From Roseococcus sp. SYP-B2431 (lineage in GTDB: Bacteria; Pseudomonadota; Alphaproteobacteria; Acetobacterales; Acetobacteraceae), in NCBI RefSeq assembly GCF_004336745.1, contig NZ_SJXD01000028.1, positions 124,001 through 188,000 on the forward strand: a stretch of DNA of 64,000 nucleotides, written 5' to 3'. The notes beneath the pieces are model-generated. The model did not search any database and was not told where the DNA came from. It saw only the letters and a program-made list of their open reading frames with translations. This document shows, piece by piece, positions 1 to 64,000 of this stretch (position 1 is the stretch's first letter; each line of letters begins with the position of its first letter). Both the position numbers and the translations under genes were made by a program.

Positions 1-1115
<1,115 letters not shown>

Positions 1116-1118
1116 GCC

Positions 1119-2036
1119 TCAGCAATGCGGGAGGCGTAGCCCCGCCTCCCGCCACTTCATGCTGACCAGCTTCCCGGTGTTCGACAGGGTGATATAGGCC
1201 GTCCGCCGGTCCGGCCCGCCGAAGCAGATGTTCGTCGGCATGCGCTCGGGCATCTTCACCACGTCGATGATCTTGCCCGCCGGCGTCACCGTCGTGATCT
1301 CGCCCGAGATCAGCGTCGCCACCACGATGTTCCCGGCATCCGTGACCGCCAGGCTGTCCAGCCGCCGGAACTCGGGGAACTGGCACAGCAGCACGCCGCC
1401 ATTGGTGCTCGGCCAGGGGCATTTCCGCAATTGCCCTGGCCCGAGGATGTCGAAGGCCCAGAGCCGCCCCGTCTCGGTCTCGGCCACGTAGAGCTTCTCG
1501 CCGTCCGGGCTGATGCCGATGCCGTTCGCGCCGCCGAAGACGGGAAAGGCCGCCTCCACGATCCGGCTGCCGTCCAGCGCCGCCCAGTAGACGCCGCCAT
1601 GGTCGCGGTCGCGGGCGCGGACCTTGCCCAGGTCGCTGAACCAGAAGCCGCCCTTGCCGTCGAGCTGCAGGTCGTTCGGCCCCTTCAGCATCACCTCGCC
1701 GCAGCGGTCGTAGAGCGTCCGCACCGTGCCGGTGGCGATGTCGATCACCTCGATCCGCCCGTTCGTATAATCTTCCGCCACGCCGTGCGGCCGCAGGATT
1801 TCCGGCTCCTCGTGCCAGGCGAAGCCGCCGTTGTTGCAGAGGATGAGCGTGTTGTCCGGACCGGCCGCCAGCCCGTTCGGCCCGCCGCCCGTCTTCGCGA
1901 CGATGCTGTAGCTCCCATCCGGCGCGACGCGCGAGATGACCTGCTTCTCGATCTCCACCAGCGCGATGGAGCCGTCCGGCAGCGCCACCGGCCCTTCCGG
2001 AAAACGCAGCCCTTCGGCGAGAACTTTGAGGCTCAT
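1119..2036 (-). CDS. SMP-30/gluconolactonase family protein
   Basis: A 305-residue six-bladed beta-propeller of the SMP-30/gluconolaconase/LRE family, whose members are usually metal-dependent lactonases acting on sugar lactones. Family features seen: LRFPEGPVALPDGS at the N terminus (the Glu is a typical metal ligand), GGGPNGLAAGPDNT, KGPNDLQLDGKGGFWFSDLG, and NGIGISPDGEKLYVAET. No signal peptide, so probably cytosolic. It is divergent from hyuB, with about 78 bp between starts, which may mean a joint role with the hydantoinase-like pair, but the substrate cannot be read from sequence. Family call is firm; gluconolactonase as such is only one possibility. Confidence 0.88.
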   Translation of the reverse strand: MSLKVLAEGLRFPEGPVALPDGSIALVEIEKQVISRVAPDGSYSIVAKTGGGPNGLAAGPDNTLILCNNGGFAWHEEPEILRPHGVAEDYTNGRIEVIDIATGTVRTLYDRCGEVMLKGPNDLQLDGKGGFWFSDLGKVRARDRDHGGVYWAALDGSRIVEAAFPVFGGANGIGISPDGEKLYVAETETGRLWAFDILGPGQLRKCPWPSTNGGVLLCQFPEFRRLDSLAVTDAGNIVVATLISGEITTVTPAGKIIDVVKMPERMPTNICFGGPDRRTAYITLSNTGKLVSMKWREAGLRLPHC

Positions 2037-2114
2037 CTTGCAGCACCCTCCCCTTTCTGTTCGGGCGAGGATGCGCCACGCTCCCCATCACGCCAAGATG
2101 GAGATGCCGGTCTG

Positions 2115-3851
2115 ATGGATCCCGTGACGCTTGCCGTGCTTTCCGCGCGCTTCACCGCCATCGTGGAGGAGATGGGCGAGGGGCTGCTCCGGACGGCCTA
2201 TAGCCAGATCCTGAACTCCAGCCGCGACTTCTCCATCGCCGTGACCGACGGCGCCTGCCGGCTGGTGGCGCAGGCGGACCACATCCCCGTGCATGTCGGC
2301 GCCATGCCCTTCGCGGCCAAGGCCGTGGTGGACGCCTTCGGCGAGGACATGAAGCCCGGCGACGTGTTTCTCCTGAACGATCCCTATCACGGCGGCAGCC
2401 ACCTGCCCGATCTGACGATCGTGCTCCCTGTCTTCGACGCTCCGCCGCTGGCGAATTCAGACCCTCGGGCTGCGCCCCCGGATCATCCGCGGCGGGTGCG
2501 CTTCTACAGCGTCGTGCGCGCGCACCAATCCGACATCGGCGGCAATACCCATGGCGGCTACAATCCCGGCGCCACCGAGATCTGGCAGGAAGGGCTGCGC
2601 ATCCCGCCCATCCGGCTCGGCGAGAATTTTTCCATGCGGCCCGATCTCGTCGCGATGCTCGCGCTCAACACGCGCATCAACCGCGACTTCCGGGGCGACC
2701 TCGCGGCCATGCTGGGCGCCGCCAAGCTCGGCGCGAATCGCCTTTCCGCGCTGCTCGGCCAGCATGGCGGCGGAAGCCTGATGGCCGCCGTGGACGCCAT
2801 CCTGGATCTCGCCCATGCGCATACGAAGCGCATCGTCGAATCCTGGCCCGACGGCAAATGGCATGGCGAAGCCTTCCTCGACGACGACGGGCACGACGCG
2901 AGGAACATCGCCATCCGCGCCAGCTGCACCAAGCAGGGCGGCACGCTGACGGTCGATCTGTCGGAGAGCGACGACCAGGTTCTGGGCATCGTGAACTCCT
3001 CCTATCCGAACATGTTCTCAGCCGTCTGCATGGCCTTCGCCTATCTGCTCGACCCCGAGGTGGCGAAGAACGAGGGCGCTTTCCGCGCGCTGCGCGTCAT
3101 CGCGCGCGAAGGCAGCATCGTCTGGGCGCGCGAGGGCGCGGCCGTCACGCTCTGCACCAGCCATTGCAGCAACGAGATCGTGGAAGCCATCATGCGCGCC
3201 ATGGAGAATTGCTGCCCCGAACGCGCCGTGGGCGGCTGGGGAAGGCGCTTCCGCATCGCCATCACGGGCAAGGATGCGCGCCGGCCGGACCGCAAGTTCG
3301 TGTGGCACCTCTTCCACGCGCGGCCGGGCGGCGGCGGGCACGCGAAGGGCGACGGCTGGTCCACGGCGGGCGAGTGGCACTCGGCCGGCGGGCTGAAATT
3401 CGGCAGCGTCGAGATGGCCGAGGCGCGCTTCCCGCTGCATTTCCGCAAGCACGAGTTCCTGGGCGGCACGGCGGGCGCCGGCCAGTATCGCGGCGGCCAC
3501 GGCGCCGAGCTCGAGCTGGTCGTGGAAAGCGACGGCCCCTCGCGCGGCAATACCGCCGGCGACGGCGCCTTCCACGGCAGCGCCGGCATCGCAGGCGGAC
3601 GGGATTCCGCGCCGCACCGCTATGCGCTCCGCAAGGCCGACGGCAGCGAGCGCGTGCTGCGCACCAAGGAGGTCGGCATCGGCATCGAATCCGGCGAGGT
3701 GATCCACGTCCGCTCCGCTGGCGGCGGCGGCTGGGGCGATCCGGCGAAGCGCGATCCCGCCCTCATCGCGCGCGATACCGAAGAAGGGCTTTCCGACCCG
3801 CCGATTCACGCTAAGGGCGAAGTGGCCCGAAGCGATCGGGGGGAGGCCTGA
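2115..3851 (+). CDS. hyuB: Hydantoinase B/oxoprolinase family protein
   Basis: A 578-residue HyuB subunit, partner of the ATP-dependent HyuA that follows by one base. Families with this pair include N-methylhydantoinase, 5-oxoprolinase and acetone carboxylase, all using ATP to activate an amide or carbonyl substrate. The start at the ATG giving MDPVTLAVLSARFTAIVEEM is chosen because this is the family's conserved N terminus; the frame stays open for another 680 bases upstream, but that part is antisense to the lactonase gene. Conserved blocks include MGEGLLRTAYS, NDPYHGGSHLPD, and the C-terminal GGGGWGDPAKRDP. Substrate cannot be assigned from sequence. Confidence 0.92.
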   Translation: MDPVTLAVLSARFTAIVEEMGEGLLRTAYSQILNSSRDFSIAVTDGACRLVAQADHIPVHVGAMPFAAKAVVDAFGEDMKPGDVFLLNDPYHGGSHLPDLTIVLPVFDAPPLANSDPRAAPPDHPRRVRFYSVVRAHQSDIGGNTHGGYNPGATEIWQEGLRIPPIRLGENFSMRPDLVAMLALNTRINRDFRGDLAAMLGAAKLGANRLSALLGQHGGGSLMAAVDAILDLAHAHTKRIVESWPDGKWHGEAFLDDDGHDARNIAIRASCTKQGGTLTVDLSESDDQVLGIVNSSYPNMFSAVCMAFAYLLDPEVAKNEGAFRALRVIAREGSIVWAREGAAVTLCTSHCSNEIVEAIMRAMENCCPERAVGGWGRRFRIAITGKDARRPDRKFVWHLFHARPGGGGHAKGDGWSTAGEWHSAGGLKFGSVEMAEARFPLHFRKHEFLGGTAGAGQYRGGHGAELELVVESDGPSRGNTAGDGAFHGSAGIAGGRDSAPHRYALRKADGSERVLRTKEVGIGIESGEVIHVRSAGGGGWGDPAKRDPALIARDTEEGLSDPPIHAKGEVARSDRGEA

Positions 3852-3852
3852 C

Positions 3853-5889
3853 ATGCGCTACACCATCGGCGTCGATGTCGGCGGCACCTTCACCGACGTG
3901 GTCGGCGTGGATGCCGAGGGCCGGGAATATCTGGCCAAGGCCGCCAGCACCCCCCACGACCAGAGCGAGGGCGTGCTCGACGGGTTGGCCAACCTGGCCG
4001 CCGCCATCGGCCTCACCCTGACCGAGCTGCTGGAGACGACGACCCGCATCGTCCACGGCACCACCGTCGCCACCAATGCGCTGCTGGAGCGGCGCGGCGC
4101 GCGCACGGCCATGCTCACCACCGAGGGCCATCGCGACGTCACCGCCATGCGCGAGGGGCTGAAGCCCGCGCGCTACGACCTGCGCCTGCCGCAGCCGCCT
4201 GCCTTGGTGCCGCGCCAGCTTCGCCTGCCGGTGCGCGAGCGCCTGCGTCCCGATGGCAGCGTGGAGATCCCGCTGGACGCCGCGAGCCTGGAAGCCGCCA
4301 TCGCGACGCTGCGCGCGCAGCAGGTGGAATCGGTCGCGATCTGCTTCCTCCACTCCTGGGCCGCGCCGAAGCACGAGCACGCCGCCGCCGAGGCCGTGCG
4401 CGCCGCGCTGCCGGGCGTCTTCGTCACCTGCTCGGCCGATGTGCTGCCGCAGATCAAGGAATTCGAGCGCTTCTCCACGACGGCGGTGAACGCCTATGTC
4501 GGCCCCGTCGTCTCGCGCTACCTGACACGGCTCGAATCCCGCCTGCGCGAGGCGGGCTACACCCAGCCCGTCTTCGTCATCCTCTCGCATGGCGGCATGG
4601 CGCCCATCCACGAGGCCGCGCGCCTCGCCGTCGGCACCGCGCTGTCCGGCCCGGCGGGCGGCGTTTCGGCGGCGCTCGCGCTGTCGCGGCGGGGAATGGG
4701 CGAGCAACTCGTCACGCTCGACATGGGCGGCACCTCCACCGACATCGCGCTCATCCAGGACGGCGCGGCGACGCTGGGCCGTGGACGCGAGGTCGGCGGC
4801 GAGCGCATCGCGCTGGACAGCCTGGACATCATCACGCTGGGTGCCGGCGGCGGCTCCATCGCGCATCTGGGCAGCGGCGGCACGCTGGAAGTCGGCCCGC
4901 AATCCGCCGGCGCGCGGCCGGGCCCGGCCTGCTACGGAAACGGCGGCACCGAGCCGACCGTGACGGATGCGAATCTCGCGCTCGGCTATCTCGACGCCAC
5001 GCGCTTCCTCGGCGGCACGCGCCTGCTCGACGTGGCCGCGACCGAGCGCGCCATGGCGACGCTGGCAGCAAAGCTGGGCATCACGCCCGAGGCGACCGCG
5101 CTCGGCATCTATCGCCTGGTGAATGCGCGCATGGCCGATGGCGTGCGCGTGGCCACCGTCCGGCGCGGCGTCGATCCGCGCGGCGCCACGCTGCTCGCCT
5201 TCGGCGGCGCGGCGGGCCTGCATGCGAGCGCCGTGGCGCGCGATCTCGGCATGGCGCGCATCGCCGTTCCGCTCTTCGCCGCCGGGCTTTCCGCCTGGGG
5301 CATGCTGCAGACCGAGCTGCGCCACGAGATCGCCCGCAGCGTCGTCAGCGCCGAGGCCATGCCGGGCGACGCCTCGCTGGCCGCTCTCTTCGAAGGGCTG
5401 GAGTCCGAGGCCCGCACCCAGCTCGCGCAATGGTTCCAGGGCGAGGTCGCAGCCCATCGCGCCGCCGACCTGCGCTATGGCGAGCAGGTCTTCGAGATCA
5501 CCGTGAACCTGGACGGCGTGACACCCGACCGCGCGGGCCTGCGCGCGGCCTTCCACGCCCGCCACCGCGCCCTCTTCACCTACGACCTGCCCGAGGAGGA
5601 GGTGGTGCTCGTCACCGCGCGCGCGGCCGCCTCCGGCCTGCTGCCGGCGCTGCCGGTCAGGCCCGCCGGCGCGCCAGGCCCGGCCGATCCGCTCGGCACG
5701 CGCCGCGCCCTGCTGGAGACGGGCTGGACGGAGCTGCCGGTCTTCGCCTTCGACGCGCTCGCGGCGGAACAGGCGATCGCCGGCCCGGCCATCATCGAAT
5801 CCGCGACCACGACCGTGCTGCTGCTGCCCGGCGACGTTGCGCGGATGGATGCGGGCGGGTGGCTCGCGATCGACGTTCCGCAAGGCTGA
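3853..5889 (+). CDS. hyuA: Hydantoinase/oxoprolinase family protein, subunit A
   Basis: A 678-residue HyuA subunit with an ASKHA-type ATPase fold. Residues 6-15 read GVDVGGTFTD, the phosphate-binding signature; IVHGTTVATNALLERRG, LDMGGTSTDIALI and GAGGGSIAHL follow in family order. It forms the ATP-binding half of the HyuAB enzyme and is translationally coupled to hyuB (one base between genes). The annotated length matches N-methylhydantoinase/acetophenone carboxylase alpha subunits. Substrate specificity is open: 5-oxoproline, hydantoins or a ketone are all possible. Confidence 0.93.
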   Translation: MRYTIGVDVGGTFTDVVGVDAEGREYLAKAASTPHDQSEGVLDGLANLAAAIGLTLTELLETTTRIVHGTTVATNALLERRGARTAMLTTEGHRDVTAMREGLKPARYDLRLPQPPALVPRQLRLPVRERLRPDGSVEIPLDAASLEAAIATLRAQQVESVAICFLHSWAAPKHEHAAAEAVRAALPGVFVTCSADVLPQIKEFERFSTTAVNAYVGPVVSRYLTRLESRLREAGYTQPVFVILSHGGMAPIHEAARLAVGTALSGPAGGVSAALALSRRGMGEQLVTLDMGGTSTDIALIQDGAATLGRGREVGGERIALDSLDIITLGAGGGSIAHLGSGGTLEVGPQSAGARPGPACYGNGGTEPTVTDANLALGYLDATRFLGGTRLLDVAATERAMATLAAKLGITPEATALGIYRLVNARMADGVRVATVRRGVDPRGATLLAFGGAAGLHASAVARDLGMARIAVPLFAAGLSAWGMLQTELRHEIARSVVSAEAMPGDASLAALFEGLESEARTQLAQWFQGEVAAHRAADLRYGEQVFEITVNLDGVTPDRAGLRAAFHARHRALFTYDLPEEEVVLVTARAAASGLLPALPVRPAGAPGPADPLGTRRALLETGWTELPVFAFDALAAEQAIAGPAIIESATTTVLLLPGDVARMDAGGWLAIDVPQG

Positions 5890-6015
5890 GAGCCGCCCTC
5901 GGAGGGCATGGCGGGGTTTCCTTCCCTGCGTTGGCGGAATGCCCCTGACGGCCATATGTGTATCTACACGAGACGGCCAAACCCGACCGCCGCGTTTGAA
6001 ACGGGAACAATCGTC

Positions 6016-6279
6016 ATGATCCGCAATCTCCTCCTCGCGACCGCCTTCTCCGGCCTTTCCACGCTGGCCCTGGCGCAGTCGAACCCGCATTTCGTCGGCG
6101 AGGGCAACAACCCCCATGTCGCCTACGACGCGCCGACGCCCAATATCGTGGGCAGCGCCGACGCCTTCGTGAGCGGCGGCCCGGACTCGGTGCACTACGA
6201 GACGCGGCAGGTCTTCCGCACGCAGGCTCCGTCCGTCGCGCGGAATCCGGCGCAGATCGTGGTCGACAGCAGCAACTGA
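6016..6279 (+). CDS. Small exported protein of unknown function
   Basis: An 87-residue protein starting MIRNLLLATAFSGLSTLALA, a clear Sec signal peptide with probable cleavage after ALA before QSNPHF. The mature part is about 66 residues, rich in Asn, Pro, Val and Ser, without cysteines or a recognised domain. The frame is open for 36 codons upstream, but the start at 6016 is preferred because it begins exactly at the signal peptide. It ends just before a hairpin terminator shared with the convergent azlC. Function unknown; presumably periplasmic. Confidence 0.7.
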   Translation: MIRNLLLATAFSGLSTLALAQSNPHFVGEGNNPHVAYDAPTPNIVGSADAFVSGGPDSVHYETRQVFRTQAPSVARNPAQIVVDSSN

Positions 6280-6304
6280 GGCTGCGGCCACCACGGATGG
6301 CCGG

Positions 6305-6336
6305 AAGGGCCGGCGGGGCAACCCGCCCGGCCCTTT
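6305..6336 (+). terminator. Bidirectional hairpin between convergent genes
   Basis: A G/C stem of about 11-12 pairs with one bulged base and a GCAA tetraloop lies between the stop of the small exported protein and the stop of azlC. It is followed by TTT on the plus strand, and by TT a few bases out on the other. It is well placed to terminate both transcripts, although the U-tracts are short. Confidence 0.6.
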
Positions 6337-6340
6337 CCGT

Positions 6341-7051
6341 TCAGGAGGGGCGCCGCATGTCCCGCCAGGCGCCGGCCGCGCCGCCCAGGATCGCGCCGGC
6401 CAGCACCGGCCAGGGCTGCCCGAGCCCCAGCCCCTGCGACACCGCCAGCGCCGCCACGGCGGCGACGCCCCAGGGCAGGATCTCCAGCCGCCCGCGCCAG
6501 AGCGGCACCATCAGCGCGATGAGGGTGGCGAGGCTCGCGAAGAAGATCGGATGGCCCGGCGGCAGCGCGATCATGCCCGCGAAGGCATAGCCGGCGGCGC
6601 AGAAGAAGACCCAGAATCCCCAGAAGGTCAGCCCGACGCCGAGCAGCAGCCCCGCGTCGCGCCCACCCGCCCGCTGGTCCGCGATGGCAATGGCGAAGCT
6701 GTTGTCCACCAGCGTCGCCAGCGTGCCCCAGAGCTTCCAGCCGCGCAGCTTGTCGAGCCAGGGCGCCAGCGCCGCGCCCATGGGAGCCAGGCGCAGGTTG
6801 ATGATGAAGCAGGCCAGCGTGGCGGCGAAAACCGGCGCCGGGTCGGCCCAGACCTGCAGCGCCACCAGCTGGCTCGTGCCGGCGAAGACCGCGGCGGACA
6901 TGAGGACGGTTTCCAGGAACGAGAGGCCCTGCGCGTCGGAGATGACGCCGATGATGAGGCCAAAGGGCAGCACCGCCGGGATCATGGGCAGGGCGATCCG
7001 CACGCCCCGCATCACGCCCTTGCGCGTGAAGACGACCCGAGATCCGCTCAT
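6341..7051 (-). CDS. azlC: AzlC family branched-chain amino acid exporter subunit
   Basis: A 236-residue multi-spanning inner membrane protein of the AzlC family (large subunit of branched-chain amino acid exporters). Sequence begins MSGSRVVFTRKGVMRGVRIA and shows the family block PAVLPFGLIIGVISDAQGLS followed by GTSQLVALQ. The start was placed at 7051, giving an ATGA overlap with recX upstream; the longer open frame reads into recX. The usual small partner AzlD is not found downstream, where the gene is convergent with the exported protein, so its partner must be elsewhere or absent. It is the last gene of an Rrf2-RecX-AzlC operon. Confidence 0.88.
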   Translation of the reverse strand: MSGSRVVFTRKGVMRGVRIALPMIPAVLPFGLIIGVISDAQGLSFLETVLMSAAVFAGTSQLVALQVWADPAPVFAATLACFIINLRLAPMGAALAPWLDKLRGWKLWGTLATLVDNSFAIAIADQRAGGRDAGLLLGVGLTFWGFWVFFCAAGYAFAGMIALPPGHPIFFASLATLIALMVPLWRGRLEILPWGVAAVAALAVSQGLGLGQPWPVLAGAILGGAAGAWRDMRRPS

Positions 7052-7611
7052 GGCCGCGCCGCCAGCACGTCCTCGGCCTCGGCGCGGGCGAGCCGCAGGG
7101 CGCGCCGCGCCACCTCGCCGTCGAAGCCCGCCCGCGCCAGGCTCGCCAGCCACTTCCGGCGGATCGCCGGATCGGGCTCGCCCGCCGCGAAGGCACCCAT
7201 GCGGCGCTTACGGCAGAGGATCACGGCGGCGGTCAGCTCGTCCGGCACGTCCTCCTGGCCGAGGGCGGCGCGGGCCGTCTCGCCGGCCACGCCCTTGGCC
7301 GCGAGATGCGCCAGCGTGGCCCGCGCCGAGCGACCGCTGCCCAGCAGCCGCCGCGCCCGGGCCTTGGCAAAGCCGGCATCGTCCACCGCGCCGGCCTGGA
7401 CCAGCCGCGCCGCGATGACGGCGGCGCGGGCATTCGCGGCGGCGACCTCGGCGGCGACGGACTCCGCGTCCTGCCCGGCCGCCTCGGCATCGCGCGCCCA
7501 GCGGCGGATGCGGTTGCCGAGCACGCGGCGCAGCCCGGCCTCGGTCGCGGCGAAGCGCGCGAGATGCGCGAGGGCCGCGTTGCGCAGGGAGGATTCGGTG
7601 ATCCTGGGCAT
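7048..7611 (-). CDS. recX: RecX family regulatory protein
   Basis: A 187-residue helical protein of the RecX family, which bind RecA filaments and modulate recombinase activity. Three-helix repeats are visible: LVQAGAVDDAGFAKARARR followed by RSARATLAHLAAKGV and the C-terminal RRKWLASLARAGFDGEVARRA. The order (lead helix, 'D-x-x-F' helix, Arg-rich helix) is typical. It is not next to recA here. It lies 34 bp downstream of an Rrf2 regulator and overlaps azlC by the ATGA tetranucleotide, so translation of the two is coupled. Confidence 0.82.
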   Translation of the reverse strand: MPRITESSLRNAALAHLARFAATEAGLRRVLGNRIRRWARDAEAAGQDAESVAAEVAAANARAAVIAARLVQAGAVDDAGFAKARARRLLGSGRSARATLAHLAAKGVAGETARAALGQEDVPDELTAAVILCRKRRMGAFAAGEPDPAIRRKWLASLARAGFDGEVARRALRLARAEAEDVLAARP

Positions 7612-7645
7612 CAGGCCCCTCGCATGCTGCGCGCCCAGGACATCG

Positions 7646-8092
7646 TCAGATCACGAAGTGCAGCGGCTCCGAGACCGGGCGGCGCAGCCCGGCGGCGGCG
7701 GCACGCTTCAGCAGTTCCTCGAGCGTGATGGATTGCAGCTTCTTCTCCACCGCCCCGTCCAGCTCGTTCCAGAGCGGCGCCGTCACCAGCGTGGCGAGCT
7801 TGCCGGGCGGGGCCTCCGCCGTCTCGTCCTCGGTCACGGCCGCGACGATCTCGGCCAGCCTCACCTCGCGCGGGGCGCGGGCCATGCGGTAGCCGCCGCG
7901 CGGCCCGCGCACGCTGTCCAGCAGGCCCGAGCGCACCAGCGCCTGGAGCAGCGGCTCGATCCCGCGCCGCGCGGCGTTCAGCCGCTCGGCGATGTCGGCC
8001 GCGCCCGTCACCTCGCTGCCGCGCCCCGCGTGGAAGGCGATATCGAGCGCGATGTCGAGCGCGAGCAAAGCGCGGTCCCGCCGGAGCAGCAT
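7646..8092 (-). CDS. Rrf2 family transcriptional regulator without Fe-S cysteines
   Basis: A 148-residue Rrf2-type winged helix regulator, start MLLRRDRALLALDIALDIAF; the frame extends 24 codons further upstream but into the divergent promoter. The wing signature VRGPRGGYRMAR is present. No cysteine occurs anywhere in the protein, so it cannot hold an IscR/NsrR-type cluster and resembles the cysteine-metabolism repressor CymR in this respect. Its divergent neighbour is cysteine synthase, which supports a role in sensing cysteine or O-acetylserine status (inference). It heads the operon with recX and azlC. Confidence 0.85.
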   Translation of the reverse strand: MLLRRDRALLALDIALDIAFHAGRGSEVTGAADIAERLNAARRGIEPLLQALVRSGLLDSVRGPRGGYRMARAPREVRLAEIVAAVTEDETAEAPPGKLATLVTAPLWNELDGAVEKKLQSITLEELLKRAAAAGLRRPVSEPLHFVI

Positions 8093-8104
8093 GATGGAAA
8101 ATCT

Positions 8105-8145
8105 CCCGCCGTTTCGCGTGAAATCTGGCGGGTCCGGCGTGAAAT
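8105..8145. promoter_or_regulatory. Probable Rrf2 operator between divergent regulator and cysK
   Basis: In the 103-bp divergent spacer there is an inverted repeat CCCGCC (8105-8110) / GGCGGG (8127-8132), and a direct repeat GCGTGAAAT at 8116-8124 and 8137-8145. The direct copies are 21 bp apart, two helical turns. Position and symmetry suit an operator controlling both directions. Assignment to the Rrf2 protein is inferred from adjacency only. Confidence 0.4.
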
Positions 8146-8195
8146 TCCAAGCCACCTCTCGCAACGGATCGCGATTTTCGTGCTACCGGAAAGGG

Positions 8196-9170
8196 ATGGA
8201 CGCCGAATCACCCTCCGATGCTCCTGGGGCGGGCCAGGGCCTGCATGCCAGCATCCTCTCCACCATCGGCCATACGCCGGTGGTGCTGCTGCCCCGCCTC
8301 ATGGCGGAAGAGAAGCTGCCCGCGCGCCTGGCGCTCAAGCTGGAGTTCTTCAACCCGGGCGGCTCGGTGAAGGACCGCATCGGCCTCTCGATGGTCGAGG
8401 CCGCGGAGGCCGCCGGCATCATCGCGCCCGGCCGCTCCACCATCATCGAGCCGACCTCGGGCAATACCGGCATCGCGCTGGCGCTGGTGGCGGCGGCCAA
8501 GGGCTACCGGCTGATCGTCGTCATGCCCGACGCCGCCTCGATCGAGCGCCGCAGGATGCTGAAGCTGCTCGGCGCGGAGCTGGAGCTCACGCCCGGCAAG
8601 AAGGGCATGGCCGCCGCCATCGCCCGCGCCGAGGAGATCCTGGCCGCCACGCCCGGCGCCTGGATCGCCCGGCAGTTCGACAATCCCGCGAACCCGGACA
8701 TCCACGCCCGCACCACGGCCGAGGAGATCTGGCGCGACACCGCCGGCGAGGCCGATGTGGTGGTCGGCGGCATCGGCACGGGCGGCACGCTGACCGGCGT
8801 GGCCCGCGCGCTGAAGCCGCGCAAGCCGGGGCTGCGGGTGATCGGCGTGGAGCCGGCTGAATCGGCCGTGCTGAATGGCGACGAGCCGGGGCCGCACCTC
8901 ATCCAGGGCATCGGCGCGGGCTTCCGGCCCGGCGTGCTGGAGCTCGAGAGCCTCGACGGCGTGGAGCGGGTGGCCGAGCGCGACGCCTTCGCCGCCGCCC
9001 GCGCCGTGGCGAAGCTCGACGGGGTGCCGGTCGGCATCTCCACCGGGGCGGTGCTGGCCGCGATGATGCGGATCGCGCGGCAGCCGGGGATGGAGGGCCG
9101 GCTGATCGTCGGCATCGCCGCCTCCTTCGCCGAGCGGTATCTCTCGACGGACCTCTTCGAGGGGCTGTAG
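8196..9170 (+). CDS. cysK: Cysteine synthase (O-acetylserine sulfhydrylase)
   Basis: A 324-residue PLP enzyme making cysteine from O-acetylserine and sulfide. Lys59 in the motif NPGGSVKDR binds PLP; EPTSGNTGIALALVAAAKGY (substrate loop) and the phosphate-binding GIGTGGTLTGVAR follow. The start at 8196 has a purine-rich ribosome site (GGAAAGGG) directly upstream; a longer open frame would run through the divergent promoter and into rrf2. A roughly 15-residue N-terminal extension precedes the family start. CysK and CysM are hard to separate by eye. Confidence 0.93.
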   Translation: MDAESPSDAPGAGQGLHASILSTIGHTPVVLLPRLMAEEKLPARLALKLEFFNPGGSVKDRIGLSMVEAAEAAGIIAPGRSTIIEPTSGNTGIALALVAAAKGYRLIVVMPDAASIERRRMLKLLGAELELTPGKKGMAAAIARAEEILAATPGAWIARQFDNPANPDIHARTTAEEIWRDTAGEADVVVGGIGTGGTLTGVARALKPRKPGLRVIGVEPAESAVLNGDEPGPHLIQGIGAGFRPGVLELESLDGVERVAERDAFAAARAVAKLDGVPVGISTGAVLAAMMRIARQPGMEGRLIVGIAASFAERYLSTDLFEGL

Positions 9171-9262
9171 CCGGCCGGATCGCGAGGTGGCGAAGCCCTT
9201 CGCGCCCTGCTATCCTGCGGCACCCCCCGGCTGCTCTCCCTCCCCCCTGAGGTCTGGCCGAC

Positions 9263-11674
9263 ATGGCGCGTGAACTAGCCGAGCCTTCCGACTCCGCCGC
9301 CGGGCTGGGGCGTCTTGCCTCGCCCGCCGTCAAGGCGGCGATCCGGCGGCGCGCGAACGAGATGGGCGGGCTGCTGCTCGGCTTCCTGGGCCTGGCGCTG
9401 CTCGTCGCCATTGCCACCTACAACCCGGCCGACCCCTCGCTCTCCACCGCGACAGCCAACCACGCCACCAACCTGGCCGGGCCCTTCGGCGCCGTCGTCG
9501 CGGACATCCTGTGCCAGGCCTGCGGCTGGGCCGCCTACCTGCCCGGGATCGTGCTGCTCGGCTGGGCCCTGCGCATGGCGACCCATCGCGGCGTGAGCCT
9601 GCTGCCGGCGCGCATCGCGGCGCTCCTGCTGGCGACGCCGCTCCTCGCCGCCCTGCTGGCGCTGGTGCCCGGCGCCGACGGCGGCGCGGCCGGGCCGCTG
9701 GTCGCCGAGGCCCTGCTCAACGGGCTGGAAGGCGCCTTCGGGCCGCTCGGCCGGCTGTCCACGCAGCTCATCACCGGCGGGGTGACGGCCGTGCTGGTCT
9801 ATATCGCCTTCGGCTTCTCGCCGGGCGAGTGGCGCCGGGCCGCGCGCGTCTCGGCCGTGGCCGCCTCGCGCGGCGTGGGCAGCGCCGCCGAGTTCGGCGC
9901 GCGCAGGCGGCACCACCTGCTGCGCCCCTTCCTCTGGATGGGCCGCGGCACGAAGAACCTCATGGCCCGCCGCCGGATCGAGCCCGCCGCCGACCTCATG
10001 GACGTGCTCCAGGAGGCCGACCGCGTCGCGGCCGAGCCGGCGCGCCCGCCGCTGAAGCGCGAACCGGAGCTGCGCCCGGCGCCGCGCAGCCAGCCCCGCG
10101 TCGCCACGCCCGCCAAGGCCAAGCCGCCCGTGCCCGAGCAGCCCTCGCTCGACCTGCCGGTGGAGGGCTGGCGCACGCCCTCGCTCGACCTGCTGGCGCC
10201 CACCCCGCCCCGCGTCGCGGGAGGCCCGAGCGCCGAGGCGCTGCAGGCCAATGCCCGCATGCTGGAGCAGGTGCTGAACGACTACGGCGTGAACGGCGCC
10301 ATCACCGAGATCCGGCCGGGCCCGGTCGTGACGCTCTACGAGCTGGAGCCGGCGCCGGGCACCAAGTCCTCGCGCGTCATCGGCCTGGCCGACGACATCG
10401 CGCGCAGCATGAGCGTCGTCGCCGTGCGCATCGCCACCGTGCCGGGCCGCAGCGTCATGGGCATCGAGATGCCCAACGTGAAGCGCGAGACGGTCTATCT
10501 GCGCGAGATGCTGGCCTCGGACGAATATCAGCGCAACACCAGCGCCCTGCCGCTCATCCTCGGCAAGGACATCGGCGGCGCGCCGATCATCGCCGACCTC
10601 GCGCGCATGCCGCATCTGCTGATCGCGGGCACCACGGGCTCGGGCAAGTCGGTGGGGATCAACACCATGATTCTCTCGCTGCTCTACAAGCACAGCCCCT
10701 CGGAATGCCGCTTCATCATGATCGACCCGAAGATGCTGGAGCTGTCGGTCTACGACCGCATCCCGCATCTGCTGGCGCCCGTGGTCACCGAGCCCCCGAA
10801 GGCCATCGGGGCGCTGAAATGGACCGTGCGCGAGATGGAGCGCCGCTACCGCGCCATGAGCCAGATCGGCGTGCGCAACATCGCCGGCTACAACGAGAAG
10901 GTCTCGGCGGCGCTGGCCCGCGGCGAGATGCTGACGCGCCGCGTGCAGACCGGCTTCGACCCGGAGACGAACAAGCCGGTCTTCGAGGACCAGTCCCTCT
11001 CGCTGCAGAAGCTGCCCATGATCGTGGTCGTCATCGACGAGATGGCGGACCTCATGATCGTCGCCGGCAAGGAGATCGAGGCCGCGGTGCAGCGCCTGGC
11101 GCAGATGGCGCGCGCCGCCGGCATCCACGTCATCATGGCGACGCAGCGGCCCTCGGTGGACGTCATCACCGGCACCATCAAGGCCAACTTCCCGACGCGC
11201 ATCTCCTTCCAGGTCACGTCCAAGATCGACAGCCGCACCATCCTGGGCGAGCAGGGCGCGGAGCAGCTGCTGGGCCAGGGCGACATGCTCTTCCTGCCCG
11301 GCGGCGGCCGCATGACCCGCGTCCACGGCCCCTTCGTGAAGGACAGCGAGGTCGAGGACATCACCAACTGGCTGCGCGAGCAGGGCGAGCCCGACTATGT
11401 CGAGGAGGTCACCGAGGTCGACGAGGAGGGCGAATCGGGCCTTTCGGGCATCGCCGCCGCCTCGGATGCCGACAAGTCGCTCTTCGACCAGGCGGTGGAC
11501 GTGGTGACTCGGGAGGGCAAGGCCAGCACCAGCTTCATCCAGCGGCACCTGAACATCGGCTACAACCGCGCGGCCAAGCTCATCGAGCAGATGGAGAAGG
11601 AGGGGATCGTCAGCCCCGCCAACCATGTGGGCAAGCGCGAGATCCTGGCGCGCCGCGCCAGCGTGGAGGATTGA
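9263..11674 (+). CDS. ftsK: DNA translocase FtsK
   Basis: An 803-residue septal DNA pump coordinating chromosome segregation with division. Four N-terminal membrane segments (about residues 35-180) anchor it; a short Pro/Arg linker (about 230-310) leads to the motor. Walker A is GTTGSGKS at 456-463, with VVVIDEMADLMIV as Walker B, and a C-terminal winged-helix gamma domain (about 735-800, SFIQRHLNIGYNRAAKLIEQ) which in the family reads KOPS sequences. Length is typical for alphaproteobacteria, with a much shorter linker than E. coli. Stands alone between cysK and the GFA gene. Confidence 0.97.
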   Translation: MARELAEPSDSAAGLGRLASPAVKAAIRRRANEMGGLLLGFLGLALLVAIATYNPADPSLSTATANHATNLAGPFGAVVADILCQACGWAAYLPGIVLLGWALRMATHRGVSLLPARIAALLLATPLLAALLALVPGADGGAAGPLVAEALLNGLEGAFGPLGRLSTQLITGGVTAVLVYIAFGFSPGEWRRAARVSAVAASRGVGSAAEFGARRRHHLLRPFLWMGRGTKNLMARRRIEPAADLMDVLQEADRVAAEPARPPLKREPELRPAPRSQPRVATPAKAKPPVPEQPSLDLPVEGWRTPSLDLLAPTPPRVAGGPSAEALQANARMLEQVLNDYGVNGAITEIRPGPVVTLYELEPAPGTKSSRVIGLADDIARSMSVVAVRIATVPGRSVMGIEMPNVKRETVYLREMLASDEYQRNTSALPLILGKDIGGAPIIADLARMPHLLIAGTTGSGKSVGINTMILSLLYKHSPSECRFIMIDPKMLELSVYDRIPHLLAPVVTEPPKAIGALKWTVREMERRYRAMSQIGVRNIAGYNEKVSAALARGEMLTRRVQTGFDPETNKPVFEDQSLSLQKLPMIVVVIDEMADLMIVAGKEIEAAVQRLAQMARAAGIHVIMATQRPSVDVITGTIKANFPTRISFQVTSKIDSRTILGEQGAEQLLGQGDMLFLPGGGRMTRVHGPFVKDSEVEDITNWLREQGEPDYVEEVTEVDEEGESGLSGIAAASDADKSLFDQAVDVVTREGKASTSFIQRHLNIGYNRAAKLIEQMEKEGIVSPANHVGKREILARRASVED

Positions 11675-11678
11675 GGGG

Positions 11679-12101
11679 GTGGCCGCGCCCGTGGCCGGCG
11701 GCTGCCTCTGCGGCGCCGTGCGGTTCAGCTTCCCGGAGGAGCCGATCGCCCGCCGCGCCTGCTGGTGCCGGGACTGCCAGTACCTCTCGGCCGGCAATGC
11801 CTCGGTCAACGTGATCTTCCGCAAGGCGGGCTTCGCCTGCACGGGCGAGGTCGCGGGCTACGACAGCACGGCCGACAGCGGCAACGCCATGCGCCGCAGC
11901 TTCTGCCCGAAATGCGGCACGCCCCTCTTCAGCGAATCCTCCGCCCGGACCGATGTGATGGTCGTCCGTGCCGGCGCGCTGGACGATCCGGAGCTGGGAC
12001 GGCCGGAGGGCTTCATCTGGACCGCCTCGGCCCCGCGCTGGGGCCATGTGGATTCGAGCCTGGCCAATTGCGAAGGCCAGCCGGTGCCCCCGCGGAAATA
12101 A
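11679..12101 (+). CDS. GFA/CENP-V family zinc protein
   Basis: A 140-residue protein of the glutathione-dependent formaldehyde-activating (GFA) fold. Zinc ligands appear as CLCGAVRF, CWCRDCQ and FCPKCGTPLF. A GTG start at 11679, 4 bp after the ftsK stop, is chosen because the protein then begins immediately before CLCG; the frame is open further upstream only inside ftsK. Many family members are of unknown function, and formaldehyde chemistry is not implied. Probably cotranscribed with ftsK. Confidence 0.85.
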   Translation: MAAPVAGGCLCGAVRFSFPEEPIARRACWCRDCQYLSAGNASVNVIFRKAGFACTGEVAGYDSTADSGNAMRRSFCPKCGTPLFSESSARTDVMVVRAGALDDPELGRPEGFIWTASAPRWGHVDSSLANCEGQPVPPRK

Positions 12102-12226
12102 CGCCCGCGCGGGGCCGCCGGCCTTTCCGATCGGGATCGAGGATTGACGGCGGTCCGCCGACGCGCTGTCACACATCCGGGGTTGGAATGCGTTCGGAAT
12201 GATCTTTCGATTCCGAGGAGCTTAGG

Positions 12227-12931
12227 ATGTGTGCGATCTGCGCGAAGGCGGGCCGCTGGCGCCGCGCGGCCGCCGCGCCCCATGACGAGGGCCGCGGGCC
12301 GGCCATCTCCCGGGCCGGGGCCGCGCCCCCGCGCTCGGCCGCCGACACGCCAGACGAGGCGCTGCGCCTGCTCATGGAGGGCAATGCCCGCTATGTGGCG
12401 GACGAGCCCATGGAGCGCGACTACTCGGCCGGGCGGCCGAGCCGGGCGCTGGGCCAGGCGCCCTTCGCCTCCATCATCGGCTGCTCGGATTCGCGCGTCC
12501 TGGCGGAAATGGTCTTCGACCGTGGGCCGGGCGACCTCTTCATCGTGCGCGTCGCCGGGAACTTCGTGACCGAGAAGGGCCTGGGCAGCCTGGAGTTCAG
12601 CGCGGCCATGCTGGGCGTGAAGCTCATCATGGTGCTGGGCCACACGCAGTGCGGCGCGGTGGACGCGACGGTGCGGTCCCTGCTGACCGGCGAGACCTAT
12701 CCGGGCCATATCGGCCATCTCGTGGACGCCATGGCCCCGGGCATCCGTCCCGTCCTGGCCGAGCCGGGCGAGGATCTCAACCAGCGGGCGATGATCGCCA
12801 ATGTGAAGTACCACGTGGACATGCTGCGCACCGCCCAGCCGATCCTGGCCGGCATGGTGGAGCGTGGCGAGCTGCGCGTGGTGGGCGGGGTCTACGACCT
12901 CGCCACGGGGCGGGTGGAGCTGGTGGACTGA
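12227..12931 (+). CDS. Beta-class carbonic anhydrase
   Basis: A 234-residue cytosolic zinc enzyme hydrating CO2 to bicarbonate. The ligand set is Cys86 in CSDSRV, His139 and Cys142 in HTQCGAV, with Asp88/Arg90 of the CSDSR dyad. An N-terminal extension of about 40 residues with MCAICAK is unlike the core family. A purine-rich ribosome site (GAGGAG) sits upstream, partly next to a 6-bp inverted repeat CGGAAT/ATTCCG (12195-12215) that could fold near it. Confidence 0.94.
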   Translation: MCAICAKAGRWRRAAAAPHDEGRGPAISRAGAAPPRSAADTPDEALRLLMEGNARYVADEPMERDYSAGRPSRALGQAPFASIIGCSDSRVLAEMVFDRGPGDLFIVRVAGNFVTEKGLGSLEFSAAMLGVKLIMVLGHTQCGAVDATVRSLLTGETYPGHIGHLVDAMAPGIRPVLAEPGEDLNQRAMIANVKYHVDMLRTAQPILAGMVERGELRVVGGVYDLATGRVELVD

Positions 12932-13005
12932 GCCTCCGGCGGGACCGGTCTTTCCGCCGGGCACGGATTCCCTCTAGCCTCCGTCACCGACCAGGAGGAA
13001 GCCCC

Positions 13006-13386
13006 ATGGCCTTGACCGTCCAACAGATGCTTGCCGAAGCCGAGGCCGCCGTGCCCCGCATCAGCCCGGAGGAGGCCAAGTCCCTGGTCGGCCGGCAGGA
13101 TGTCGTCTTCCTCGACGTGCGCGAGCCGGCCGAGGTCGAGGCGTCCGGCAAGGTGCCGGGCGCGCTCGCCATCCCCCGCGGCCTGGTGGAATTCCGCGCC
13201 GACCCCGCCTCGCCCGCGCGCGACCCCAAGCTCGACCCGGCCAAGACCGTCGTCGCCTATTGCGCGTCGGGCGGGCGCTCCGCGCTCGTGCTGAAGACGC
13301 TCAAGGACATGGGCTACGACAAGGTCCGCAATCTCGGCGGCTTCAAGGGCTGGGCGGATGCGGGCGGGGAGATCGAGAAGGGCTGA
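13006..13386 (+). CDS. Rhodanese-like sulfurtransferase domain protein
   Basis: A 126-residue single-domain rhodanese. The catalytic cysteine is Cys86 in the loop AYCASGGRSA, and the DVREPAEVEASGKVPGA block is the classic N-terminal signature. Ribosome site AGGAGG lies 7 bp before the ATG. Physiological sulfur acceptor is unknown. It follows the carbonic anhydrase by 74 bp and is convergent with the phospholipase D-like gene, 12 bp away. Confidence 0.92.
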   Translation: MALTVQQMLAEAEAAVPRISPEEAKSLVGRQDVVFLDVREPAEVEASGKVPGALAIPRGLVEFRADPASPARDPKLDPAKTVVAYCASGGRSALVLKTLKDMGYDKVRNLGGFKGWADAGGEIEKG

Positions 13387-13398
13387 GCGCCCTTCCCC

Positions 13399-14817
13399 TC
13401 ACAGCTGCGACTCCACCGGCAGCCAGCGCACCAGCCAGGCCAGGCAGCGCCGCCGGAAGGTGGCGTCCGGCTCCGAGCGCTTGCAGCCTTCCCAGGTCAG
13501 CCGGCCGTTCGCCAGCGCGAGCTTCCAGCTCCGTGCCGGCGCCGCCAGCCGGCGGTGCTGCCGCCGCACCATCCGCGCCAGCGCGGCGTGATGCACCAGC
13601 ACGCCCATCTCCGTGTTGAGCGCGATCGAGCGCGGGTCGAGGTTGAAGGAGCCCACCAGCACCGGCCCGTCATCCACCAGCACGGCCTTGGTGTGCAGGC
13701 TCGCCCCGCGCGACCCGAAGACGCCCGTCTTGGGCTCGCCGAGGGCCTTCAGCTCGTGGATCTCGACGCCCTCGGCCAGCAGACGGTCGCGGTAGCGCAC
13801 ATAGCCGCCGTGGACGGCGACCACATCCGTCGCCGCCAGCGAATTGGTGACGACCGAGACGCGGACGCCGCGCCGCCGCAGCGCGATCAGCTCCTCCGTG
13901 CCAGCCTCGCCCGGCACGAAATAGGGCGAGATCAGCAGCGCCTCGCGCTGCGCCCCGGCCAGCAGGTCGCGCACCACGGGCGCGATGACGCTGCCCCCCT
14001 CGCCGCGCACCTTCCCCGGCGGATCGGCCAGGATGCGGATGGCATCGTTGGCGATGTCGAGCCCCCGGGGAGGGCCGGCATCGCGCACGCCCTCCAGGAT
14101 CCCGCGCGCCTCGGGCGAGGCCGCCGCGGCCTCCAGCTTGCGCCGCAGCTTCTTCAGGGCGGATTTCCGGGTGCGCATGCGGGGCAGGCGGCGCAGCGGC
14201 CGCGCGAGCGGGTGGCGCCAATACTCCTCGAAGAGGGCGGTGGCCTCCCGGGCGGCGGGCCCCCGGACCGAGACGTCCAGGTCCCGGAAGTTGAAGTCCG
14301 CCGGCGCGTCGAAATAGCGGTCGCCGATGTTGCGGCCGCCGCAGATCACCGTCTCGCCATCGGCGATCCAGGCCTTGTTGTGCATGCGCCGGTTGAGGTG
14401 CCAGCTGCCGAAGGCAAGTTCCAGCATCAGGCCGAGCCAGCCCCAATGGCCCCAATGCGAGGTGTTGAACCAGCGCAGGGAGATCCGCGGATGGCCGCTC
14501 AGGGAGGCGATGTCCCGCTCGCGCCCGATGCCGTAGAGGTCGTCGATCAGGATGCGGACCCGCACGCCGCGGTCGGCCGCCATCAGCGCCTCCCGCGCCA
14601 TGAGCCGGCCCGTCACGTCGCCGTGCCAGAGATAATATTGCAGGTCGAGCGTGCGCTCGGCCGCGCGCGCCGAGGCCACCCGCGCGGCGAAGGCCGCATC
14701 GCCGTCGGCGAGCAGGGTGACGCGGCTGACCGCATGGACGGGATGCGAGCCCTGGGGCGGCGGCGGCGCGGTGCGCGCCACCTCCTCCACGCGGGCCTCG
14801 GGGGTCGGTTCGGGCAT
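13399..14817 (-). CDS. Phospholipase D family protein, cardiolipin synthase-like
   Basis: A 472-residue protein with two HKD catalytic motifs: His146-Lys148-Asp153 ([10 protein letters not shown]) and His375-Lys377-Asp382 ([10 protein letters not shown]), the arrangement of bacterial PLD-type cardiolipin synthases. No clear N-terminal membrane anchor is present; a hydrophobic stretch [13 protein letters not shown] lies near residues 125-137. The start at 14817 is used because the 77 residues before it have no family character. Most likely makes cardiolipin from phosphatidylglycerol or a related donor; a phospholipase role cannot be excluded. Confidence 0.85.
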
Positions 14818-14977
14818 CAGCAATCCGTGTGGCGAAGCCTCGGTCCAGGAAATGGGTCGCTTCCTCCGGTCATCCAGGCTCCTTGCGAACGGCGCAAGGG
14901 GCGGGCGGTTTCCTGGACATGCCCATGACCGGAAGGCCCGGCCTTCCACCCGGGCGATCGGCTCCCATATCCAAGGG

Positions 14978-15988
14978 ATGACCGTCCTTTCCGTGCTCGA
15001 CCTCTCCCCCGTCCCCGAAGGCAGCAGCGCCGGCGACGCGCTCCGCAACTCGGCGGGACTGGCGCGTCACGTGGAGGCGCTGGGCTACCGCCGGTTCTGG
15101 ATGGCCGAGCATCACAACATGCCCGGCATCGCCAGCGCCGCCACCGCGGTGGCCCTGGCCCATGTGGCGACCCATACCTCCTCCATCCGGCTCGGCGCCG
15201 GCGGGATCATGCTGCCGAACCACGCGCCGCTGATCATCGCCGAGCAGTTCGGCACGCTGGCGGCGCTACATCCGGGGCGGATCGATCTCGGGCTCGGCCG
15301 CGCGCCGGGCACCGACCAGAACACCATGCGCGCGCTGCGCCGCAACCTGGGCACGGGGCCCGACGAATTCCCGCGCGATGTCGTGGAGCTGATGGAGTAC
15401 TTCAAGCCCGCGGCGCCGGGGCAGGCCATCCAGGCGGTGCCGGGCGCGGGGCTCGAGATGGAGTTCTGGATCCTCGGCTCCAGCACCTATGGCGCGCAGC
15501 TCGCGGCAATGCTGGGGCTGCCCTATGCCTTCGCCTCGCATTTCGCCCCGCAGCAGATGATGGAGGCGATCGCCGTCTACCGGGAGCGCTTCAGGCCGGT
15601 CGGCGAGCTGCAGAAGCCGCATGTGATGCTGGGCTGCGGCGTCTTCGCCGCCGACACGGATGCGGAGGCGCGGCTGCTCTTCTCCTCGCAGCAGCAGGCC
15701 TTCGTGAACCTGCGCACGGGCCGCCCCGGCAAGCTGCCCCGGCCGGTGGAAGGCTACGAGGAATCGCTCGACCCCTATGCCCAGCGCGTGCTGTCCGGCA
15801 GCCTCTCCTGCTCCTTCGTGGGCTCGCGCGAGACGGTGCGGCGGCAATTGGCGGAGTTCATCGCGCGGACCGGGGCCGACGAGCTGATGGTGACGGCGCA
15901 GATCCACGATCCGGAGGCACGGAAGCGGTCCTTCACGATGCTGGCGGAGGTCCATGCGGAGATGGATGCCGTCCCTGCGGGCGCCTGA
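14978..15988 (+). CDS. LLM class flavin-dependent oxidoreductase (luciferase-like)
   Basis: A 336-residue monooxygenase-fold protein beginning [16 protein letters not shown], the standard opening of the bacterial luciferase-like group 1 (compare E. coli YhbW). [15 protein letters not shown] and [16 protein letters not shown] are family blocks. It likely uses reduced FMN, but the substrate is unknown. The following gene starts on the base after its stop codon, so the two are cotranscribed. Confidence 0.92.
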
Positions 15989-16498
15989 ATGCAGCGCCGC
16001 GCGCTCCTCGCCGGCCTCCCCTTCGCGCCGAGCCTGGCCTGGGCCCGGCCTTCGGATGCGGCGCTGGAGCGGCTGAACGGCCAGCACCCCGCGGCCTATT
16101 ACGCCGAGGCCGCCCGGCTCCTTTCCGCCGGGGAACGCGACGACGCGGTCTTCGTCTTCTATCTTGGGCAGTTGCGCTTCCGCACGCATCTCATGGCGCG
16201 GAACCAACGCGGGCCGGGGGGCGATGCGCCCCTGTTCGGCTCGCTCTCGGAGAGCGTTGGGCGGCCGGTCAACGAATACGCCTTCGGCGACATCCCGGCG
16301 CTGATCCAGGCCATCGAGGCGGCGCTGGCCCATGACCGCCAGGCGCCGGACCGCTTCACCCCGCCGCCGGAGTTCCCGGACGCCAGCCGGCGCGTGCGCG
16401 AGGGCATGGCGGGCTTCCGGGACAGCATCGCGGGGCGCGCGGAGGAGATCCGCCGCCAGCGGCAGGCGAATGGTCTGGAGAACCGGACTCAGAAGTAG
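15989..16498 (+). CDS. Exported protein of unknown function
   Basis: A 169-residue protein opening MQRRALLAGLPFAPSLAWA, a short signal peptide with a paired arginine, possibly Tat-type. The mature part has the helical block AAYYAEAARLLSAGERDDAV and FYLGQLRFRTHL, which recalls a TPR-like helix pair; no enzyme motif is seen. The start follows the LLM stop without a gap. Its 3' end overlaps the convergent glutathionylspermidine-synthase-like gene by 10 bp, so the two mRNAs are complementary at their ends. Confidence 0.75.
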   Translation: MQRRALLAGLPFAPSLAWARPSDAALERLNGQHPAAYYAEAARLLSAGERDDAVFVFYLGQLRFRTHLMARNQRGPGGDAPLFGSLSESVGRPVNEYAFGDIPALIQAIEAALAHDRQAPDRFTPPPEFPDASRRVREGMAGFRDSIAGRAEEIRRQRQANGLENRTQK

Positions 16499-17655
16499 TG
16501 CGGCACGACCCGGCTGGTGTCGCGCATGATCGCCTGCCGGCCCTCGCGGATGATGATGCCCGCCGATTCCGCCCCCACGATCCACGACCCGATCACCGCG
16601 TTCCACCCGTCGCGCTGCGGCAGCCTGGCCATGGCCTGCGTCACGAAACGCGCGGTGTCGCCGCCATAGGGCCCGTCGGTGGAGGCCGTGGTCAGGCCGT
16701 CCTGCACCATCGCGATATTGGACCCCTCGCGGCCCAGGCATGGCTTCCGGACGTAGGGGCCGCCCAGCTCCACGCGGCCCGGCACCGTCTCCAGCAGGTT
16801 CGGATGGCCGGGGAAGAGCCGCCAGAGCACCGCCATGATCATCTTGTCCGAGAGCACGGCCTTCCAGGGCGGCTCCAGCACGCCGCAGGAATCCGAGGCG
16901 AGGTTGGGCCCGAAGGCGTCGCGCTCCACCCATTCCCAGGGGTAGAGCTTGTGCAGGAAGCGGATGCGCGCGCCGGCCTCGTCCATGAACTGGACGCCGT
17001 TCCAGCCGATGCGTGGGATGTCGATCGGCACGGTGCGGATGCCCGCCTGCTCCGCGAGGTCGCGGAAATAGGTCGCATGCGCCCATTCCTCCGCGCTGTC
17101 CTCGAAGGCGGCGAAGTGGATGGGATTTCCCTGCACGCGCGGGGCCAGCTCGCGGAAGGCGGCCAGCAGCTTCTCGTGCAGGGAGTTGAACTGGTCGGCC
17201 TCGGGATGCGTGTCCTGCAGCCAGAACCATTGCGCGACGCCGGTCTCGATCGCCAGCGTCGGCGTGTCGGCATTGTACTCCAGCATCTTCACCACGCCGG
17301 CCCGGTCGTCGAAGGCGAGGTCGAAGCGGCCCATCAGCGTGGGGTCGCCGCGCAGCCAGGATCGGCGGAGGTAGTTCGCCATCCAGTCCGGCAGGCCGAA
17401 GAGCTCCTGCAGCTGCGTGGGCTCGCGGTTCACCAGGAAGTCCACCGCGTCGAGGCAGCGCGCGTGCAGCTCCGCCGTCGCGTCGTCGAGCAGGTCCACC
17501 TCGGCGGAGGTGAGGCGCCAATGCGACGCCTCGTGCCACCACAGCCCGCCATCCGTGCCGGACTGCGGCTCGATGCCGTTGGAGTGGTAGGTCAGCCCCA
17601 CCTCCTCCAGCTTCGCCTGCCAGCCCGGCCGCGGCGCGGTCTCGAAGCGCTCCAT
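16489..17655 (-). CDS. Glutathionylspermidine synthase-like ATP-grasp protein (YjfC/YgiC type)
   Basis: A 388-residue protein of the GSP_synth family, an ATP-grasp ligase domain homologous to the synthetase half of E. coli Gss and to YgiC/YjfC. No amidase domain is present. Family landmarks: GLWWHEASHWRLT near the N terminus, EYNADTPTL, FGPNLASDS, and GPYVRKPCLGREGSNI in the nucleotide region. YgiC/YjfC-type members lack demonstrated glutathionylspermidine synthesis, so the ligated substrates are unknown. It starts one base inside the DUF1190 stop (TGATG), so it is translationally coupled to that lipoprotein. Confidence 0.9.
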   Translation of the reverse strand: MERFETAPRPGWQAKLEEVGLTYHSNGIEPQSGTDGGLWWHEASHWRLTSAEVDLLDDATAELHARCLDAVDFLVNREPTQLQELFGLPDWMANYLRRSWLRGDPTLMGRFDLAFDDRAGVVKMLEYNADTPTLAIETGVAQWFWLQDTHPEADQFNSLHEKLLAAFRELAPRVQGNPIHFAAFEDSAEEWAHATYFRDLAEQAGIRTVPIDIPRIGWNGVQFMDEAGARIRFLHKLYPWEWVERDAFGPNLASDSCGVLEPPWKAVLSDKMIMAVLWRLFPGHPNLLETVPGRVELGGPYVRKPCLGREGSNIAMVQDGLTTASTDGPYGGDTARFVTQAMARLPQRDGWNAVIGSWIVGAESAGIIIREGRQAIMRDTSRVVPHYF

Positions 17656-18344
17656 CAGCTGCCGCTGCTATAGCCGCGCGCCGAGGCGCCGAACCCGCCG
17701 CGCGCGACCGAGCCCGTGCCCGCCCGCCCGATCGCCGCGCTGCCGGCGCCGGTGGAGATGGTCCGCGCCATGTCGGGAGAAGGGGTGAAAGCGGCCGAGC
17801 CGCCGCGCGAAACGGCGCCGGTCGTGGCCCCGGCATAGCTGGTCCCGCTGTAGTAGTAGCGTCCGCCGCTGCTGCTCGACGACGAACTGCGCGGCGTGCA
17901 GCCTGGGGCCTGCGCCGCCGCGCCGGGCGGGCATTCGCCAGGCGGGCGGCCGGCATAGAGCGGCGTCGTCACACGGCCCGCGCCATTGTCCATCATCCGC
18001 CCGATCATCACGCCGGCGAGGAGCGGAATCGCCACCGACCCACCGCCGGCACCCAGCAAGGTCTTGTCGGAAGGACGGTTGGCGGGCGTGGTCTCGCAAT
18101 CGCCTCCGGTCGCCTCGCGGCATTCCTCCACCGTCGCGTAATGCGGCGCCGAGGCCATGTGCTGCTGCTGCGCCTGCCCAAGCGTCTGCTCGCATTCGGC
18201 CCGCGCCTCGGAGCCATAGCGCGCGACGCAGGAAGCGACGTCGGTGACGACGAAATCGGTGGTGTCCACGTCGTCACCGCAGGCCTGGAGCGCGACGGCG
18301 GAAGCGGCGAGGAGCGTCAGCCGGACGGTGTGCGAACGGCGCAT
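17655..18344 (-). CDS. DUF1190 family lipoprotein (YgiB/YjfM type)
   Basis: A 229-residue lipoprotein: signal peptide followed by lipobox LQAC with Cys22. The core contains conserved spaced cysteines (SCVARYG, ECEQTL, VEECREATGGDCE) and a Ser/Gly-rich C-terminal half with a Ser-rich run and several Gly-Ser-Ala segments of low complexity. It matches the DUF1190 family, which in enterobacteria is always next to a GSP-synthase-like gene. Good ribosome site GGGAGG upstream. Function unknown; an envelope substrate or scaffold for the coupled ligase is a reasonable hypothesis. Confidence 0.85.
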   Translation of the reverse strand: MRRSHTVRLTLLAASAVALQACGDDVDTTDFVVTDVASCVARYGSEARAECEQTLGQAQQQHMASAPHYATVEECREATGGDCETTPANRPSDKTLLGAGGGSVAIPLLAGVMIGRMMDNGAGRVTTPLYAGRPPGECPPGAAAQAPGCTPRSSSSSSSGGRYYYSGTSYAGATTGAVSRGGSAAFTPSPDMARTISTGAGSAAIGRAGTGSVARGGFGASARGYSSGS

Positions 18345-18355
18345 GCGAACCTCCC

Positions 18356-18760
18356 TCAGAAAACCATGGTGGCGGCGTTGAGCACGCCCGCCGCCAGGGA
18401 TGTCGAAGCCAGCATGATGCCGGAGGAGAGCTGGCCCTCCTCCATCCGGCGGGGCAGATCCCCGCCGAGCAGCATCCGCGCGACATAGAAGGCGGCAACC
18501 TGCACGACGAGGCCGACAATGCCCCAGACCAGCAGATCGATCCGGCTCACGGCATGCAGCATCACCGAGGCCACGACGAGCGAATAGCCGAGAATGGCGC
18601 CCGAGAAGCTGATCGCGGCGGCATTGTTGCCGGCGCGGATCAGCCGCAGCTCGGCCCAGGGCGTCACCCGGATGTAGATCGCGGCGAAGGCCGCCAGCAG
18701 GATCGCGCAGACCGGGAACCAGGTCAGGAAGGCCGGCAGCGTGGCGAGGTAGTTCGTCAT
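18356..18760 (-). CDS. DUF350 family membrane protein (YjfL type)
   Basis: A 134-residue inner membrane protein with four predicted hydrophobic segments; the block AAISFSGAILGYSLVVASVM is typical of DUF350. The start giving MTNYLATLPAF is preferred over one six codons upstream because GGGAGGGG lies just before it. It is the first gene of the three-gene cassette DUF350-DUF1190-GSP synthase, 11 bp ahead of the lipoprotein gene. Role unknown. Confidence 0.88.
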   Translation of the reverse strand: MTNYLATLPAFLTWFPVCAILLAAFAAIYIRVTPWAELRLIRAGNNAAAISFSGAILGYSLVVASVMLHAVSRIDLLVWGIVGLVVQVAAFYVARMLLGGDLPRRMEEGQLSSGIMLASTSLAAGVLNAATMVF

Positions 18761-18825
18761 ATCCCCTCCCGAATTCATGCCGAGTGCAGCATTTTCCGGG
18801 AGGGGACGCTACGGCGATTCGGCCG

Positions 18826-19557
18826 TCACGCGACAGGCGCGACAGAAAGCCCCCTCACCTGGTGCTCCTGGATGAAGCGGGCGACGAGGCCGGAGCGCTT
18901 CGCCTCCTTTACGAAATCGCGCAGGAAGGCCTCGGCGGCGGGGTTGCCGCGCAGCGTGCCGACGGCCTGCTGCACCGCCATGAAATTGCCGTCCAGGATG
19001 CGCGAGCCGGGGAAGAACTCGGCATCGGTGATCAGGCGGGGACGGAGGCCGGCGAGGACCTCCAGCTTCTGCTCGCCGAACATCTGCACCGTGGCGTCGA
19101 GGCCCTGGCCGCGGACCAGCGTGGCCTGCCTGATGTTGCGCTCCAGCCAGAGGTCGTAGGCGGCCCGCGCCGAGACGGCGATGCGGTTGCCGGGCCGGTC
19201 CACCTGGGCGATGGCGGTGATGGGCGAGCCGGCGGGCACCAGGTAGGTGCATTCGATCTCGGCATAGGCGTTGGTGAAGGCGATCTTTTCGGCGCGCTGC
19301 CGCTCGGCGCCGATATTGACGATGTCCCAGACATTGGTGCCGGCGGCGTCGCCGGCGAGGCCGGGATTCGCGAAGGTGACGTAGCGCACCGGCACGCCGA
19401 GCCGGTCGGCGATGGCCTTGCCCATGCTGGGCGAGACGCCAGTGGGCCCGCCATCGGGACTGCGGCCGTTCACCAGCAGGAAGTTGGACATGTTGACGCC
19501 CACGCGCAGCACGCCCGTGGGCGCGAGATGGGCGACGATCTCCGGCGTGACGTTCAT
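18826..19557 (-). CDS. Family 3 solute-binding protein without signal peptide
   Basis: A 243-residue protein with the periplasmic binding protein type II fold of polar amino acid transporters (GVLRVGVNMSNFLLVNG, then FTNAYAEIECTYLVPAGS). The protein begins MNVTPEIVAHLAP, with no hydrophobic leader in frame upstream, so it appears to be cytosolic or to reach the periplasm some other way. No permease or ATPase genes adjoin it. It could be a cytosolic ligand-binding or enzyme-like derivative. It lies 65 bp upstream of the DUF350 gene in the same direction. Confidence 0.8.
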   Translation of the reverse strand: MNVTPEIVAHLAPTGVLRVGVNMSNFLLVNGRSPDGGPTGVSPSMGKAIADRLGVPVRYVTFANPGLAGDAAGTNVWDIVNIGAERQRAEKIAFTNAYAEIECTYLVPAGSPITAIAQVDRPGNRIAVSARAAYDLWLERNIRQATLVRGQGLDATVQMFGEQKLEVLAGLRPRLITDAEFFPGSRILDGNFMAVQQAVGTLRGNPAAEAFLRDFVKEAKRSGLVARFIQEHQVRGLSVAPVA

Positions 19558-19611
19558 GGCGGCCTCCCTGGTTGTCAGGAGCCTAGCAGGCTGGCGGGGC
19601 TTGCCTATGGA

Positions 19612-21330
19612 TCAGCGCAGATTGACCTTCGCCAGGTCGATCAGCTGCGCCGCCCGCCCGTCCATCACGGCCTTCAGCGCGAAGAGGCCGAAATCCCGCG
19701 CCTGGGCGAAGGTGGTCTTCGGCGGCAGGGCGAGCTCCTGCCGCGCGCTCACCACATCCACCAGCGCGGGGCCGGGATGGGCGAAGGCGGCGGCCAGCGC
19801 GTCGCGCAGCCCCTCCGGCCGCTCGACGCGGATTCCCTTGATGCCCATCGCATTGGCCATGGCGGCGAAGTCGGGGTTCTTCAGCTCGCAGCCGACATCG
19901 AGGAATCCGGCCGCCTTCATCTCCATCTCGACGAAGCCCAGCGTGCCGTTGTTCAGCACCACGACCTTGATGGGCAGTCCCATCTGCGTGAGCGTGATGA
20001 AGTCGCCCATCATCATGGTGAACCCGCCATCGCCGGACAGCGACACCACCTGCCGCGACGGAAAGGCCGATTGCGCGCCGATGGCCTGCAGCATCGCATT
20101 GGCCATGGAACCGTGGTTGAAGGAGCCGAGCAGCCGGCGGCGGCCGTTCATCTTCAGGTAGCGCGCGGCCCAGACGGTCGGCGAGCCGACATCGCAGGTG
20201 AAGATCGCATCCTCCGTCGCCAGTTCGTCGACGAGCCGCGTGACGAGCTGCGGATGGATGACATCGCTGCTGCGATCGGTCTCGGCCAGATCATCGAGTT
20301 CCTTGCGCGCCTTGGCGTAATGCGTGAGCGCCTTGTCGAGATGCGCGCGATCCGTCCTCACCGCCAGGGCCGGCAGCAGCGCACGGACGGTCTCGCGCAC
20401 GCTCCCCAGCACGCCAAGCTCGATCGGGCAGCGATTGCCGAGCGCTTCCGGCCGGATGTCGACCTGCACGACCCGCGCATTGGCGGGGTAGAATTGCCGA
20501 TAGGGGAAGTTGGTGCCCAGCAGCACCAGCGTGTCGCAGGCCATCATCGCCGCATAGCCGGAGGAGAAGCCGATGAGGCCCGTCATCCCGACGTCATAGG
20601 CGTTGTCGAATTCCACATGCTCCTTGCCGCGCAACGCGTGGACGATCGGCGCCTTCAGCGTCTCGGCCAGCGCCACGATCTCGGCATGCGCGCCGGCGCA
20701 GCCCGCGCCGCAGAGCATCGTGACCTTGCCCGGATCATTCAGGATGCGGGCTAGCTTCGCCACCTCCTCCGCGGCCGGCGTCACGATCGGCGGCGCGGGG
20801 AAGATCCAGGCCGGGGGCTCGGCCTCCAGCGGCTTCAGCGCGACATCGCCCGGAATGACCACGACGGCGACGCCGCGCCGCGCGACCGCGACGCGCATGG
20901 CCCGCGCCAGGATCTGCGGCAGCTGCGCCGGATTGGAGACGAGCTCGACGTAGTGGCTGCATTCGCGGAACAGCATCTCGGGATGGGTCGCCTGGAAATA
21001 GTCGATGCCGATCTCGGCGCTGGGGATATGCGCGGCGATGGCCAGCACGGGCGCGCCGCTGCGATGACAGTCGAAGAGCCCGTTGATCAGGTGCAGATTG
21101 CCCGGCCCGCAACTACCCGCGCAGACCGTGAGCTCGCCGGTCAGCTGCGCCTCCGCCCCGGCGGCGAAGGCGGCCGCCTCCTCGTTGCGCGTATGCACCC
21201 AGCCGATCGCGCCGCTCGCCCGCAGCGCCTCGGTGAAGCCGTTCAGCGAATCGCCCACGACGCCGTAGACGCGCTTCACGCCCGCCTTCTCCAGGGTGGC
21301 GACAAGGTAATGGGCGGCGGTCTCGGCCAT
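19612..21330 (-). CDS. poxB: Ubiquinone-dependent pyruvate dehydrogenase (pyruvate oxidase)
   Basis: A 572-residue ThDP/FAD enzyme decarboxylating pyruvate to acetate and CO2, passing electrons to ubiquinone at the membrane. The N-terminal half is very close to E. coli PoxB ([42 protein letters not shown]), and the C-terminal ThDP domain has [14 protein letters not shown]. Length matches PoxB exactly. It is separated from the RND pump gene upstream by a strong terminator, so it has its own promoter in the 60-bp gap upstream of its start. Acetate formation fits an oxidative acetic-acid-bacterium relative. Confidence 0.95.
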
Positions 21331-21389
21331 GGCGTCCTCCTGCTTGCGCGATCGTCCCCAGGCTAACGCCCGTGGCCACGAACGAGCCG

Positions 21390-21418
21390 AAAAAAAACGG
21401 CGCCCTCGCGGACGCCGT
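21390..21418 (-). terminator. Intrinsic terminator after RND pump gene
   Basis: On the minus strand a 9-bp stem ACGGCGTCC/GGGCGCCGT (one G-T pair) closes a GCGA tetraloop and is followed by eight T residues. This is a textbook factor-independent terminator just after the RND transporter stop and before poxB. Confidence 0.93.
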
Positions 21419-21444
21419 CTTCAACATCGCGAGCCGTGATCTCC

Positions 21445-24400
21445 TCAGTGCGAGGTCACCGGCTCCTGCGTGCCCGCCACGGCCGCCTTCTTGCCGCTTC
21501 GCGCGAATTTCTGCGCCACCACGTAGAAGACCGGCGTGAAGAGCAGGCCGAAGATCGTCACGCCCAGCATGCCGTAGAACACCGCCACACCCAGGCTCTG
21601 GCGCATCTCCGCGCCCGCGCCCGTCGCCACCGTCAGCGGCAGCACGCCCAGGATGAAGGCCAGCGAGGTCATCAGGATCGGCCGCAGACGGGTGCGCGCG
21701 GCATCCGCCGCCGCCTCCCACCGCGTCGCGCCCTCGGCGTCGCGGGCGCGGGCGAACTCCACGATCAGGATCGCGTTCTTCGCCGCGAGGCCGACCAGCA
21801 CCACCAGGCCGACCTGCACCAGCACGTTGTTGTCGAGCCCGGCATGATGCACGCCCAGCAGCGCCGCCAGCACCGACATCGGCGCGATCAGCACCACCGC
21901 CAGCGGCAGCAGCCAACTCTCGTACATCGCCGCCAGCACGAGGAAGACGAAGACCACCGCGAGGCCGAAGGCGATGGGGGCGGTGTTGCCCTGCGTCGTC
22001 TCCTGCAGCGCGATCTCGGTCCACTCGAAGCCGAAGCCCTCGGGCAGGGTCTCGCGCATCACCTTCTCCATGGCCGCGATGGCCTGGCCCGTGGAGGTGC
22101 CCGGCAGCGCCACGCCCTGCACCTCCGCCGCAGGGAAGAGGTTGTAGCGCGGCACGCGATAGGGCCCAGCCGTCTCGTGGAAGGTCGCGACGCTGCCCAG
22201 CGGCACCATCGCGCCCGCATCGGTCCGCGCCCGCAGCGCCGCGATGTCCTCGACGGACATGCGGTGCTGCTGGTCGGCCTGCGCCGTGACGCGCCAGGTG
22301 CGGCCCAGCAGGTTGAAGTCGTTCACGAAGGCCGAGCCCATGTAGATGCTCATCGCCTCATGGATGCGCGAGACGGGCAGGCCGATCATCTCCGCGCGGG
22401 GGCGGTCGATCTCCGCGCGGATCTGCGGGGTGGAGGTGTTGAACAGGCTGAAGGCGAAGGCGATGCCCGGCGTCTGGAAGGCGCGGCCCACCACCTGCTG
22501 GGTGACGCGCTCCAGCTCCTGCGGGCCGCGGCCGGCGCGGTCCTGGATCATGAGCTTGAAGCCGCCGCCCGTGCCGATGCCCGGCACCGGCGGCGGCGGG
22601 ATCACAAGCACCATCGCCGCCTCCTCGCCCGCCACGCGCCGCTGGATCTCGGCCAGGATGGAATTGGCGGTGACGCCGAGCTGCGCGCGCTCCTCGAAGG
22701 ACTTCAGCCCCGCGAAGACGACGCCCGTATTCGGCGCATTGGTGAAGGTCGCGCCGTCCAGGCCCACGAAGGCGATGGAATTGGCAACGCCCGGCACGCC
22801 CGCGATGGCGTCGGAGGCGCGGCGGATCACCTCGTCCGTGCGGCTGAGGCTGGAGCCCGGGGGCAGCTGGAAGGCGGCGATGAGATAGCCGCGGTCCAGC
22901 GGCGGGATCAGGCCGGTCGGCGTCACCAGAACCTGGCGCGCGGTCGCGCCCAGCAGGCCGGCATAGAGGATCAGCAGGATCACCGGCAGGCGCACCAGCT
23001 TCCGCGTCAGCCCGCCATAGCCGAAGGAGAGCTTGTCGAAGAACCAGTTGAAGCCGCGGAAGAACAGGGTGACCGGCAGGAACAGCTTGTTCGGCGTGCC
23101 GTGGCCATGCGGCTTCAGCAGCAGCGCGGCCAGGGCCGGCGAGAGCGTCAGCGACACGAGGGCCGAGATGATCGTGGCCACCGAGATCGTCACCGCGAAC
23201 TGCCGGTAGAACGCGCCCGAGATCCCGCTGATAAAGGCCGTCGGCACGAAGACCGCGACCAGCACCAGGGCGATGGCGATGAGCGCGAAGCCCACCTCGT
23301 CCATGGTCTTGCGCGCGGCGTCGAGGGGAGAGAGGCCGAGCGCCATGTGGCGCTCGGCATTCTCGACCACCACGATCGCGTCGTCCACCACGATGCCGAT
23401 GGCCAGGATCAGGCCGAACATGGTGAGCGAGTTCAGGGTAAAGCCCAGCGCCAGCAGGATGGCGAAGGTGCCGATGATGGAGACCGGGATGGCCAGCAGC
23501 GGGATCACCGCCGCGCGCCAGTTCTGCAGGAACAGCACCACCACCAGCACGACCAGCACGATCGCCTCGATGAAGGTGTGGACCACCGCGTCCATGCTCT
23601 GCGCGATGAAGCGCGTCGGGTCGTAGACGATGTCGTAGGCGATGCCGCTCGGGAAGGAGCGCGCGGCCTCCTCCATGGTGGCGCGGATGGCGGCGGCGGT
23701 GGCGAGCGCGTTGCTGCCCGGCCGCTGGAAGACGCCGATGCCGACGGCCACCTGGTTATCGAGCAGCGCGTTGATGGTGTAGTCGTTCGCGCCGATCTCG
23801 GTCCGCGCCACGTCGCGCAGCCGGATGGGCGCGCCGCCCGCGCCGGTGCCGATCACCTGCTCGTCGAACTGCTCGGGCGAGGACAGCCGGCCCTGCGCCT
23901 GGAGCGCGATCTCGAAGGCGCCGGCGGCATTGGAGCGCGGCGCCTGGCCGATGGCGCCCGCCGCCACCTGCACGTTCGCGCGCTGCAGGGCGGCGACGAC
24001 ATCGCCGGCCGACAGGCCGCGGGCCGCCACGCGGTCGGGGTCGAGCCAGACGCGCATGGCGTAGTCGCGCGCGCCGAAGACCTGCGCGTCGCCGACGCCT
24101 TCCAGACGCGCCAGCCGGTCCTTGATGGTCAGCGTCGCGTAGTTCGACACGTATTCCGGGCTACGGCTGCCGTCAGGCGAGAGCATGTGCACGACCATGA
24201 GGAAGTCCGGCGAGGCCTTCTTCACGGTCACGCCCAGGCGCCGCACGTCCTCGGGCAGGCGGGGCTCGGCGATGGCGACGCGGTTCTGCACCAGCACCTG
24301 CGCCTGGTCGGCGTTCACGCCCTGGCGGAAGACGACGCTGATGTTCAGGCGGCCATCGCCCGTGGATTGGGAGGTGACGTAGAGCATCCCGTCGACGCCG

Positions 24401-24615
24401 TTGATCTCCTGCTCGATCGGGCCGGCGACGGTGGAGGCGATGGTCTCCGCCGAGGCGCCCGGATAGATCGCCGTCACCTGCACGGTCGGCGGCGCGATCT
24501 CGGGGAACTCGCCGATGGGCAGGCGCGTGGCCGCGATCGCGCCGATCAGCGTGATCGCGATGGACAGGACCGCCGCGAAGACGGGCCTGTCGATGAAGAA
24601 ACGAGCTAAGCGCAT
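21445..24615 (-). CDS. RND multidrug efflux permease (AcrB/MexF type)
   Basis: A 1056-residue HAE1-family inner membrane proton/drug antiporter with 12 membrane spans. The proton relay Asp pair is Asp411-Asp412 in [13 protein letters not shown]. The start MRLARFFIDRPVFAAVLSIA is chosen as the family N terminus; an 18-residue upward extension is rejected. It works with the adaptor encoded just upstream; no outer membrane channel gene is present, so a TolC-like protein must come from elsewhere. Divergent TetR indicates inducible control. Confidence 0.95.
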   Translation of the reverse strand: MRLARFFIDRPVFAAVLSIAITLIGAIAATRLPIGEFPEIAPPTVQVTAIYPGASAETIASTVAGPIEQEINGVDGMLYVTSQSTGDGRLNISVVFRQGVNADQAQVLVQNRVAIAEPRLPEDVRRLGVTVKKASPDFLMVVHMLSPDGSRSPEYVSNYATLTIKDRLARLEGVGDAQVFGARDYAMRVWLDPDRVAARGLSAGDVVAALQRANVQVAAGAIGQAPRSNAAGAFEIALQAQGRLSSPEQFDEQVIGTGAGGAPIRLRDVARTEIGANDYTINALLDNQVAVGIGVFQRPGSNALATAAAIRATMEEAARSFPSGIAYDIVYDPTRFIAQSMDAVVHTFIEAIVLVVLVVVLFLQNWRAAVIPLLAIPVSIIGTFAILLALGFTLNSLTMFGLILAIGIVVDDAIVVVENAERHMALGLSPLDAARKTMDEVGFALIAIALVLVAVFVPTAFISGISGAFYRQFAVTISVATIISALVSLTLSPALAALLLKPHGHGTPNKLFLPVTLFFRGFNWFFDKLSFGYGGLTRKLVRLPVILLILYAGLLGATARQVLVTPTGLIPPLDRGYLIAAFQLPPGSSLSRTDEVIRRASDAIAGVPGVANSIAFVGLDGATFTNAPNTGVVFAGLKSFEERAQLGVTANSILAEIQRRVAGEEAAMVLVIPPPPVPGIGTGGGFKLMIQDRAGRGPQELERVTQQVVGRAFQTPGIAFAFSLFNTSTPQIRAEIDRPRAEMIGLPVSRIHEAMSIYMGSAFVNDFNLLGRTWRVTAQADQQHRMSVEDIAALRARTDAGAMVPLGSVATFHETAGPYRVPRYNLFPAAEVQGVALPGTSTGQAIAAMEKVMRETLPEGFGFEWTEIALQETTQGNTAPIAFGLAVVFVFLVLAAMYESWLLPLAVVLIAPMSVLAALLGVHHAGLDNNVLVQVGLVVLVGLAAKNAILIVEFARARDAEGATRWEAAADAARTRLRPILMTSLAFILGVLPLTVATGAGAEMRQSLGVAVFYGMLGVTIFGLLFTPVFYVVAQKFARSGKKAAVAGTQEPVTSH

Positions 24616-24623
24616 TGTTCTTT

Positions 24624-24734
24624 CCCTCAGACGCCGGGCGCGCGCTCCGCGCGCTGGGCTTCGCGCCACGTTGGGCGCGCTGTTCTGCGTGTCGGTCTGG
24701 GCGCGCCGGCCGCCTTGCGGCCGGATTCGTCCGG
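24624..24734 (+). repeat. Two-hairpin dispersed element, copy A
   Basis: A 111-bp non-coding block, with a second copy at 30199-30309. Both begin CCCTCAGACGCCGGG, carry a first hairpin (here GCGCGCG-CTC-CGCGCGC, 24638-24654), then GGCTTCGC, and exactly 82 bases from their starts a second hairpin CCGGCCGC/GCGGCCGG (24706-24724), then GTCCG. It sits in the 147-bp spacer between the adaptor and pump genes, antisense to them. Arms of the first hairpin differ between copies yet stay paired. Confidence 0.75.
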
Positions 24735-24762
24735 GTCAGTGAGAGTCTGGTCCTGTCAGGCT

Positions 24763-26010
24763 TCAGTCGGCCGAGGCGAGCGGGCTCGGCCCGATGCGCC
24801 CCTGCTGCGCGGTCACCGCCGCGCCGGGACGGGCGCGGTGGAGGCCGCCGATGATCACGCGGTCCTGCGCGGTGAGGCCGGAGCGGATCACCCGCAGCCC
24901 GTCCACGAGCTGGCCGAGCTGCACGGGCTTGGGCGCCACCGTGTTCTCCGGCGTGACGGTCAGCACCATGCGGCCGCCCTGGTCGGCGAGGATGGCCGTG
25001 TCGGGGATCATCACGGCGTCGCTGTCGCCCACGAAGAGGCGCAGGCGGGCGAAGCTGCCGGGCGTCAGCAGGAAGTCGCGGTTCGCCACGATGGCGCGGC
25101 CGCGGATGGTGCCGCTTCGCGCGTCGAAGACGCTGTCCACGAAGTCCAGCTGACCCTCGTGGCGGAACTCCGTCTCGTCGAGCAGCCGCAGCTGGACGGG
25201 CGTGCCCTGCTGCGCGCCATCGGGGCGCATGCCGCCGCGCGCGGCGCGGGCATAGCGCAGGTACTGCGCCTCGCTCGCGTCGAAGACCGCATAGACCTGG
25301 TCGAGCGCGACCAGGGTGGTCATCAGCGAAGTGCCCTGCTGGACCAGGTTGCCGGCATCCACGCGACGGTCGCTGACCCGGCCGGCGCGCGGGGCGCGGA
25401 TCTGCGAGAATTCCAGGTCGAGCTCGGCCTGGCCCAGCGCGGCCCGGGCTGCGGCGACGCCGGCCTGGGCCTCGCGCAAGGCGCTGCGCCGGTTGTCCAT
25501 GTCCGCCTCGGGGGAGAAGCGCTGGGCGACCAGGGGCGCGTAGCGGGCGACCTGCTGCTCGGCGACGGTCACGCGGGCCTCGTTGCGGGCCACCTCGGCC
25601 CGGGCGCTGGCGGCGGCGATCTGGAAGGGGCGCTGGTCGAGGGTGAAGAGCAGGTCGCCGGCCCTGACGGTCGCGCCGTCCTGGAAATGCACCTGCGTCA
25701 CCTGGCCCGAGACGCGCGGCCGGATCTCGACGCGCGCCAGCGGCTCGATCCGGGCGGTGTGCTCGTCCCATTGCTGGACCGAGCGGGAGACGGGATTGGC
25801 CACCGTGACGGGCGGCGCGGGGGGCGCGCCCTGGGCGAGGGCAGGTTCGGCGGCCGTCAGATGAGCCGCCACGGCGACCGCGGCGAGGCCCATGGCGCCC
25901 CGTCCGCCGGCTGGCAGAGTCCGCGAAAGCCAGGAGAACCAAGGGTTTTGGTCGCGATTTCCGGCCCGCTGAAGCTCAGGGCACTTGATTTGCCGAACCG
26001 ACATAGCCAT
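24763..26010 (-). CDS. RND efflux periplasmic adaptor (HlyD/AcrA family)
   Basis: A 415-residue membrane fusion protein. The N-terminal 60 residues contain a hydrophobic export segment GLAAVAVAAHLTAAEPALAQ after a long charged leader; then barrel-sandwich lipoyl halves (EIRPRVSGQVTQVHFQDGA, IRAPRAGRVSDRRVDAG) flank a helical hairpin. It links the inner membrane pump to an outer membrane channel. ATG 26010 is used; ATG 26004 has better spacing from GGAG and may be the true start. The long leader before the signal core suggests that an internal start is also possible. Confidence 0.9.
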   Translation of the reverse strand: MAMSVRQIKCPELQRAGNRDQNPWFSWLSRTLPAGGRGAMGLAAVAVAAHLTAAEPALAQGAPPAPPVTVANPVSRSVQQWDEHTARIEPLARVEIRPRVSGQVTQVHFQDGATVRAGDLLFTLDQRPFQIAAASARAEVARNEARVTVAEQQVARYAPLVAQRFSPEADMDNRRSALREAQAGVAAARAALGQAELDLEFSQIRAPRAGRVSDRRVDAGNLVQQGTSLMTTLVALDQVYAVFDASEAQYLRYARAARGGMRPDGAQQGTPVQLRLLDETEFRHEGQLDFVDSVFDARSGTIRGRAIVANRDFLLTPGSFARLRLFVGDSDAVMIPDTAILADQGGRMVLTVTPENTVAPKPVQLGQLVDGLRVIRSGLTAQDRVIIGGLHRARPGAAVTAQQGRIGPSPLASAD

Positions 26011-26028
26011 TCTCCAAGGACGGATGTT

Positions 26029-26065
26029 ACCGACCGGTTCGTCCCATCTAGAGTGACCGGTCGGT
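26029..26065. promoter_or_regulatory. TetR-type operator in efflux divergent promoter
   Basis: A perfect 10-bp inverted repeat ACCGACCGGT (26029-26038) and ACCGGTCGGT (26056-26065) lies between the adaptor gene and tetR. Each arm includes the palindrome ACCGGT. Such symmetry is what AcrR/TetR dimers bind, and the position would control both genes. Confidence 0.7.
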
Positions 26066-26139
26066 CGCATCAAGAGGGAAAGTTTGCTGCACCGCAGAAT
26101 GTTCAAGGGGCAGCCTGACAAAGAAGGAGTGTTGGCATC

Positions 26140-26724
26140 ATGTCCGAGGCCACGGCCCCCAAGCCGAAAGCCGCGCAGCGCATCCAGAGCGCTGCCAAGG
26201 ACCTGTTCTACCGCCAGGGCATCCGCGCCACCGGCGTGGAAGAGGTCTGCCGCGTCGCGGAGGCGACGAAGATGAGCCTCTATCGCGCCTATCCCAGCAA
26301 GGACGCGCTGATCGCCGCCATCCTCCAGGAGGACGCCGAGGAGTATGACGCCTGGTTCTCGGAGGTCACCGCCGGTGCCACCACGCCCGAGGCCAAGCTC
26401 CGCGCCCTCTTCGACGCCATCGCCCGGAAGCTCGAATCGCCCGATTACCGCGGCTGCCCCATGCTCCTGGCCCAGGCCGAGTTCCCCGACCCGGACCACC
26501 CGACCCATCGCATCGTCGCCGCCTTCAAGGCGCGCGTGTGCAACAACATGGTCGAGCTCTCGCGCGAGGCCGGCGCCGCGGATCCGCAGCAGCTCGGCGA
26601 GCTGCTGGCCGTGATGTTCGACGGCGCCTGGTCGAGCCTGCCCTATCTCGGCGGCCGGCGCGCCGGCGAGGTGCTGCGCGCGGGCGTGGAGATCTTCTTC
26701 CGGACCATGCTGCCGGACAGGTAG
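26140..26724 (+). CDS. TetR/AcrR family transcriptional regulator
   Basis: A 194-residue regulator with N-terminal helix-turn-helix (about residues 12-60: AKDLFYRQGIRATGVEEVC, then MSLYRAYPSKDALIAA) and a ligand-binding C-terminal domain. Divergent from the RND adaptor/pump genes with an inverted repeat between them, so it is the likely local repressor responding to a pump substrate. Ends 3 bp from the convergent lysR stop. Confidence 0.92.
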   Translation: MSEATAPKPKAAQRIQSAAKDLFYRQGIRATGVEEVCRVAEATKMSLYRAYPSKDALIAAILQEDAEEYDAWFSEVTAGATTPEAKLRALFDAIARKLESPDYRGCPMLLAQAEFPDPDHPTHRIVAAFKARVCNNMVELSREAGAADPQQLGELLAVMFDGAWSSLPYLGGRRAGEVLRAGVEIFFRTMLPDR

Positions 26725-26727
26725 GCG

Positions 26728-27639
26728 TCACGCCTCCCGCGCCTCGGCGATGAGCATGCGCCGCAGCCAGGCATGGCCGGGATCCGCCTCGAAGCGGCGA
26801 TGGAAGACCATCGAGAGCCGCGTGTGCCTCACGCCGATCGGCGGCTCGCGAGTCACCAGGCGGTGGCCGCCCTCCGCCAGCTGCGTCGCGAGCCGCGCCG
26901 AGAGGGTCATGATCATGTCCGTGCGCATCAGGATCTCGGGCACGGCGGAGAGATGCGCCACCACCGCGCCCAGCCGGCGCGCCGTGCCCGCCTCGGCCAG
27001 CGCGCGGTCCAGCGCGCCGTCGCGCGAGCCGTTCGGCGAATGCAGCAGATGGGGCACGGAGGTGAAGCGCTCCAGCGTCAGCTGGCCCTTGGCCAGCGGG
27101 TGGTCGGCGCGCATCAGGGTCACGAAGGCTTCCGGCAGCAGGCGCACGCGGGTGTAGAGCGCGCCCGGCTCGGCCAGCACGGCGATGGCGAGCTGCGCGT
27201 CGCCGCGCTCCAGCAGCGCTTCCACATTGGTGCGGTCGGCATGGCGGACGGCGAGCAGGCAGTGCGGCGCATCGACCTGCAGCCGCTCCAGCATGCGCGG
27301 CACCAGCGCGGCTTCGGCATACTCGGACATGGCGACGGTGAAGACGCGCCGCGCCGTGGCGGGCTCGAAGGGCGCGCGGACGGAGAGGGTCTCGGCCAGC
27401 CGGTCCAGCGCCTCGGCGATGGGCCCGGCGAGCGCCGTGGCGAGCGCCGTCAGTTCCACCCCGCCGGGCCGGCGCAGGAAGAGCTCGTCGCCGAGCGCCA
27501 CGCGCAGCCGCGCGAGCGCGTTGGAGACCGCCGGCTGGGACAGGTTCAGCCGCTCGGCCGCCCGGGTGACGTGCCGCTCCCGCGCGACGGCGTCGAAGAC
27601 CCGGAGCAGGTTGAGGTCGAGCTGGGAGAGCTCGGTCAT
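26728..27639 (-). CDS. LysR family transcriptional regulator
   Basis: A 303-residue LysR regulator of the NodD/NahR/LinR-like branch (DLNLLRVFDAVARERHVTRA at the N terminus, HTH SQPAVSNALARLR about residues 34-46). The C-terminal effector domain is full length. Divergent from a DoxX membrane gene with a T-N11-A box in the shared spacer, so doxX is the obvious target. Effector unknown. Confidence 0.92.
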   Translation of the reverse strand: MTELSQLDLNLLRVFDAVARERHVTRAAERLNLSQPAVSNALARLRVALGDELFLRRPGGVELTALATALAGPIAEALDRLAETLSVRAPFEPATARRVFTVAMSEYAEAALVPRMLERLQVDAPHCLLAVRHADRTNVEALLERGDAQLAIAVLAEPGALYTRVRLLPEAFVTLMRADHPLAKGQLTLERFTSVPHLLHSPNGSRDGALDRALAEAGTARRLGAVVAHLSAVPEILMRTDMIMTLSARLATQLAEGGHRLVTREPPIGVRHTRLSMVFHRRFEADPGHAWLRRMLIAEAREA

Positions 27640-27651
27640 GGGGGGCGTCCG

Positions 27652-27670
27652 TCATTCATGGCCGTGATGA
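27652..27670. promoter_or_regulatory. LysR T-N11-A box upstream of doxX
   Basis: TCAT (27652-27655), eleven bases, then ATGA (27667-27670) form the dyad expected for a LysR recognition site. It lies 12 bp upstream of the lysR start and 85 bp upstream of doxX. Assignment rests on position and the consensus only. Confidence 0.45.
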
Positions 27671-27754
27671 TCCCCGTTCCCAGACCTCATTGGAAGGTCG
27701 AAGCGCGGCGGATCAGCTTGGCGCATCGAAACCGGCCTCCAAGGAGCCACCCCG

Positions 27755-28180
27755 ATGACCCGCAGCACCGCCTATTCCGCCCTTCTCCTCCGCCTTTCGC
27801 TCGGCGCGATCTTCCTCGCCCATGGCGCCGTCATGAAGCTCGGCACCTTCGGCCTCGCCGGCACGATGGGCTATTTCGGCTCGATCGGCCTGCCGCCGGT
27901 CCTGGGCGCGCTGGTCGCCCTGGGCGAGACGGCGGCCGGCCTCGCGCTGATCTCGGGCGTGCTGGTTCGCACGGCCTCTCTGGCGACGCTGCCGATCGCG
28001 CTGGGCGCCGTCTGGGCGCATGCCGCCAACGGCTGGGTCTTCAGCGCCCCCGGCGGCGGCTGGGAATTCCCGGCCTTCCTGGCGGCGGCGCTGCTGGTCC
28101 AGGCCGGCCTCGGCGCCGGCGCCCATGCGCTGGACCCGCGCGGCCTGCTCGGCCGCCGCGCGGCGCCGCAGGCCGCCTGA
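27755..28180 (+). CDS. DoxX family membrane protein
   Basis: A 141-residue protein with four hydrophobic segments and the DoxX opening LLLRLSLGAIFLAHGAVMKL. Family members are quinone-related or redox-linked membrane subunits, and many are of unknown function. Single gene under probable control of the divergent LysR. A weak G/C hairpin (28198-28231) follows and could end the transcript. Confidence 0.85.
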   Translation: MTRSTAYSALLLRLSLGAIFLAHGAVMKLGTFGLAGTMGYFGSIGLPPVLGALVALGETAAGLALISGVLVRTASLATLPIALGAVWAHAANGWVFSAPGGGWEFPAFLAAALLVQAGLGAGAHALDPRGLLGRRAAPQAA

Positions 28181-28230
28181 TCCGTCCCGCCTCTCCCAGG
28201 GCCGGGCTCTCCGCGAGGGGGGCCCGGCTC

Positions 28231-28258
28231 TTCTGCGTTAACCCTTCTGCGTTAACCC
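28231..28258 (+). repeat. Tandem 14-bp repeat with TTAACC boxes upstream of motB
   Basis: TTCTGCGTTAACCC occurs twice head to tail (28231-28244, 28245-28258). Each copy holds TTAACC, the half-site of alphaproteobacterial CtrA; the two TTAA boxes are separated by 10 bases rather than the canonical 7. TTAA is scarce in this G/C-rich window, so two copies 55 bp before motB are unlikely to be random. Regulatory role is inferred. Confidence 0.5.
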
Positions 28259-28312
28259 TCCTTCAATCCCTTCGCCGCCAGATTGCCGCCGCGCGACGGA
28301 CGGGATGCGGCA

Positions 28313-29329
28313 TTGGCCAGGCGGGGCAAGGGTGGCGGGACCATCGTCATCAAGCGGATAGAGGAAGGCGGCCATGGGCATCATGGCGGCGCCTGGAAGG
28401 TCGCCTATGCCGATTTCGTGACTGCGATGATGGCCTTCTTCCTGCTGATGTGGCTGCTGAACGCCACGTCGGAGGAGCAGCGCCGCGGCCTGGCCGATTA
28501 CTTCAACCCGTCCCTGGCCCTCTCCGCCTCGGCTTCCGGCTCCGGCCTGCCCTTCGGCGGCCGCACGCCGCACAGCGTGGGAGAGATGGCGGCCGACACC
28601 GGCGCCATCCGCGTCGAGCGCGGGCCGCGCCCCACCGAGATCGAGGAGGAGGACGACAGCGACCGCCCCGCCGAGCCCGTCACCCGCCTCGACGGCCCGC
28701 CGGGCGAGGCGGAGGTGCTGGCCCGCCGCGTCGCCGATGGCGAGGCCGGGCCCGCCACGGGCCAGCGCAGCTCGGGCGGCGGCGAGGCCGAGCTGGCGGC
28801 CGAATCGCCACATGAGCGCGAGGCGCGCCGTTCGGCGGCGGAGCGCGAGCAGCAATCGCTCGAAGGCCTGGTGGACGCGCTGCGCGAGACCTTCCTCGCC
28901 GATCCCGCCCTGGCCGATCTGGCGCGGCAGGTGCTGGTGGAGATCGCGCCGGAGGGGCTGCGAATCCAGCTCCTGGAGGCCGACGGGCAGCCCATGTTCG
29001 CCTCCGGCGGCGCCGCGCCGACGGAGCGCGCGCGCCTGATGATCCGCACCGTCGCGCAGGCCGCCGCGCGGCTGCCGAACGCGATCCAGGTGACGGGCCA
29101 CACCGACAGCGCGCCCTTCCGCGGCGGCGGGGCACGCGGCAACTGGGATCTCTCCGCCGAGCGCGCCAATGCCACGCGGCGGCTGCTCACGGAGGCCGGC
29201 GTGGCCGAGGCGCGCATCCGCGGCGTCACCGGCATGGCCGACCGCGAGCCGCTGCTGCCGGATCAGCCGCAGGCCGCGGGGAACCGCCGCGTGGCGATCA
29301 CGCTGCTGCGGCAGGAGGCGCCCCGATGA
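28313..29329 (+). CDS. motB: Flagellar motor stator protein MotB
   Basis: A 338-residue stator subunit: N-terminal cytoplasmic GGGTIVIKRIEEGGHGHHGG, one membrane helix with the proton-carrying Asp34 (AYADFVTAMMAFFLLMWLL), a variable acidic linker of about 120 residues, and a C-terminal OmpA-like peptidoglycan-binding domain (TGHTDSAPF, WDLSAERANATRR). A TTG start at 28313 gives the usual MARRGKGGG-like N terminus; another TTG at 28283 would add ten residues. It precedes motA, the reverse of the usual order, with an ATGA overlap. Confidence 0.93.
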   Translation: MARRGKGGGTIVIKRIEEGGHGHHGGAWKVAYADFVTAMMAFFLLMWLLNATSEEQRRGLADYFNPSLALSASASGSGLPFGGRTPHSVGEMAADTGAIRVERGPRPTEIEEEDDSDRPAEPVTRLDGPPGEAEVLARRVADGEAGPATGQRSSGGGEAELAAESPHEREARRSAAEREQQSLEGLVDALRETFLADPALADLARQVLVEIAPEGLRIQLLEADGQPMFASGGAAPTERARLMIRTVAQAAARLPNAIQVTGHTDSAPFRGGGARGNWDLSAERANATRRLLTEAGVAEARIRGVTGMADREPLLPDQPQAAGNRRVAITLLRQEAPR

Positions 29330-30192
29330 TCACCATCGCGGGCTTCCTCTTCATGCTGGTGATGGTCTTCGGCGGCTACACCATCGCCGGCGGCAAGTTC
29401 GGCATCATCCTGCACTCGCTGCCCTATGAGATGATGATGATCGGCGGCGCGGCCATCGGCGCCTTCCTGATGGCCAATTCGATGCAGGAGGTGAAGCACA
29501 CGCTCGCGGGCTTCGGGAAGATCGTGAAGGGGCCGCGCTTCCGGAAGGAGGACTACACCTCGCTGCTCTCGCTGCTCTACTATTTCGTGCGGCTCGCCCA
29601 GACCAAGGGCGCCATGGCGCTGGAGCCGCATATCGAGAAGCCGGAGGAAAGCGCCGCCTTCGCGAAATTCCCCAAGATCCAGGCGGACCATCACGCGACG
29701 GTGCTGATCTGCGACTACCTGCGCATGGTCGGCATGAACGCCGACGACCCGCACCAGATCGAGGATACGATGGCGCGGGAGCTCAAGAAGATCAAAGAGG
29801 AGGAGATGCATCCCTCGCACGCCATGCAGAACATGGCGGACGCCCTGCCGGCGCTGGGCATCGTCGCGGCGGTGCTCGGCGTCATCAAGACCATGGCGGC
29901 GATCGACCAGCCGCCCGCGGTGCTGGGCGGGATGATCGGCGGCGCGCTGGTCGGCACCTTTCTCGGCGTGCTGCTGGCCTATGGGATGATGGGCCCCTTC
30001 GCCGCGCGGCTTAAGGGCGTCGTCGAGCAGGAGGCGCCCTATTACGAGGTCATCCGCGCCGTGATCGTGGCGCATCTGCACGGCAATGCGCCGCAGATCT
30101 CGGTCGAGACGGGGCGGAAGGTCGCGCCCTCGGAGCTGATGCCGAGCTTCGAGGAGATGGAGGCGGCGCTGCAGGAGCTGGTGATTGTGTGA
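29326..30192 (+). CDS. motA: Flagellar motor stator protein MotA
   Basis: A 288-residue inner membrane protein with four spans that forms the proton channel with MotB and pushes the rotor. MotA landmarks: GYTIAGGKFGIILHSLPYEM near the N terminus, a cytoplasmic domain with conserved charges (residues about 75-160), and PALGIVAAVLGVIKTM plus IGGALVGTFLGVLLAYG as the third and fourth spans. Overlaps motB by four bases. The dispersed two-hairpin element follows 6 bp after its stop. Confidence 0.95.
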   Translation: MITIAGFLFMLVMVFGGYTIAGGKFGIILHSLPYEMMMIGGAAIGAFLMANSMQEVKHTLAGFGKIVKGPRFRKEDYTSLLSLLYYFVRLAQTKGAMALEPHIEKPEESAAFAKFPKIQADHHATVLICDYLRMVGMNADDPHQIEDTMARELKKIKEEEMHPSHAMQNMADALPALGIVAAVLGVIKTMAAIDQPPAVLGGMIGGALVGTFLGVLLAYGMMGPFAARLKGVVEQEAPYYEVIRAVIVAHLHGNAPQISVETGRKVAPSELMPSFEEMEAALQELVIV

Positions 30193-30198
30193 TCCATG

Positions 30199-30309
30199 CC
30201 CTCAGACGCCGGGCGGCGGCTCCGCCGCCTTGGCTTCGCCGCGCGGCTGGTGCGCCGACCCGGCAATGGAGTGGGCGGCACCGGCCGCCGTGCGGCCGGA
30301 TACGTCCGA
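30199..30309 (+). repeat. Two-hairpin dispersed element, copy B
   Basis: Second copy of the element at 24624-24734, in the same orientation and without length change. The first hairpin here is GGCGGCGG-CT-CCGCCGCC, made of different arm bases from copy A. The second hairpin CCGGCCGC/GCGGCCGG (30281-30299) is identical. It begins 6 bp after the motA stop and could also influence the 3' end of the motBA mRNA. Confidence 0.75.
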
Positions 30310-30356
30310 AGGCTGCCCAGCTTGACGCCGGCCATGTCCTGTCCGACGCCTAGCGC

Positions 30357-30803
30357 ATGGACCTGCCCGACCACATCCACGCCCAGAGCGCCTCGCCCTT
30401 CCATGAGCTCATGGGGGTCTCGATGCTCTCCTGGGAGGACGGGATCGCGCGGCTCGTCTGCACGCCTGGGCCGATGCATGCGAACCGGTCGGGCATCGTG
30501 CATGGCGGCGTGATGCTGGCGCTGCTCGACCAGTGCAACGCCTTCGCCGGGCTCTACTGCCCCTTCCCCGGACGGACCCGGCTGGCCGTGACGCTCGACC
30601 TCGACACGCGCTTCACCGGCCAGGCGAGGATCGGCACGCGGCTGATCGCGGAGGGCCGCGTCGTCACCGCCGGACGCAACATCTTCTTCGCGCGCGGTGA
30701 GGTGAAGGACGAGGCGGGGAATCTGGTGGCCTTCGGAGCCTCGACGCACCGCTACCGCTCCGGCAGCCATCTGCCGGAGGGCGTGCCTCTCGAGGCCGCG
30801 TAA
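30357..30803 (+). CDS. PaaI family hotdog thioesterase
   Basis: A 148-residue single hotdog domain acyl-CoA thioesterase. The signature HGGVMLALLDQC starts at His49, with Asp58 as the likely catalytic acid. Substrate may be a phenylacetyl- or medium-chain acyl-CoA, but cannot be defined. Stands alone between motA and the protein kinase gene. Confidence 0.87.
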   Translation: MDLPDHIHAQSASPFHELMGVSMLSWEDGIARLVCTPGPMHANRSGIVHGGVMLALLDQCNAFAGLYCPFPGRTRLAVTLDLDTRFTGQARIGTRLIAEGRVVTAGRNIFFARGEVKDEAGNLVAFGASTHRYRSGSHLPEGVPLEAA

Positions 30804-30864
30804 GGGGTTTCTTCACCTTCGTCCCATAGCCTGCGCCCCGCATCAATTTTCCGGGACGCATCGC

Positions 30865-31749
30865 ATGGAAGAGACTCTCATCGCCGGCCGCTTCGCCCCG
30901 CGCGACCTGCTGGGCCAGGGCGCCTGCGGCACCGTGCTGGAGGCGATGGATCTCCGCCTGCGCCGCCTCGTCGCGCTCAAGCTGATCCGGCGCGACGGCA
31001 TCGACGCCGCCCGCATCGCCGCGGAGGCAAGGGCCGCGGCGCGGCTGACCCATCCGAACATCGTGGCCATCCACGACGCCGGGGACGGGCCGGACTTCGC
31101 CTGGATCGCCATGGACCTCGTGATCGGCGAGCCGCTCTCCGCCGTCTTCGCGCGGGACGGCCGGCTGCCGGAGGCCGATGCCGGGCGGATCGCGCTGCAG
31201 CTCCTCGACGCGCTCGGCCATGCGCATGGCCGCGGCGTGGTCCATCGCGACGTGAAGCCCGCGAACATCCTGCTCGCCCTCGACGGCGGCGAGGGAATCG
31301 GCGAGCTGCGGCTGGGCGATTTCGGCCTCGCCCAGCTCGGCGGCGACGATCCGGAGGAGGCGGGCGGGCTCCAGGGCACCCCGGCCTGGATGGCGCCGGA
31401 GCAGGTCCGCGGCGAGCCGCTCGATCACCGCGCGGATCTCTGGGCGGCGGGCGTGGTGCTCTACGAGGCGCTGACCGGCCGCCGCCCCTTCCAGGGCCGG
31501 ACGACGGCCTTGCTGAATGCCGTCCTGGAGGCGGAGCCGCCGCCGCCCTCGCGGATCGCGCCCGGGCTGGATCCGGGCTGGGATCCGATCCTGGCCCGGG
31601 CGCTCGCCAAATCGCCCGAAGCCCGCTTCGCGGATGCCGCGGCGATGGCGGCCGCCATCCGCCCGCTGCTGGAAGCGCGGGCGGCGCAGAGCCTCGGCCC
31701 GCTCTCCCGCTTCGGCCTGCTGCGCGGCTGGCTCAGCCCCGCGGCATGA
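30865..31749 (+). CDS. Hanks-type serine/threonine protein kinase
   Basis: A 294-residue kinase with all core motifs: glycine loop LGQGACGTV, catalytic-site Lys39, HRD at 127-129 (HRDVKPAN), DFG at 152-154 and APEQ. There is no membrane anchor or extracellular sensor domain, so it is a soluble minimal kinase with a roughly 25-residue tail. No phosphatase or FHA gene adjoins it. Upstream gap of 61 bp suggests its own promoter. Target unknown. Confidence 0.92.
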   Translation: MEETLIAGRFAPRDLLGQGACGTVLEAMDLRLRRLVALKLIRRDGIDAARIAAEARAAARLTHPNIVAIHDAGDGPDFAWIAMDLVIGEPLSAVFARDGRLPEADAGRIALQLLDALGHAHGRGVVHRDVKPANILLALDGGEGIGELRLGDFGLAQLGGDDPEEAGGLQGTPAWMAPEQVRGEPLDHRADLWAAGVVLYEALTGRRPFQGRTTALLNAVLEAEPPPPSRIAPGLDPGWDPILARALAKSPEARFADAAAMAAAIRPLLEARAAQSLGPLSRFGLLRGWLSPAA

Positions 31750-31770
31750 GAAGCGCGGACCGGGCGCGGC

Positions 31771-34080
31771 TCACGCCGCCCGCAGGGCCTTCCAGACGAC
31801 CTCCGGCGTCGCCGGCATGTCGATGGAATTCACGCCCAGCGCGTCGATGAGGGCATTGACCACGGCCGGCGGCGAACCCACCGCGCCGGCCTCGCCCGCG
31901 CCCTTCACGCCGAGCGGATTGGTCTCGCAGGGGACCGACACGAGCTCCACCTCGATGGCGGGGAGGTCCTCGGCGCGCGGCAGGGCGTAGTCCATGAAGC
32001 TGGCCGAGAGGAGCTGGCCGCTCTCCGGATCGTAGGAGGTGCGCTCCATGAAGGCCTGGCCGATGCCCTGCGCCACGCCGCCATGCACCTGGCCGCGCAC
32101 GATCAGCGGGTTCAGCGCATGGCCCACATCGTCCACCACGACATACTTCTCGAAGCGGATCAGGCCGGTGTCGGGATCGACCTCCACCTCGGCGCCGTGG
32201 CAGCCGTTCGGGAAGGTGTGGTTGTCGATCTTCGCGATCTCCAGCGCGTCCAGCAGGATCGTGTCCTCGCCGGCCGCGATGCGCGCGCGCTGCTTCGAGG
32301 CGAGGTCCAGAATGTCGATCCGGCGGTCCGTGCCGACGACGCGGAAGCCCGCGCCCTTCTCGAACTCGATGTCGACCAGCGCGGCCTCCAGGATCTCGGA
32401 GGCCGCCTGCCGGCCCTTCTCGATCACCGAGGCGGTCGTCACCAGGATCGCCTGGCCCTCGGAATAGAGGCTGCGCGCGCCGCCCGTGCCGCCGCCGGAG
32501 GGCAGCGTGTCGCTGTCGCCCTGCTTGATGCGGATCTTCTCCATGGGCACGCCGAGCTCGTGGGAGGTGAGCATGGCATAGGCCGTCTCATGGCCCTGGC
32601 CGGTGCTCTGCGTGCCGACATAGACGTCCACGAAGCCGTCCTCGGCGAATTTCACCGAGGCGTTCTCGGTGGCGGCGCCGCCCGTGGCCTCGAGGTAATA
32701 GGCGATGCCGATGCCGCGCTTCTTGCCCCGCCTCGCCGCCTCGGCCTTGCGGGCCGCGAAGCCCTGCCAGTCGAGCTTCTTTAGCGCCTCTTCCATCAGC
32801 ATGGCGAACTCGCCGCTGTCGTAGCGCTGGCCCATCGCTGAGGTGTAGGGCATGGCGCTGGAGGGAACCATGTTGCGCCGGCGCAGCTCGATGCGGTCCA
32901 CGCCGATCTCGCGCGCCGCCGTGTCGATCAGCCGCTCGACGAGGTAGTTGGATTCCGGCCTTCCCGCGCCGCGATAGGCGTCCACCGGCACGGTGTTGGT
33001 CAGCACGCCGATGACATGCGCGTAGATGGCCTGGAAGCCGTAGACGCTCGCCAGCACCTTGGTGCCCGCGCCGGTCGGGATGAAGGGCGCGTAGTTGGAG
33101 AGGTAGGCGCCCATGCCCGCGAGGTTGCGGGTGCGCATGGCGAGGAATTTTCCCTCCGCATCCAGCGCGAGTTCGCCGAGCGTCACGTTGTCGCGCCCAT
33201 GGCTGTCGGACATGAAGGCCTCGGTGCGCTCGGACACCCACTTCACGGGGCGGCCGGTCTTGCGCGCGGCGAAGCAGGTCAGCACGTGCTCGGCATATAG
33301 GAAGAGCTTCATGCCGAAGCCGCCGCCCACATCCGTCGTGACGACGCGGAATTTCTCCTCGCCCGTCCCGAAGACGCCGGCCAGCATGCCCTTCACCTGC
33401 CAGGCGCCCTGCGTGTTGGTGTGCAGCACCCAGCTTTGCGTCTCGGCCTTGTACTCGGCGAGGGCGGCGCGCGCCTCCATGCTCGCCACCACCACGCGGT
33501 TGTTCACCACGGTGAGGCTCGTCACATGCGCGGCCTGGGCGAAGAGCGCGTCCACCTTGGCCTTGTCGCCCACGGACCAGTCGAAGCAGATGTTGTTCGG
33601 CGCCTCCGGCCAGACGAGCGGCTGCCCGGGATTCGTCGCCGTCGCGAGGTCGGTCGTGGAGGGCAGGATATCGAAATCGACCAGGATGGCCTCGGCCGCG
33701 TCGCGCGCGGCCTCGGGCGTCTCGCCGATCACCAGCGCCACGCCGTCGCCCACATGGCGGACGGTGTCCCTGGCCAGCGGGAAGTGGGGCGTGTCGGCGC
33801 GGCTGCTGCCGTCGATGTTCTTCATGGGGATCACGCAGGGCACCTCGCCCACGCCGTCGGCCGCCATGTCGGCATGGGTGAAGACGCCGACCACGCCGGG
33901 CATCGCCTTCGCGGCGGCGGTGTCGATCGAGACGATCCGCGCATGGGCGTGCGGGCTTCGCAGGATATAGGCATGGGCCTCGCCGGTCACCTGGATGTCG
34001 CCGGTGTAGAGGCCGTCGCCCTTCAGCAGCCGCGGATCCTCGATGCGCCGCACCGACTGGCTCAAACCGAATTTCGCCAT
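31771..34080 (-). CDS. Molybdenum hydroxylase large subunit, form II CoxL-like
   Basis: A 769-residue xanthine dehydrogenase family molybdopterin-binding subunit. The active-site loop is AYRGAGR (residues 368-374), the form II signature, not the AYxCSFR of genuine aerobic CO dehydrogenase. The catalytic Glu is Glu730 in GAGEAGAVG. The start MAKFGLSQSVRRIEDPRLL follows GAGGGAA. The FAD (CoxM) and 2Fe-2S (CoxS) subunit genes are not adjacent on either side, so it is an orphan whose partners lie elsewhere. Substrate unknown; an aldehyde or N-heterocycle is as likely as CO. Confidence 0.9.
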   Translation of the reverse strand: MAKFGLSQSVRRIEDPRLLKGDGLYTGDIQVTGEAHAYILRSPHAHARIVSIDTAAAKAMPGVVGVFTHADMAADGVGEVPCVIPMKNIDGSSRADTPHFPLARDTVRHVGDGVALVIGETPEAARDAAEAILVDFDILPSTTDLATATNPGQPLVWPEAPNNICFDWSVGDKAKVDALFAQAAHVTSLTVVNNRVVVASMEARAALAEYKAETQSWVLHTNTQGAWQVKGMLAGVFGTGEEKFRVVTTDVGGGFGMKLFLYAEHVLTCFAARKTGRPVKWVSERTEAFMSDSHGRDNVTLGELALDAEGKFLAMRTRNLAGMGAYLSNYAPFIPTGAGTKVLASVYGFQAIYAHVIGVLTNTVPVDAYRGAGRPESNYLVERLIDTAAREIGVDRIELRRRNMVPSSAMPYTSAMGQRYDSGEFAMLMEEALKKLDWQGFAARKAEAARRGKKRGIGIAYYLEATGGAATENASVKFAEDGFVDVYVGTQSTGQGHETAYAMLTSHELGVPMEKIRIKQGDSDTLPSGGGTGGARSLYSEGQAILVTTASVIEKGRQAASEILEAALVDIEFEKGAGFRVVGTDRRIDILDLASKQRARIAAGEDTILLDALEIAKIDNHTFPNGCHGAEVEVDPDTGLIRFEKYVVVDDVGHALNPLIVRGQVHGGVAQGIGQAFMERTSYDPESGQLLSASFMDYALPRAEDLPAIEVELVSVPCETNPLGVKGAGEAGAVGSPPAVVNALIDALGVNSIDMPATPEVVWKALRAA

Positions 34081-34186
34081 TGGGAATTCCCTCGCCCTGT
34101 CGCCCGCATCACCGCCGGAGGATGCGCTCAAGCTCCATCATCTGACCATGATGGACCAAAGGGAAAGGGGGGCGGAAGCTCTTCCG

Positions 34187-34615
34187 TCATCGCGGGGGGT
34201 CGTGCCGCTCCTGCCCGGGCGCCGGGGGGAAGGGCTCGACATGGAAATCCCCCTTCCGCCCGTAATAGATGGCGCGCCGCCCGGCGAGCGAGACGATGTA
34301 GCCCACGCATCCCGCCGCCGCGATGCGGGCGCAGAATTCGCGGTACCTGATCCGCCCCTGCTGGACGGCGCGCACCGCCGCATCCACGCCCGGCGCCGAG
34401 AAGGCCATCGCCGGAGGCGCGGCCAAGGCGTGATTCGGCGTGCGGTGGGATTCGCCGCCGGGCAGGTAGTAGATCTTATCCGCGCGCAGCAGGTCGGCGT
34501 GGTAGCGCTCGATCCCCGCCGCAAGGAGCCTGCCGACCACCTCGCCGAAGGTGACCCGCTCCGCGTCGGACAGGCGGGTGCAGGCCTCCACGGCCTGTCT
34601 CGCCTCGTGGTTCAT
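34187..34615 (-). CDS. DUF1398 family protein
   Basis: A 142-residue cytosolic protein of the DUF1398 (YbcV-like) family: ERYHADLLRADKIYYLPGGE and the C-terminal block IRYREFCARIAAAGCVGYIV are characteristic. Function unknown in the family. It lies 13 bp downstream of the MarR gene in the same direction, so both are probably under the same operator. Confidence 0.82.
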   Translation of the reverse strand: MNHEARQAVEACTRLSDAERVTFGEVVGRLLAAGIERYHADLLRADKIYYLPGGESHRTPNHALAAPPAMAFSAPGVDAAVRAVQQGRIRYREFCARIAAAGCVGYIVSLAGRRAIYYGRKGDFHVEPFPPAPGQERHDPPR

Positions 34616-34628
34616 CTCGCTCTCCTCG

Positions 34629-35078
34629 TCATTTCATCGGGATGGATTTGAGGCCGTGCCGGCGCAGGATCTCCCGCATCACGGCCTCGACCTGCGCCCG
34701 CTCGCCCTGGCTCAGATGGCCGAAGAATTCCGCATCGTTGCGGTCGGCGAGGAGGGCCAGCTCCGGCACCAGAGCGCGGCCGGCGGGCGTGAGGGCGAGC
34801 GACTGGAAGCGCCCGTCCCCTTCCCCGGCCGCGCGGGCGACGAGCGCCTTGGCCACCAGCCGCTCCGCCAGCTTGGAGATGGCGCCGCGCGTGAGCTCGA
34901 GCCGGTCGGCCAGGGCGCTGGGCGCCAGGGCCTCCGCCCCGTGCAGCTCGCGCAGGACGACCCATTCGGCGACGGTCACCCCGCGGTCGGCCAGCTTGAG
35001 GCCGAAGGCATGCGAGACCTGGTTGGAGACGAAGCGCAGCCAATAGCCGAGATGTGCCTCGAGGGGAGGGACGGTCAT
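34629..35078 (-). CDS. MarR family transcriptional regulator
   Basis: A 149-residue winged-helix MarR regulator (helices LHGAEALAPSALADRLELTR, wing GEGDGRFQSLALT). It is divergent from an RND efflux operon. A perfect 13-bp inverted repeat begins on the first base of its own start codon, so it almost certainly represses itself and probably the pump. Ligand unknown. Confidence 0.93.
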   Translation of the reverse strand: MTVPPLEAHLGYWLRFVSNQVSHAFGLKLADRGVTVAEWVVLRELHGAEALAPSALADRLELTRGAISKLAERLVAKALVARAAGEGDGRFQSLALTPAGRALVPELALLADRNDAEFFGHLSQGERAQVEAVMREILRRHGLKSIPMK

Positions 35079-35115
35079 TGACTAGGAAACTAGCCATCAT
35101 CGGTTTCCTAGTCAA
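35078..35115. promoter_or_regulatory. MarR operator overlapping the marR start codon
   Basis: TTGACTAGGAAAC (35078-35090) and its exact complement GTTTCCTAGTCAA (35103-35115) flank a 12-base spacer. The left arm touches the start codon of marR. Within it, CTAG-GAAA-CTAG (35082-35093) is a smaller dyad. Perfect symmetry over 26 bases is strong evidence for a dimer-binding operator, and it can control both marR and the divergent pump. Confidence 0.85.
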
Positions 35116-35297
35116 CCATATTGGCGCCGACATGCGAGGGTGCCTGCCGTCGCCCCGGCCGGGGGCGGATCGCCGGGCGGGAAAGCGGTCGGCCCGCAAT
35201 CCGTTCGGCCTGACATCCGACGCAGCGAGGCGGCTTGACCTTGCGGCAGGTTTACGGTGCACATAGATGCCGACTCCGGCTCGAGGTTAGGACCCGC

Positions 35298-36476
35298 ATG
35301 CGCCTTCCGGTTGCTCCCCTCATCCTGGGCATGGCGTTCTTTGCCCTCGCCGCCAAGGCCCAGATGCCAGGAGGTCCGCCGCCCGCGGTCGGCATCGTCG
35401 AGGCCGCCCGCCGCCCCGTGACCGAGAGCACCGAGTTCATCGGGCGCGTCGAGGCCATCAACCGCGTCGAGATCCGCGCCCGCATCACGGGCTTCCTCGA
35501 GGAGCGCCTCTTCACCGAGGGCAGCGAGGTCGCCGAGGGCGCGCGGCTCTTCACCATCGAGCACGCGCCCTTCCAGGCCCAGCTGGACCAGGCACGCGCC
35601 AACGTCGCCTCGGCCGAGGCCAGCCTCGCCAATGCCCGCGTCTCGCTGACCCGCGCGCGCGAGCTCCGCACCAGCGGCACCGGCACACAGGTCGCGCTCG
35701 ACAACGCGACCGCGCAGGAGCGCACGAGCGCCGCCCAGCTGCTGGGCGCGCAGGCCGCCGTGCGGATCGCCGAGATCAACCTCGCCTATGCCGACATCAC
35801 CTCGCCCATCGCCGGCGCCATCGGCGCCACGACCTATACGCCGGGCAACGTGGTCTCGCCCTCGAGCCAGCCGCTGGCCACGATCGTCAGCCAGGATCCC
35901 ATGCGCGTGGCCTTCACCATTCCGCAGCGCACGGCCGTCGAGCTGCGGAACCGCTACGAGGGCCGCGGCGGCACCTCCGCCGTGGTGGTGCGCATCCGCC
36001 GCGTCGACGGCAGCCTCTACGAGCATCCCGGCCAGATCGACTTCATCGACACCTCGATCAGCCGCGACACCGACTCGCTGCTGCTGCGCGCCAGCATCCC
36101 GAACCCGATCCGCCAGGGCGCCCAGCAGAACCAGGCCGGCGCGCGCGGGCTGATCGACGGGCAGTTCGTGACCGTCCTGCTGGAAGGCGCCGAGCCGGTG
36201 CAGGCCATCGTCATTCCGCGCTCCGCCGTGGCGCAGGACCAGCAGGGCTTCTTCGTCTACGTCGTCGACGGCGAGAACAAGGCCCAGCGCCGCAACATCC
36301 GCATGGGCACCAGCACGGCCGAGAACGCCACGATCGAGAGCGGCCTGGAGGTCGGCGACAAGGTGATCACCGAAGGCATCCAGCGCGTCCGGCCCGGCCA
36401 GGCAGTGAACCCCGCCCCGGCGGGAGCCTCGCCCGCGGCGCCGAGACCCGGCGCGCCGGCCGGCCGGCCGGGCTGA
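35298..36476 (+). CDS. RND efflux periplasmic adaptor
   Basis: A 392-residue membrane fusion protein with a signal peptide [21 protein letters not shown] ahead of the mature QMPGG. It has lipoyl halves [19 protein letters not shown] and [20 protein letters not shown] around a helical hairpin, plus beta-barrel [11 protein letters not shown]. It is seven bases upstream of the pump gene, so cotranscribed. The C-terminal tail is Pro/Ala-rich. Spacer upstream holds the MarR-type operator. Confidence 0.92.
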
Positions 36477-36483
36477 GCCCGGC

Positions 36484-39400
36484 ATGTTCTCCGCGATCTT
36501 CGTCCGGCGCCCGCGCTTCGCAGTCGTCATCTCGATCGTGATGACGCTGGCGGGCCTGCTGTCGCTCACCGTCATCCCCGTCGCCCAGTTCCCCGACATC
36601 GTGCCGCCCGTCGTCCAAGTGACGGCGCGCTATCCCGGCGCCTCGGCCGCGGTGGTCGAATCCACCGTCGGCCAGCTCATCGAGGGCGCGGTGAACGGCG
36701 CCGACCGCATGCTCTACATGCGCTCGAACAGCGCCAATGACGGCACCTACTCGCTCGCGGTCACCTTCGCGCTCGGCACCAATCCCGACATCAACACGGT
36801 GAACGTGAACAACCGCGTGCAGGGCATCCTGGCGCGATTGCCGCAGGAGGTGCAGCGCAGCGGCGTGACCGTGCGCAAGCAGTCCTCCGCCGTGCTGCAA
36901 TTCGTCGCCGTCACCTCGGAATCGGGCGAGCAGGACCCGCTCTTCCTCTCCAACTACGTCACCATCAACATGCTCGACACGCTGCGCCGGCAGCCGGGCG
37001 TCGGCGACGTGCAGATGTTCGGCGCGCTGGACTACTCCATGCGGGTCTGGTTCCAGGTGGACCGGCTGAACAACCTGAACATCTCGACCACCGAGATCAT
37101 CGCGGCGATCCAGAGCCAGAACATCCAGGCGGCGGCCGGCCGCATCGGCGCCCGGCCCATCGGCGACGACCAGCAGTTCCAGTTCAACATCCAGACCCAG
37201 GGCCGCCTGATCACGCCCGAGGAGTTCGGCAACATCGTCATCCGCGCCAATCCGGACGGATCGGTGCTGCGCGTGCGCGACGTGGCCACGGTGGAGCTCG
37301 GCGCCGCGAGCATGGACGTCGAGGCGCGCCTGAACACCAAGCCCACCGTGACCATGGGCATCTATCTCTCGCCCGGCGCCAATGCGGTGCAGGTGGCCGA
37401 GGAGGTGCGCAAGACGCTGGCTCGCCTGCAGACCCGCTTCCCCGCGGGCATGGGCACCACCGTGGTGTACGACACCTCGACCTTCGTGATCGACACGATG
37501 AACGAGGTCATCAAGACGCTGGTCGAGGCCTTCATCCTCGTCGTGATCGTCGTCTACCTCTTCCTGGGGTCGTTCCGCGCCACGATCATCCCCGTGGTCG
37601 CCGTGCCGGTCAGCCTGATCGGCACCTTCGCCGTGCTCTTCGCCATCGGCTACACGGCCAATACCATCTCGCTGCTGGCGCTGGTGCTGGCCATCGGCAT
37701 CGTCGTGGACGACGCCATCGTGGTCGTCGAGAACGTCGAGCGCGTGCTGGAGGAGCATCCCGAGCTCACCCCGTCCGAGGCCACCATCAAGGCCATGGGC
37801 GAGATCACCGGCCCGATCATCGCCATCACCCTGGTTCTGCTCTCGGTCTTCGTGCCGATCGGCCTCATCTCGGGCGTGTCGGGCCAGCTCTTCAAGCAGT
37901 TCGCGGTCACGATCAGCGTGGCCATGCTGATCTCGGCGATCAACGCGCTGACGCTCTCGCCCGCGCTCTGCGCCCTGTTCCTGAAGCACGAGGGCCCGAA
38001 GCGCGGCCCGATCAAGTATGTGCTGCGCGCCATCGACAAGGTGCGCGACGGCTATGCCTGGATCGTGACCCGGCTGGTGCGCGTCGCCGTGCTCTCCCTG
38101 GTGCTGACCGGCGTCATCGCGGTCGCCATCGGCTGGATCGGCGGCCGCACCCCGCAGGGCTTCCTGCCTTCCGAGGACCAGGGCGCCTTCTTCGTGCAGC
38201 TCCAGCTGCCGCAGGGCTCCTCCGTCGCCCGCACGCGCGAGGCGACCGTCCTGGTCGAGAATATGCTGCGCGAGAACACGGCGATCGAGAACATCCTCGC
38301 CATCGTCGGCTTCTCGCTGATCGACGGCGGCGCGCAGTCGAACTCGGCCTTCATCGTGGCCCGGATGAAGCCCTTCGAGGACCGCACGGCCGTCGGCGAC
38401 AGCGTCTTCGCCGGCATCGGCCGGGTCTTCGGCGGGGCGCAGGGCATCCGCACGGCCAATGTCTTCGCCTTCAACATCCCGCCGATCATCGGCCTCGGCA
38501 CGGGCGGCGGCTTCGAGTACCAGCTGCAGGACTTCGAGGGACGCGACCCGGTGGAGCTCGGCGGCGTGATGCTCGCCATGATGGGCGCGGCCAATGCCGA
38601 TCCGCGCCTCGTCGGCGTCTTCTCCACCTTCTCGCCCACCACGCCCTCGCTCTACCTCGACGTGGATCGCGACAAGGCCCAGTCGCTCGGCGTGCGGATC
38701 AGCGACATCTTCACCACGCTGCAGGCGTCGCTCGGCGGCTTCTACGTGAACGACTTCAACCTCTTCGGCCGCACCTGGCAGGTCAACATCCAGGCCGTCG
38801 CCACCGACCGCGACGACATCCCTGACATCTGGCGCCTGCAGGTCCGCAACTCGCGCGGGCAGATGGTGCCGCTGCGCGCCTTCGCCGACGTCCGCGTCGT
38901 GCTCGGGCCGCAGACCATCCAGCGCTACAACAACACGCGCAGCGTCACGCTGAACGGCCAGGGGCGGCCCGGCATCTCCTCGGGCGCGGCGCTGGCCGCG
39001 ATGGAGGAGATCTCGGCCCGCGTGCTGCCCTCGGGCTACAGCTTCGACTGGACGGGCACGGCCTATCAGGAGAAGCAGGCCTCCGGGCAGACCGGCCTGC
39101 TGATCGCGCTGGCGCTGCTCTTCGCCTATCTCTTCCTGGTGGCGCTCTACGAGAGCTGGACCATCCCGGTTCCGGTGCTGATGTCGGTCGCGGTGGGCGT
39201 GCTCGGCTCCTTCGCGGCGCTGTTCGTCGCCAGCAAGCCGCTCGACGTCTATGCGCAGATCGGGCTCGTCGTGCTCATCGCCTTGGCGGCGAAGAACGGC
39301 ATCCTGATCATCGAGTTCGCCAAGGAGCAGCGCGAGGCCGGGCATTCGGTCCGCGAGGCCGCCATCCTCGGCAGCCGCATGCGGTTCCGCGCGGTGATGA

Positions 39401-39630
39401 TGACGAGCTTCGCCTTCATCCTCGGCCTCGTACCGCTGGTGATCGCCCAGGGCGCGGCTGCCCTGTCGCGTCAGGCGGTGGGCCTGCCGGTCTTCGGGGG
39501 CATGCTGGCGGCCTCCATCTTCGGCATCTTCATGATCCCGATGCTCTACGTGGTCTTCCAGGGCACGCGCGAATGGATCAAGGGCAAGTTCGGCTTCGGC
39601 GGCAAGGAAGAACCGGCCAAGGCGCACTGA
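36484..39630 (+). CDS. RND multidrug efflux permease (AcrB/MexB type)
   Basis: A 1048-residue HAE1-family proton/drug antiporter. Proton relay residues are Asp409-Asp410 in [13 protein letters not shown]; the periplasmic pore and funnel regions are full length. The C-terminal tail [14 protein letters not shown] is short. As with the first pump at 21-26 kb, no outer membrane factor is encoded nearby. The two pumps are different paralogues: this one is closer to the AcrB/MexB opening [13 protein letters not shown]. Confidence 0.95.
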
Positions 39631-39731
39631 ACCCGGCCGGGCGCTTCCTCCGGACGGATGCCGGGTGCTACCGCGACCCGCCGCCCGTGTCGGCGGTGGG
39701 TCGCCCTTTGATCGACTGCGAGTGAAGGGGT

Positions 39732-39750
39732 CCAGGGCCAAAAGCCCTGG
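39732..39750 (+). terminator. Hairpin after the RND pump gene
   Basis: CCAGGGC-CAAAA-GCCCTGG forms a perfect 7-bp stem about 100 bp beyond the pump stop and just before the convergent trmB end. No U-tract follows on the plus strand, so termination by itself is uncertain. The surrounding G-rich block with GGGGTCCAGGG resembles repeats common in intergenic regions of this group (inference). Confidence 0.4.
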
Positions 39751-39756
39751 CGGGGG

Positions 39757-40464
39757 TCAAGGGGGCGGCGCCCCATTGCGCGTCCAGACCCAGTACATCG
39801 GCTTCCGCCCCGCCGCGATCGCCTTCGCCTCGTAGCGCGTCGGCGGCCAGCCCTCCGGCCGCTCCTCGGCCGGAGCATCCGCTCTGAACAGCGCGCTGGG
39901 CCGCAGCACCTCCTCCACCCAGGCCTGGTAGGTCGGGTCGTCCGAGGCGATGCGCCACTGCGCGCCCGGCTTCAGGGCGCGGGCGACGATGGGGAGCATC
40001 TCCGGATGCACGAAGCGCCGCTTGGCGTGGCGCGACTTCGGCCAGGGATCGGGGAACATGAGGTAGAGCCGGTCGAGGCTCGCCTCCGGCAGCGCCAGCA
40101 GCAGCTCGCGCGCATCCGAGGGCCAGAGGCGCAGGCGCCCGGGGATCGGGAAGGTGGCCTCCGCGCCGTCGGGCACGATCTCGGTCAGCAGCGAGCAGAG
40201 GCCGTGCTCGTAGACCTCGCTGGCGATGAGCGCGACCGCCGGATGCTCGCGCAGCAGGGCGAGCGTGTGCTCCCCGCCGCCAAAGCCCACTTCGAGCCAG
40301 AGCGCCGAGGCCCCCAGCGCGAAGCCCAGATCGGTAAAGCGGATGCGCGGCACGGCCTCGGCCAGCAGCCGCTCCTGGCGGGGGCGCAGCTTGTGGCCGC
40401 GTCGCCGGCCATAGAGGCGATGCGGGACGCCGTCCGGCCAGTCGCTGGGGGAATCTTCACTCAT
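39757..40464 (-). CDS. trmB: tRNA (guanine-N7)-methyltransferase
   Basis: A 235-residue SAM-dependent enzyme forming m7G46 in tRNA. Landmarks: LEVGFGGGEHTLALL (SAM motif I), RLYLMFPDPWPKSRHAKRR (the signature PDPWPK block) and PTRYEAKA near the C terminus. The start at 40464 gives MSEDSPSDWPDGVPHRLYGR; the open frame upstream is antisense to the metK region. The last residues NGAPPP come from a G/C-rich repeat block. The metK terminator lies upstream. Confidence 0.95.
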   Translation of the reverse strand: MSEDSPSDWPDGVPHRLYGRRRGHKLRPRQERLLAEAVPRIRFTDLGFALGASALWLEVGFGGGEHTLALLREHPAVALIASEVYEHGLCSLLTEIVPDGAEATFPIPGRLRLWPSDARELLLALPEASLDRLYLMFPDPWPKSRHAKRRFVHPEMLPIVARALKPGAQWRIASDDPTYQAWVEEVLRPSALFRADAPAEERPEGWPPTRYEAKAIAAGRKPMYWVWTRNGAPPP

Positions 40465-40480
40465 GCGGCACCCATAAACG

Positions 40481-40511
40481 AAAAAGGGCGGCGCCGAGAC
40501 CGGCGCCGCCC
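40481..40511 (-). terminator. Intrinsic terminator of metK
   Basis: On the minus strand, an 11-bp perfect stem GGGCGGCGCCG/CGGCGCCGCCC with loop GTCT is followed by TTTTT. It stands 22 bp after the metK stop and before trmB. Confidence 0.93.
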
Positions 40512-40532
40512 CTTCGAACCTACAAAGAGGCG

Positions 40533-41720
40533 TTACCGGCCGAAGGCGCGCTTCAGCTCGGGGACCAGGTCGGTCTTCTCCCAGGTGAAGGTGCCCTTCT
40601 CCTCGTCCGGCGTGCGGCCGAAATGGCCGTAGCTGGAGGTCGGGACGTAAATGGCCCGGTTGAGGTGCAGGTGCTCGCGAATGCCGCGCGGGGAGAGGTT
40701 CACCATCTCCTGCACGACCTTGGCCAGCTTCTCCTCGTCCACGTCCTTGCCGGTGCCGGCCAGGTCGAAATAGACCGAGAGCGGCTTGGCCACGCCGATC
40801 GCGTAGCTGACCTGGATGGTGCACTTGTCGGCGAGGCCGGCCGCCACGACGTTCTTCGCCACGTAGCGCGCCGCATAGGCCGCCGAGCGGTCGACCTTCG
40901 TCGGGTCCTTGCCGGAGAAGGCGCCGCCGCCATGCGGGGCCGCGCCGCCATAGGTGTCGACGATGATCTTGCGGCCGGTGAGGCCGCAATCGCCGTCAGG
41001 GCCGCCGATCACGAAGGTGCCGGTCGGGTTCACGTAGAGCTCGGCGTCCGGGCACATCCAGCCCGACGGCAGGCTCGTCTCGATGATGGGCTTCACCATC
41101 GCCTTGATCTGGGCGGAGTCGAGCCCTTCGACGTGCTGCGTGCTGAGCACGATCGAGGTGGCGCCGACCGGCTTGCCGTCGACGTATTTCAGCGTGACCT
41201 GGCTCTTCGCGTCGGGCAGCAGGCCCCGCACGGCCACGTCGCCGTTGCGGCGCATCTCGCTGATGCGGCGCAGGATCAGGTGCGCGTAGTAGAGCGGCGC
41301 CGGCATGAGATCGGGCGTCTCGGTGCAGGCATAGCCGAACATGATGCCCTGGTCGCCGGCGCCCTCGTCCTTGTTGCCGGCCGCGTCCACGCCCTGCGCG
41401 ATATGCGCGGACTGGGCGTGCAGGTGGCACTCCACATGGGCATTGGCCCAATGGAAGCCGTCCTGCTCGTAGCCGATGTCGTGCACGGCGAGGCGCGCGC
41501 GGTGCATCAGCAGCTCGGGCGTGATGCTGCCGGGGCCGCGGGTCTCGCCCGCGATGACGATGCGATTGGTGGTGACCAGCGTCTCGCAGGCCACGCGGGC
41601 ATACGGATCCTGTTCGAGGAAGGTGTCGAGCACGGTATCGCTGATGCGATCCGCGACCTTGTCGGGGTGGCCTTCGGAGACGCTCTCCGAGGTGAACAGA
41701 TACTCGCCCGTATCGCGCAT
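40533..41720 (-). CDS. metK: S-adenosylmethionine synthetase
   Basis: A 395-residue enzyme making SAM from methionine and ATP. It starts [20 protein letters not shown], the conserved N terminus with the GHPDK substrate loop, and carries [20 protein letters not shown] and [10 protein letters not shown] 21-residue upstream extension has no family character. Its leader of about 160 bp after dadA contains two adjacent hairpins (see separate entry), so it may be regulated at RNA level; a strong terminator ends it. Confidence 0.96.
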
Positions 41721-41770
41721 GGCTTGGTTCGGCCTCTTGTCGCTGGTGGAGGATGGATGGGTGGGAATCC

Positions 41771-41809
41771 GCCCAAGAGCCATCCCTTGGGCGACCGGAC
41801 ACCCCGGTC
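41771..41809 (-). promoter_or_regulatory. Paired hairpins in metK leader
   Basis: On the minus strand GACCGG/CCGGTC (6-bp stem, 41793-41809) is followed directly by GCCCAAG/CTTGGGC (7-bp stem, 41771-41792), ending 50 bases before the metK start. No U-tract follows, so this is not a normal terminator of dadA. It does not match the SAM-I or SAM-II sequence patterns I know. It may be an unrecognised leader element or only a pair of stable stems. Confidence 0.35.
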
Positions 41810-41883
41810 AGGCTGGCCCGCGTCGCGCGAGCGGAGGTTGTTTGGCAGTGGCCTGGGAAGCCGTCAATCCGTGCTGCGGCGCA

Positions 41884-43134
41884 TCATAATCCGAGCCCGT
41901 CGAGGGGAATCGGCGCCGGCCGGCCCTCGATCGCCGCCGCCACCACCGCCGCGCTGCCCATCGCCAGGGTGAAGCCGAGCCCGCCCTGTCCGAGGTTGAG
42001 GAAGAGCCCTTCCGTGCCCGGAACCCGGCCCAGCAAGGGCAGGCCGGTCGGCGTGACGGGTCTCAGGCCGGTCCAGGGGTTGAGCTCCGTCCAGTCGGCC
42101 GCTTCCGGGAAGGCCTCCCGCGCCTGGCGCAGCAGCGTCGACAGCCGCCTCTCGTCGAAGCCCCGGTCCTCCCCCACGAGATCCGCCATACCGGCGACGC
42201 GAAGGCGGCCGCCCAGCCGCGCATAGACCACCTTGGCCGCGCTGTCGGTCACGCTGATCCGCGGCGCGGCCTCCTCGCGCGTGATGGGCAGGGTCAGCGA
42301 ATAGCCCTTCAGCGGCGCGACCGGCAGGCGGAGCCCCAGGGGCCGCAGCAGCGCCCGCGCCCCGGTGCCGAGGGCCACCACCACCGCATCCGCCTCGATC
42401 ACGCCGGCGCCCGTCCGCACGCCGCGCACGCGACCTTCCGCCCGGATGATCTGGTGGACGCGGGTGCCGAGCCGGAAGTCGACCGCGTGATTCGAGGAGG
42501 CCAGCACGGCCGCGATCCCCTCGCAGAAGAGCCGGCAATCGCCGGCATCCTCGCTGGCCGTATGGACGCCGCCCGCGATGCGGTGGGCGATGCCGGCCAG
42601 CGCCGGCTCCAGCGCCAGGCAGTCGTCGCGGCCGAGGACGCGCTGCTCGCTGCCCCACTCGGCCTGGAGCGCGACCTGCCGCCGGGCGCCTTCCACCGCC
42701 GCGGCGTCCGGCAGTAGCACGAGCTTGCCGGCGGGCGCGAAATCGAAGGCGAATTCCCGCCGCGCCGCCAGCTCGCGCGTCAGGTCGCGCGAGAGATAGG
42801 CGAGCCGCAGCAGCCTTCGCGTCGTCCGCTCGGAGGTCGCGGCGTTGCAGGCGCGCAGGAAGCCCAGCAGCCAGGCCCATTGCCCCGGATCCATCCGCGG
42901 GCGGAAGCGCAGGGGGCCGTCCGGGTCCAGGAGCCAGCCCGGCACCTTGCCGATCACGCCCGGTCCCGCCAGCGGCGCCACGTAGCTGTAGGAGAGCTGC
43001 CCGCCATTGGCGTGGCTGGCGCCGCGCGCGACCTCCGGCTCGGCGTCGAGCACGGTCACGGCATGGCCCTCGCGGGCGAGGACATAGGCGGCGGCGAGGC
43101 CGGTCACGCCGGCGCCGAGGATCAGGACGCGCAT
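41884..43134 (-). CDS. dadA: D-amino acid dehydrogenase (DadA-like FAD oxidoreductase)
   Basis: A 416-residue flavoprotein with N-terminal FAD motif GAGVTGLAAAY (residues 7-17), and the DadA-type second half HANGGQLSYSYVAPLAGPGV and C-terminal GQGGLGFTLAMGSA. It oxidises D-amino acids to 2-oxo acids, feeding electrons to the respiratory chain. The start at 43134 gives MRVLILGAGVTG; upstream codons are ignored. No alanine racemase gene adjoins it. Substrate D-Ala is likely but not proven. Confidence 0.88.
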   Translation of the reverse strand: MRVLILGAGVTGLAAAYVLAREGHAVTVLDAEPEVARGASHANGGQLSYSYVAPLAGPGVIGKVPGWLLDPDGPLRFRPRMDPGQWAWLLGFLRACNAATSERTTRRLLRLAYLSRDLTRELAARREFAFDFAPAGKLVLLPDAAAVEGARRQVALQAEWGSEQRVLGRDDCLALEPALAGIAHRIAGGVHTASEDAGDCRLFCEGIAAVLASSNHAVDFRLGTRVHQIIRAEGRVRGVRTGAGVIEADAVVVALGTGARALLRPLGLRLPVAPLKGYSLTLPITREEAAPRISVTDSAAKVVYARLGGRLRVAGMADLVGEDRGFDERRLSTLLRQAREAFPEAADWTELNPWTGLRPVTPTGLPLLGRVPGTEGLFLNLGQGGLGFTLAMGSAAVVAAAIEGRPAPIPLDGLGL

Positions 43135-43223
43135 CCGGCCTCTCTGCTTCCCAGATGCGGCATGCGTCAATGGCAGGGCCTCGCGGCCCGTGCTAGGGAG
43201 GGCGGACGAACCCGGGATCGCGC

Positions 43224-44024
43224 ATGGACCTGCCCAAGACTCCCCTGAGCAACAGCGCCCTGCTGAACCGCATCAAGCAGTACCACTGGTTCCACTCGAT
43301 CCCGCTGCGCCCGGGCATCACCACCTACGGGGCGAAGACCGAGCAGATCCTGGAGCAGGAAGAGCGGGCGCTCATCTCCGGCATCGACTTCCAGGGCCGG
43401 ACGGTCCTCGATGTGGGTGCCTGGAACGGCTATTTCAGCTTCTCCGCCAAGCGCCACGGGGCCGCCCGGGTGCTCGCGACCGACAGCTTCACCTGGACCC
43501 ATCGGTACTACCGCGGCCAGGAGACCTTCGAGCTGGCGCGCGACGAGCTCGGCCTCGACATCGATTCCCTGCTGATCGACCCGACGCAGATCACGCCCGC
43601 GATCGGCACCTTCGACATCGTGCTCTTCCTCGGCGTCTTCTACCACCTGTTCGACCCGATCGACGTGCTGCAGCGCATGCGCGCGGTCACGGGCCAGCTC
43701 CTCCTGATCGAGACCCATCAGGACCTGGCGGACCGGACCCAGCCGGGCATGGTCTTCTACCCGGGCACCATCCTGAACAACGACCCCACCAACTGGTGGG
43801 GGCCGAATCCCGCCTTGATGCTGCACCTGCTCCAGTCGCTGGGCTTCGCCCGCCTCCTCTACCGCCACTATCCCCACCCGCCCGGGACGCCGATGACCCG
43901 CGGGATCTATGCCTGCCTGACACCGGAGGCCGATCTCGCCCTCGTCGAGCGCCTCGGCCCCGAATGGCGGGAGCTGGATGCGCCGGGGATGGTCGCCGCC
44001 CTGGCCGCCGAGGTGCGGCGATGA
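43224..44024 (+). CDS. Class I SAM methyltransferase, CmoB/DUF1698-like (copy 1)
   Basis: A 266-residue protein with SAM-binding motif I VLDVGAWNGYFSF (about residues 64-76), and a FYHLFDP block and LLLIETHQDL typical of methyltransferases of the DUF1698/CmoB type. The N-terminal IKQYHWFHSIPLRPGITTYG block is a family recognition region. Substrate unknown. It shares the ATGA tetranucleotide with the following paralogue, and is divergent from dadA. Confidence 0.85.
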   Translation: MDLPKTPLSNSALLNRIKQYHWFHSIPLRPGITTYGAKTEQILEQEERALISGIDFQGRTVLDVGAWNGYFSFSAKRHGAARVLATDSFTWTHRYYRGQETFELARDELGLDIDSLLIDPTQITPAIGTFDIVLFLGVFYHLFDPIDVLQRMRAVTGQLLLIETHQDLADRTQPGMVFYPGTILNNDPTNWWGPNPALMLHLLQSLGFARLLYRHYPHPPGTPMTRGIYACLTPEADLALVERLGPEWRELDAPGMVAALAAEVRR

Positions 44025-44740
44025 GCGGCGTGGCGTCCTACCGCTGGCTGCAGAGCATCCGCCTCGGTCCGGACCTCGTGACGCCCGGGCTCCAGACCGA
44101 GGCCGAGCTCGCGCGGCTGGAAGAGGCGCTGTTCGGGCCGATCAACCTCGCGGGGGCCGAGGTGATCGAGGTCGGCGCCTGGAACGGCGCCTTCAGCCTC
44201 GCCGCGAAGCGCCGCGGCGCGGCGCGCGTGGTGGCCACGGACCATCTGGCCTGGACCCTGCCCGGCTCGGTCGCCCAGGCGGCGACCGAGTTCGCCGCCC
44301 GCGAGACCGGCCTGGGCATCGAGACCCGGGTCATGGATCCGCGCGGCTTCGAGCCGTCCTTCGGCCAGTTCCACGTCGTCGTGGCGACGGAGTTCTTCAC
44401 GCAGCTCTTCAACCCGATCGCCGCGCTGAAGGGGCTGCGCGCCATCACCTCGCGACTGCTGCTGATCGAGACCATCCAGGACGGGATGGAGGAGAACCGG
44501 CCCGTCATGATGGCGCATACCCTGCCGACGGCCTATGGCGCCGCGGTGGCCGGTTGGGCGCCTAATCCCGAGGCCGTGAAGCACATGCTGCGGGAGCTGG
44601 GCTTCGACCGCATCTTCCATCGCGACCATCCGACGGCCGGGCGCGGGCGCGGCCTCTATGCGGCGCTGCTGCCGGAGACGCCGGAGGAGGCGCTGACCGG
44701 CTTTGTCGCGCTTTGGACCAGCCTCACCCATCCGGGCTGA
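44021..44740 (+). CDS. Class I SAM methyltransferase, CmoB/DUF1698-like (copy 2)
   Basis: A 239-residue paralogue of the preceding gene: VIEVGAWNGAFSLAAKRRGA corresponds to VLDVGAWNGYFSFSAKRHGA in copy 1, LLLIETIQDG to LLLIETHQDL, and both begin with a short W-x-x-SI(P/R)L block. Copy 2 has lost the residues corresponding to the FYHLF motif (it reads FFTQLFNPI), so the active-site pocket likely differs. Start overlaps the copy 1 stop by ATGA. A divergent duplicate pair, probably acting together. Confidence 0.8.
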   Translation: MSGVASYRWLQSIRLGPDLVTPGLQTEAELARLEEALFGPINLAGAEVIEVGAWNGAFSLAAKRRGAARVVATDHLAWTLPGSVAQAATEFAARETGLGIETRVMDPRGFEPSFGQFHVVVATEFFTQLFNPIAALKGLRAITSRLLLIETIQDGMEENRPVMMAHTLPTAYGAAVAGWAPNPEAVKHMLRELGFDRIFHRDHPTAGRGRGLYAALLPETPEEALTGFVALWTSLTHPG

Positions 44741-44977
44741 CATTGGGACTCCCGGCCGGGCGGCCGCGCGCAGAGCGAGCCCCCCGAGGGCCATGCGCCG
44801 CGCGGGTGGCAGCCCTGCCGCATTTGACTTGCCGCGACGCGCTCGGGCACATCCCGGGCATGCGCTCATCTCGCCTCCTTTCGCGTGCGGCTCTCCCCAC
44901 GTGGCGGGCGACGCCGCTCGCCGCCGGACCATGCGGGCTGAAACGCGGCTGAGGCCGCGCCTGCCGACCCGCAACCC

Positions 44978-46195
44978 ATGACCGAGGAGGCGCCCCAAGG
45001 CGCCGAGCATTCCATGTCCGTCACCCCCCTGTCCGGAACGGGGGCCGCGCCCATTCCGCGCGGCATCCAGTTTCCCGTCTTCGTGGCGGCCGCTACCTGC
45101 GCCTTCGCCGGCGTCTGGATGAGCGTGCCGCTCGCCTCCGTGCTGCTGACCGAGCGCGGCGCCTCGCCGGCGCTGGTCGGGCTCTATGCCGCCTCCGTCT
45201 GGGTCGCCGCGCTGCTGGCCGCACCCCTCTCGCCCTGGCTCGCCGGGCGGGTGGGCGGCGCGCTGCGGATGCACCAGCTGGCGGTGGTGCTCTCGATGCT
45301 GGCCCTGGCCGGGCTTGGCACCAACCCCGCGATCCCGCTCTGGTTCGTGCTGGGCTCCGTGCTGGGCGTGGCCTCCTGCCTGACCTGGACCAGCTCGGAC
45401 GCCATCGCGGGCGCCATGGCGCCCGTGGGACGTGAGGGGCAGTTCCTCGGCATCTACCAGACCTTCGTCTCGGCCGCGATCGGCGGCGGGCCGGCTGCAC
45501 TGTGGTTCTTCGGCGTCCGCAACGAGGCCTTCTTAGGCTCGGCGCTGATCATGGGCCTGGGCCTGGCGCTGACGCTCGCCCTGTGCGAGCCGCCGGGCGC
45601 GGTGCCGCGCCGCATGCGGCTCACCTTCCTCCGGCTCAGGCCGGTGGCGCTGATGATGATCGCGCCCTCGGGGGCCGCGATGCTCTGCGGCGCGCTGGAA
45701 GGCTCGGCGGGCGCGGTCTTCCCGGTGCAGGGGCTGGCGCTGGGGATGGCCGCCGCGGCCGCGGCCTCGGTCGTGGTGGCGACGGGATTCGGCAATATGC
45801 TGGCGCAGTACCCGGTGGGCATGATGGCCGACCGGCTGGGCACGCATCGCGCCCTGCTCGGCTGCGCCGTGGTGGTGGCGGTAGGCTCGCTGCTCTGGCC
45901 CTGGCTGGCGCCGGGCTGGGGGATCTGGCCGGTTCTGGCCGTCTGGGGCGGCGCGGCGGGCTCGATCTATACGCTGGGGATGGTCCGCGCGGTGCAGCGC
46001 TTCGCGGGCCCCGCTCGCGCGTTGGGCATGGCGGGGCTGAACACGGCCTATCTGCTGGGCGGCGCCCTGGGTGCGCCGCTCGGCGGGCTGCTGCTGGAAT
46101 CGGTGCCGGGCTGGGGCCTGCCCGTCGCCCTGGCAGCGGTGGCGCTCGGCGGCGGATTGGCGCTCAGTGTGGCGGCGCTCCGCCGAGGCGGATGA
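44978..46195 (+). CDS. MFS transporter
   Basis: A 405-residue carrier with about 12 hydrophobic segments of the major facilitator fold. The cytoplasmic loop between segments 8 and 9 carries YPVGMMADRLGTHRALL, a motif A equivalent. No regulator adjoins it. Substrate unknown. ATG 44978 is used; ATG 45014 would remove 12 polar residues and is also plausible. The preceding 237 bp hold no ORF that looks real. Confidence 0.85.
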   Translation: MTEEAPQGAEHSMSVTPLSGTGAAPIPRGIQFPVFVAAATCAFAGVWMSVPLASVLLTERGASPALVGLYAASVWVAALLAAPLSPWLAGRVGGALRMHQLAVVLSMLALAGLGTNPAIPLWFVLGSVLGVASCLTWTSSDAIAGAMAPVGREGQFLGIYQTFVSAAIGGGPAALWFFGVRNEAFLGSALIMGLGLALTLALCEPPGAVPRRMRLTFLRLRPVALMMIAPSGAAMLCGALEGSAGAVFPVQGLALGMAAAAAASVVVATGFGNMLAQYPVGMMADRLGTHRALLGCAVVVAVGSLLWPWLAPGWGIWPVLAVWGGAAGSIYTLGMVRAVQRFAGPARALGMAGLNTAYLLGGALGAPLGGLLLESVPGWGLPVALAAVALGGGLALSVAALRRGG

Positions 46196-46223
46196 CCGGT
46201 TGCGGATGACAAGGAGTCTGGCG

Positions 46224-46895
46224 ATGCGTTGGTGTCTTCTCTTCCTGGCCGTGACGGGCGCCGCCGCGGCCCAGACCAGCCCGCCGGCGCGGCCGCGCCC
46301 GGCGCCGCCCGCGGCGGATGCCATCGCCTCGCCGGGCCATCCCGGCTGGACCGTGGACGCGGAAAACGGCTGCTGGGTCTGGAACCCCAACCCTCAGCAG
46401 GAGGAGACCGTCCGCTGGACCGGCACCTGCCCCGAGGGCCCGGCCCAGGGCGAGGGCGTGCTCGGCTGGAACTACAAGCGCGAGGGCGAGCCGGGCAGCG
46501 AGCGCTACGTCGGCACCATGGCGCGCGGCCGGATGCACGGCATCGGCACCTATCTCGAATCCACCGGCGAGATCTACCAGGGCGAGTTCCAGGAAGGCCG
46601 GGAGCAGGGGCGCGGCCTGCGCGTCTTCCCCACGGGCCGCTACGACGGCGAGTGGCGGCAGGGCCGGCGCCACGGGCGCGGCGTGATGTTCTGGATCAAC
46701 GGCAACCTCTTCCGCGGCGAGTTCCGCGAGGGGCTGCCCGACGGGCCCGGCGAGTTCTACAGCGTGGAGGGCGGCTGGTTCCGCGGCAACTGGCGCGCCG
46801 GCTGCTTCCGCGAAGGCGACCGGGTGGCGGCGATCGGCAAGCCGATCGAGGAATGCGCCCCGCCCGGCGACGACGGGCCGGGACCGCGGCTCTGA
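46224..46895 (+). CDS. Exported MORN repeat protein
   Basis: A 223-residue protein with signal peptide MRWCLLFLAVTGAAAA, a Pro-rich linker, and at least four MORN-type repeats between about residues 95 and 195 (for example YQGEFQEGREQGRGLRVF, YDGEWRQGRRHGRGVMFW, FRGEFREGLPDGPGEFY). MORN repeats form beta-hairpin ladders used in membrane or protein contacts. Ribosome site AAGGAG upstream. Function unknown; periplasmic or outer-membrane-associated. Confidence 0.85.
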   Translation: MRWCLLFLAVTGAAAAQTSPPARPRPAPPAADAIASPGHPGWTVDAENGCWVWNPNPQQEETVRWTGTCPEGPAQGEGVLGWNYKREGEPGSERYVGTMARGRMHGIGTYLESTGEIYQGEFQEGREQGRGLRVFPTGRYDGEWRQGRRHGRGVMFWINGNLFRGEFREGLPDGPGEFYSVEGGWFRGNWRAGCFREGDRVAAIGKPIEECAPPGDDGPGPRL

Positions 46896-46959
46896 TCCCG
46901 GGCCGAAGCTCCTGCGTGCCGGGTGGGCAGGCTGGCGTTCCGGCGATCCGATCTGAGGG

Positions 46960-47505
46960 CTAGCGCCCCTTCTGCGCCGCCAGCTCGGCCTTGAGCGCCG
47001 CGTTCTCCGCCTTGAGCGTCTCGAGCTCGCTGCGGGCGCCGCCCGCCTGGAACGGCGTGAAGAGCCCCATGGCGCGCTCCAGCATCGCCATGTTGCGCTG
47101 GCTGATCTCCTCGATGGAGAAGGGCTTCAGCGCCTGCTCCATGCCGCGCCGGATTTCCTCCTGCTGGCGCGCGAAGCCGGACATGGTGGCCTCCAGGTAG
47201 CGCGGCAGCACGCCTTGCAGGCTGTCGCCGTAGAAGCCGATCAGCTGGCGGAGGAAGCTCTCGGGCAGGAGGTGGCTGCCCTTGGACTCCTCCTCGACGA
47301 TGATCTGTGTCAGGACCGAGCGGGTGATGTCGTCGCCCGACTTGGCGTCGTAGACCACGAAATCGCGCCCCAGCCGCACCATCTGGGCCAGATCCTCGAG
47401 CGTGACGTAGCTGCTGCTTTCCGTGTTGTAGAGGCGGCGGTTGGCGTACTTCTTCACGACGACAGGAGGCGTCGCGGGTTTGATGTCTGCCGGTTGGTCG
47501 GGCAT
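46960..47505 (-). CDS. phaR: Polyhydroxyalkanoate synthesis repressor PhaR
   Basis: A 181-residue regulator: N-terminal PHB_acc_N domain VKKYANRRLYNTESSSYVTL, a central region with YLEATMSGFARQQEEIRR, and a C-terminal coiled coil LETLKAENAALKAELAAQ. PhaR represses phasin and synthesis genes and is released by polymer. Divergent from the PhaE-like and PhaC-like genes, with tandem 15-bp repeats in between that may be its binding sites. Confidence 0.93.
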   Translation of the reverse strand: MPDQPADIKPATPPVVVKKYANRRLYNTESSSYVTLEDLAQMVRLGRDFVVYDAKSGDDITRSVLTQIIVEEESKGSHLLPESFLRQLIGFYGDSLQGVLPRYLEATMSGFARQQEEIRRGMEQALKPFSIEEISQRNMAMLERAMGLFTPFQAGGARSELETLKAENAALKAELAAQKGR

Positions 47506-47520
47506 GCGGCGTTCCCCCAG

Positions 47521-47559
47521 TCAGGCGTTCGGTGGTCAGGCGTTCAGTGGTCAGGCGTT
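47521..47559. repeat. Tandem 15-bp repeats in phaR divergent spacer
   Basis: TCAGGCGTTCGGTGG (47521-47535) and TCAGGCGTTCAGTGG (47536-47550) are followed by a third partial copy TCAGGCGTT at 47551-47559. They begin 15 bp from the phaR start, and about 100 bp from the opposite gene. The regular 15-bp spacing suggests a cooperative protein-binding site or a slipped-strand duplication. Confidence 0.6.
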
Positions 47560-47657
47560 GTGGTCTGGCATTTGTTCCCGCGCGAGCGTAGCACGTGCAC
47601 CAAGGGATGCGAGCAACCTTCGCATGGCTGGAATTTCAAGCTTAGTCATGGGCATGG

Positions 47658-48149
47658 ATGGACCGACCCGAGGATCTCGATCGACTGGCCGCCGACTGGA
47701 TCGCCCTGTGGGAGAGCGAGCTGGCGGCGCTCGGCCGGGACGCGGAGCTGGCCGAGGCCTGGGCCTCGTCCGTCGCGCTGATGTCGGCCTTCTGGCGGGC
47801 CCAGGCGTCGTACATGTCGGCCCGGATGGCGGCGGCGAAGTGGCCGCATGAGCCTTCCCCCTTCACCTTCGGCCCGGAGCCGCCGCGGCCCGCGGCCCCT
47901 TCCGCTGCACCTGATGCTGGGCGCGGCGCGGGGCCTGGCCGCGCTGACGAGCTCGCCCCTGGAGCCATCGCCGGGGGAGCCATCCCCGGGGGCGCCATCC
48001 CCGGGGGGGCCGCTCCCGGGGATGCCGCCCTTCGCGCCCGGCTGGCCGAGTTGGAACGGCGGCTGGCCGCGCTCGAAGGCGGGCCAGGCGGAGGCGGCGC
48101 GGATCGCCCGCGCCCTCGCCAGCCTCGAGCCCGGCGCCCCAAGCCCTGA
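47658..48149 (+). CDS. PhaE-like small protein overlapping the PhaC-like gene
   Basis: A 163-residue protein with a helical N-terminal part (LAADWIALWESELAALGRDA, residues 10-29), a Gly/Ala/Pro linker and a C-terminal coiled coil LRARLAELERRLAALEGG followed by an Arg/Pro tail. The layout recalls PHA synthase partner proteins, but the family is not certain. In the non-overlapped part (47658-47846) by eye only about 4 of 63 codons end in A or T, typical of real genes here. The last 302 bases are shared with the next gene in another frame. Confidence 0.65.
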   Translation: MDRPEDLDRLAADWIALWESELAALGRDAELAEAWASSVALMSAFWRAQASYMSARMAAAKWPHEPSPFTFGPEPPRPAAPSAAPDAGRGAGPGRADELAPGAIAGGAIPGGAIPGGAAPGDAALRARLAELERRLAALEGGPGGGGADRPRPRQPRARRPKP

Positions 48150-49155
48150 GGCCTTCCGGGCCGCCGTTCTGCGGCGGCTCTGGCGACAGGACGCCGCGCT
48201 GCTGAGGGGCCTCGCCGCCTATCGCCGCCACCCGCATCTCCGCGCCCTGTCCGATCCGCCGGTGCTGTGGAGCGAGGGCTCGGCGCGGCTGCTGGATTAC
48301 GGCGGCAAAGGGCGGCCGGTGCTCTTCGTACCCTCGCTGGTGAACCGGCATTACGTTCTGGACCTCGACGAGGGCGCCTCGCTCATGCGGCACCTCGCGG
48401 GGCGCGGCTTCCGGCCGCTGCTGCTGGACTGGGGCTGGCCCGGGCCGGTCGAGCGGCGCTTCACCCTCACCGACCACATCGCCGGCCGGCTGGAGCGCGC
48501 GCTGACGGCGGCGCCGGCGGGGCTGGTGCTGGCCGGCTACTGCATGGGCGGGCTGCTGGCGCTGGCCGCCGCGCTCCGCCGGCCCGACCGCGTGGCGGCG
48601 CTCGCCCTGCTCGCCACGCCCTGGGACTTCTCCGCCGACCCGCAGGCGGGCGGCCTCGCGCGCCTGCTGCCGGGGCTGGAGCCGCTGATGGAACCGGCCG
48701 GCGCGCTCGGCGTCGACATGCTGCAGAGCCTCTTCGCCATGCTCGACCCCTACGCCATCCCGGAGAAGTTCCGCGCCTTCTCGCGGCTCGACCCCGCCGG
48801 CGACCGCGCCCGGCGCTTCGTCGCGCTGGAGGACTGGCTGAACGACGGCGTGCCGCTCCCCGCGCCCGTGGCGCGCGAGACGCTCGGCGGCTGGTACGGC
48901 GAGAACGCGCCAGCCCGCGGCGCATGGGCGGTGGCCGGCCTGCCGGTGCTCCCGCGCGACTGGCGCGGCCCCGCCTTCGTCGCGATCCCGGCGCGCGACC
49001 GCATCGTGCCGCCGGGCTCGGCCCTGCCGCTGGCCGCGGCGATCCCGGGGGCGGTGACCCATGTCGCGCAGGCCGGGCATATCGGCATGGTCGCCGGCCA
49101 GGGCGCCGAGGCTGCGCTGTGGCGGCCGCTGGGGGACTGGCTGGCGGCGCTGTAG
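47848..49155 (+). CDS. PHA synthase-related alpha/beta hydrolase (PhaC-like)
   Basis: A 435-residue alpha/beta hydrolase with the PHA synthase-like nucleophile box GYCMGG (Cys232), Asp384 (ARDRIVPP) and His411 (AGHIGM) as triad. LPVLPRDWRGPAFV and WSEGSARLLDYGGKGRPVLF are typical of this PhaC-like subgroup, shorter than class I synthases (about 580). Could be a polymerase or a related acyltransferase/hydrolase. The N-terminal RPLPLHLMLGAARGLA lies in the region overlapped by the upstream gene, so the overlap is not avoidable by a later start. Confidence 0.82.
   Translation: MSLPPSPSARSRRGPRPLPLHLMLGAARGLAALTSSPLEPSPGEPSPGAPSPGGPLPGMPPFAPGWPSWNGGWPRSKAGQAEAARIARALASLEPGAPSPEAFRAAVLRRLWRQDAALLRGLAAYRRHPHLRALSDPPVLWSEGSARLLDYGGKGRPVLFVPSLVNRHYVLDLDEGASLMRHLAGRGFRPLLLDWGWPGPVERRFTLTDHIAGRLERALTAAPAGLVLAGYCMGGLLALAAALRRPDRVAALALLATPWDFSADPQAGGLARLLPGLEPLMEPAGALGVDMLQSLFAMLDPYAIPEKFRAFSRLDPAGDRARRFVALEDWLNDGVPLPAPVARETLGGWYGENAPARGAWAVAGLPVLPRDWRGPAFVAIPARDRIVPPGSALPLAAAIPGAVTHVAQAGHIGMVAGQGAEAALWRPLGDWLAAL
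47961..48020 (+). repeat. Four 15-bp tandem repeats in dual-coding overlap
   Basis: Units of 15 bp (GGAGCCATCGCCGGG and variants) occur four times at 47961, 47976, 47991 and 48006. Being a multiple of three, they keep both frames and give a Gly/Ala/Ile-Pro linker in the small protein and a Pro/Ser/Gly linker in the PhaC-like protein. Confidence 0.75.
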
Positions 49156-49257
49156 GTTCCTGTCGCATCGCCGTCCCCGAGACGAGGGCGCGCCCCCTCC
49201 AACTGGACGCTGGCCGCCCCCAGATGCAGAGTGACGCCCAACCCTGGGAGAGAACCC

Positions 49258-50433
49258 ATGACCGACATCGTCATCGCTTCCGCCGCACGCACGCCCGTCG
49301 GCAGCTTCAACGGCGCGCTCGCCTCCCTTCCCGCCCATGAGCTCGGCAAGGTCGCAATCGAGGCGGCGCTGAGCCGCGCGGGCGTGTCCCCCGAGGAGGT
49401 GGACGAGGTGATCCTCGGCCAGATTCTCACCGCCAATGCCGGCCAGAACCCGGCCCGGCAGGCCGCGGTGAACGCCGGAATCCCGGTCGAGCGGACGGCC
49501 TTCGGCATCAACCAGCTCTGCGGCTCGGGCCTGCGGGCGGTGGCGCTGGCCGCGCAGCAGATCGCGACCGGCGACGCCAAGATCGTCGTCGCCGGCGGCC
49601 AGGAGAGCATGAGCCAGGCGCCGCATGCGCAGAACCTGCGCGGCGGGCAGAAGATGGGCGCCCTCGAACTCACCGACACGATGCTGAAGGACGGGCTGTG
49701 GGACGCCTTTCACGGCTACCACATGGGCAGCACGGCCGAGAACGTCGCGCAGAAGTACCAGCTCACGCGCGGCGAGCAGGACGAGTTCGCGGCGAACTCC
49801 CAGCGCAAGGCGGGCGAGGCCATGAAGGCCGGCCGCTTCAGGGACGAGATCGCGCCGGTGACGGTGAAGGGCCGCAAGGGCGACACGGTCGTCTCCGACG
49901 ACGAGTATCCGAAGCCCGACACCACCGCCGAAGTCCTCGCCAAGCTGCGCCCGGCCTTCGCGAAGGACGGCACGGTGACCGCCGGCAATGCCTCGGGCAT
50001 CAACGACGGCGCGGCAGCGCTGGTGGTGATGTCGGCCGAGGAGGCGAGGCGGCGCGGGATCAAGCCGCTCGCGACCATCAAGAGCTGGGCGACGGCGGGC
50101 GTGGACCCCTCGATCATGGGCACGGGCCCCATCCCGGCGAGCCGCAAGGCGCTGGAAAAGGCCGGCTGGACGATCGGCGACCTCGACCTGATCGAGGCCA
50201 ACGAGGCCTTCGCGGCGCAGGCCTGCGCGGTGAACAAGGATCTCGGCTGGGACACGTCCAAGGTGAACGTGAACGGCGGCGCGATCGCGCTGGGCCATCC
50301 GATCGGCGCCAGCGGCGCGCGCGTGCTGACGACGCTGCTTTACGAGATGCAGCGCCGCGACGCGAAGAAGGGCCTCGCCACGCTGTGCATCGGCGGCGGC
50401 ATGGGCGTGGCCATGTGCCTCCAGCGCGACTGA
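49258..50433 (+). CDS. phaA: Acetyl-CoA acetyltransferase (beta-ketothiolase)
   Basis: A 391-residue biosynthetic-type thiolase condensing two acetyl-CoA to acetoacetyl-CoA, the first step of polyhydroxybutyrate synthesis. The nucleophile is Cys88 ([16 protein letters not shown]); the His and second Cys regions [16 protein letters not shown] and [10 protein letters not shown] are present. The start at 49258 follows GGGAGAG. It follows the PhaC-like gene in the same direction; no phaB reductase gene is in the window. Confidence 0.93.
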
Positions 50434-50441
50434 TCACGTCC

Positions 50442-50476
50442 GGGGCGGCGCCTGTCATTGCCCCGGGGGCCGCCCC
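50442..50476. terminator. Hairpin between convergent phaA and flagellin genes
   Basis: GGGGCGGC (50442-50449) pairs with GCCGCCCC (50469-50476), with additional inner pairing. It occupies the 48-bp gap between two convergent genes and could terminate both, but neither side has a long U-tract. Confidence 0.4.
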
Positions 50477-50481
50477 GCCCC

Positions 50482-51390
50482 TCACCCCTTGAACAGCGAC
50501 AGCAGCATCTGCGGTGCCTGGTTGGCGATGCCCAGCGCCTGGCTGCCCAGCTGCTGGCGGATCTGCAGCGACTGCAGCCGCGCCGATTCCTTCGCCAGGT
50601 CCGCGTCGATCAGCGCGCCCATGCCCGCCTCCTGCGCGTCCATCTTCGCCTTGTTGAAGTTGATCTGCGTGTCGACGTAGCGGCTATAGCTGCCGAGGTT
50701 GTTCAGCGCCGTCAGCGTGTTGTTGATCGCGACGTTCACCGCCCCGCCCGTGGTCAGCGCGTCCGCGAAGCTGCTGATGGCATTGGCGAGCGTGGTGCCG
50801 GCCGCCACGCCGGCGGTCGTCATGCCGAGATTGGTCAGCGCGGTGAATCCGGCCTGGCCGTTGACGCCCTGGGTGGCGATGCGCGCGAAGGAATAGGTCG
50901 CGCCCTCGCCGTTGCGGACCGTCTTGATCTCGCCGAGCGTCGTGCCGGTGTCGCCCACCGTCGCCGTCGTGTTCAGCATGGACTGGCCGTTATAGGTCGT
51001 GTCCGTCACGAAGTTGGAGATCTGGCTGAACTTCTCCTTCAGCGAGGCGATGTACTGGCTGCGCTGGGCGGGCGTGATGTTCGCGTCCGAAAGGGCCACC
51101 ACGGTGGACTTCACGTCCTTCAGCACGGTCGAGATGTTCTCGAGGCCGGTGCGCGTGGTGTCGAGCAGCCCCTTGATGCCGCCGAGCTGCTGGTTGGCCG
51201 AGGTGGTGGAGGCGAGGTCGCCACGGATGCGCTCGGCCACCGCATAGGCCGCGCCGTCGTCCCGCGCGTCGGAGACGCGGAAGCCGGTGGAGATGCGCTT
51301 CTGCGTCGCCTCCATCTCGGCGCTGGTCCGGTTCAGCGACTGGAGCGCGACCATCGCGCCCATATTTGTGTTCACGGAGTTGAGCGACAT
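50482..51390 (-). CDS. fliC: Flagellin
   Basis: A 302-residue filament subunit, short as in many alphaproteobacteria. Conserved D0/D1 ends are visible: VNTNMGAMVALQSLNRTSAE and RISTGFRVSDARDDGAAYAV at the N terminus, QSLQIRQQLGSQALGIANQA at the C terminus; the variable middle is small. No chaperone or flagellar operon adjoins it. A CtrA-like site lies 262 bp upstream. Confidence 0.95.
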   Translation of the reverse strand: MSLNSVNTNMGAMVALQSLNRTSAEMEATQKRISTGFRVSDARDDGAAYAVAERIRGDLASTTSANQQLGGIKGLLDTTRTGLENISTVLKDVKSTVVALSDANITPAQRSQYIASLKEKFSQISNFVTDTTYNGQSMLNTTATVGDTGTTLGEIKTVRNGEGATYSFARIATQGVNGQAGFTALTNLGMTTAGVAAGTTLANAISSFADALTTGGAVNVAINNTLTALNNLGSYSRYVDTQINFNKAKMDAQEAGMGALIDADLAKESARLQSLQIRQQLGSQALGIANQAPQMLLSLFKG

Positions 51391-51728
51391 GGGTGTTTTT
51401 CCTCGTCTGTCGGCGCCCGCCGGGCGGCGCGGTATGTGGTCGGGTCGTGCGAATCAGCGCCTGCGCGCGGAGGCCCCAGGGGATGGCGGGCGCGCGGCCG
51501 GGGCCTCGGGCGTGATGATCGAAGATGGGAAGGCGCCGTGGATCTGAATCCAGCGCGCCGGTCCGCCGGGCGATACGCCCTTCGCGGCCAGTGAGGTGTC
51601 CTGCATCCTGCGGGTCCGGTCCTGTGTCGCCATGGACATGGACCGGGGCCGGTTAACGGCCGGCTAACGCCGCGGCGAAACCGAATCTTTTCGAAGGCCA
51701 GCCCGGCGCCGGCTTCCGGGTATCCGTC
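51391..51728. other. Long leader/intergenic region upstream of flagellin
   Basis: This 338-bp stretch lies between the flagellin start and the stop of the HWE kinase gene on the same strand. It holds a CtrA-like dyad (51653-51667) and a possible 61-codon ORF on the minus strand (51454-51639, MSMATQDRTRRMQDTSLAAK at its start) that resembles no known flagellar protein and has only moderate codon bias, so it is not called as a gene. No sigma-28 or sigma-54 promoter was recognised. Confidence 0.6.
51653..51667 (-). promoter_or_regulatory. CtrA-like TTAA-N7-TTAA site upstream of flagellin
   Basis: Minus strand reads TTAG, seven bases CCGGCCG, then TTAACC, one mismatch from the TTAA-N7-TTAAC consensus of the alphaproteobacterial cell-cycle regulator CtrA, which controls flagellar genes in this class. 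TTAA is rare in this window. Its distance to flagellin (262 bp) is larger than usual. Confidence 0.4.
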
Positions 51729-52928
51729 TCAGATCGCCAGGTTGGCCGGCGACAGCGTGATCGTCACGACCAGCCCCTGCGGCCGCCAGTCGAGGTCCAG
51801 ACCGCCCATGAGGCGCTGGACCACGATGTCCTCCACCATCGTCGCGCCGAAGCCCCGCGCTTCCGGCGGCGCCGCCACCGGAGGGCCGCCCTGCTCCGCC
51901 CAGTTCAGGACGAACTGCCCGCCCAGGAACCGCCAGGAGATCTCCACGCGGCCCTCCCGGGTCGCCAGCCCGCCATACTGGGCGGCATTCGCCGCGAGCT
52001 CGTGCAGCACCAGCGCGAGGCCGGCCACCGCCTGCTCGCCGCAGCGCACCGGCGGGCCGGACCAGGTGAAGCGGTGCGGCGCGCCGGGTGCCGGATCCTC
52101 GTGCGGCCGAACGATCTGCTCCACCAGCACACGCAGGTCCGAGGTGGGGCTGGCGGCGTCGCGCGATCCGCGGCGGACCAGCGCATGCGCCATGGCGAGG
52201 GCCCGCATGCGGCCCGAGATCTTCTCCGCCAGATCTTCCTTCGTGCCCGCCGTGCGGGCGCTGAGCCGGACCATGCCGTCAACGACGGAGAACAGGTTCC
52301 TCAGCCGGTGGCTGATCTCGCGCGCCAGCGTCTCCTGGTCGGCCAGCGCGCGCTGCAGCCGACCTTCCGTCCGCACCATCCGCATGGCGATGCCCACGAA
52401 GCCGGCCAGCTCCGTCATCGCCCGGGCATCCCCGCCGTCGAAATGCCCTTCGGCCCCGGCGACGATCCAGAGCGTGCCGAGGGGGGTCTCGCCGCCGAGG
52501 TTCAGCGGGATCAGCAGGATCTCGGGCAGCTCGAATCCGCCCTCGGCGATCCAGCCGTAGAGCCGCTCCGGATGCCGCGCCAGAACCGGCGCGCCCCGGG
52601 CGAGGGTGACGGCGGAGGGGCTGCTGTCGCCCGGCGTCGCCGAATCCTCGAAGGGCGCGAGCAGGCCGCGCAGGTGGCGCCAGCGGAAGAGGCCCGGCGC
52701 GGGCGTCTCCTGGAGGAGGCTGAGGCCGGCGGAGACGCCGCCGGTCATCTCCATGGCAAGATCGACGAAGCGCGGCAGCACCCGCTCCGGCTGCTCCGCC
52801 ATCAGCCCGGCCAGCTCCTGGAGGGCGCGCTTCTCGCGCAGCGGATCGTCGCGCCTCGGCGGCCGGCGCTCCAGCTCCTCGGTGATGTAGATCTCGGGCG
52901 TCGGACCGGAGGTCCGAACCGTTTCCAT
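51729..52928 (-). CDS. HWE-type sensor histidine kinase with GAF-like domain
   Basis: A 399-residue soluble kinase. Residues about 35-190 form a GAF-like sensor (GTLWIVAGAEGHFDGGDARA); the transmitter has the phosphoacceptor His207 (EISHRLRNLFSVVDGMV), N-box HELAANAAQYGG, and Trp343-x-Glu345 that define the HWE family. Alphaproteobacterial HWE kinases act in light, stress or motility control through separate response regulators. No response regulator gene adjoins. It is upstream of flagellin in the same direction; functional relation is unproven. Confidence 0.9.
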   Translation of the reverse strand: METVRTSGPTPEIYITEELERRPPRRDDPLREKRALQELAGLMAEQPERVLPRFVDLAMEMTGGVSAGLSLLQETPAPGLFRWRHLRGLLAPFEDSATPGDSSPSAVTLARGAPVLARHPERLYGWIAEGGFELPEILLIPLNLGGETPLGTLWIVAGAEGHFDGGDARAMTELAGFVGIAMRMVRTEGRLQRALADQETLAREISHRLRNLFSVVDGMVRLSARTAGTKEDLAEKISGRMRALAMAHALVRRGSRDAASPTSDLRVLVEQIVRPHEDPAPGAPHRFTWSGPPVRCGEQAVAGLALVLHELAANAAQYGGLATREGRVEISWRFLGGQFVLNWAEQGGPPVAAPPEARGFGATMVEDIVVQRLMGGLDLDWRPQGLVVTITLSPANLAI

Positions 52929-52985
52929 CAGGGTCTTCTCCTGCCCGCCCCTTCTACAACACCGGGCCGTCTGCCGGCGAGGCGC

Positions 52986-53018
52986 AAAAAAGCCGGGGAG
53001 GGCGGCGCCCTCCCCGGC
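52986..53018 (-). terminator. Intrinsic terminator upstream of the HWE kinase gene
   Basis: On the minus strand a 12-bp stem GCCGGGGAGGGC/GCCCTCCCCGGC with a 3-base loop is followed by TTTTTT. It ends the transcript of the exported-protein gene at 53040-53483 before the kinase. Confidence 0.93.
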
Positions 53019-53039
53019 CTTCGGGCCGTCCAGCCTGGA

Positions 53040-53483
53040 TCAGGCGCCGCGGAGCGCCATCTCGATCTGCCGCATGGCCTCCTGGCGGTCGCGCTTGCGC
53101 AGCGCCTCGCGGGCGCTGGAGATGGAACTGATGCGCGGCCCCGCCGCCGGGGTGCCGGCCCGCGACGGCTCGGTGCTCCGGCTCAGCAGGCGGGTCTCGG
53201 CCCGCTCCAGGAACTCGTTGGCCTGGCCGAGATTGCCCCGGCCGATGGCGGCCTTGGCCTGCATCAGCCAATCCTGCACGCCCCGCGCGTCGATGTCGTC
53301 GGCGACGGCGCCGTCGCGGTTCTGCATGGGGACGGAGGGCGGGCCGGAATTGCGACGCTCGCGCTCCATCTCGGTGAGCGAGTCGCTGCGGCCGGGCGCC
53401 CCGTATGGCTGCATCTGCGCCAAAGCGGGGGCGGCGAGCAGGACGGTGCCGAAGGCGGCGGTGAGCCAGGTGCTTTTGCGCAT
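53040..53483 (-). CDS. Exported protein of unknown function
   Basis: A 147-residue protein with signal peptide MRKSTWLTAAFGTVLLAAPALA and mature start QMQPYG. The C-terminal half is helical (QDWLMQAKAAIGRGNLGQAN, then REALRKRDRQEAMRQIEMAL) in a way seen in small periplasmic helical proteins. No enzyme motif. Good spacing and a strong terminator at its 3' end indicate an independently transcribed gene. Confidence 0.75.
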   Translation of the reverse strand: MRKSTWLTAAFGTVLLAAPALAQMQPYGAPGRSDSLTEMERERRNSGPPSVPMQNRDGAVADDIDARGVQDWLMQAKAAIGRGNLGQANEFLERAETRLLSRSTEPSRAGTPAAGPRISSISSAREALRKRDRQEAMRQIEMALRGA

Positions 53484-53662
53484 GTGGGTCTCCTCGGAGA
53501 TCGCTGCCCGGGCGCGTCGCCTTGCCCGGGTCGTGGGGGAGCCGGTCGCAGACCGGAAAGGGGCGCGCCGTGGCCGGCACGTCCTCCGCCCCTAGGGAGC
53601 GGATGCGCGATGAACGCCTGGGGCCAGGGCAGGTTGCCCGCCTGCCACCCCCCGCCGCGAGC

Positions 53663-54454
53663 CTACCCCAGCAGCAGCACCGCCAGCATCACCACGCCGA
53701 GGGCGATGCGGTACCAGCCGAAGGGCGTGAAGCCGATCCGCCCGATCACGGCCAGAACCGCCTTCACCGTCGCCAGCGCCACCACGAAGGCCGTCACGAA
53801 GCCCACGGCGATCAGCGACATCCCGTCCATGGACAGCTCGTGCCGCGCCTTCAGCAGCGAATAGGCCGTGGCCGCGAGCATGGTCGGGATGGCGAGGACG
53901 AAGCTGAACTCGGCCGCCGTCCTGCGGTCCACGCCGCAGAGCAGCGCCGTGATGATGGTGGCGCCGGAGCGCGAGGTGCCCGGGATCATCGCCAGCGCCT
54001 GGCCGAAGCCGATCAGCACGGCGGCCAGCGGGCCGATCTCGGGGACGGAATGGATGCTCGGTTCCGGCATCTTCCGCTCGATCGCGATGATGGCGATGCC
54101 GCCCAGGATCAGCGCCACGCAGACCACATAGGGGTTGAAGAGCAGCGCGGTGATCGTGCCGTGCAGCGTCGCGCCGATGACCATCGCGGGCAGGAAGGCG
54201 AGGAGGATGTTGATGGCGAAGTAGCGCTGCGGCGTGCGTGGGCGCCACATGTGCCGCAGCACGTCCAGCAGCTTCGGCCAGAAGACCACGACCACCGCGA
54301 GGATGGCGCCGAGCTGGATGGAGATCTCGAAGACCTTGCCCGGCGGGCCCTGGAAGCCGAGCAGCTCGCCCAGCAGGATCAGATGGCCGGTGGAGGAGAT
54401 GGGCAGGAACTCGGTGAGGCCCTCGATGAGGCCCATCAGGAATGCGTCGAACAT
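53663..54454 (-). CDS. uppP: Undecaprenyl-diphosphate phosphatase
   Basis: A 263-residue membrane enzyme recycling the lipid carrier of cell-wall synthesis by dephosphorylating undecaprenyl diphosphate; overexpression confers bacitracin resistance in known systems. The two catalytic regions are GLTEFLPISSTGHLIL near the N terminus and IPGTSRSGATI. Three bases after the proB stop, with its ribosome site AAAGG inside the last proB codons, so it is translationally coupled to the repeat-bearing end of proB. Confidence 0.95.
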   Translation of the reverse strand: MFDAFLMGLIEGLTEFLPISSTGHLILLGELLGFQGPPGKVFEISIQLGAILAVVVVFWPKLLDVLRHMWRPRTPQRYFAINILLAFLPAMVIGATLHGTITALLFNPYVVCVALILGGIAIIAIERKMPEPSIHSVPEIGPLAAVLIGFGQALAMIPGTSRSGATIITALLCGVDRRTAAEFSFVLAIPTMLAATAYSLLKARHELSMDGMSLIAVGFVTAFVVALATVKAVLAVIGRIGFTPFGWYRIALGVVMLAVLLLG

Positions 54455-54457
54455 TCT

Positions 54458-55873
54458 CTACCTTTGTTGCTTGTGCGCGGCCGATTCACGGCCGGCTTCG
54501 CCCGGCCGATCGGAGACGGGCTGCGCCGCCGATTCACGGCCGGCTTCGCCGGACCGATCGGACGCGGGCTGCGCGGCCGATTCACGGCCGGCTTCGCCGG
54601 ACCGATCGGACGCGGGCTGCGCGACCGATTCACGGCCGGCTTCGCCCGGCCGATCGGAGGCGGGCTGCGCGACCGATTCACGGCCGGCTTCGCCCGGCTG
54701 ATCGGAGGCGGGCTGCGCCGCCGATCCACGGCCGGCTTCGCCCGGCCGATCGGAGGCGAGGACCAGATCGTCGCGGTGGACGAGCTCGTCGCGGCCACGC
54801 CAGCCCAGCAGCGCATCGATCTCGGCGCTGCGATGGCCGGCGATGCGGGCAGCATCCGCGGCGTCATAGGCGGAGAGGCCGCGGGCCAGCTCGCGCCCCG
54901 CCTCGTCCCGCACGCTCACCGCATCGCCGCGCGAGAAATCGCCCGTCACCGCGCGCACCCCGGCCGGCAGCAGCGAGCCGCCGCGCAGCAGCGCCCTGCC
55001 CGCGCCGGCATCGACCACCAGCGCGCCGTGCGGCTGCAAGGAGCCGCCGATCCAGCGCTTGCGCGCCGTGCGGCCCTCGGGCAAGGCCAGGAACCAGGTG
55101 CAGCGCTCGCCGGATTCCAGCCGCGCCAGCGGGTGCGGCGCATGGCCCAGCGCGATCGCCATGGCGCAGCCCGCGCCCGTGGCGATGCGCGCCGCGATCA
55201 GCTTGGTGCGCATGCCGCCGGAGGAGTAGCCGGGAGGCGGATCGCCGCCCATGGCCATGATCTCGTCGGTCAGGCGCTCCACGACCGGCAGATGCGCGGC
55301 GGCCGGATCCTTGCGCGGATCGGCGGTGTAGAGCCCGTCGATGTCCGAGAGCAGGATCAGCGCGTCGGCCGAGATCATCTCGGCCACGCGGGCGGCGAGG
55401 CGGTCGTTGTCGCCGAAGCGGATCTCGGCCGTGGCCACCGTGTCGTTCTCGTTGATGACCGGCACGCAGCCCAGCTCGGCCAGCGTCGCCAGCGTGGCGC
55501 GGGCATTGAGATAGCGGCGGCGGTCCTCGCTGTCCTCCAGCGTGAGCAGCAGCTGCGCGGCCCGCAGGCCATGCGCCGAGAGCGCATGGTCCCAGGCGCC
55601 GGCCAGCCGGATCTGGCCAACCGCGGCGGCGGCCTGCTTCTCCTCCAGCCGCAACACCTTGCGCGTCAGGCCGAGCGTGCCGCGCGCCAGCGCCACCGCG
55701 CCCGAGGAGACGACCACCACCTCGACGCCGCGCGTCCGCAGGGCGGCGATGTCGGCCGCCACGGAATCGAGCCAGCCGACGCGCGGCTCCGCCTTCTCCA
55801 CCAGGAGGGCAGAGCCGATCTTGACGACGATGCGTCTGGCCTGGGCGAGAGAAAAGGGGGCGAGCGGGGACAT
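54458..55873 (-). CDS. proB: Glutamate 5-kinase with C-terminal repeat tail
   Basis: A 471-residue proline-pathway enzyme that phosphorylates glutamate. The kinase domain ([44 protein letters not shown]) is followed by a PUA domain (about 280-370). Normal family length is about 370; here about 96 residues of tail follow, made of six 16-residue repeats (consensus [16 protein letters not shown]). The tail is hydrophilic, low complexity and probably disordered. It ends 3 bp before uppP. Feedback and oligomerisation domains are intact, so activity is likely retained. Confidence 0.93.
54483..54759 (-). repeat. Six tandem 48-bp repeats in the 3' end of proB
   Basis: Units start at 54483, 54531, 54579, 54627, 54675 and 54723, each 48 bp except the last, partial one. 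Every unit holds an inverted repeat CGGCCGG/CCGGCCG with a 5-6 base loop; units 2 and 3 have one bulged A in the stem. On the proB strand the array encodes the C-terminal tail; on the other strand it would be six stable hairpins. 48 is divisible by 3, so copy number changes keep frame. Confidence 0.95.
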
Positions 55874-55955
55874 GGCGGCGCGTCTGTGGGGGTTTTGACC
55901 GGCGGGGGCAAGACACCCCCTCGTTACATGCCATTCGCCTTTCTAGTCTGCGGCG

Positions 55956-56585
55956 ATGCGACTGCTGCTCCTTCTCCTGCTGGTTCCGCTGTCGGCCTGC
56001 GGCCGAAGCTCGCCCCTGGCCGAGCTGACGCGCCTCTTCCAGGGCGGCGAGAGCGAGCCCGACCGCCTCGCCATCGCCGAGGCCGAGAGCGAGGAGGATG
56101 GCGAAGGCCCGCAGGTCCGGTTCGCGCTGGGCCGCCGCGCCGCCAATGCCGTGCTCATCCAGCAGCAGGGCGAGCGCCGCATGTGGCGCGCGCCGGGCGG
56201 CGTGGTGGTCGCGACCGACGGGCCGCGCGTGGTGGCGACGGCGGGGCTGCCGCAGATCGTCATGGCCACGCGCTTCGACGGGCCCGATCCGCTGGACGAT
56301 CCGCGCGCCCTGCTGGAGCGCGGCGCCGAGGTACGGCGGCTCGTCGATGTCTCCGGCGCCTCGCGCAGCCCGGAGACGATGCGCTTCGGCGTCGCCTTCG
56401 ATTGCCGCCTGCGCGCGGCGCGCACCGAGGAGGGCATGATCCTGGTGGAGGAGCGCTGCCGCGTGCGCGGATTCCCGCCCGTGACGAACCGCTTCTGGGC
56501 CAGCGCCGAGACCGGCCAGGTGGGCTTCGCCGAGCAATGGGTGGGGCCGGGGATGGGGCCGCTCAGCCTGGATTTCGAGCCTTAG
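55956..56585 (+). CDS. YjbF/GfcB-like lipoprotein
   Basis: A 209-residue lipoprotein: lipobox LSAC with Cys15 after MRLLLLLLLVPLSA. The body (RFALGRRAANAVLIQQQGER, APGGVVVATDGPRVVATAGL) matches the YjbF/GfcB type, which in enterobacteria belongs to group 4 capsule-like loci. Here no other gfc/yjb genes are near, apart from a second lipoprotein 84 bp downstream. Function unknown. Confidence 0.72.
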   Translation: MRLLLLLLLVPLSACGRSSPLAELTRLFQGGESEPDRLAIAEAESEEDGEGPQVRFALGRRAANAVLIQQQGERRMWRAPGGVVVATDGPRVVATAGLPQIVMATRFDGPDPLDDPRALLERGAEVRRLVDVSGASRSPETMRFGVAFDCRLRAARTEEGMILVEERCRVRGFPPVTNRFWASAETGQVGFAEQWVGPGMGPLSLDFEP

Positions 56586-56669
56586 CGCCACGTCGTCCTC
56601 GCCATCCGGCGGCGATCCTGGCAATATCGGTCCAGCGCTTCGGGGGAAGCGCCCAGGGGGTTCTTTCCA

Positions 56670-57218
56670 GTGGCGATCGCGTGCTTCCCGTCGATGCGGC
56701 GGGGCGTGCTCCTTCTCGGCCTGCTGTCGGCGCTCGCGGGCTGCGGCTCGAGCCATGTCCGCAGGCCGACCATCGCCGGCGTGCCGGATCCCGGCGCCAA
56801 TCTCGACCTCTCCTGCGTGCCCTATGCCCGCGCCCGCTCCGGCATCGATCTGCGCGGCGACGCCTGGCAATGGTGGGCCGCCGCGGAGGGCCGCTACCTC
56901 CGCGGCGGCCGGCCCGCGCCGGGCAGCGTGATCGTGCTCGCCCGCACGTCGCGGCTGCCCTCCGGGCATGTGGCGGTCGTGGCGCGCGTCGTCTCCCCGC
57001 GCGAGATCCGCGTGGACCACGCCAATTGGGCGAGCGGCTCGGGTCGGGGCCGCGTGGCGCGCGACCAGCCGGTGCTCGACGTCTCGCCGCGCAACGACTG
57101 GAGCGAGGTGCGCGTCTGGTTCCCCCGCGTCGGCGACTACGGCAACACCGTCTTCGCCGCGCATGGCTTCATCGCGCCCCATCGTGCTTCGCGCCGGCTC
57201 GATCTCGCGGGGCGTTGA
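56670..57218 (+). CDS. CHAP domain lipoprotein, putative peptidoglycan amidase
   Basis: A 182-residue lipoprotein (lipobox LAGC, Cys25) with a CHAP/NlpC-like core: Cys49 (LSCVPYARA), His100 (PSGHVAVVARV) and the DHANW block (His117, Asn119) give a Cys-His catalytic layout. CHAP enzymes cut peptide bonds in peptidoglycan. Upstream ATG before the lipobox is nine residues away, so the true start may be at the MRRG Met. Confidence 0.78.
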   Translation: MAIACFPSMRRGVLLLGLLSALAGCGSSHVRRPTIAGVPDPGANLDLSCVPYARARSGIDLRGDAWQWWAAAEGRYLRGGRPAPGSVIVLARTSRLPSGHVAVVARVVSPREIRVDHANWASGSGRGRVARDQPVLDVSPRNDWSEVRVWFPRVGDYGNTVFAAHGFIAPHRASRRLDLAGR

Positions 57219-57251
57219 GGGCATAAGTTCCCGGACGACGGAGGATCGAGA

Positions 57252-58217
57252 ATGTCAGCCACACGCCGCGCCCTGCTCGCGCTTCCCGCTCTCGCGACGC
57301 CCGCGCTCGCCCAGCCCGCCTGGCCGGACCGGCCGGTGCGCGTCATCGTGAGCTTCCCCGGCGGCTCCACGCCGGACATCGCGGCCCGCGCGGTCAGCAA
57401 CCACCTCGCCCAGGCCTTCCGCCAGCCCTTCGTCATCGACAACCGCGCCGGCGGCGGCGGCACGATCGGCGCCGACGCGACCGCCAAGGCGACGGACGGC
57501 CACACGCTCGGCGTGACCATCGGCGGGCCGGGCTCGATCGCGAAGATCCTCAACCCGCAGCTGCCCTACGATCCGGTGACGGAGCTGGTTCCCGTCTCGC
57601 TGCTGGCGCGCATGCCCTTCGTGCTGGCGGTGAATCCGGGCGTGCCGGTGAACGACGTGGCCGAGCTGGTGGCCTATGCGAAGGCCAATCCCGGGAAGCT
57701 GAACTACGGCTCGGTCGGGGCCGGCAGCACGGGACACCTGGTGGTGGCGGAGATGGCCGCCCGGCTCGGCATGGAGATGACCCATGTCCCCTTCCGCTCG
57801 GTGCCGCAATCCGTGACGGAGATCGTGGCCGGGCGCATCCAGCTCATGGCGGCCGCCGCCGGCTCGGTGCTCGGCCAGGTGCGGGCAGGCCAGGTGCGGG
57901 CGCTCGGCGTCTCGGGCGACGCGCGGATGGCGCAGCTCCCCGACGTGCCCATGCTGGCCGCGCAGGGCGAGCCGGCGGCGGGCGTCTATGCCTGGATCGG
58001 CCTCTTCGCCCCTCGGGGCACGCCGGCCGACCGCCTGGCGCGGCTGGGCCTGGAGGCCGGCCGCGCGCTGTCCAACCCCGAGACGGGCCGCGCGCTGGAG
58101 GCGGCGGGCTTCGAGCCGTTGGGCACGCCGCCGGCCGCGCTGGCGACGCTCATCCGCGACGAGGTGGCCCATTGGGGACCGATCGTGCGGCGGCTGGGAA
58201 TCCGGCCGGAGAGCTGA
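57252..58217 (+). CDS. Bug-family tripartite tricarboxylate receptor
   Basis: A 321-residue periplasmic binding protein of the TctC/Bug family, abundant in betaproteobacteria and Acetobacteraceae. Signal peptide MSATRRALLALPALATPALA; PVRVIVSFPGGSTPDIAARA and YGSVGAGSTGHLVVAEMAAR are family blocks. No TctA/TctB membrane genes adjoin it, which is normal for orphan Bugs. Ligand is a carboxylate of unknown identity. Confidence 0.93.
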   Translation: MSATRRALLALPALATPALAQPAWPDRPVRVIVSFPGGSTPDIAARAVSNHLAQAFRQPFVIDNRAGGGGTIGADATAKATDGHTLGVTIGGPGSIAKILNPQLPYDPVTELVPVSLLARMPFVLAVNPGVPVNDVAELVAYAKANPGKLNYGSVGAGSTGHLVVAEMAARLGMEMTHVPFRSVPQSVTEIVAGRIQLMAAAAGSVLGQVRAGQVRALGVSGDARMAQLPDVPMLAAQGEPAAGVYAWIGLFAPRGTPADRLARLGLEAGRALSNPETGRALEAAGFEPLGTPPAALATLIRDEVAHWGPIVRRLGIRPES

Positions 58218-58265
58218 TCCCAGGAAGAGGCGCGAAGGATCGCGGCCGAATTGTCCCGCGGTCGA

Positions 58266-59459
58266 TCAGACCGCCCAGGGCATGGGCGCGATGGGATCGA
58301 AGCTCGAGACGATCCGCCGGCGGCCTCCGCCCTCGCTGCGTTCGGGGTGCTGAAGCGCCTCGACCAGCTCGGTGATGTGCAGGCCGAGCTCGGGCGAGAG
58401 GCGGCACGGCCTGTCCTCGCGGATCGCCTCGGCGAATTCCTCCGGCCCCCGCAGGAAATCGATGGGCTTGTTGCCGCCGGAGTTCCGGAACTCCGGCCGC
58501 CGCACGGGCGGGTAGCGGCGCGAGACCTGGAAGCGGAGCGAGAACGGCAGGCGCAGGACGCTCTCCACCCTATCCTGGAACCCGTTCCAACCGTGTCCCA
58601 GCCTCGCCATGACACGGTTCCGCGGCGTGCGCTGGAGATAGACGGGGGCGTTGTCGTCCCGCACGTTCCGGATGCTGAGGATCCCCTCGTCGCCGATCAC
58701 GACCAGGGATTTGTCCGCGGGCGCGACGATGCTGCACGTCACGCGGGCGACCACGTCGTCGTCGTATTCGATGCATCCCACGGAGAAGTCGGGCGCCATG
58801 GCATCGACCGCGATGCCCTTGTCCGGGATCCGGCAGCTGGCAAAGGCCTGGACGTGCCGGGCCGGGCCGAAGAAGGCGGCCAGCCAGGTCAGCAGGTAGC
58901 CGGCATGCTGGAAGGTGCAGCCCGTTTCGAACTCGTCCCGGGCCGGCCAAGGGGCACCTGAGGCGCTGCGCCAGCGACCGGGATCGAGGCGGTGGACCAT
59001 TCCGTCGTCGAAATTTGCATAGACGAGGCGGACCTTGCCGATCGCCCCCTCCCTCAGGGCCCTCCCGGCGGTCTGGGCGGCCACGCCCAGCAGGCTGCTC
59101 GGCGCACAGGCCAGCGGCACGCCGTGCAGCCGGGTGAGGCGCAGAAGTTCCGAAGCCTCGGCAAAGGTCATCCCCAGCGGCTTTTCGGAGTAGACCGCCT
59201 TGCCGCCCTCGATGCAGGCCTTCGTCACGGCCAGATGGCTGCGGGGATTGGTGAGGTTGAACACCATGTCGATCGACGAATCCGCTAGGATGGCGTCGAG
59301 ACCGGCGGCCGGGCGGAGACGATGCCTCGTGGCGAAGGCCTGGAGCCTGCCGGGCCGGATGTCATAACAGCTGGTGGCCCGAAACGTCGGATGCCGATGG
59401 AGCGTCGCCATATAGAAGTCGGCCACGAATCCGCATCCGAGCACGGCGATGTTGACCAT
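58266..59459 (-). CDS. Gfo/Idh/MocA family oxidoreductase
   Basis: A 397-residue NAD(P)-dependent oxidoreductase: Rossmann start VNIAVLGCGFVADFYMA, and EKPLGMT (the conserved EKP of the active site, near residue 90). The C-terminal domain is larger than in sugar dehydrogenases. Its promoter region is unusually A/T-rich (59521-59570). Substrate unknown; a sugar or cell-surface metabolite is likely. Confidence 0.9.
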   Translation of the reverse strand: MVNIAVLGCGFVADFYMATLHRHPTFRATSCYDIRPGRLQAFATRHRLRPAAGLDAILADSSIDMVFNLTNPRSHLAVTKACIEGGKAVYSEKPLGMTFAEASELLRLTRLHGVPLACAPSSLLGVAAQTAGRALREGAIGKVRLVYANFDDGMVHRLDPGRWRSASGAPWPARDEFETGCTFQHAGYLLTWLAAFFGPARHVQAFASCRIPDKGIAVDAMAPDFSVGCIEYDDDVVARVTCSIVAPADKSLVVIGDEGILSIRNVRDDNAPVYLQRTPRNRVMARLGHGWNGFQDRVESVLRLPFSLRFQVSRRYPPVRRPEFRNSGGNKPIDFLRGPEEFAEAIREDRPCRLSPELGLHITELVEALQHPERSEGGGRRRIVSSFDPIAPMPWAV

Positions 59460-59520
59460 CTATCCACCTCGACCCGAACCCGGGCACGATACTGACGGCC
59501 CTGACAGGCGGGCTCAATAC

Positions 59521-59570
59521 CTATATTACTTTCGATAGTTTCGGAGCAATCCTTTCGATATTTTAAGAAT
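59521..59570. promoter_or_regulatory. A/T-rich promoter patch with repeated CTTTCGATA
   Basis: Thirty-five of these 50 bases are A or T, in a window that is otherwise strongly G/C-rich. CTTTCGATA occurs at 59529-59537 and 59552-59560 (23 bp apart). On the minus strand TTGCTC and TAATAT could serve as -35 and -10 boxes for the oxidoreductase gene 60 bp downstream. Function inferred from composition and position. Confidence 0.45.
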
Positions 59571-59617
59571 ACCCTCCGGAATTCGCGCCTCTCTGGCGCG
59601 CGGGCTTCGGCACCGCG

Positions 59618-59812
59618 TCAGTCCACCGCCCGGTCGATGGCCCGGCCGGCGCGCTCCACCGGCCCGCGGGGCGGGTCCACGGCGTCGCGGAGGCGCTCGC
59701 CGGCGCGGTCGATCTGGCGGCCGGCCTGCTCGGCGGGGCCCGGCGGATCGTCGCAGGCCGCGAGGCCGAGGCTCAGTGCGAGCATGGGAATCATGACGAG
59801 ATAGCGGTTCAT
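59618..59812 (-). CDS. Entericidin-like small lipoprotein
   Basis: A 64-residue lipoprotein (lipobox LAAC, Cys20) whose mature part is short and helical, AEQAGRQIDRAGERLRDAVD followed by a second similar helix. Small lipoproteins of the entericidin type respond to stress in alphaproteobacteria. Strong ribosome site AAGGAAG. Exact family is uncertain because of its shortness. Confidence 0.6.
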   Translation of the reverse strand: MNRYLVMIPMLALSLGLAACDDPPGPAEQAGRQIDRAGERLRDAVDPPRGPVERAGRAIDRAVD

Positions 59813-60035
59813 CTCGGGCTTCCTTTGATGTGAAGGATGACCGGGTGAACGCCGCCGCGGCGCGGAAGGTTACATGCCGCCATCGCCCGAACTGCCTTTG
59901 GTCGAAGGAAACCCGGAACGAGTTTGGAACGTTCGGTTGCGCAGCGTTGCACTGAGGGCGCGTTTGCCACGGCTCGGACCTTCTGGCGCCCGAATCCGAT
60001 GGTGTCTTGCGGTCACGGACTTGAGGAGAAGAGAA

Positions 60036-60362
60036 ATGGAACGCCGTCGTTTGATGTTCATGGGTCTCGCGAGCGCGCTGACCGCCACGCTCGGCCTCGC
60101 CGCCACCGCGCAGGCCGGCATCCTGGGCGATACCACGGGCCTTGCGCGCGGCCCCATGCCGAGCGCCGAGGCCGAGGCCCTGGCCTCCCGTCAGGCCGCC
60201 GAGGCGGAGTCGGACGAGGACGGGGTGCAGCTCGCCCAATACCGCAGCTCGGGCCGCTATCGCCGCGGCCCGCGCTGCTGGAACGAGACCCGCAACGTCC
60301 GCTACCGCGACCGCTGGGGCCGGGTCCGATTCCGCCAGGTGACGCAGCGGGTCTGCCGCTGA
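60036..60362 (+). CDS. Small exported protein of unknown function
   Basis: A 108-residue protein starting MERRRLMFMGLASALTATLG, a signal peptide with RRR before the hydrophobic core (possible Tat type), likely cleaved near AQA. The mature part ends in a basic, aromatic region (RYRRGPRCWNETRNVRYRDR) with two cysteines. Ribosome site GAGGAGAAGAG. No enzyme motif; the basic end may bind nucleic acid or acidic glycans (speculative). Confidence 0.65.
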   Translation: MERRRLMFMGLASALTATLGLAATAQAGILGDTTGLARGPMPSAEAEALASRQAAEAESDEDGVQLAQYRSSGRYRRGPRCWNETRNVRYRDRWGRVRFRQVTQRVCR

Positions 60363-60587
60363 CGCGCGGTCGCGATGCCGGCCATCCGGCATTGCGCCCG
60401 CCCCTCGCGCTCCCCACATGGAAGGCGCGGCGGAAGGCCTTCGCCTCGAGCGGATGCGCCGCCGCGGAACGTCTCCACAGGGGTGGATCGTTCCGGCCGG
60501 AACCCGAAAGGCATGGCGGCTTCTGTTCGGAGCCGGGATGCGGTAGGGTTCCGTCCTTCATAAGCACCACGGGATCGAGGCGCGACG

Positions 60588-60851
60588 ATGGGTTCCTTCA
60601 GCATCTGGCATTGGTTGATCGTGTTGGCGGTTGTTCTGCTGCTCTTCGGGAGCGGCAAGATCAGCGGCCTCATGGGCGACGTTGCCAAGGGCATCAAGTC
60701 CTTCAAGGCGAACATCAAGGAAGATGAGAAGGAGGGTGACGCCTCCATGACCGCCGAGAGCGCGCCGCCCGCCGGCACCCTCCCCGGCCCGGCCGCCACC
60801 ACGGCCCATCCGACGGCGACCACCACGACCACCGGCCGCCCCGCGGCCTGA
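60588..60851 (+). CDS. tatA: Twin-arginine translocase subunit TatA
   Basis: An 87-residue pore-forming subunit of the Tat system for folded protein export: one N-terminal membrane helix [19 protein letters not shown] with the FG hinge, then an amphipathic helix ([15 protein letters not shown]) and a charged, Thr/Ala-rich tail. tatB and tatC are not adjacent. Confidence 0.9.
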
Positions 60852-60904
60852 GCGACGGCCGCCGGTTCGCGCCCGGCGGCGGCTTGACCCCCGGCGGCTT
60901 GGCC

Positions 60905-61522
60905 ATGGTTTCCATCCCCGAACCCGCGACCGAGGCGATCCGCGCCGCCGGCCGGCGGATGGACGCGCTCGGCTGGGTGCCGGCCACCGCCGGCAACATC
61001 TCCCTCCGCCTGCCCGGCGACCGCGTGGCCATCACGCGCTCGGGCTTCCACAAGGGCTTCATCCCGGAGGACGGGGTGATGGCGGTGGATCTCGACGGCC
61101 GCGCGGAGGACGGCAGCCTGCGCCCTTCCGCCGAGACCGGGCTGCATTGCGGCATCTACCGCCGCTTCCCCAGGGCCGGCGCCGCGCTGCACGGGCATTC
61201 CGTGCCGGCGACGGTGCTGTCGCGGCTGGCGGGCGCCTCGATCCCCCTCGCCGGATATGAATTGCTGAAGGCATTTCCCGGCCTGCCGACGCATGAGGCG
61301 GCGATCCGGCTGCCCGTTCTCGACAACGACCAGGATATCGGCCGCCTCCAGGCCCGCGTGACGCAGGCCTGGGATGCCGACCCCGATGCGCCCCCGGGCT
61401 ACCTCATCCGCGGCCATGGACTATATGTCTGGGCCGACGACATGCCGGGCGCGCTGCTGCGCCTGGAGGCGTTGGAATTCATGCTCGCCTGCGAGCTGGA
61501 GACACGGAGACTGCGCCCATGA
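60905..61522 (+). CDS. mtnB: Methylthioribulose-1-phosphate dehydratase
   Basis: A 205-residue class II aldolase-like zinc enzyme of methionine salvage, converting methylthioribulose-1-P to diketo-methylthiopentyl-1-P. Family blocks ATAGNISLRLPGD, ITRSGFHKGF, and the zinc-ligand ALHGHSVPATV. ATG 60905 is the probable start (a TTG seven codons upstream is open too). Shares ATGA with mtnD, so translation is coupled. Confidence 0.9.
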   Translation: MVSIPEPATEAIRAAGRRMDALGWVPATAGNISLRLPGDRVAITRSGFHKGFIPEDGVMAVDLDGRAEDGSLRPSAETGLHCGIYRRFPRAGAALHGHSVPATVLSRLAGASIPLAGYELLKAFPGLPTHEAAIRLPVLDNDQDIGRLQARVTQAWDADPDAPPGYLIRGHGLYVWADDMPGALLRLEALEFMLACELETRRLRP

Positions 61523-62058
61523 GCCGCCTGACCGTCTGGGATGCCGAAACGCAGAAGGAACTCCTCCGGACGGAGGAGCCCGCGGAGATCGCCGAGGCGC
61601 TGAAGCCCATCGGCGTGCGCTTCGAGCGATGGCCCGTGGCGCCGCTGCCCGAGGGCGCGGAGGCCGATGCGGTGCTCGCGGCCTACAAGCCGCATCTCGA
61701 CGAGCTCCTGAAGGAGACGAAGGCCGGCACGGCCGACGTCATCCGCCTGACCGCCGACAATCCGCAGCGGGATGCCATTCGCCAGAAGTTCCTGTCGGAG
61801 CACATCCACACGGAGGACGAGGTCCGCTTCTTCCACGAGGGCGCGGGCAATTTCGTCATGCATGTGGACGGCAAGGTCTATGACGCCCATTGCGTCCGGG
61901 GCGACCTGATCTCGGTGCCGGCGAACACCAGGCACTGGTTCGACGCCGGCGAGATCCCGCACGTCACGGCGCTGCGCATCTTCACCGACACCACGGGCTG
62001 GACGCCGCACTACACCGGCACGGACATCGCCGCGAAATTCCCGGTCGTGGTCGGGTAG
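61519..62058 (+). CDS. mtnD: Acireductone dioxygenase
   Basis: A 179-residue cupin metalloenzyme of methionine salvage (Fe form yields the ketoacid precursor of methionine; Ni form makes methylthiopropionate and CO). Metal ligands His95, His97, Glu101 (HIHTEDE) and His139 (TRHWFD). It overlaps mtnB by four bases. Which metal predominates cannot be read from sequence. Confidence 0.93.
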   Translation: MSRLTVWDAETQKELLRTEEPAEIAEALKPIGVRFERWPVAPLPEGAEADAVLAAYKPHLDELLKETKAGTADVIRLTADNPQRDAIRQKFLSEHIHTEDEVRFFHEGAGNFVMHVDGKVYDAHCVRGDLISVPANTRHWFDAGEIPHVTALRIFTDTTGWTPHYTGTDIAAKFPVVVG

Positions 62059-62059
62059 C

Positions 62060-62734
62060 GTGAGCGGTGGAATCACGCATGTCCTGACGGACATCGAAGG
62101 GACCACCACCGCCATCGCCTTCGTCCACCGCAGCCTCTTCCCCTACGCGGCCTCCGCGCTGGAGGAGTTTTTGGCGCGGCACGGCGGCGAGGCGGAGGTG
62201 GCGGCGGTGCTCGCGGAAGTGCCGGGCGAGGACAAGCTCGCGCAGCTGCGCGCCTGGATGGCGGCCGACGCCAAGGTCACGCCGCTGAAGGCGCTGCAGG
62301 GCCTGATCTGGCGCGAGGGCTATGAGGCCGGCGCGCTGAAGGGCCACCTCTGGCCGGATGTGCCGGCCGCGCTGCGCGGCTGGCGCGCGCGGGGGCTGCA
62401 TCTGGCGATCTATTCCTCGGGCAGCGAGGAGGCGCAGCGCCTGCTGGTGCGCCACTCCGAGGCGGGCGACCTGGAGCCGATCTTCGACGGCTTCTTCGAC
62501 ACGCGCCTGGGCATGAAGCGCGAGGCCGCCAGCTACGCGGCCATCGCCCGGGCCTGGGGCGCGGCGCCGGAGAACATCCTGTTCCTCTCCGACGTCGCCG
62601 AGGAGCTGGACGCCGCCCGCGAGGCCGGCCTCGCCACCTGCCAGCTCGTCCGCGCCGAGGACGGGACCAAAGCTTCGGGCCGGCATCCCGAGGCCGCCGA
62701 TTTCCAGGAAGTGACAGCGCTGCTGCCGGCGTGA
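62060..62734 (+). CDS. mtnC: Enolase-phosphatase E1
   Basis: A 224-residue HAD-family enzyme that turns the diketone phosphate into acireductone. The HAD nucleophile Asp11 in TDIEGTTTA, the IYSSGSEEAQRLL block and the acidic site LFLSDVAEEL are typical of E1. GTG start, one base after the mtnD stop. Completes a coupled mtnB-mtnD-mtnC operon; mtnA and mtnP are not in the window. Confidence 0.93.
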   Translation: MSGGITHVLTDIEGTTTAIAFVHRSLFPYAASALEEFLARHGGEAEVAAVLAEVPGEDKLAQLRAWMAADAKVTPLKALQGLIWREGYEAGALKGHLWPDVPAALRGWRARGLHLAIYSSGSEEAQRLLVRHSEAGDLEPIFDGFFDTRLGMKREAASYAAIARAWGAAPENILFLSDVAEELDAAREAGLATCQLVRAEDGTKASGRHPEAADFQEVTALLPA

Positions 62735-62792
62735 CAGGGCTTTGCCGCGCAGCTAGAACCGACTTCACCGCCATCGCGGAGAGCCGCCGCAC

Positions 62793-63773
62793 ATGCTGAC
62801 GACCTATACCGTCGAGAACGGCCATCTCGCGATGCGCGAGGGCGTGCGCGAAGCCGAGGCTCTGCGCCGCGCCGTCTGGATCGACCTGCTGCAGCCCTCC
62901 CGCGAGGAGGAGCACGCGGTGCAGGACGCGCTGCACATCGAGGTCCCGACGCGCGAGGAGATGCAGGAGATCGAAAGCTCCTCGCGCCTCTACCGCGAGG
63001 AGGACACGCTCGTCCTGACCGCCAACTTCCTCTACGGCGTCGAGACGGGCGAGTTCAGCTCGACGCCGATCTCCTTCGTGCTGGCCGGCAATTCGCTGGT
63101 GACGGTGCGCTATGCGACGCCCAAGGCCTTCCCGGTCTTCGCGGCGCGCTGCGCCAAGTCGCCGGCGCTGCTGACCAGCGGCGACGCGGTGATGCTGCAT
63201 CTCTTCGAGCAGATCGTGGACCGCCTCGCCGACATCCTGGAGCGCATCGGCGCCGACATGGACCGCGCGAGCCAGGGCGCCTTCCGCCGCGGCAAGCCGG
63301 GCGAGCCCACGCTCGGCCAGAACGACCTGAAGGAGGTGCTGCTGACGCTGGGCCAGGTCGGCGAGGTGACGACCCGCGCCTCGGAGACGCTGCTCGGGCT
63401 GAACCGCATCCTGACCTTCGTCGGCGCGGAGAAGGCGATGGCGATCCGCAAGGAGAACCAGGGCAGCATCAAGACCCTGGTGCGGGACGTGCGCTCGCTG
63501 GTCGAGCACGCGAACTTCCTCAACAACAAGGCGACCTTCCTGCTGGACGCGGTGCTCGGCATCATCAACATCGAGCAGACGAACATCATCAAGACCTTCA
63601 CCGTGGTGAGCGTCGCGCTGATGCCGCCGACGCTGATCGCCAGCATCTACGGCATGAACTTCCAGCACATGCCGGAACTCGAATGGACGGCCGGTTATCC
63701 GCTCGCGCTGGCGCTGATGATCACGACCGCGGTGGTGCCGGTCTGGTACTTCAAGCGGAAGGGATGGCTGTAA
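62793..63773 (+). CDS. corA: Magnesium/cobalt transporter CorA
   Basis: A 326-residue pentameric channel for Mg2+ and Co2+. The periplasmic selectivity motif GMN is at residues 287-289 (IYGMNF), with two C-terminal membrane helices around it; the large N-terminal cytoplasmic domain contains the LERIGADMDRASQG helices. Ten bases overlap the next gene, which is linked to cobalamin, so cobalt supply is a plausible shared theme. Confidence 0.94.
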   Translation: MLTTYTVENGHLAMREGVREAEALRRAVWIDLLQPSREEEHAVQDALHIEVPTREEMQEIESSSRLYREEDTLVLTANFLYGVETGEFSSTPISFVLAGNSLVTVRYATPKAFPVFAARCAKSPALLTSGDAVMLHLFEQIVDRLADILERIGADMDRASQGAFRRGKPGEPTLGQNDLKEVLLTLGQVGEVTTRASETLLGLNRILTFVGAEKAMAIRKENQGSIKTLVRDVRSLVEHANFLNNKATFLLDAVLGIINIEQTNIIKTFTVVSVALMPPTLIASIYGMNFQHMPELEWTAGYPLALALMITTAVVPVWYFKRKGWL

Positions 63774-64000
63774 GCTTCGACGCCGCATTCGGCGCGCAGC
63801 TCGACCTGCTGCTGCGCTGGCGGCGCGACGTGCGCCAGTTCCGGTCCGATCCCCTGCCCGAAGGCACGCTGGAAGCGCTGGTGGAACGCGCCTGCCTCGC
63901 GCCTTCGGTCGGGAACTCGCAGCCGTGGCGCTTCGTCGCGGTGGAATCGCCGGAGCGCCGCGCCGCCATCCGCGCGGAGTTCGAGGCCTGCAACGCCGCG
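63764..64000 (+). CDS. bluB: 5,6-dimethylbenzimidazole synthase BluB, 3' end outside window
   Basis: The first 79 codons of a flavin-destructase-type nitroreductase fold protein. It begins MAVSFDAAFGAQLDLLLRWR; RRDVRQFR and CLAPSVGNSQPWRF are the BluB opening blocks (FMN-binding). BluB makes the lower ligand of vitamin B12 from FMN and O2. The start overlaps the corA end by ten bases, indicating cotranscription. A generic nitroreductase is the main alternative, but the local match to BluB is good. Confidence 0.8.
   Translation, partial: MAVSFDAAFGAQLDLLLRWRRDVRQFRSDPLPEGTLEALVERACLAPSVGNSQPWRFVAVESPERRAAIRAEFEACNAA

Follow-up and report, generated by a model that had tools for sequence, protein, structure and literature searches.

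The gene for glutamate 5-kinase, proB, of Roseococcus sp. SYP-B2431 (54458..55873, minus strand) ends in six tandem 48-bp units immediately ahead of uppP, which raises the question of whether these units serve the protein, act in the mRNA or are copies of an element that has spread in the genome. The locus was analysed within a window of 64,000 nucleotides (contig NZ_SJXD01000028.1, positions 124,001 to 188,000), whose numbering is used below.

The proB array and its hairpin

ProB has 471 residues and is complete by NCBIfam and Pfam, with kinase and PUA core in residues 1-372 and a model match over residues 13-371. Residues 373-468 form a tail of six 16-residue units encoded by a REP-like element, followed by QQR and a TAG stop. 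The tandem array, in which each unit consists of the hairpin element and a spacer in head-to-tail order, lies at 54474..54758 on the minus strand. Tandem Repeats Finder, run on the window, gave a period of 48, 5.9 copies, 93% matches, 0% indels and a score of 479, compared with 81 for the next-best array of the window, and a direct-repeat search gave a start-to-start spacing of 48 throughout. Together with the translation, these results agree with the earlier note, which had described six contiguous in-frame 48-bp units of 16 residues each at the end of proB. It had also placed the start of uppP 3 bp past the proB stop, and this holds: the gene, encoding undecaprenyl-diphosphate phosphatase, occupies 53663..54454 on the minus strand with its ATG at 54454. 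UppP is normal by NCBIfam and Pfam, and an AAAGG of its own stands upstream of its start.

The copies were scored with R1, a covariance model based on 60 copies of the element. In the order in which proB is read, and all on the minus strand, they lie at 54715..54759 (48.8 bits; bulge TGG, not TGA), 54667..54711 (38.8 bits; a GATCAG variant), 54619..54663 (48.2 bits), 54571..54615 (51.6 bits; a GGTCCGG variant whose fold retains the pairing), 54523..54567 (42.6 bits; again GGTCCGG) and 54475..54519 (47 bits), the last adjoining the proB stop. The units differ among themselves in sequence, and the count of six is that of one draft assembly of 31 contigs. Folded as RNA, the array has a z of -4.29, with none of 200 shuffles folding as well. 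No match up to E 1 was obtained when positions 53500-56000 were searched against 4227 Rfam families.

Two side observations concern short motifs and repeats. The nearly fixed GTGAATC of the element contains GAATC, a GANTC site, the CcrM methylation motif, and for this reason five of the six proB units (54483-54703) have such a site. Elsewhere in the window, 15-bp minisatellites lie at 47520-47559 (GTCAGGCGTTCAGTG) and 47961-48028 (GGAGCCATCCCCGGG).

The element is about 45-55 bp long and can be written 5'-gCGTC-CGATCG-(variable stem-loop)-CG-TGA-ATCGG-CCGC-3', with a 3-nt bulge; the strand reading CGTC-CGATCG...CG-TGA-ATCGG, which is the sense strand in proB, is called the A strand. The 7-bp arms that the earlier note had seen in each unit, CGGCCGG/CCGGCCG, are present, but the remainder of the hairpin had been overlooked. 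Outside these arms it continues with the TGA bulge and the stem CCGAT/ATCGG, and then with a mismatch followed by 3-4 further pairs. Pairing was measured on 150 distinct copies matching a strict pattern, CCGATYCACG-N(8-38)-ATCGG, reduced to 95 arrays, one per locus. The outer position beside CCGAT/ATCGG is paired in 0 of the 95, and outer positions 2-5 are paired in 88, 87, 83 and 59, against maxima of 66, 83, 71 and 56 in 500 shuffles. For eight of inner positions 1-9, the number of paired arrays exceeds that in every one of 1000 shuffles; the exception is position 4 (45 paired, shuffle maximum 49). Folded alone, the inner regions (11-36 nt) have a median z of -1.71 against dinucleotide shuffles, and 45 of 95 fall below -2.

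In an alignment of 60 copies, 88% of cells are paired, and in 128 cells both partners have changed while still pairing, compared with 46 in shuffles (0 of 500 reached the observed value); like the other shuffles used here, these take no account of relatedness between copies. Two coarser measures, on the same 60 copies, gave 12 pairs with a double change vs 10.0 (reached by 23 of 500 shuffles) and 35 pair types vs 30.5 (19 of 500). RNAalifold recovered the outer stem and the core but no more than two inner pairs. Because the core is built into the strict pattern, and equally into a short core pattern used below, its invariance was judged only on R1 hits outside the strict pattern, which make up 27 of the 48 best. 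There, CCGAT/ATCGG is often CTGAT/ATCAG or GCGAT/ATCGC (CG to TA, CG to GC), the second pair inside the bulge switches from G-C to C-G, and GATC, GTGA and ATC are nearly fixed. As the core stem covaries around nearly fixed bases in these 27 hits, what defines the family, to judge from its sequences, is a bulged hairpin in which about eleven bases are nearly fixed (GATC...GTGAATC), and not its full sequence.

Wobble pairs in the inner stem are divided unevenly, with 55 on the A strand and 15 on the other. The ratio is 11:4 in arrays with the A strand as sense strand, 15:4 in those with it as antisense strand and 25:4 between convergent genes; without the position beside the core, the counts become 5:4, 12:4 and 13:4. 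Because this excess is independent of transcription, a DNA hairpin is favoured over an mRNA hairpin. As wobbles are in excess on the CGTC strand whatever the gene context, recognition of the hairpin as single-stranded DNA on that strand is suggested, with moderate strength since the asymmetry comes partly from one position. Folding energy alone cannot separate the strands: single units folded as DNA gave z between -1.55 and -3.56 for the proB-sense strands of all six, and -1.01 and -4.00 for two opposite strands.

Distribution across genomes and gene contexts

A whole-genome search with the proB array led to seven further places, six of which show the same ends around other middles. The strict pattern matches 28 times in this genome and is found in 20 of the 21 genomes of its GTDB genus, itself included, with 94 matches in G019 and 53 in G020 (G numbers denote genomes; G000 is that of SYP-B2431). 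G001, another genome of the genus, is that of Rubritepida flocculans DSM 14296, to judge from 4101 bp at 100% identity to a named record. Of 397 genomes in the wider family, 155 lack a strict match and 242 have one or more; a count of one or two, which many of these show, is about background. Among the matches listed, genomes with at least ten are found in ten other genera. The reversed pattern, used as a control, gave 0 in all 21 genus genomes and 0 or 1 per genome among the family genomes listed. It can contain CTAG, which is rare in bacteria, so this control flatters the result, and genomes lacking the family make a better background. The short core pattern matches 69 times in this genome and 281 times in G019 vs 20 in G021 and 29 in G407 as background; a search by a short pattern with up to 3 mismatches allowed gave 97 matches vs 26 in controls and was discarded as too loose.

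R1 finds 53 copies in this genome and at least 137, 144 and 141 in G003, G019 and G020, these top counts being lower bounds under strict filters. G002 and G006 have 2 copies each, and the incomplete genome G007 has none. In four genomes of other genera in the family, R1 found none in two and 1 and 2 copies in the others; in 16 genomes representing other families of the class, it found a single copy in one and none in 15. On 868 kb of locus sequence, R1 recovered every one of the six copies in proB and, at 3795-3845, one more in the window, which the earlier note had missed along with those elsewhere in the genome. No strict copy lies over 1.58 Mb of the G003 chromosome (G003:C1 790110-2374602; 28 loci, P 8e-5), and a copy-free desert at 0.79-2.37 Mb was entertained and then dropped, as core-pattern matches fill the region. 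With variant-core copies present there, the gap is a matter of subfamily, and subfamilies may be regionally distributed along this chromosome.

Gene context was assigned with a purpose-made gene caller, which gave 89% coding and called proB and uppP correctly. The 95 arrays comprise 55 between co-directional genes, 31 between convergent genes, 8 within coding sequence (proB twice, in two species; some of the eight may be wrong starts) and 1 at an edge. None of the 94 classified arrays lies between divergent genes, and 86 of the 94 are intergenic. The A strand is sense in 23 of the 55 co-directional arrays and antisense in 32. Where a start codon stands 3-13 nt past the element on the other strand, the element ends in AGG or GGG in 20 of 30 arrays, vs 4 of 65 others (Fisher 1e-9). 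RTGA is present on both sides of 15 of 25 GG-ended arrays vs 1 of 78 CG-ended arrays, and of the 20 GG-ended arrays with a downstream RTGA, 14 have it starting 7 nt past ATCGG. Loci L183, L194, L249, L255, L259 and others exemplify this operon-junction subtype, with RTGA on both sides and an AGG/GGG end. We infer insertion at start/stop overlaps with a Shine-Dalgarno-like end, and the order of these events likewise. The proB copies are oriented opposite to this subtype.

Copy number at proB and at other sites

Near full-length proB is present in 17 of the 21 genomes; 18 proB loci were examined, with 17 readable junctions. Comparison of the proB-uppP junction across the genus, a check proposed in the earlier note, revealed six, three, one, remnant, displaced or no copies in these 17 genomes. 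In-frame arrays of the same inner stem type stand at the same codon in the present genome (six units) and in G017 (three units; ProB 95% identical), so that two of the 17 ProBs carry the in-frame 16-residue repeat. The expectation that copy number could vary without a break of frame is borne out between species by these six vs three units of 48 bp. G012 has a single copy with a quite different inner stem, whose bulge TGA serves as the proB stop. G016 and G004 have what read as shrunken remnants at proB, and G010 has two copies past the proB stop with another outer stem (R1 E 4e-5 and 1.5e-4). Eleven of the 17 junctions have no copy within about 120 nt, and in five of these eleven proB and uppP overlap as TGATG.

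The element also enters two hydantoinase genes. The single copy at 3795..3845 of the window (minus strand; R1 53.2 bits, E 4e-11) lies at the 3' end of the gene for hydantoinase B (PF02538, plus strand, stop 3849-3851), 7 nt before the ATG of the next ORF (3853); it makes the last codons of the protein and runs into GGGGGGAGG just before that ATG. A hydantoinase B end built of the element, in a similar arrangement, is also found in G005 (L150). In hydantoinase A, within the Pfam domain, the element is in frame at the same codons in the present genome, G017 and G019 (loci L003, about 1511-1603, at G000:C26:176146-176234; L280; L274), with two units, two with the second cut short, and one, respectively, and the copies differ in inner stems among the three species. 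The same element DNA is translated to different residues in hydantoinase A and B. These in-frame copies, the proB copy series and the strict matches in 20 of 21 genus genomes support the earlier guess that a palindromic element has proliferated and that its copies at the C terminus are tolerated.

Sites were further compared between G019 and G003, which have about 93% identity around proB. When 55 locus ids of G019 were tried on 800 kb of G003, 18 sites mapped, 16 of them clearly; nine of the 16 are also occupied in G003, with copy number differing at four, and seven are empty, remnant or unrelated there. From G020, 2 of 15 locus ids mapped to G003 sequence, one site being empty and the other occupied in opposite orientation. 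Species differ in which sites hold the element and in how many copies stand at a given site. Opposite orientations at one site were seen for L239 (G019:C1:910810) and L202 (G020) vs L335 (G003), for which in-place inversion and independent insertion are candidate readings.

All 46 multi-copy strict clusters among the extracted genus loci are head-to-tail, where a cluster cut by a locus end may be counted twice. Spacers between copies measure 13-22 bp, with 15 or 16 in 38 of 62. Of 42 arrays, 26 have a period that is a multiple of three (P 2e-4), and this may reflect shared subfamily lengths. Flanking direct repeats of at least 8 nt occur in 8 of 122 arrays vs about 1.3 expected; this is a weak signal only, and a clear target-site duplication was not accepted.

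Origin of the array and its alternatives

There is a good probability that the proB array goes back to a dispersed REP-like palindrome that inserted at the proB/uppP junction and was then amplified head to tail. The hairpin would be recognised as single-stranded DNA on one strand and moved by an enzyme other than RAYT. After the element had landed, copies with their 13-22 bp spacer would multiply through slippage in replication or through unequal recombination. Within proB, a period of 48 bp, together with the phase in which it is read, would keep clear of the element's own TGA, by which the array would have become a harmless C-terminal tail. The tail is probably disordered and is most likely tolerated baggage.

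RAYT was rejected as the mobiliser, as the Y1 transposase domain (PF01797), to whose family RAYTs belong, occurs in just one of 21 genomes, G006 (contigs C10, C14 and C19; L233-L235), which has only 2 R1 copies, and is absent in the other 20; the search was positive in 5 of 14 named genomes, E. coli included. The moving enzyme would thus be something other than RAYT. Spread by recombination, or descent and loss with no dedicated mobiliser, is a possible alternative. A more specific model of a moving element is offered tentatively. A non-RAYT enzyme would recognise the bulged single-stranded DNA hairpin with its about eleven near-fixed bases, and the stems would turn over freely; one branch would specialise in start/stop overlaps, bringing its own ribosome-binding site, so that the element could enter operons, even coding genes, without harming them.

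The element fits a broad definition of REPs, as dispersed short imperfect palindromes that are mostly extragenic at gene 3' ends. Di Nocera et al. described CGTC-tagged REPs that, in the passages drawn on here, are mainly alphaproteobacterial, lack a dedicated transposase and are missing in Acetobacteraceae, and whose tag is unpaired, with stems of 8-9 bp starting in A-T pairs, loops of 4-5 nt and dimers arranged head-to-head (Di Nocera et al. 2013, PMC3733652). Compared with these passages, the present element is likewise a short palindrome of Alphaproteobacteria with CGTC or CCTC at one end (83 CGTC, 22 CCTC, 2 TGTC and 43 other among 150 distinct copies), lies at gene 3' ends in unidirectional and convergent contexts with some intragenic copies, and has no dedicated transposase. 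It differs from that description in its tag, where C, G and the preceding base are paired in 87, 88 and 83 of 95 arrays and T alone is unpaired; in its CCGAT/ATCGG stem, 3-nt bulge and inner region of 11-36 nt; in its head-to-tail arrays (46 of 46) in place of head-to-head dimers; and in joining an invariant mismatch and near-invariant bulge to variable inner and outer stems. It is also found in Roseomonas-type Acetobacterales, whereas the tagged REPs are reported there as missing from Acetobacteraceae. Palindromes in the wider group are not without precedent, as a generic RepRanger search gave 1,369 REPs in Lichenicola cladoniae, of the Acetobacteraceae (PMC12306157); the passages of that paper drawn on give no motif for them and contain neither 'Roseomonas' nor 'Acetobacter'.

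Other systems share single features. Rickettsia palindromic elements lie in frame in coding genes of an alphaproteobacterium, according to the relevant passage of PMC3733652. The present element resembles them, by description and not by sequence, in its in-frame copies in proB, hydantoinase A and hydantoinase B, but is mainly intergenic (86 of 94), forms tandem arrays and has locus-specific stems. Like the GTAG REPs/REPINs with RAYT, it consists of dispersed imperfect hairpins mostly 3' of genes; unlike them, it has consensus feet GCGT and GCGG, and a Y1 transposase accompanies it in 1 of 21 genomes. Integron attC sites are folded single-strand hairpins with extrahelical bases and a variable terminal stem, two features that the present element shares, but its consensus lacks the AAC/GTT boxes. 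MIRUs of Mycobacterium tuberculosis are not known to be defined by a conserved bulged hairpin. The passages used from PMC2734929 describe them as tandem units of 40-100 bp in variable number, a trait that they share with the present element in an unrelated organism, and report just a few bp between stop and start at a MIRU operon gap in relatives without repeats. No description of the present family was found in the open-licence literature searched, and among the papers listed that contain the core letters, none deals with repeats in this group, to judge by titles and abstract starts. The REP-like elements here are unusual in the way that structure is conserved more than sequence.

That the hairpins are kept for a function in mRNA, such as 3' end protection, attenuation or uppP tuning, with dispersal secondary, is an unlikely alternative. 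The 94 classified arrays do lie at gene 3' ends, in operons or in genes and never between divergent genes, the proB array folds strongly, and the GG-ended subtype has its Shine-Dalgarno-like end ahead of start codons; but both orientations occur in co-directional contexts (23 vs 32 of 55), the wobble-tolerant strand is unchanged where the other strand is transcribed (15:4), and 11 of 17 proB-uppP junctions have no copy. The copy-free junctions and the mixed orientation to transcription leave the RNA device tuning uppP, the other guess of the earlier note, unsupported and probably wrong, and as a main reading it was rejected on the junction series, the orientations and the wobble pattern. Far less probable still is that the RTGA pattern and the AGG/GGG ends reflect an exapted translation signal, in which insertion in RTGA start/stop overlaps was followed by selection for a ribosome-binding site as the main cause of retention, as proposed for MIRUs in operons. 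The associations given above (20 of 30 vs 4 of 65; 15 of 25 vs 1 of 78) are as such a signal would give, but it covers the GG-ended subtype only, 31 of the 94 arrays stand between convergent genes, and the proB copies have the opposite orientation.

Equally improbable is a functional ProB domain, with selection at the protein level on the 16-residue repeat. Frame and period are kept in both this genome and G017, and eight of the nine proB units of the two species have 13 synonymous and 15 non-synonymous substitutions where 41 and 103 are possible, a non-synonymous share below chance that hints at some constraint on tail or hairpin; hairpin constraint alone could produce it. Against such a domain, only 2 of 17 ProBs of the genus have the repeat, the single copy of G012 terminates proB at its own TGA, and the same DNA gives different residues in hydantoinase A and B. 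An assembly artefact, which a single draft of 31 contigs might suggest, is next to impossible given that the units differ from each other and that a separate genome (G017) has a 3-unit array at the same codon.

Amplification of a landed REP-like element, the reading preferred here, bears on the spread of REPs without RAYT, a matter that the passages drawn on from PMC3733652 leave open and for which the present family is a tractable case. With 0 to at least 144 copies in one genus, a near-fixed core, occupied and empty sites and a series of copy numbers, the mobiliser can be looked for by gene-content comparison and hairpin pull-down. The family also illustrates one route by which a housekeeping enzyme gains a repetitive tail, and how the end of a repeat turns into a Shine-Dalgarno-like site at operon junctions.
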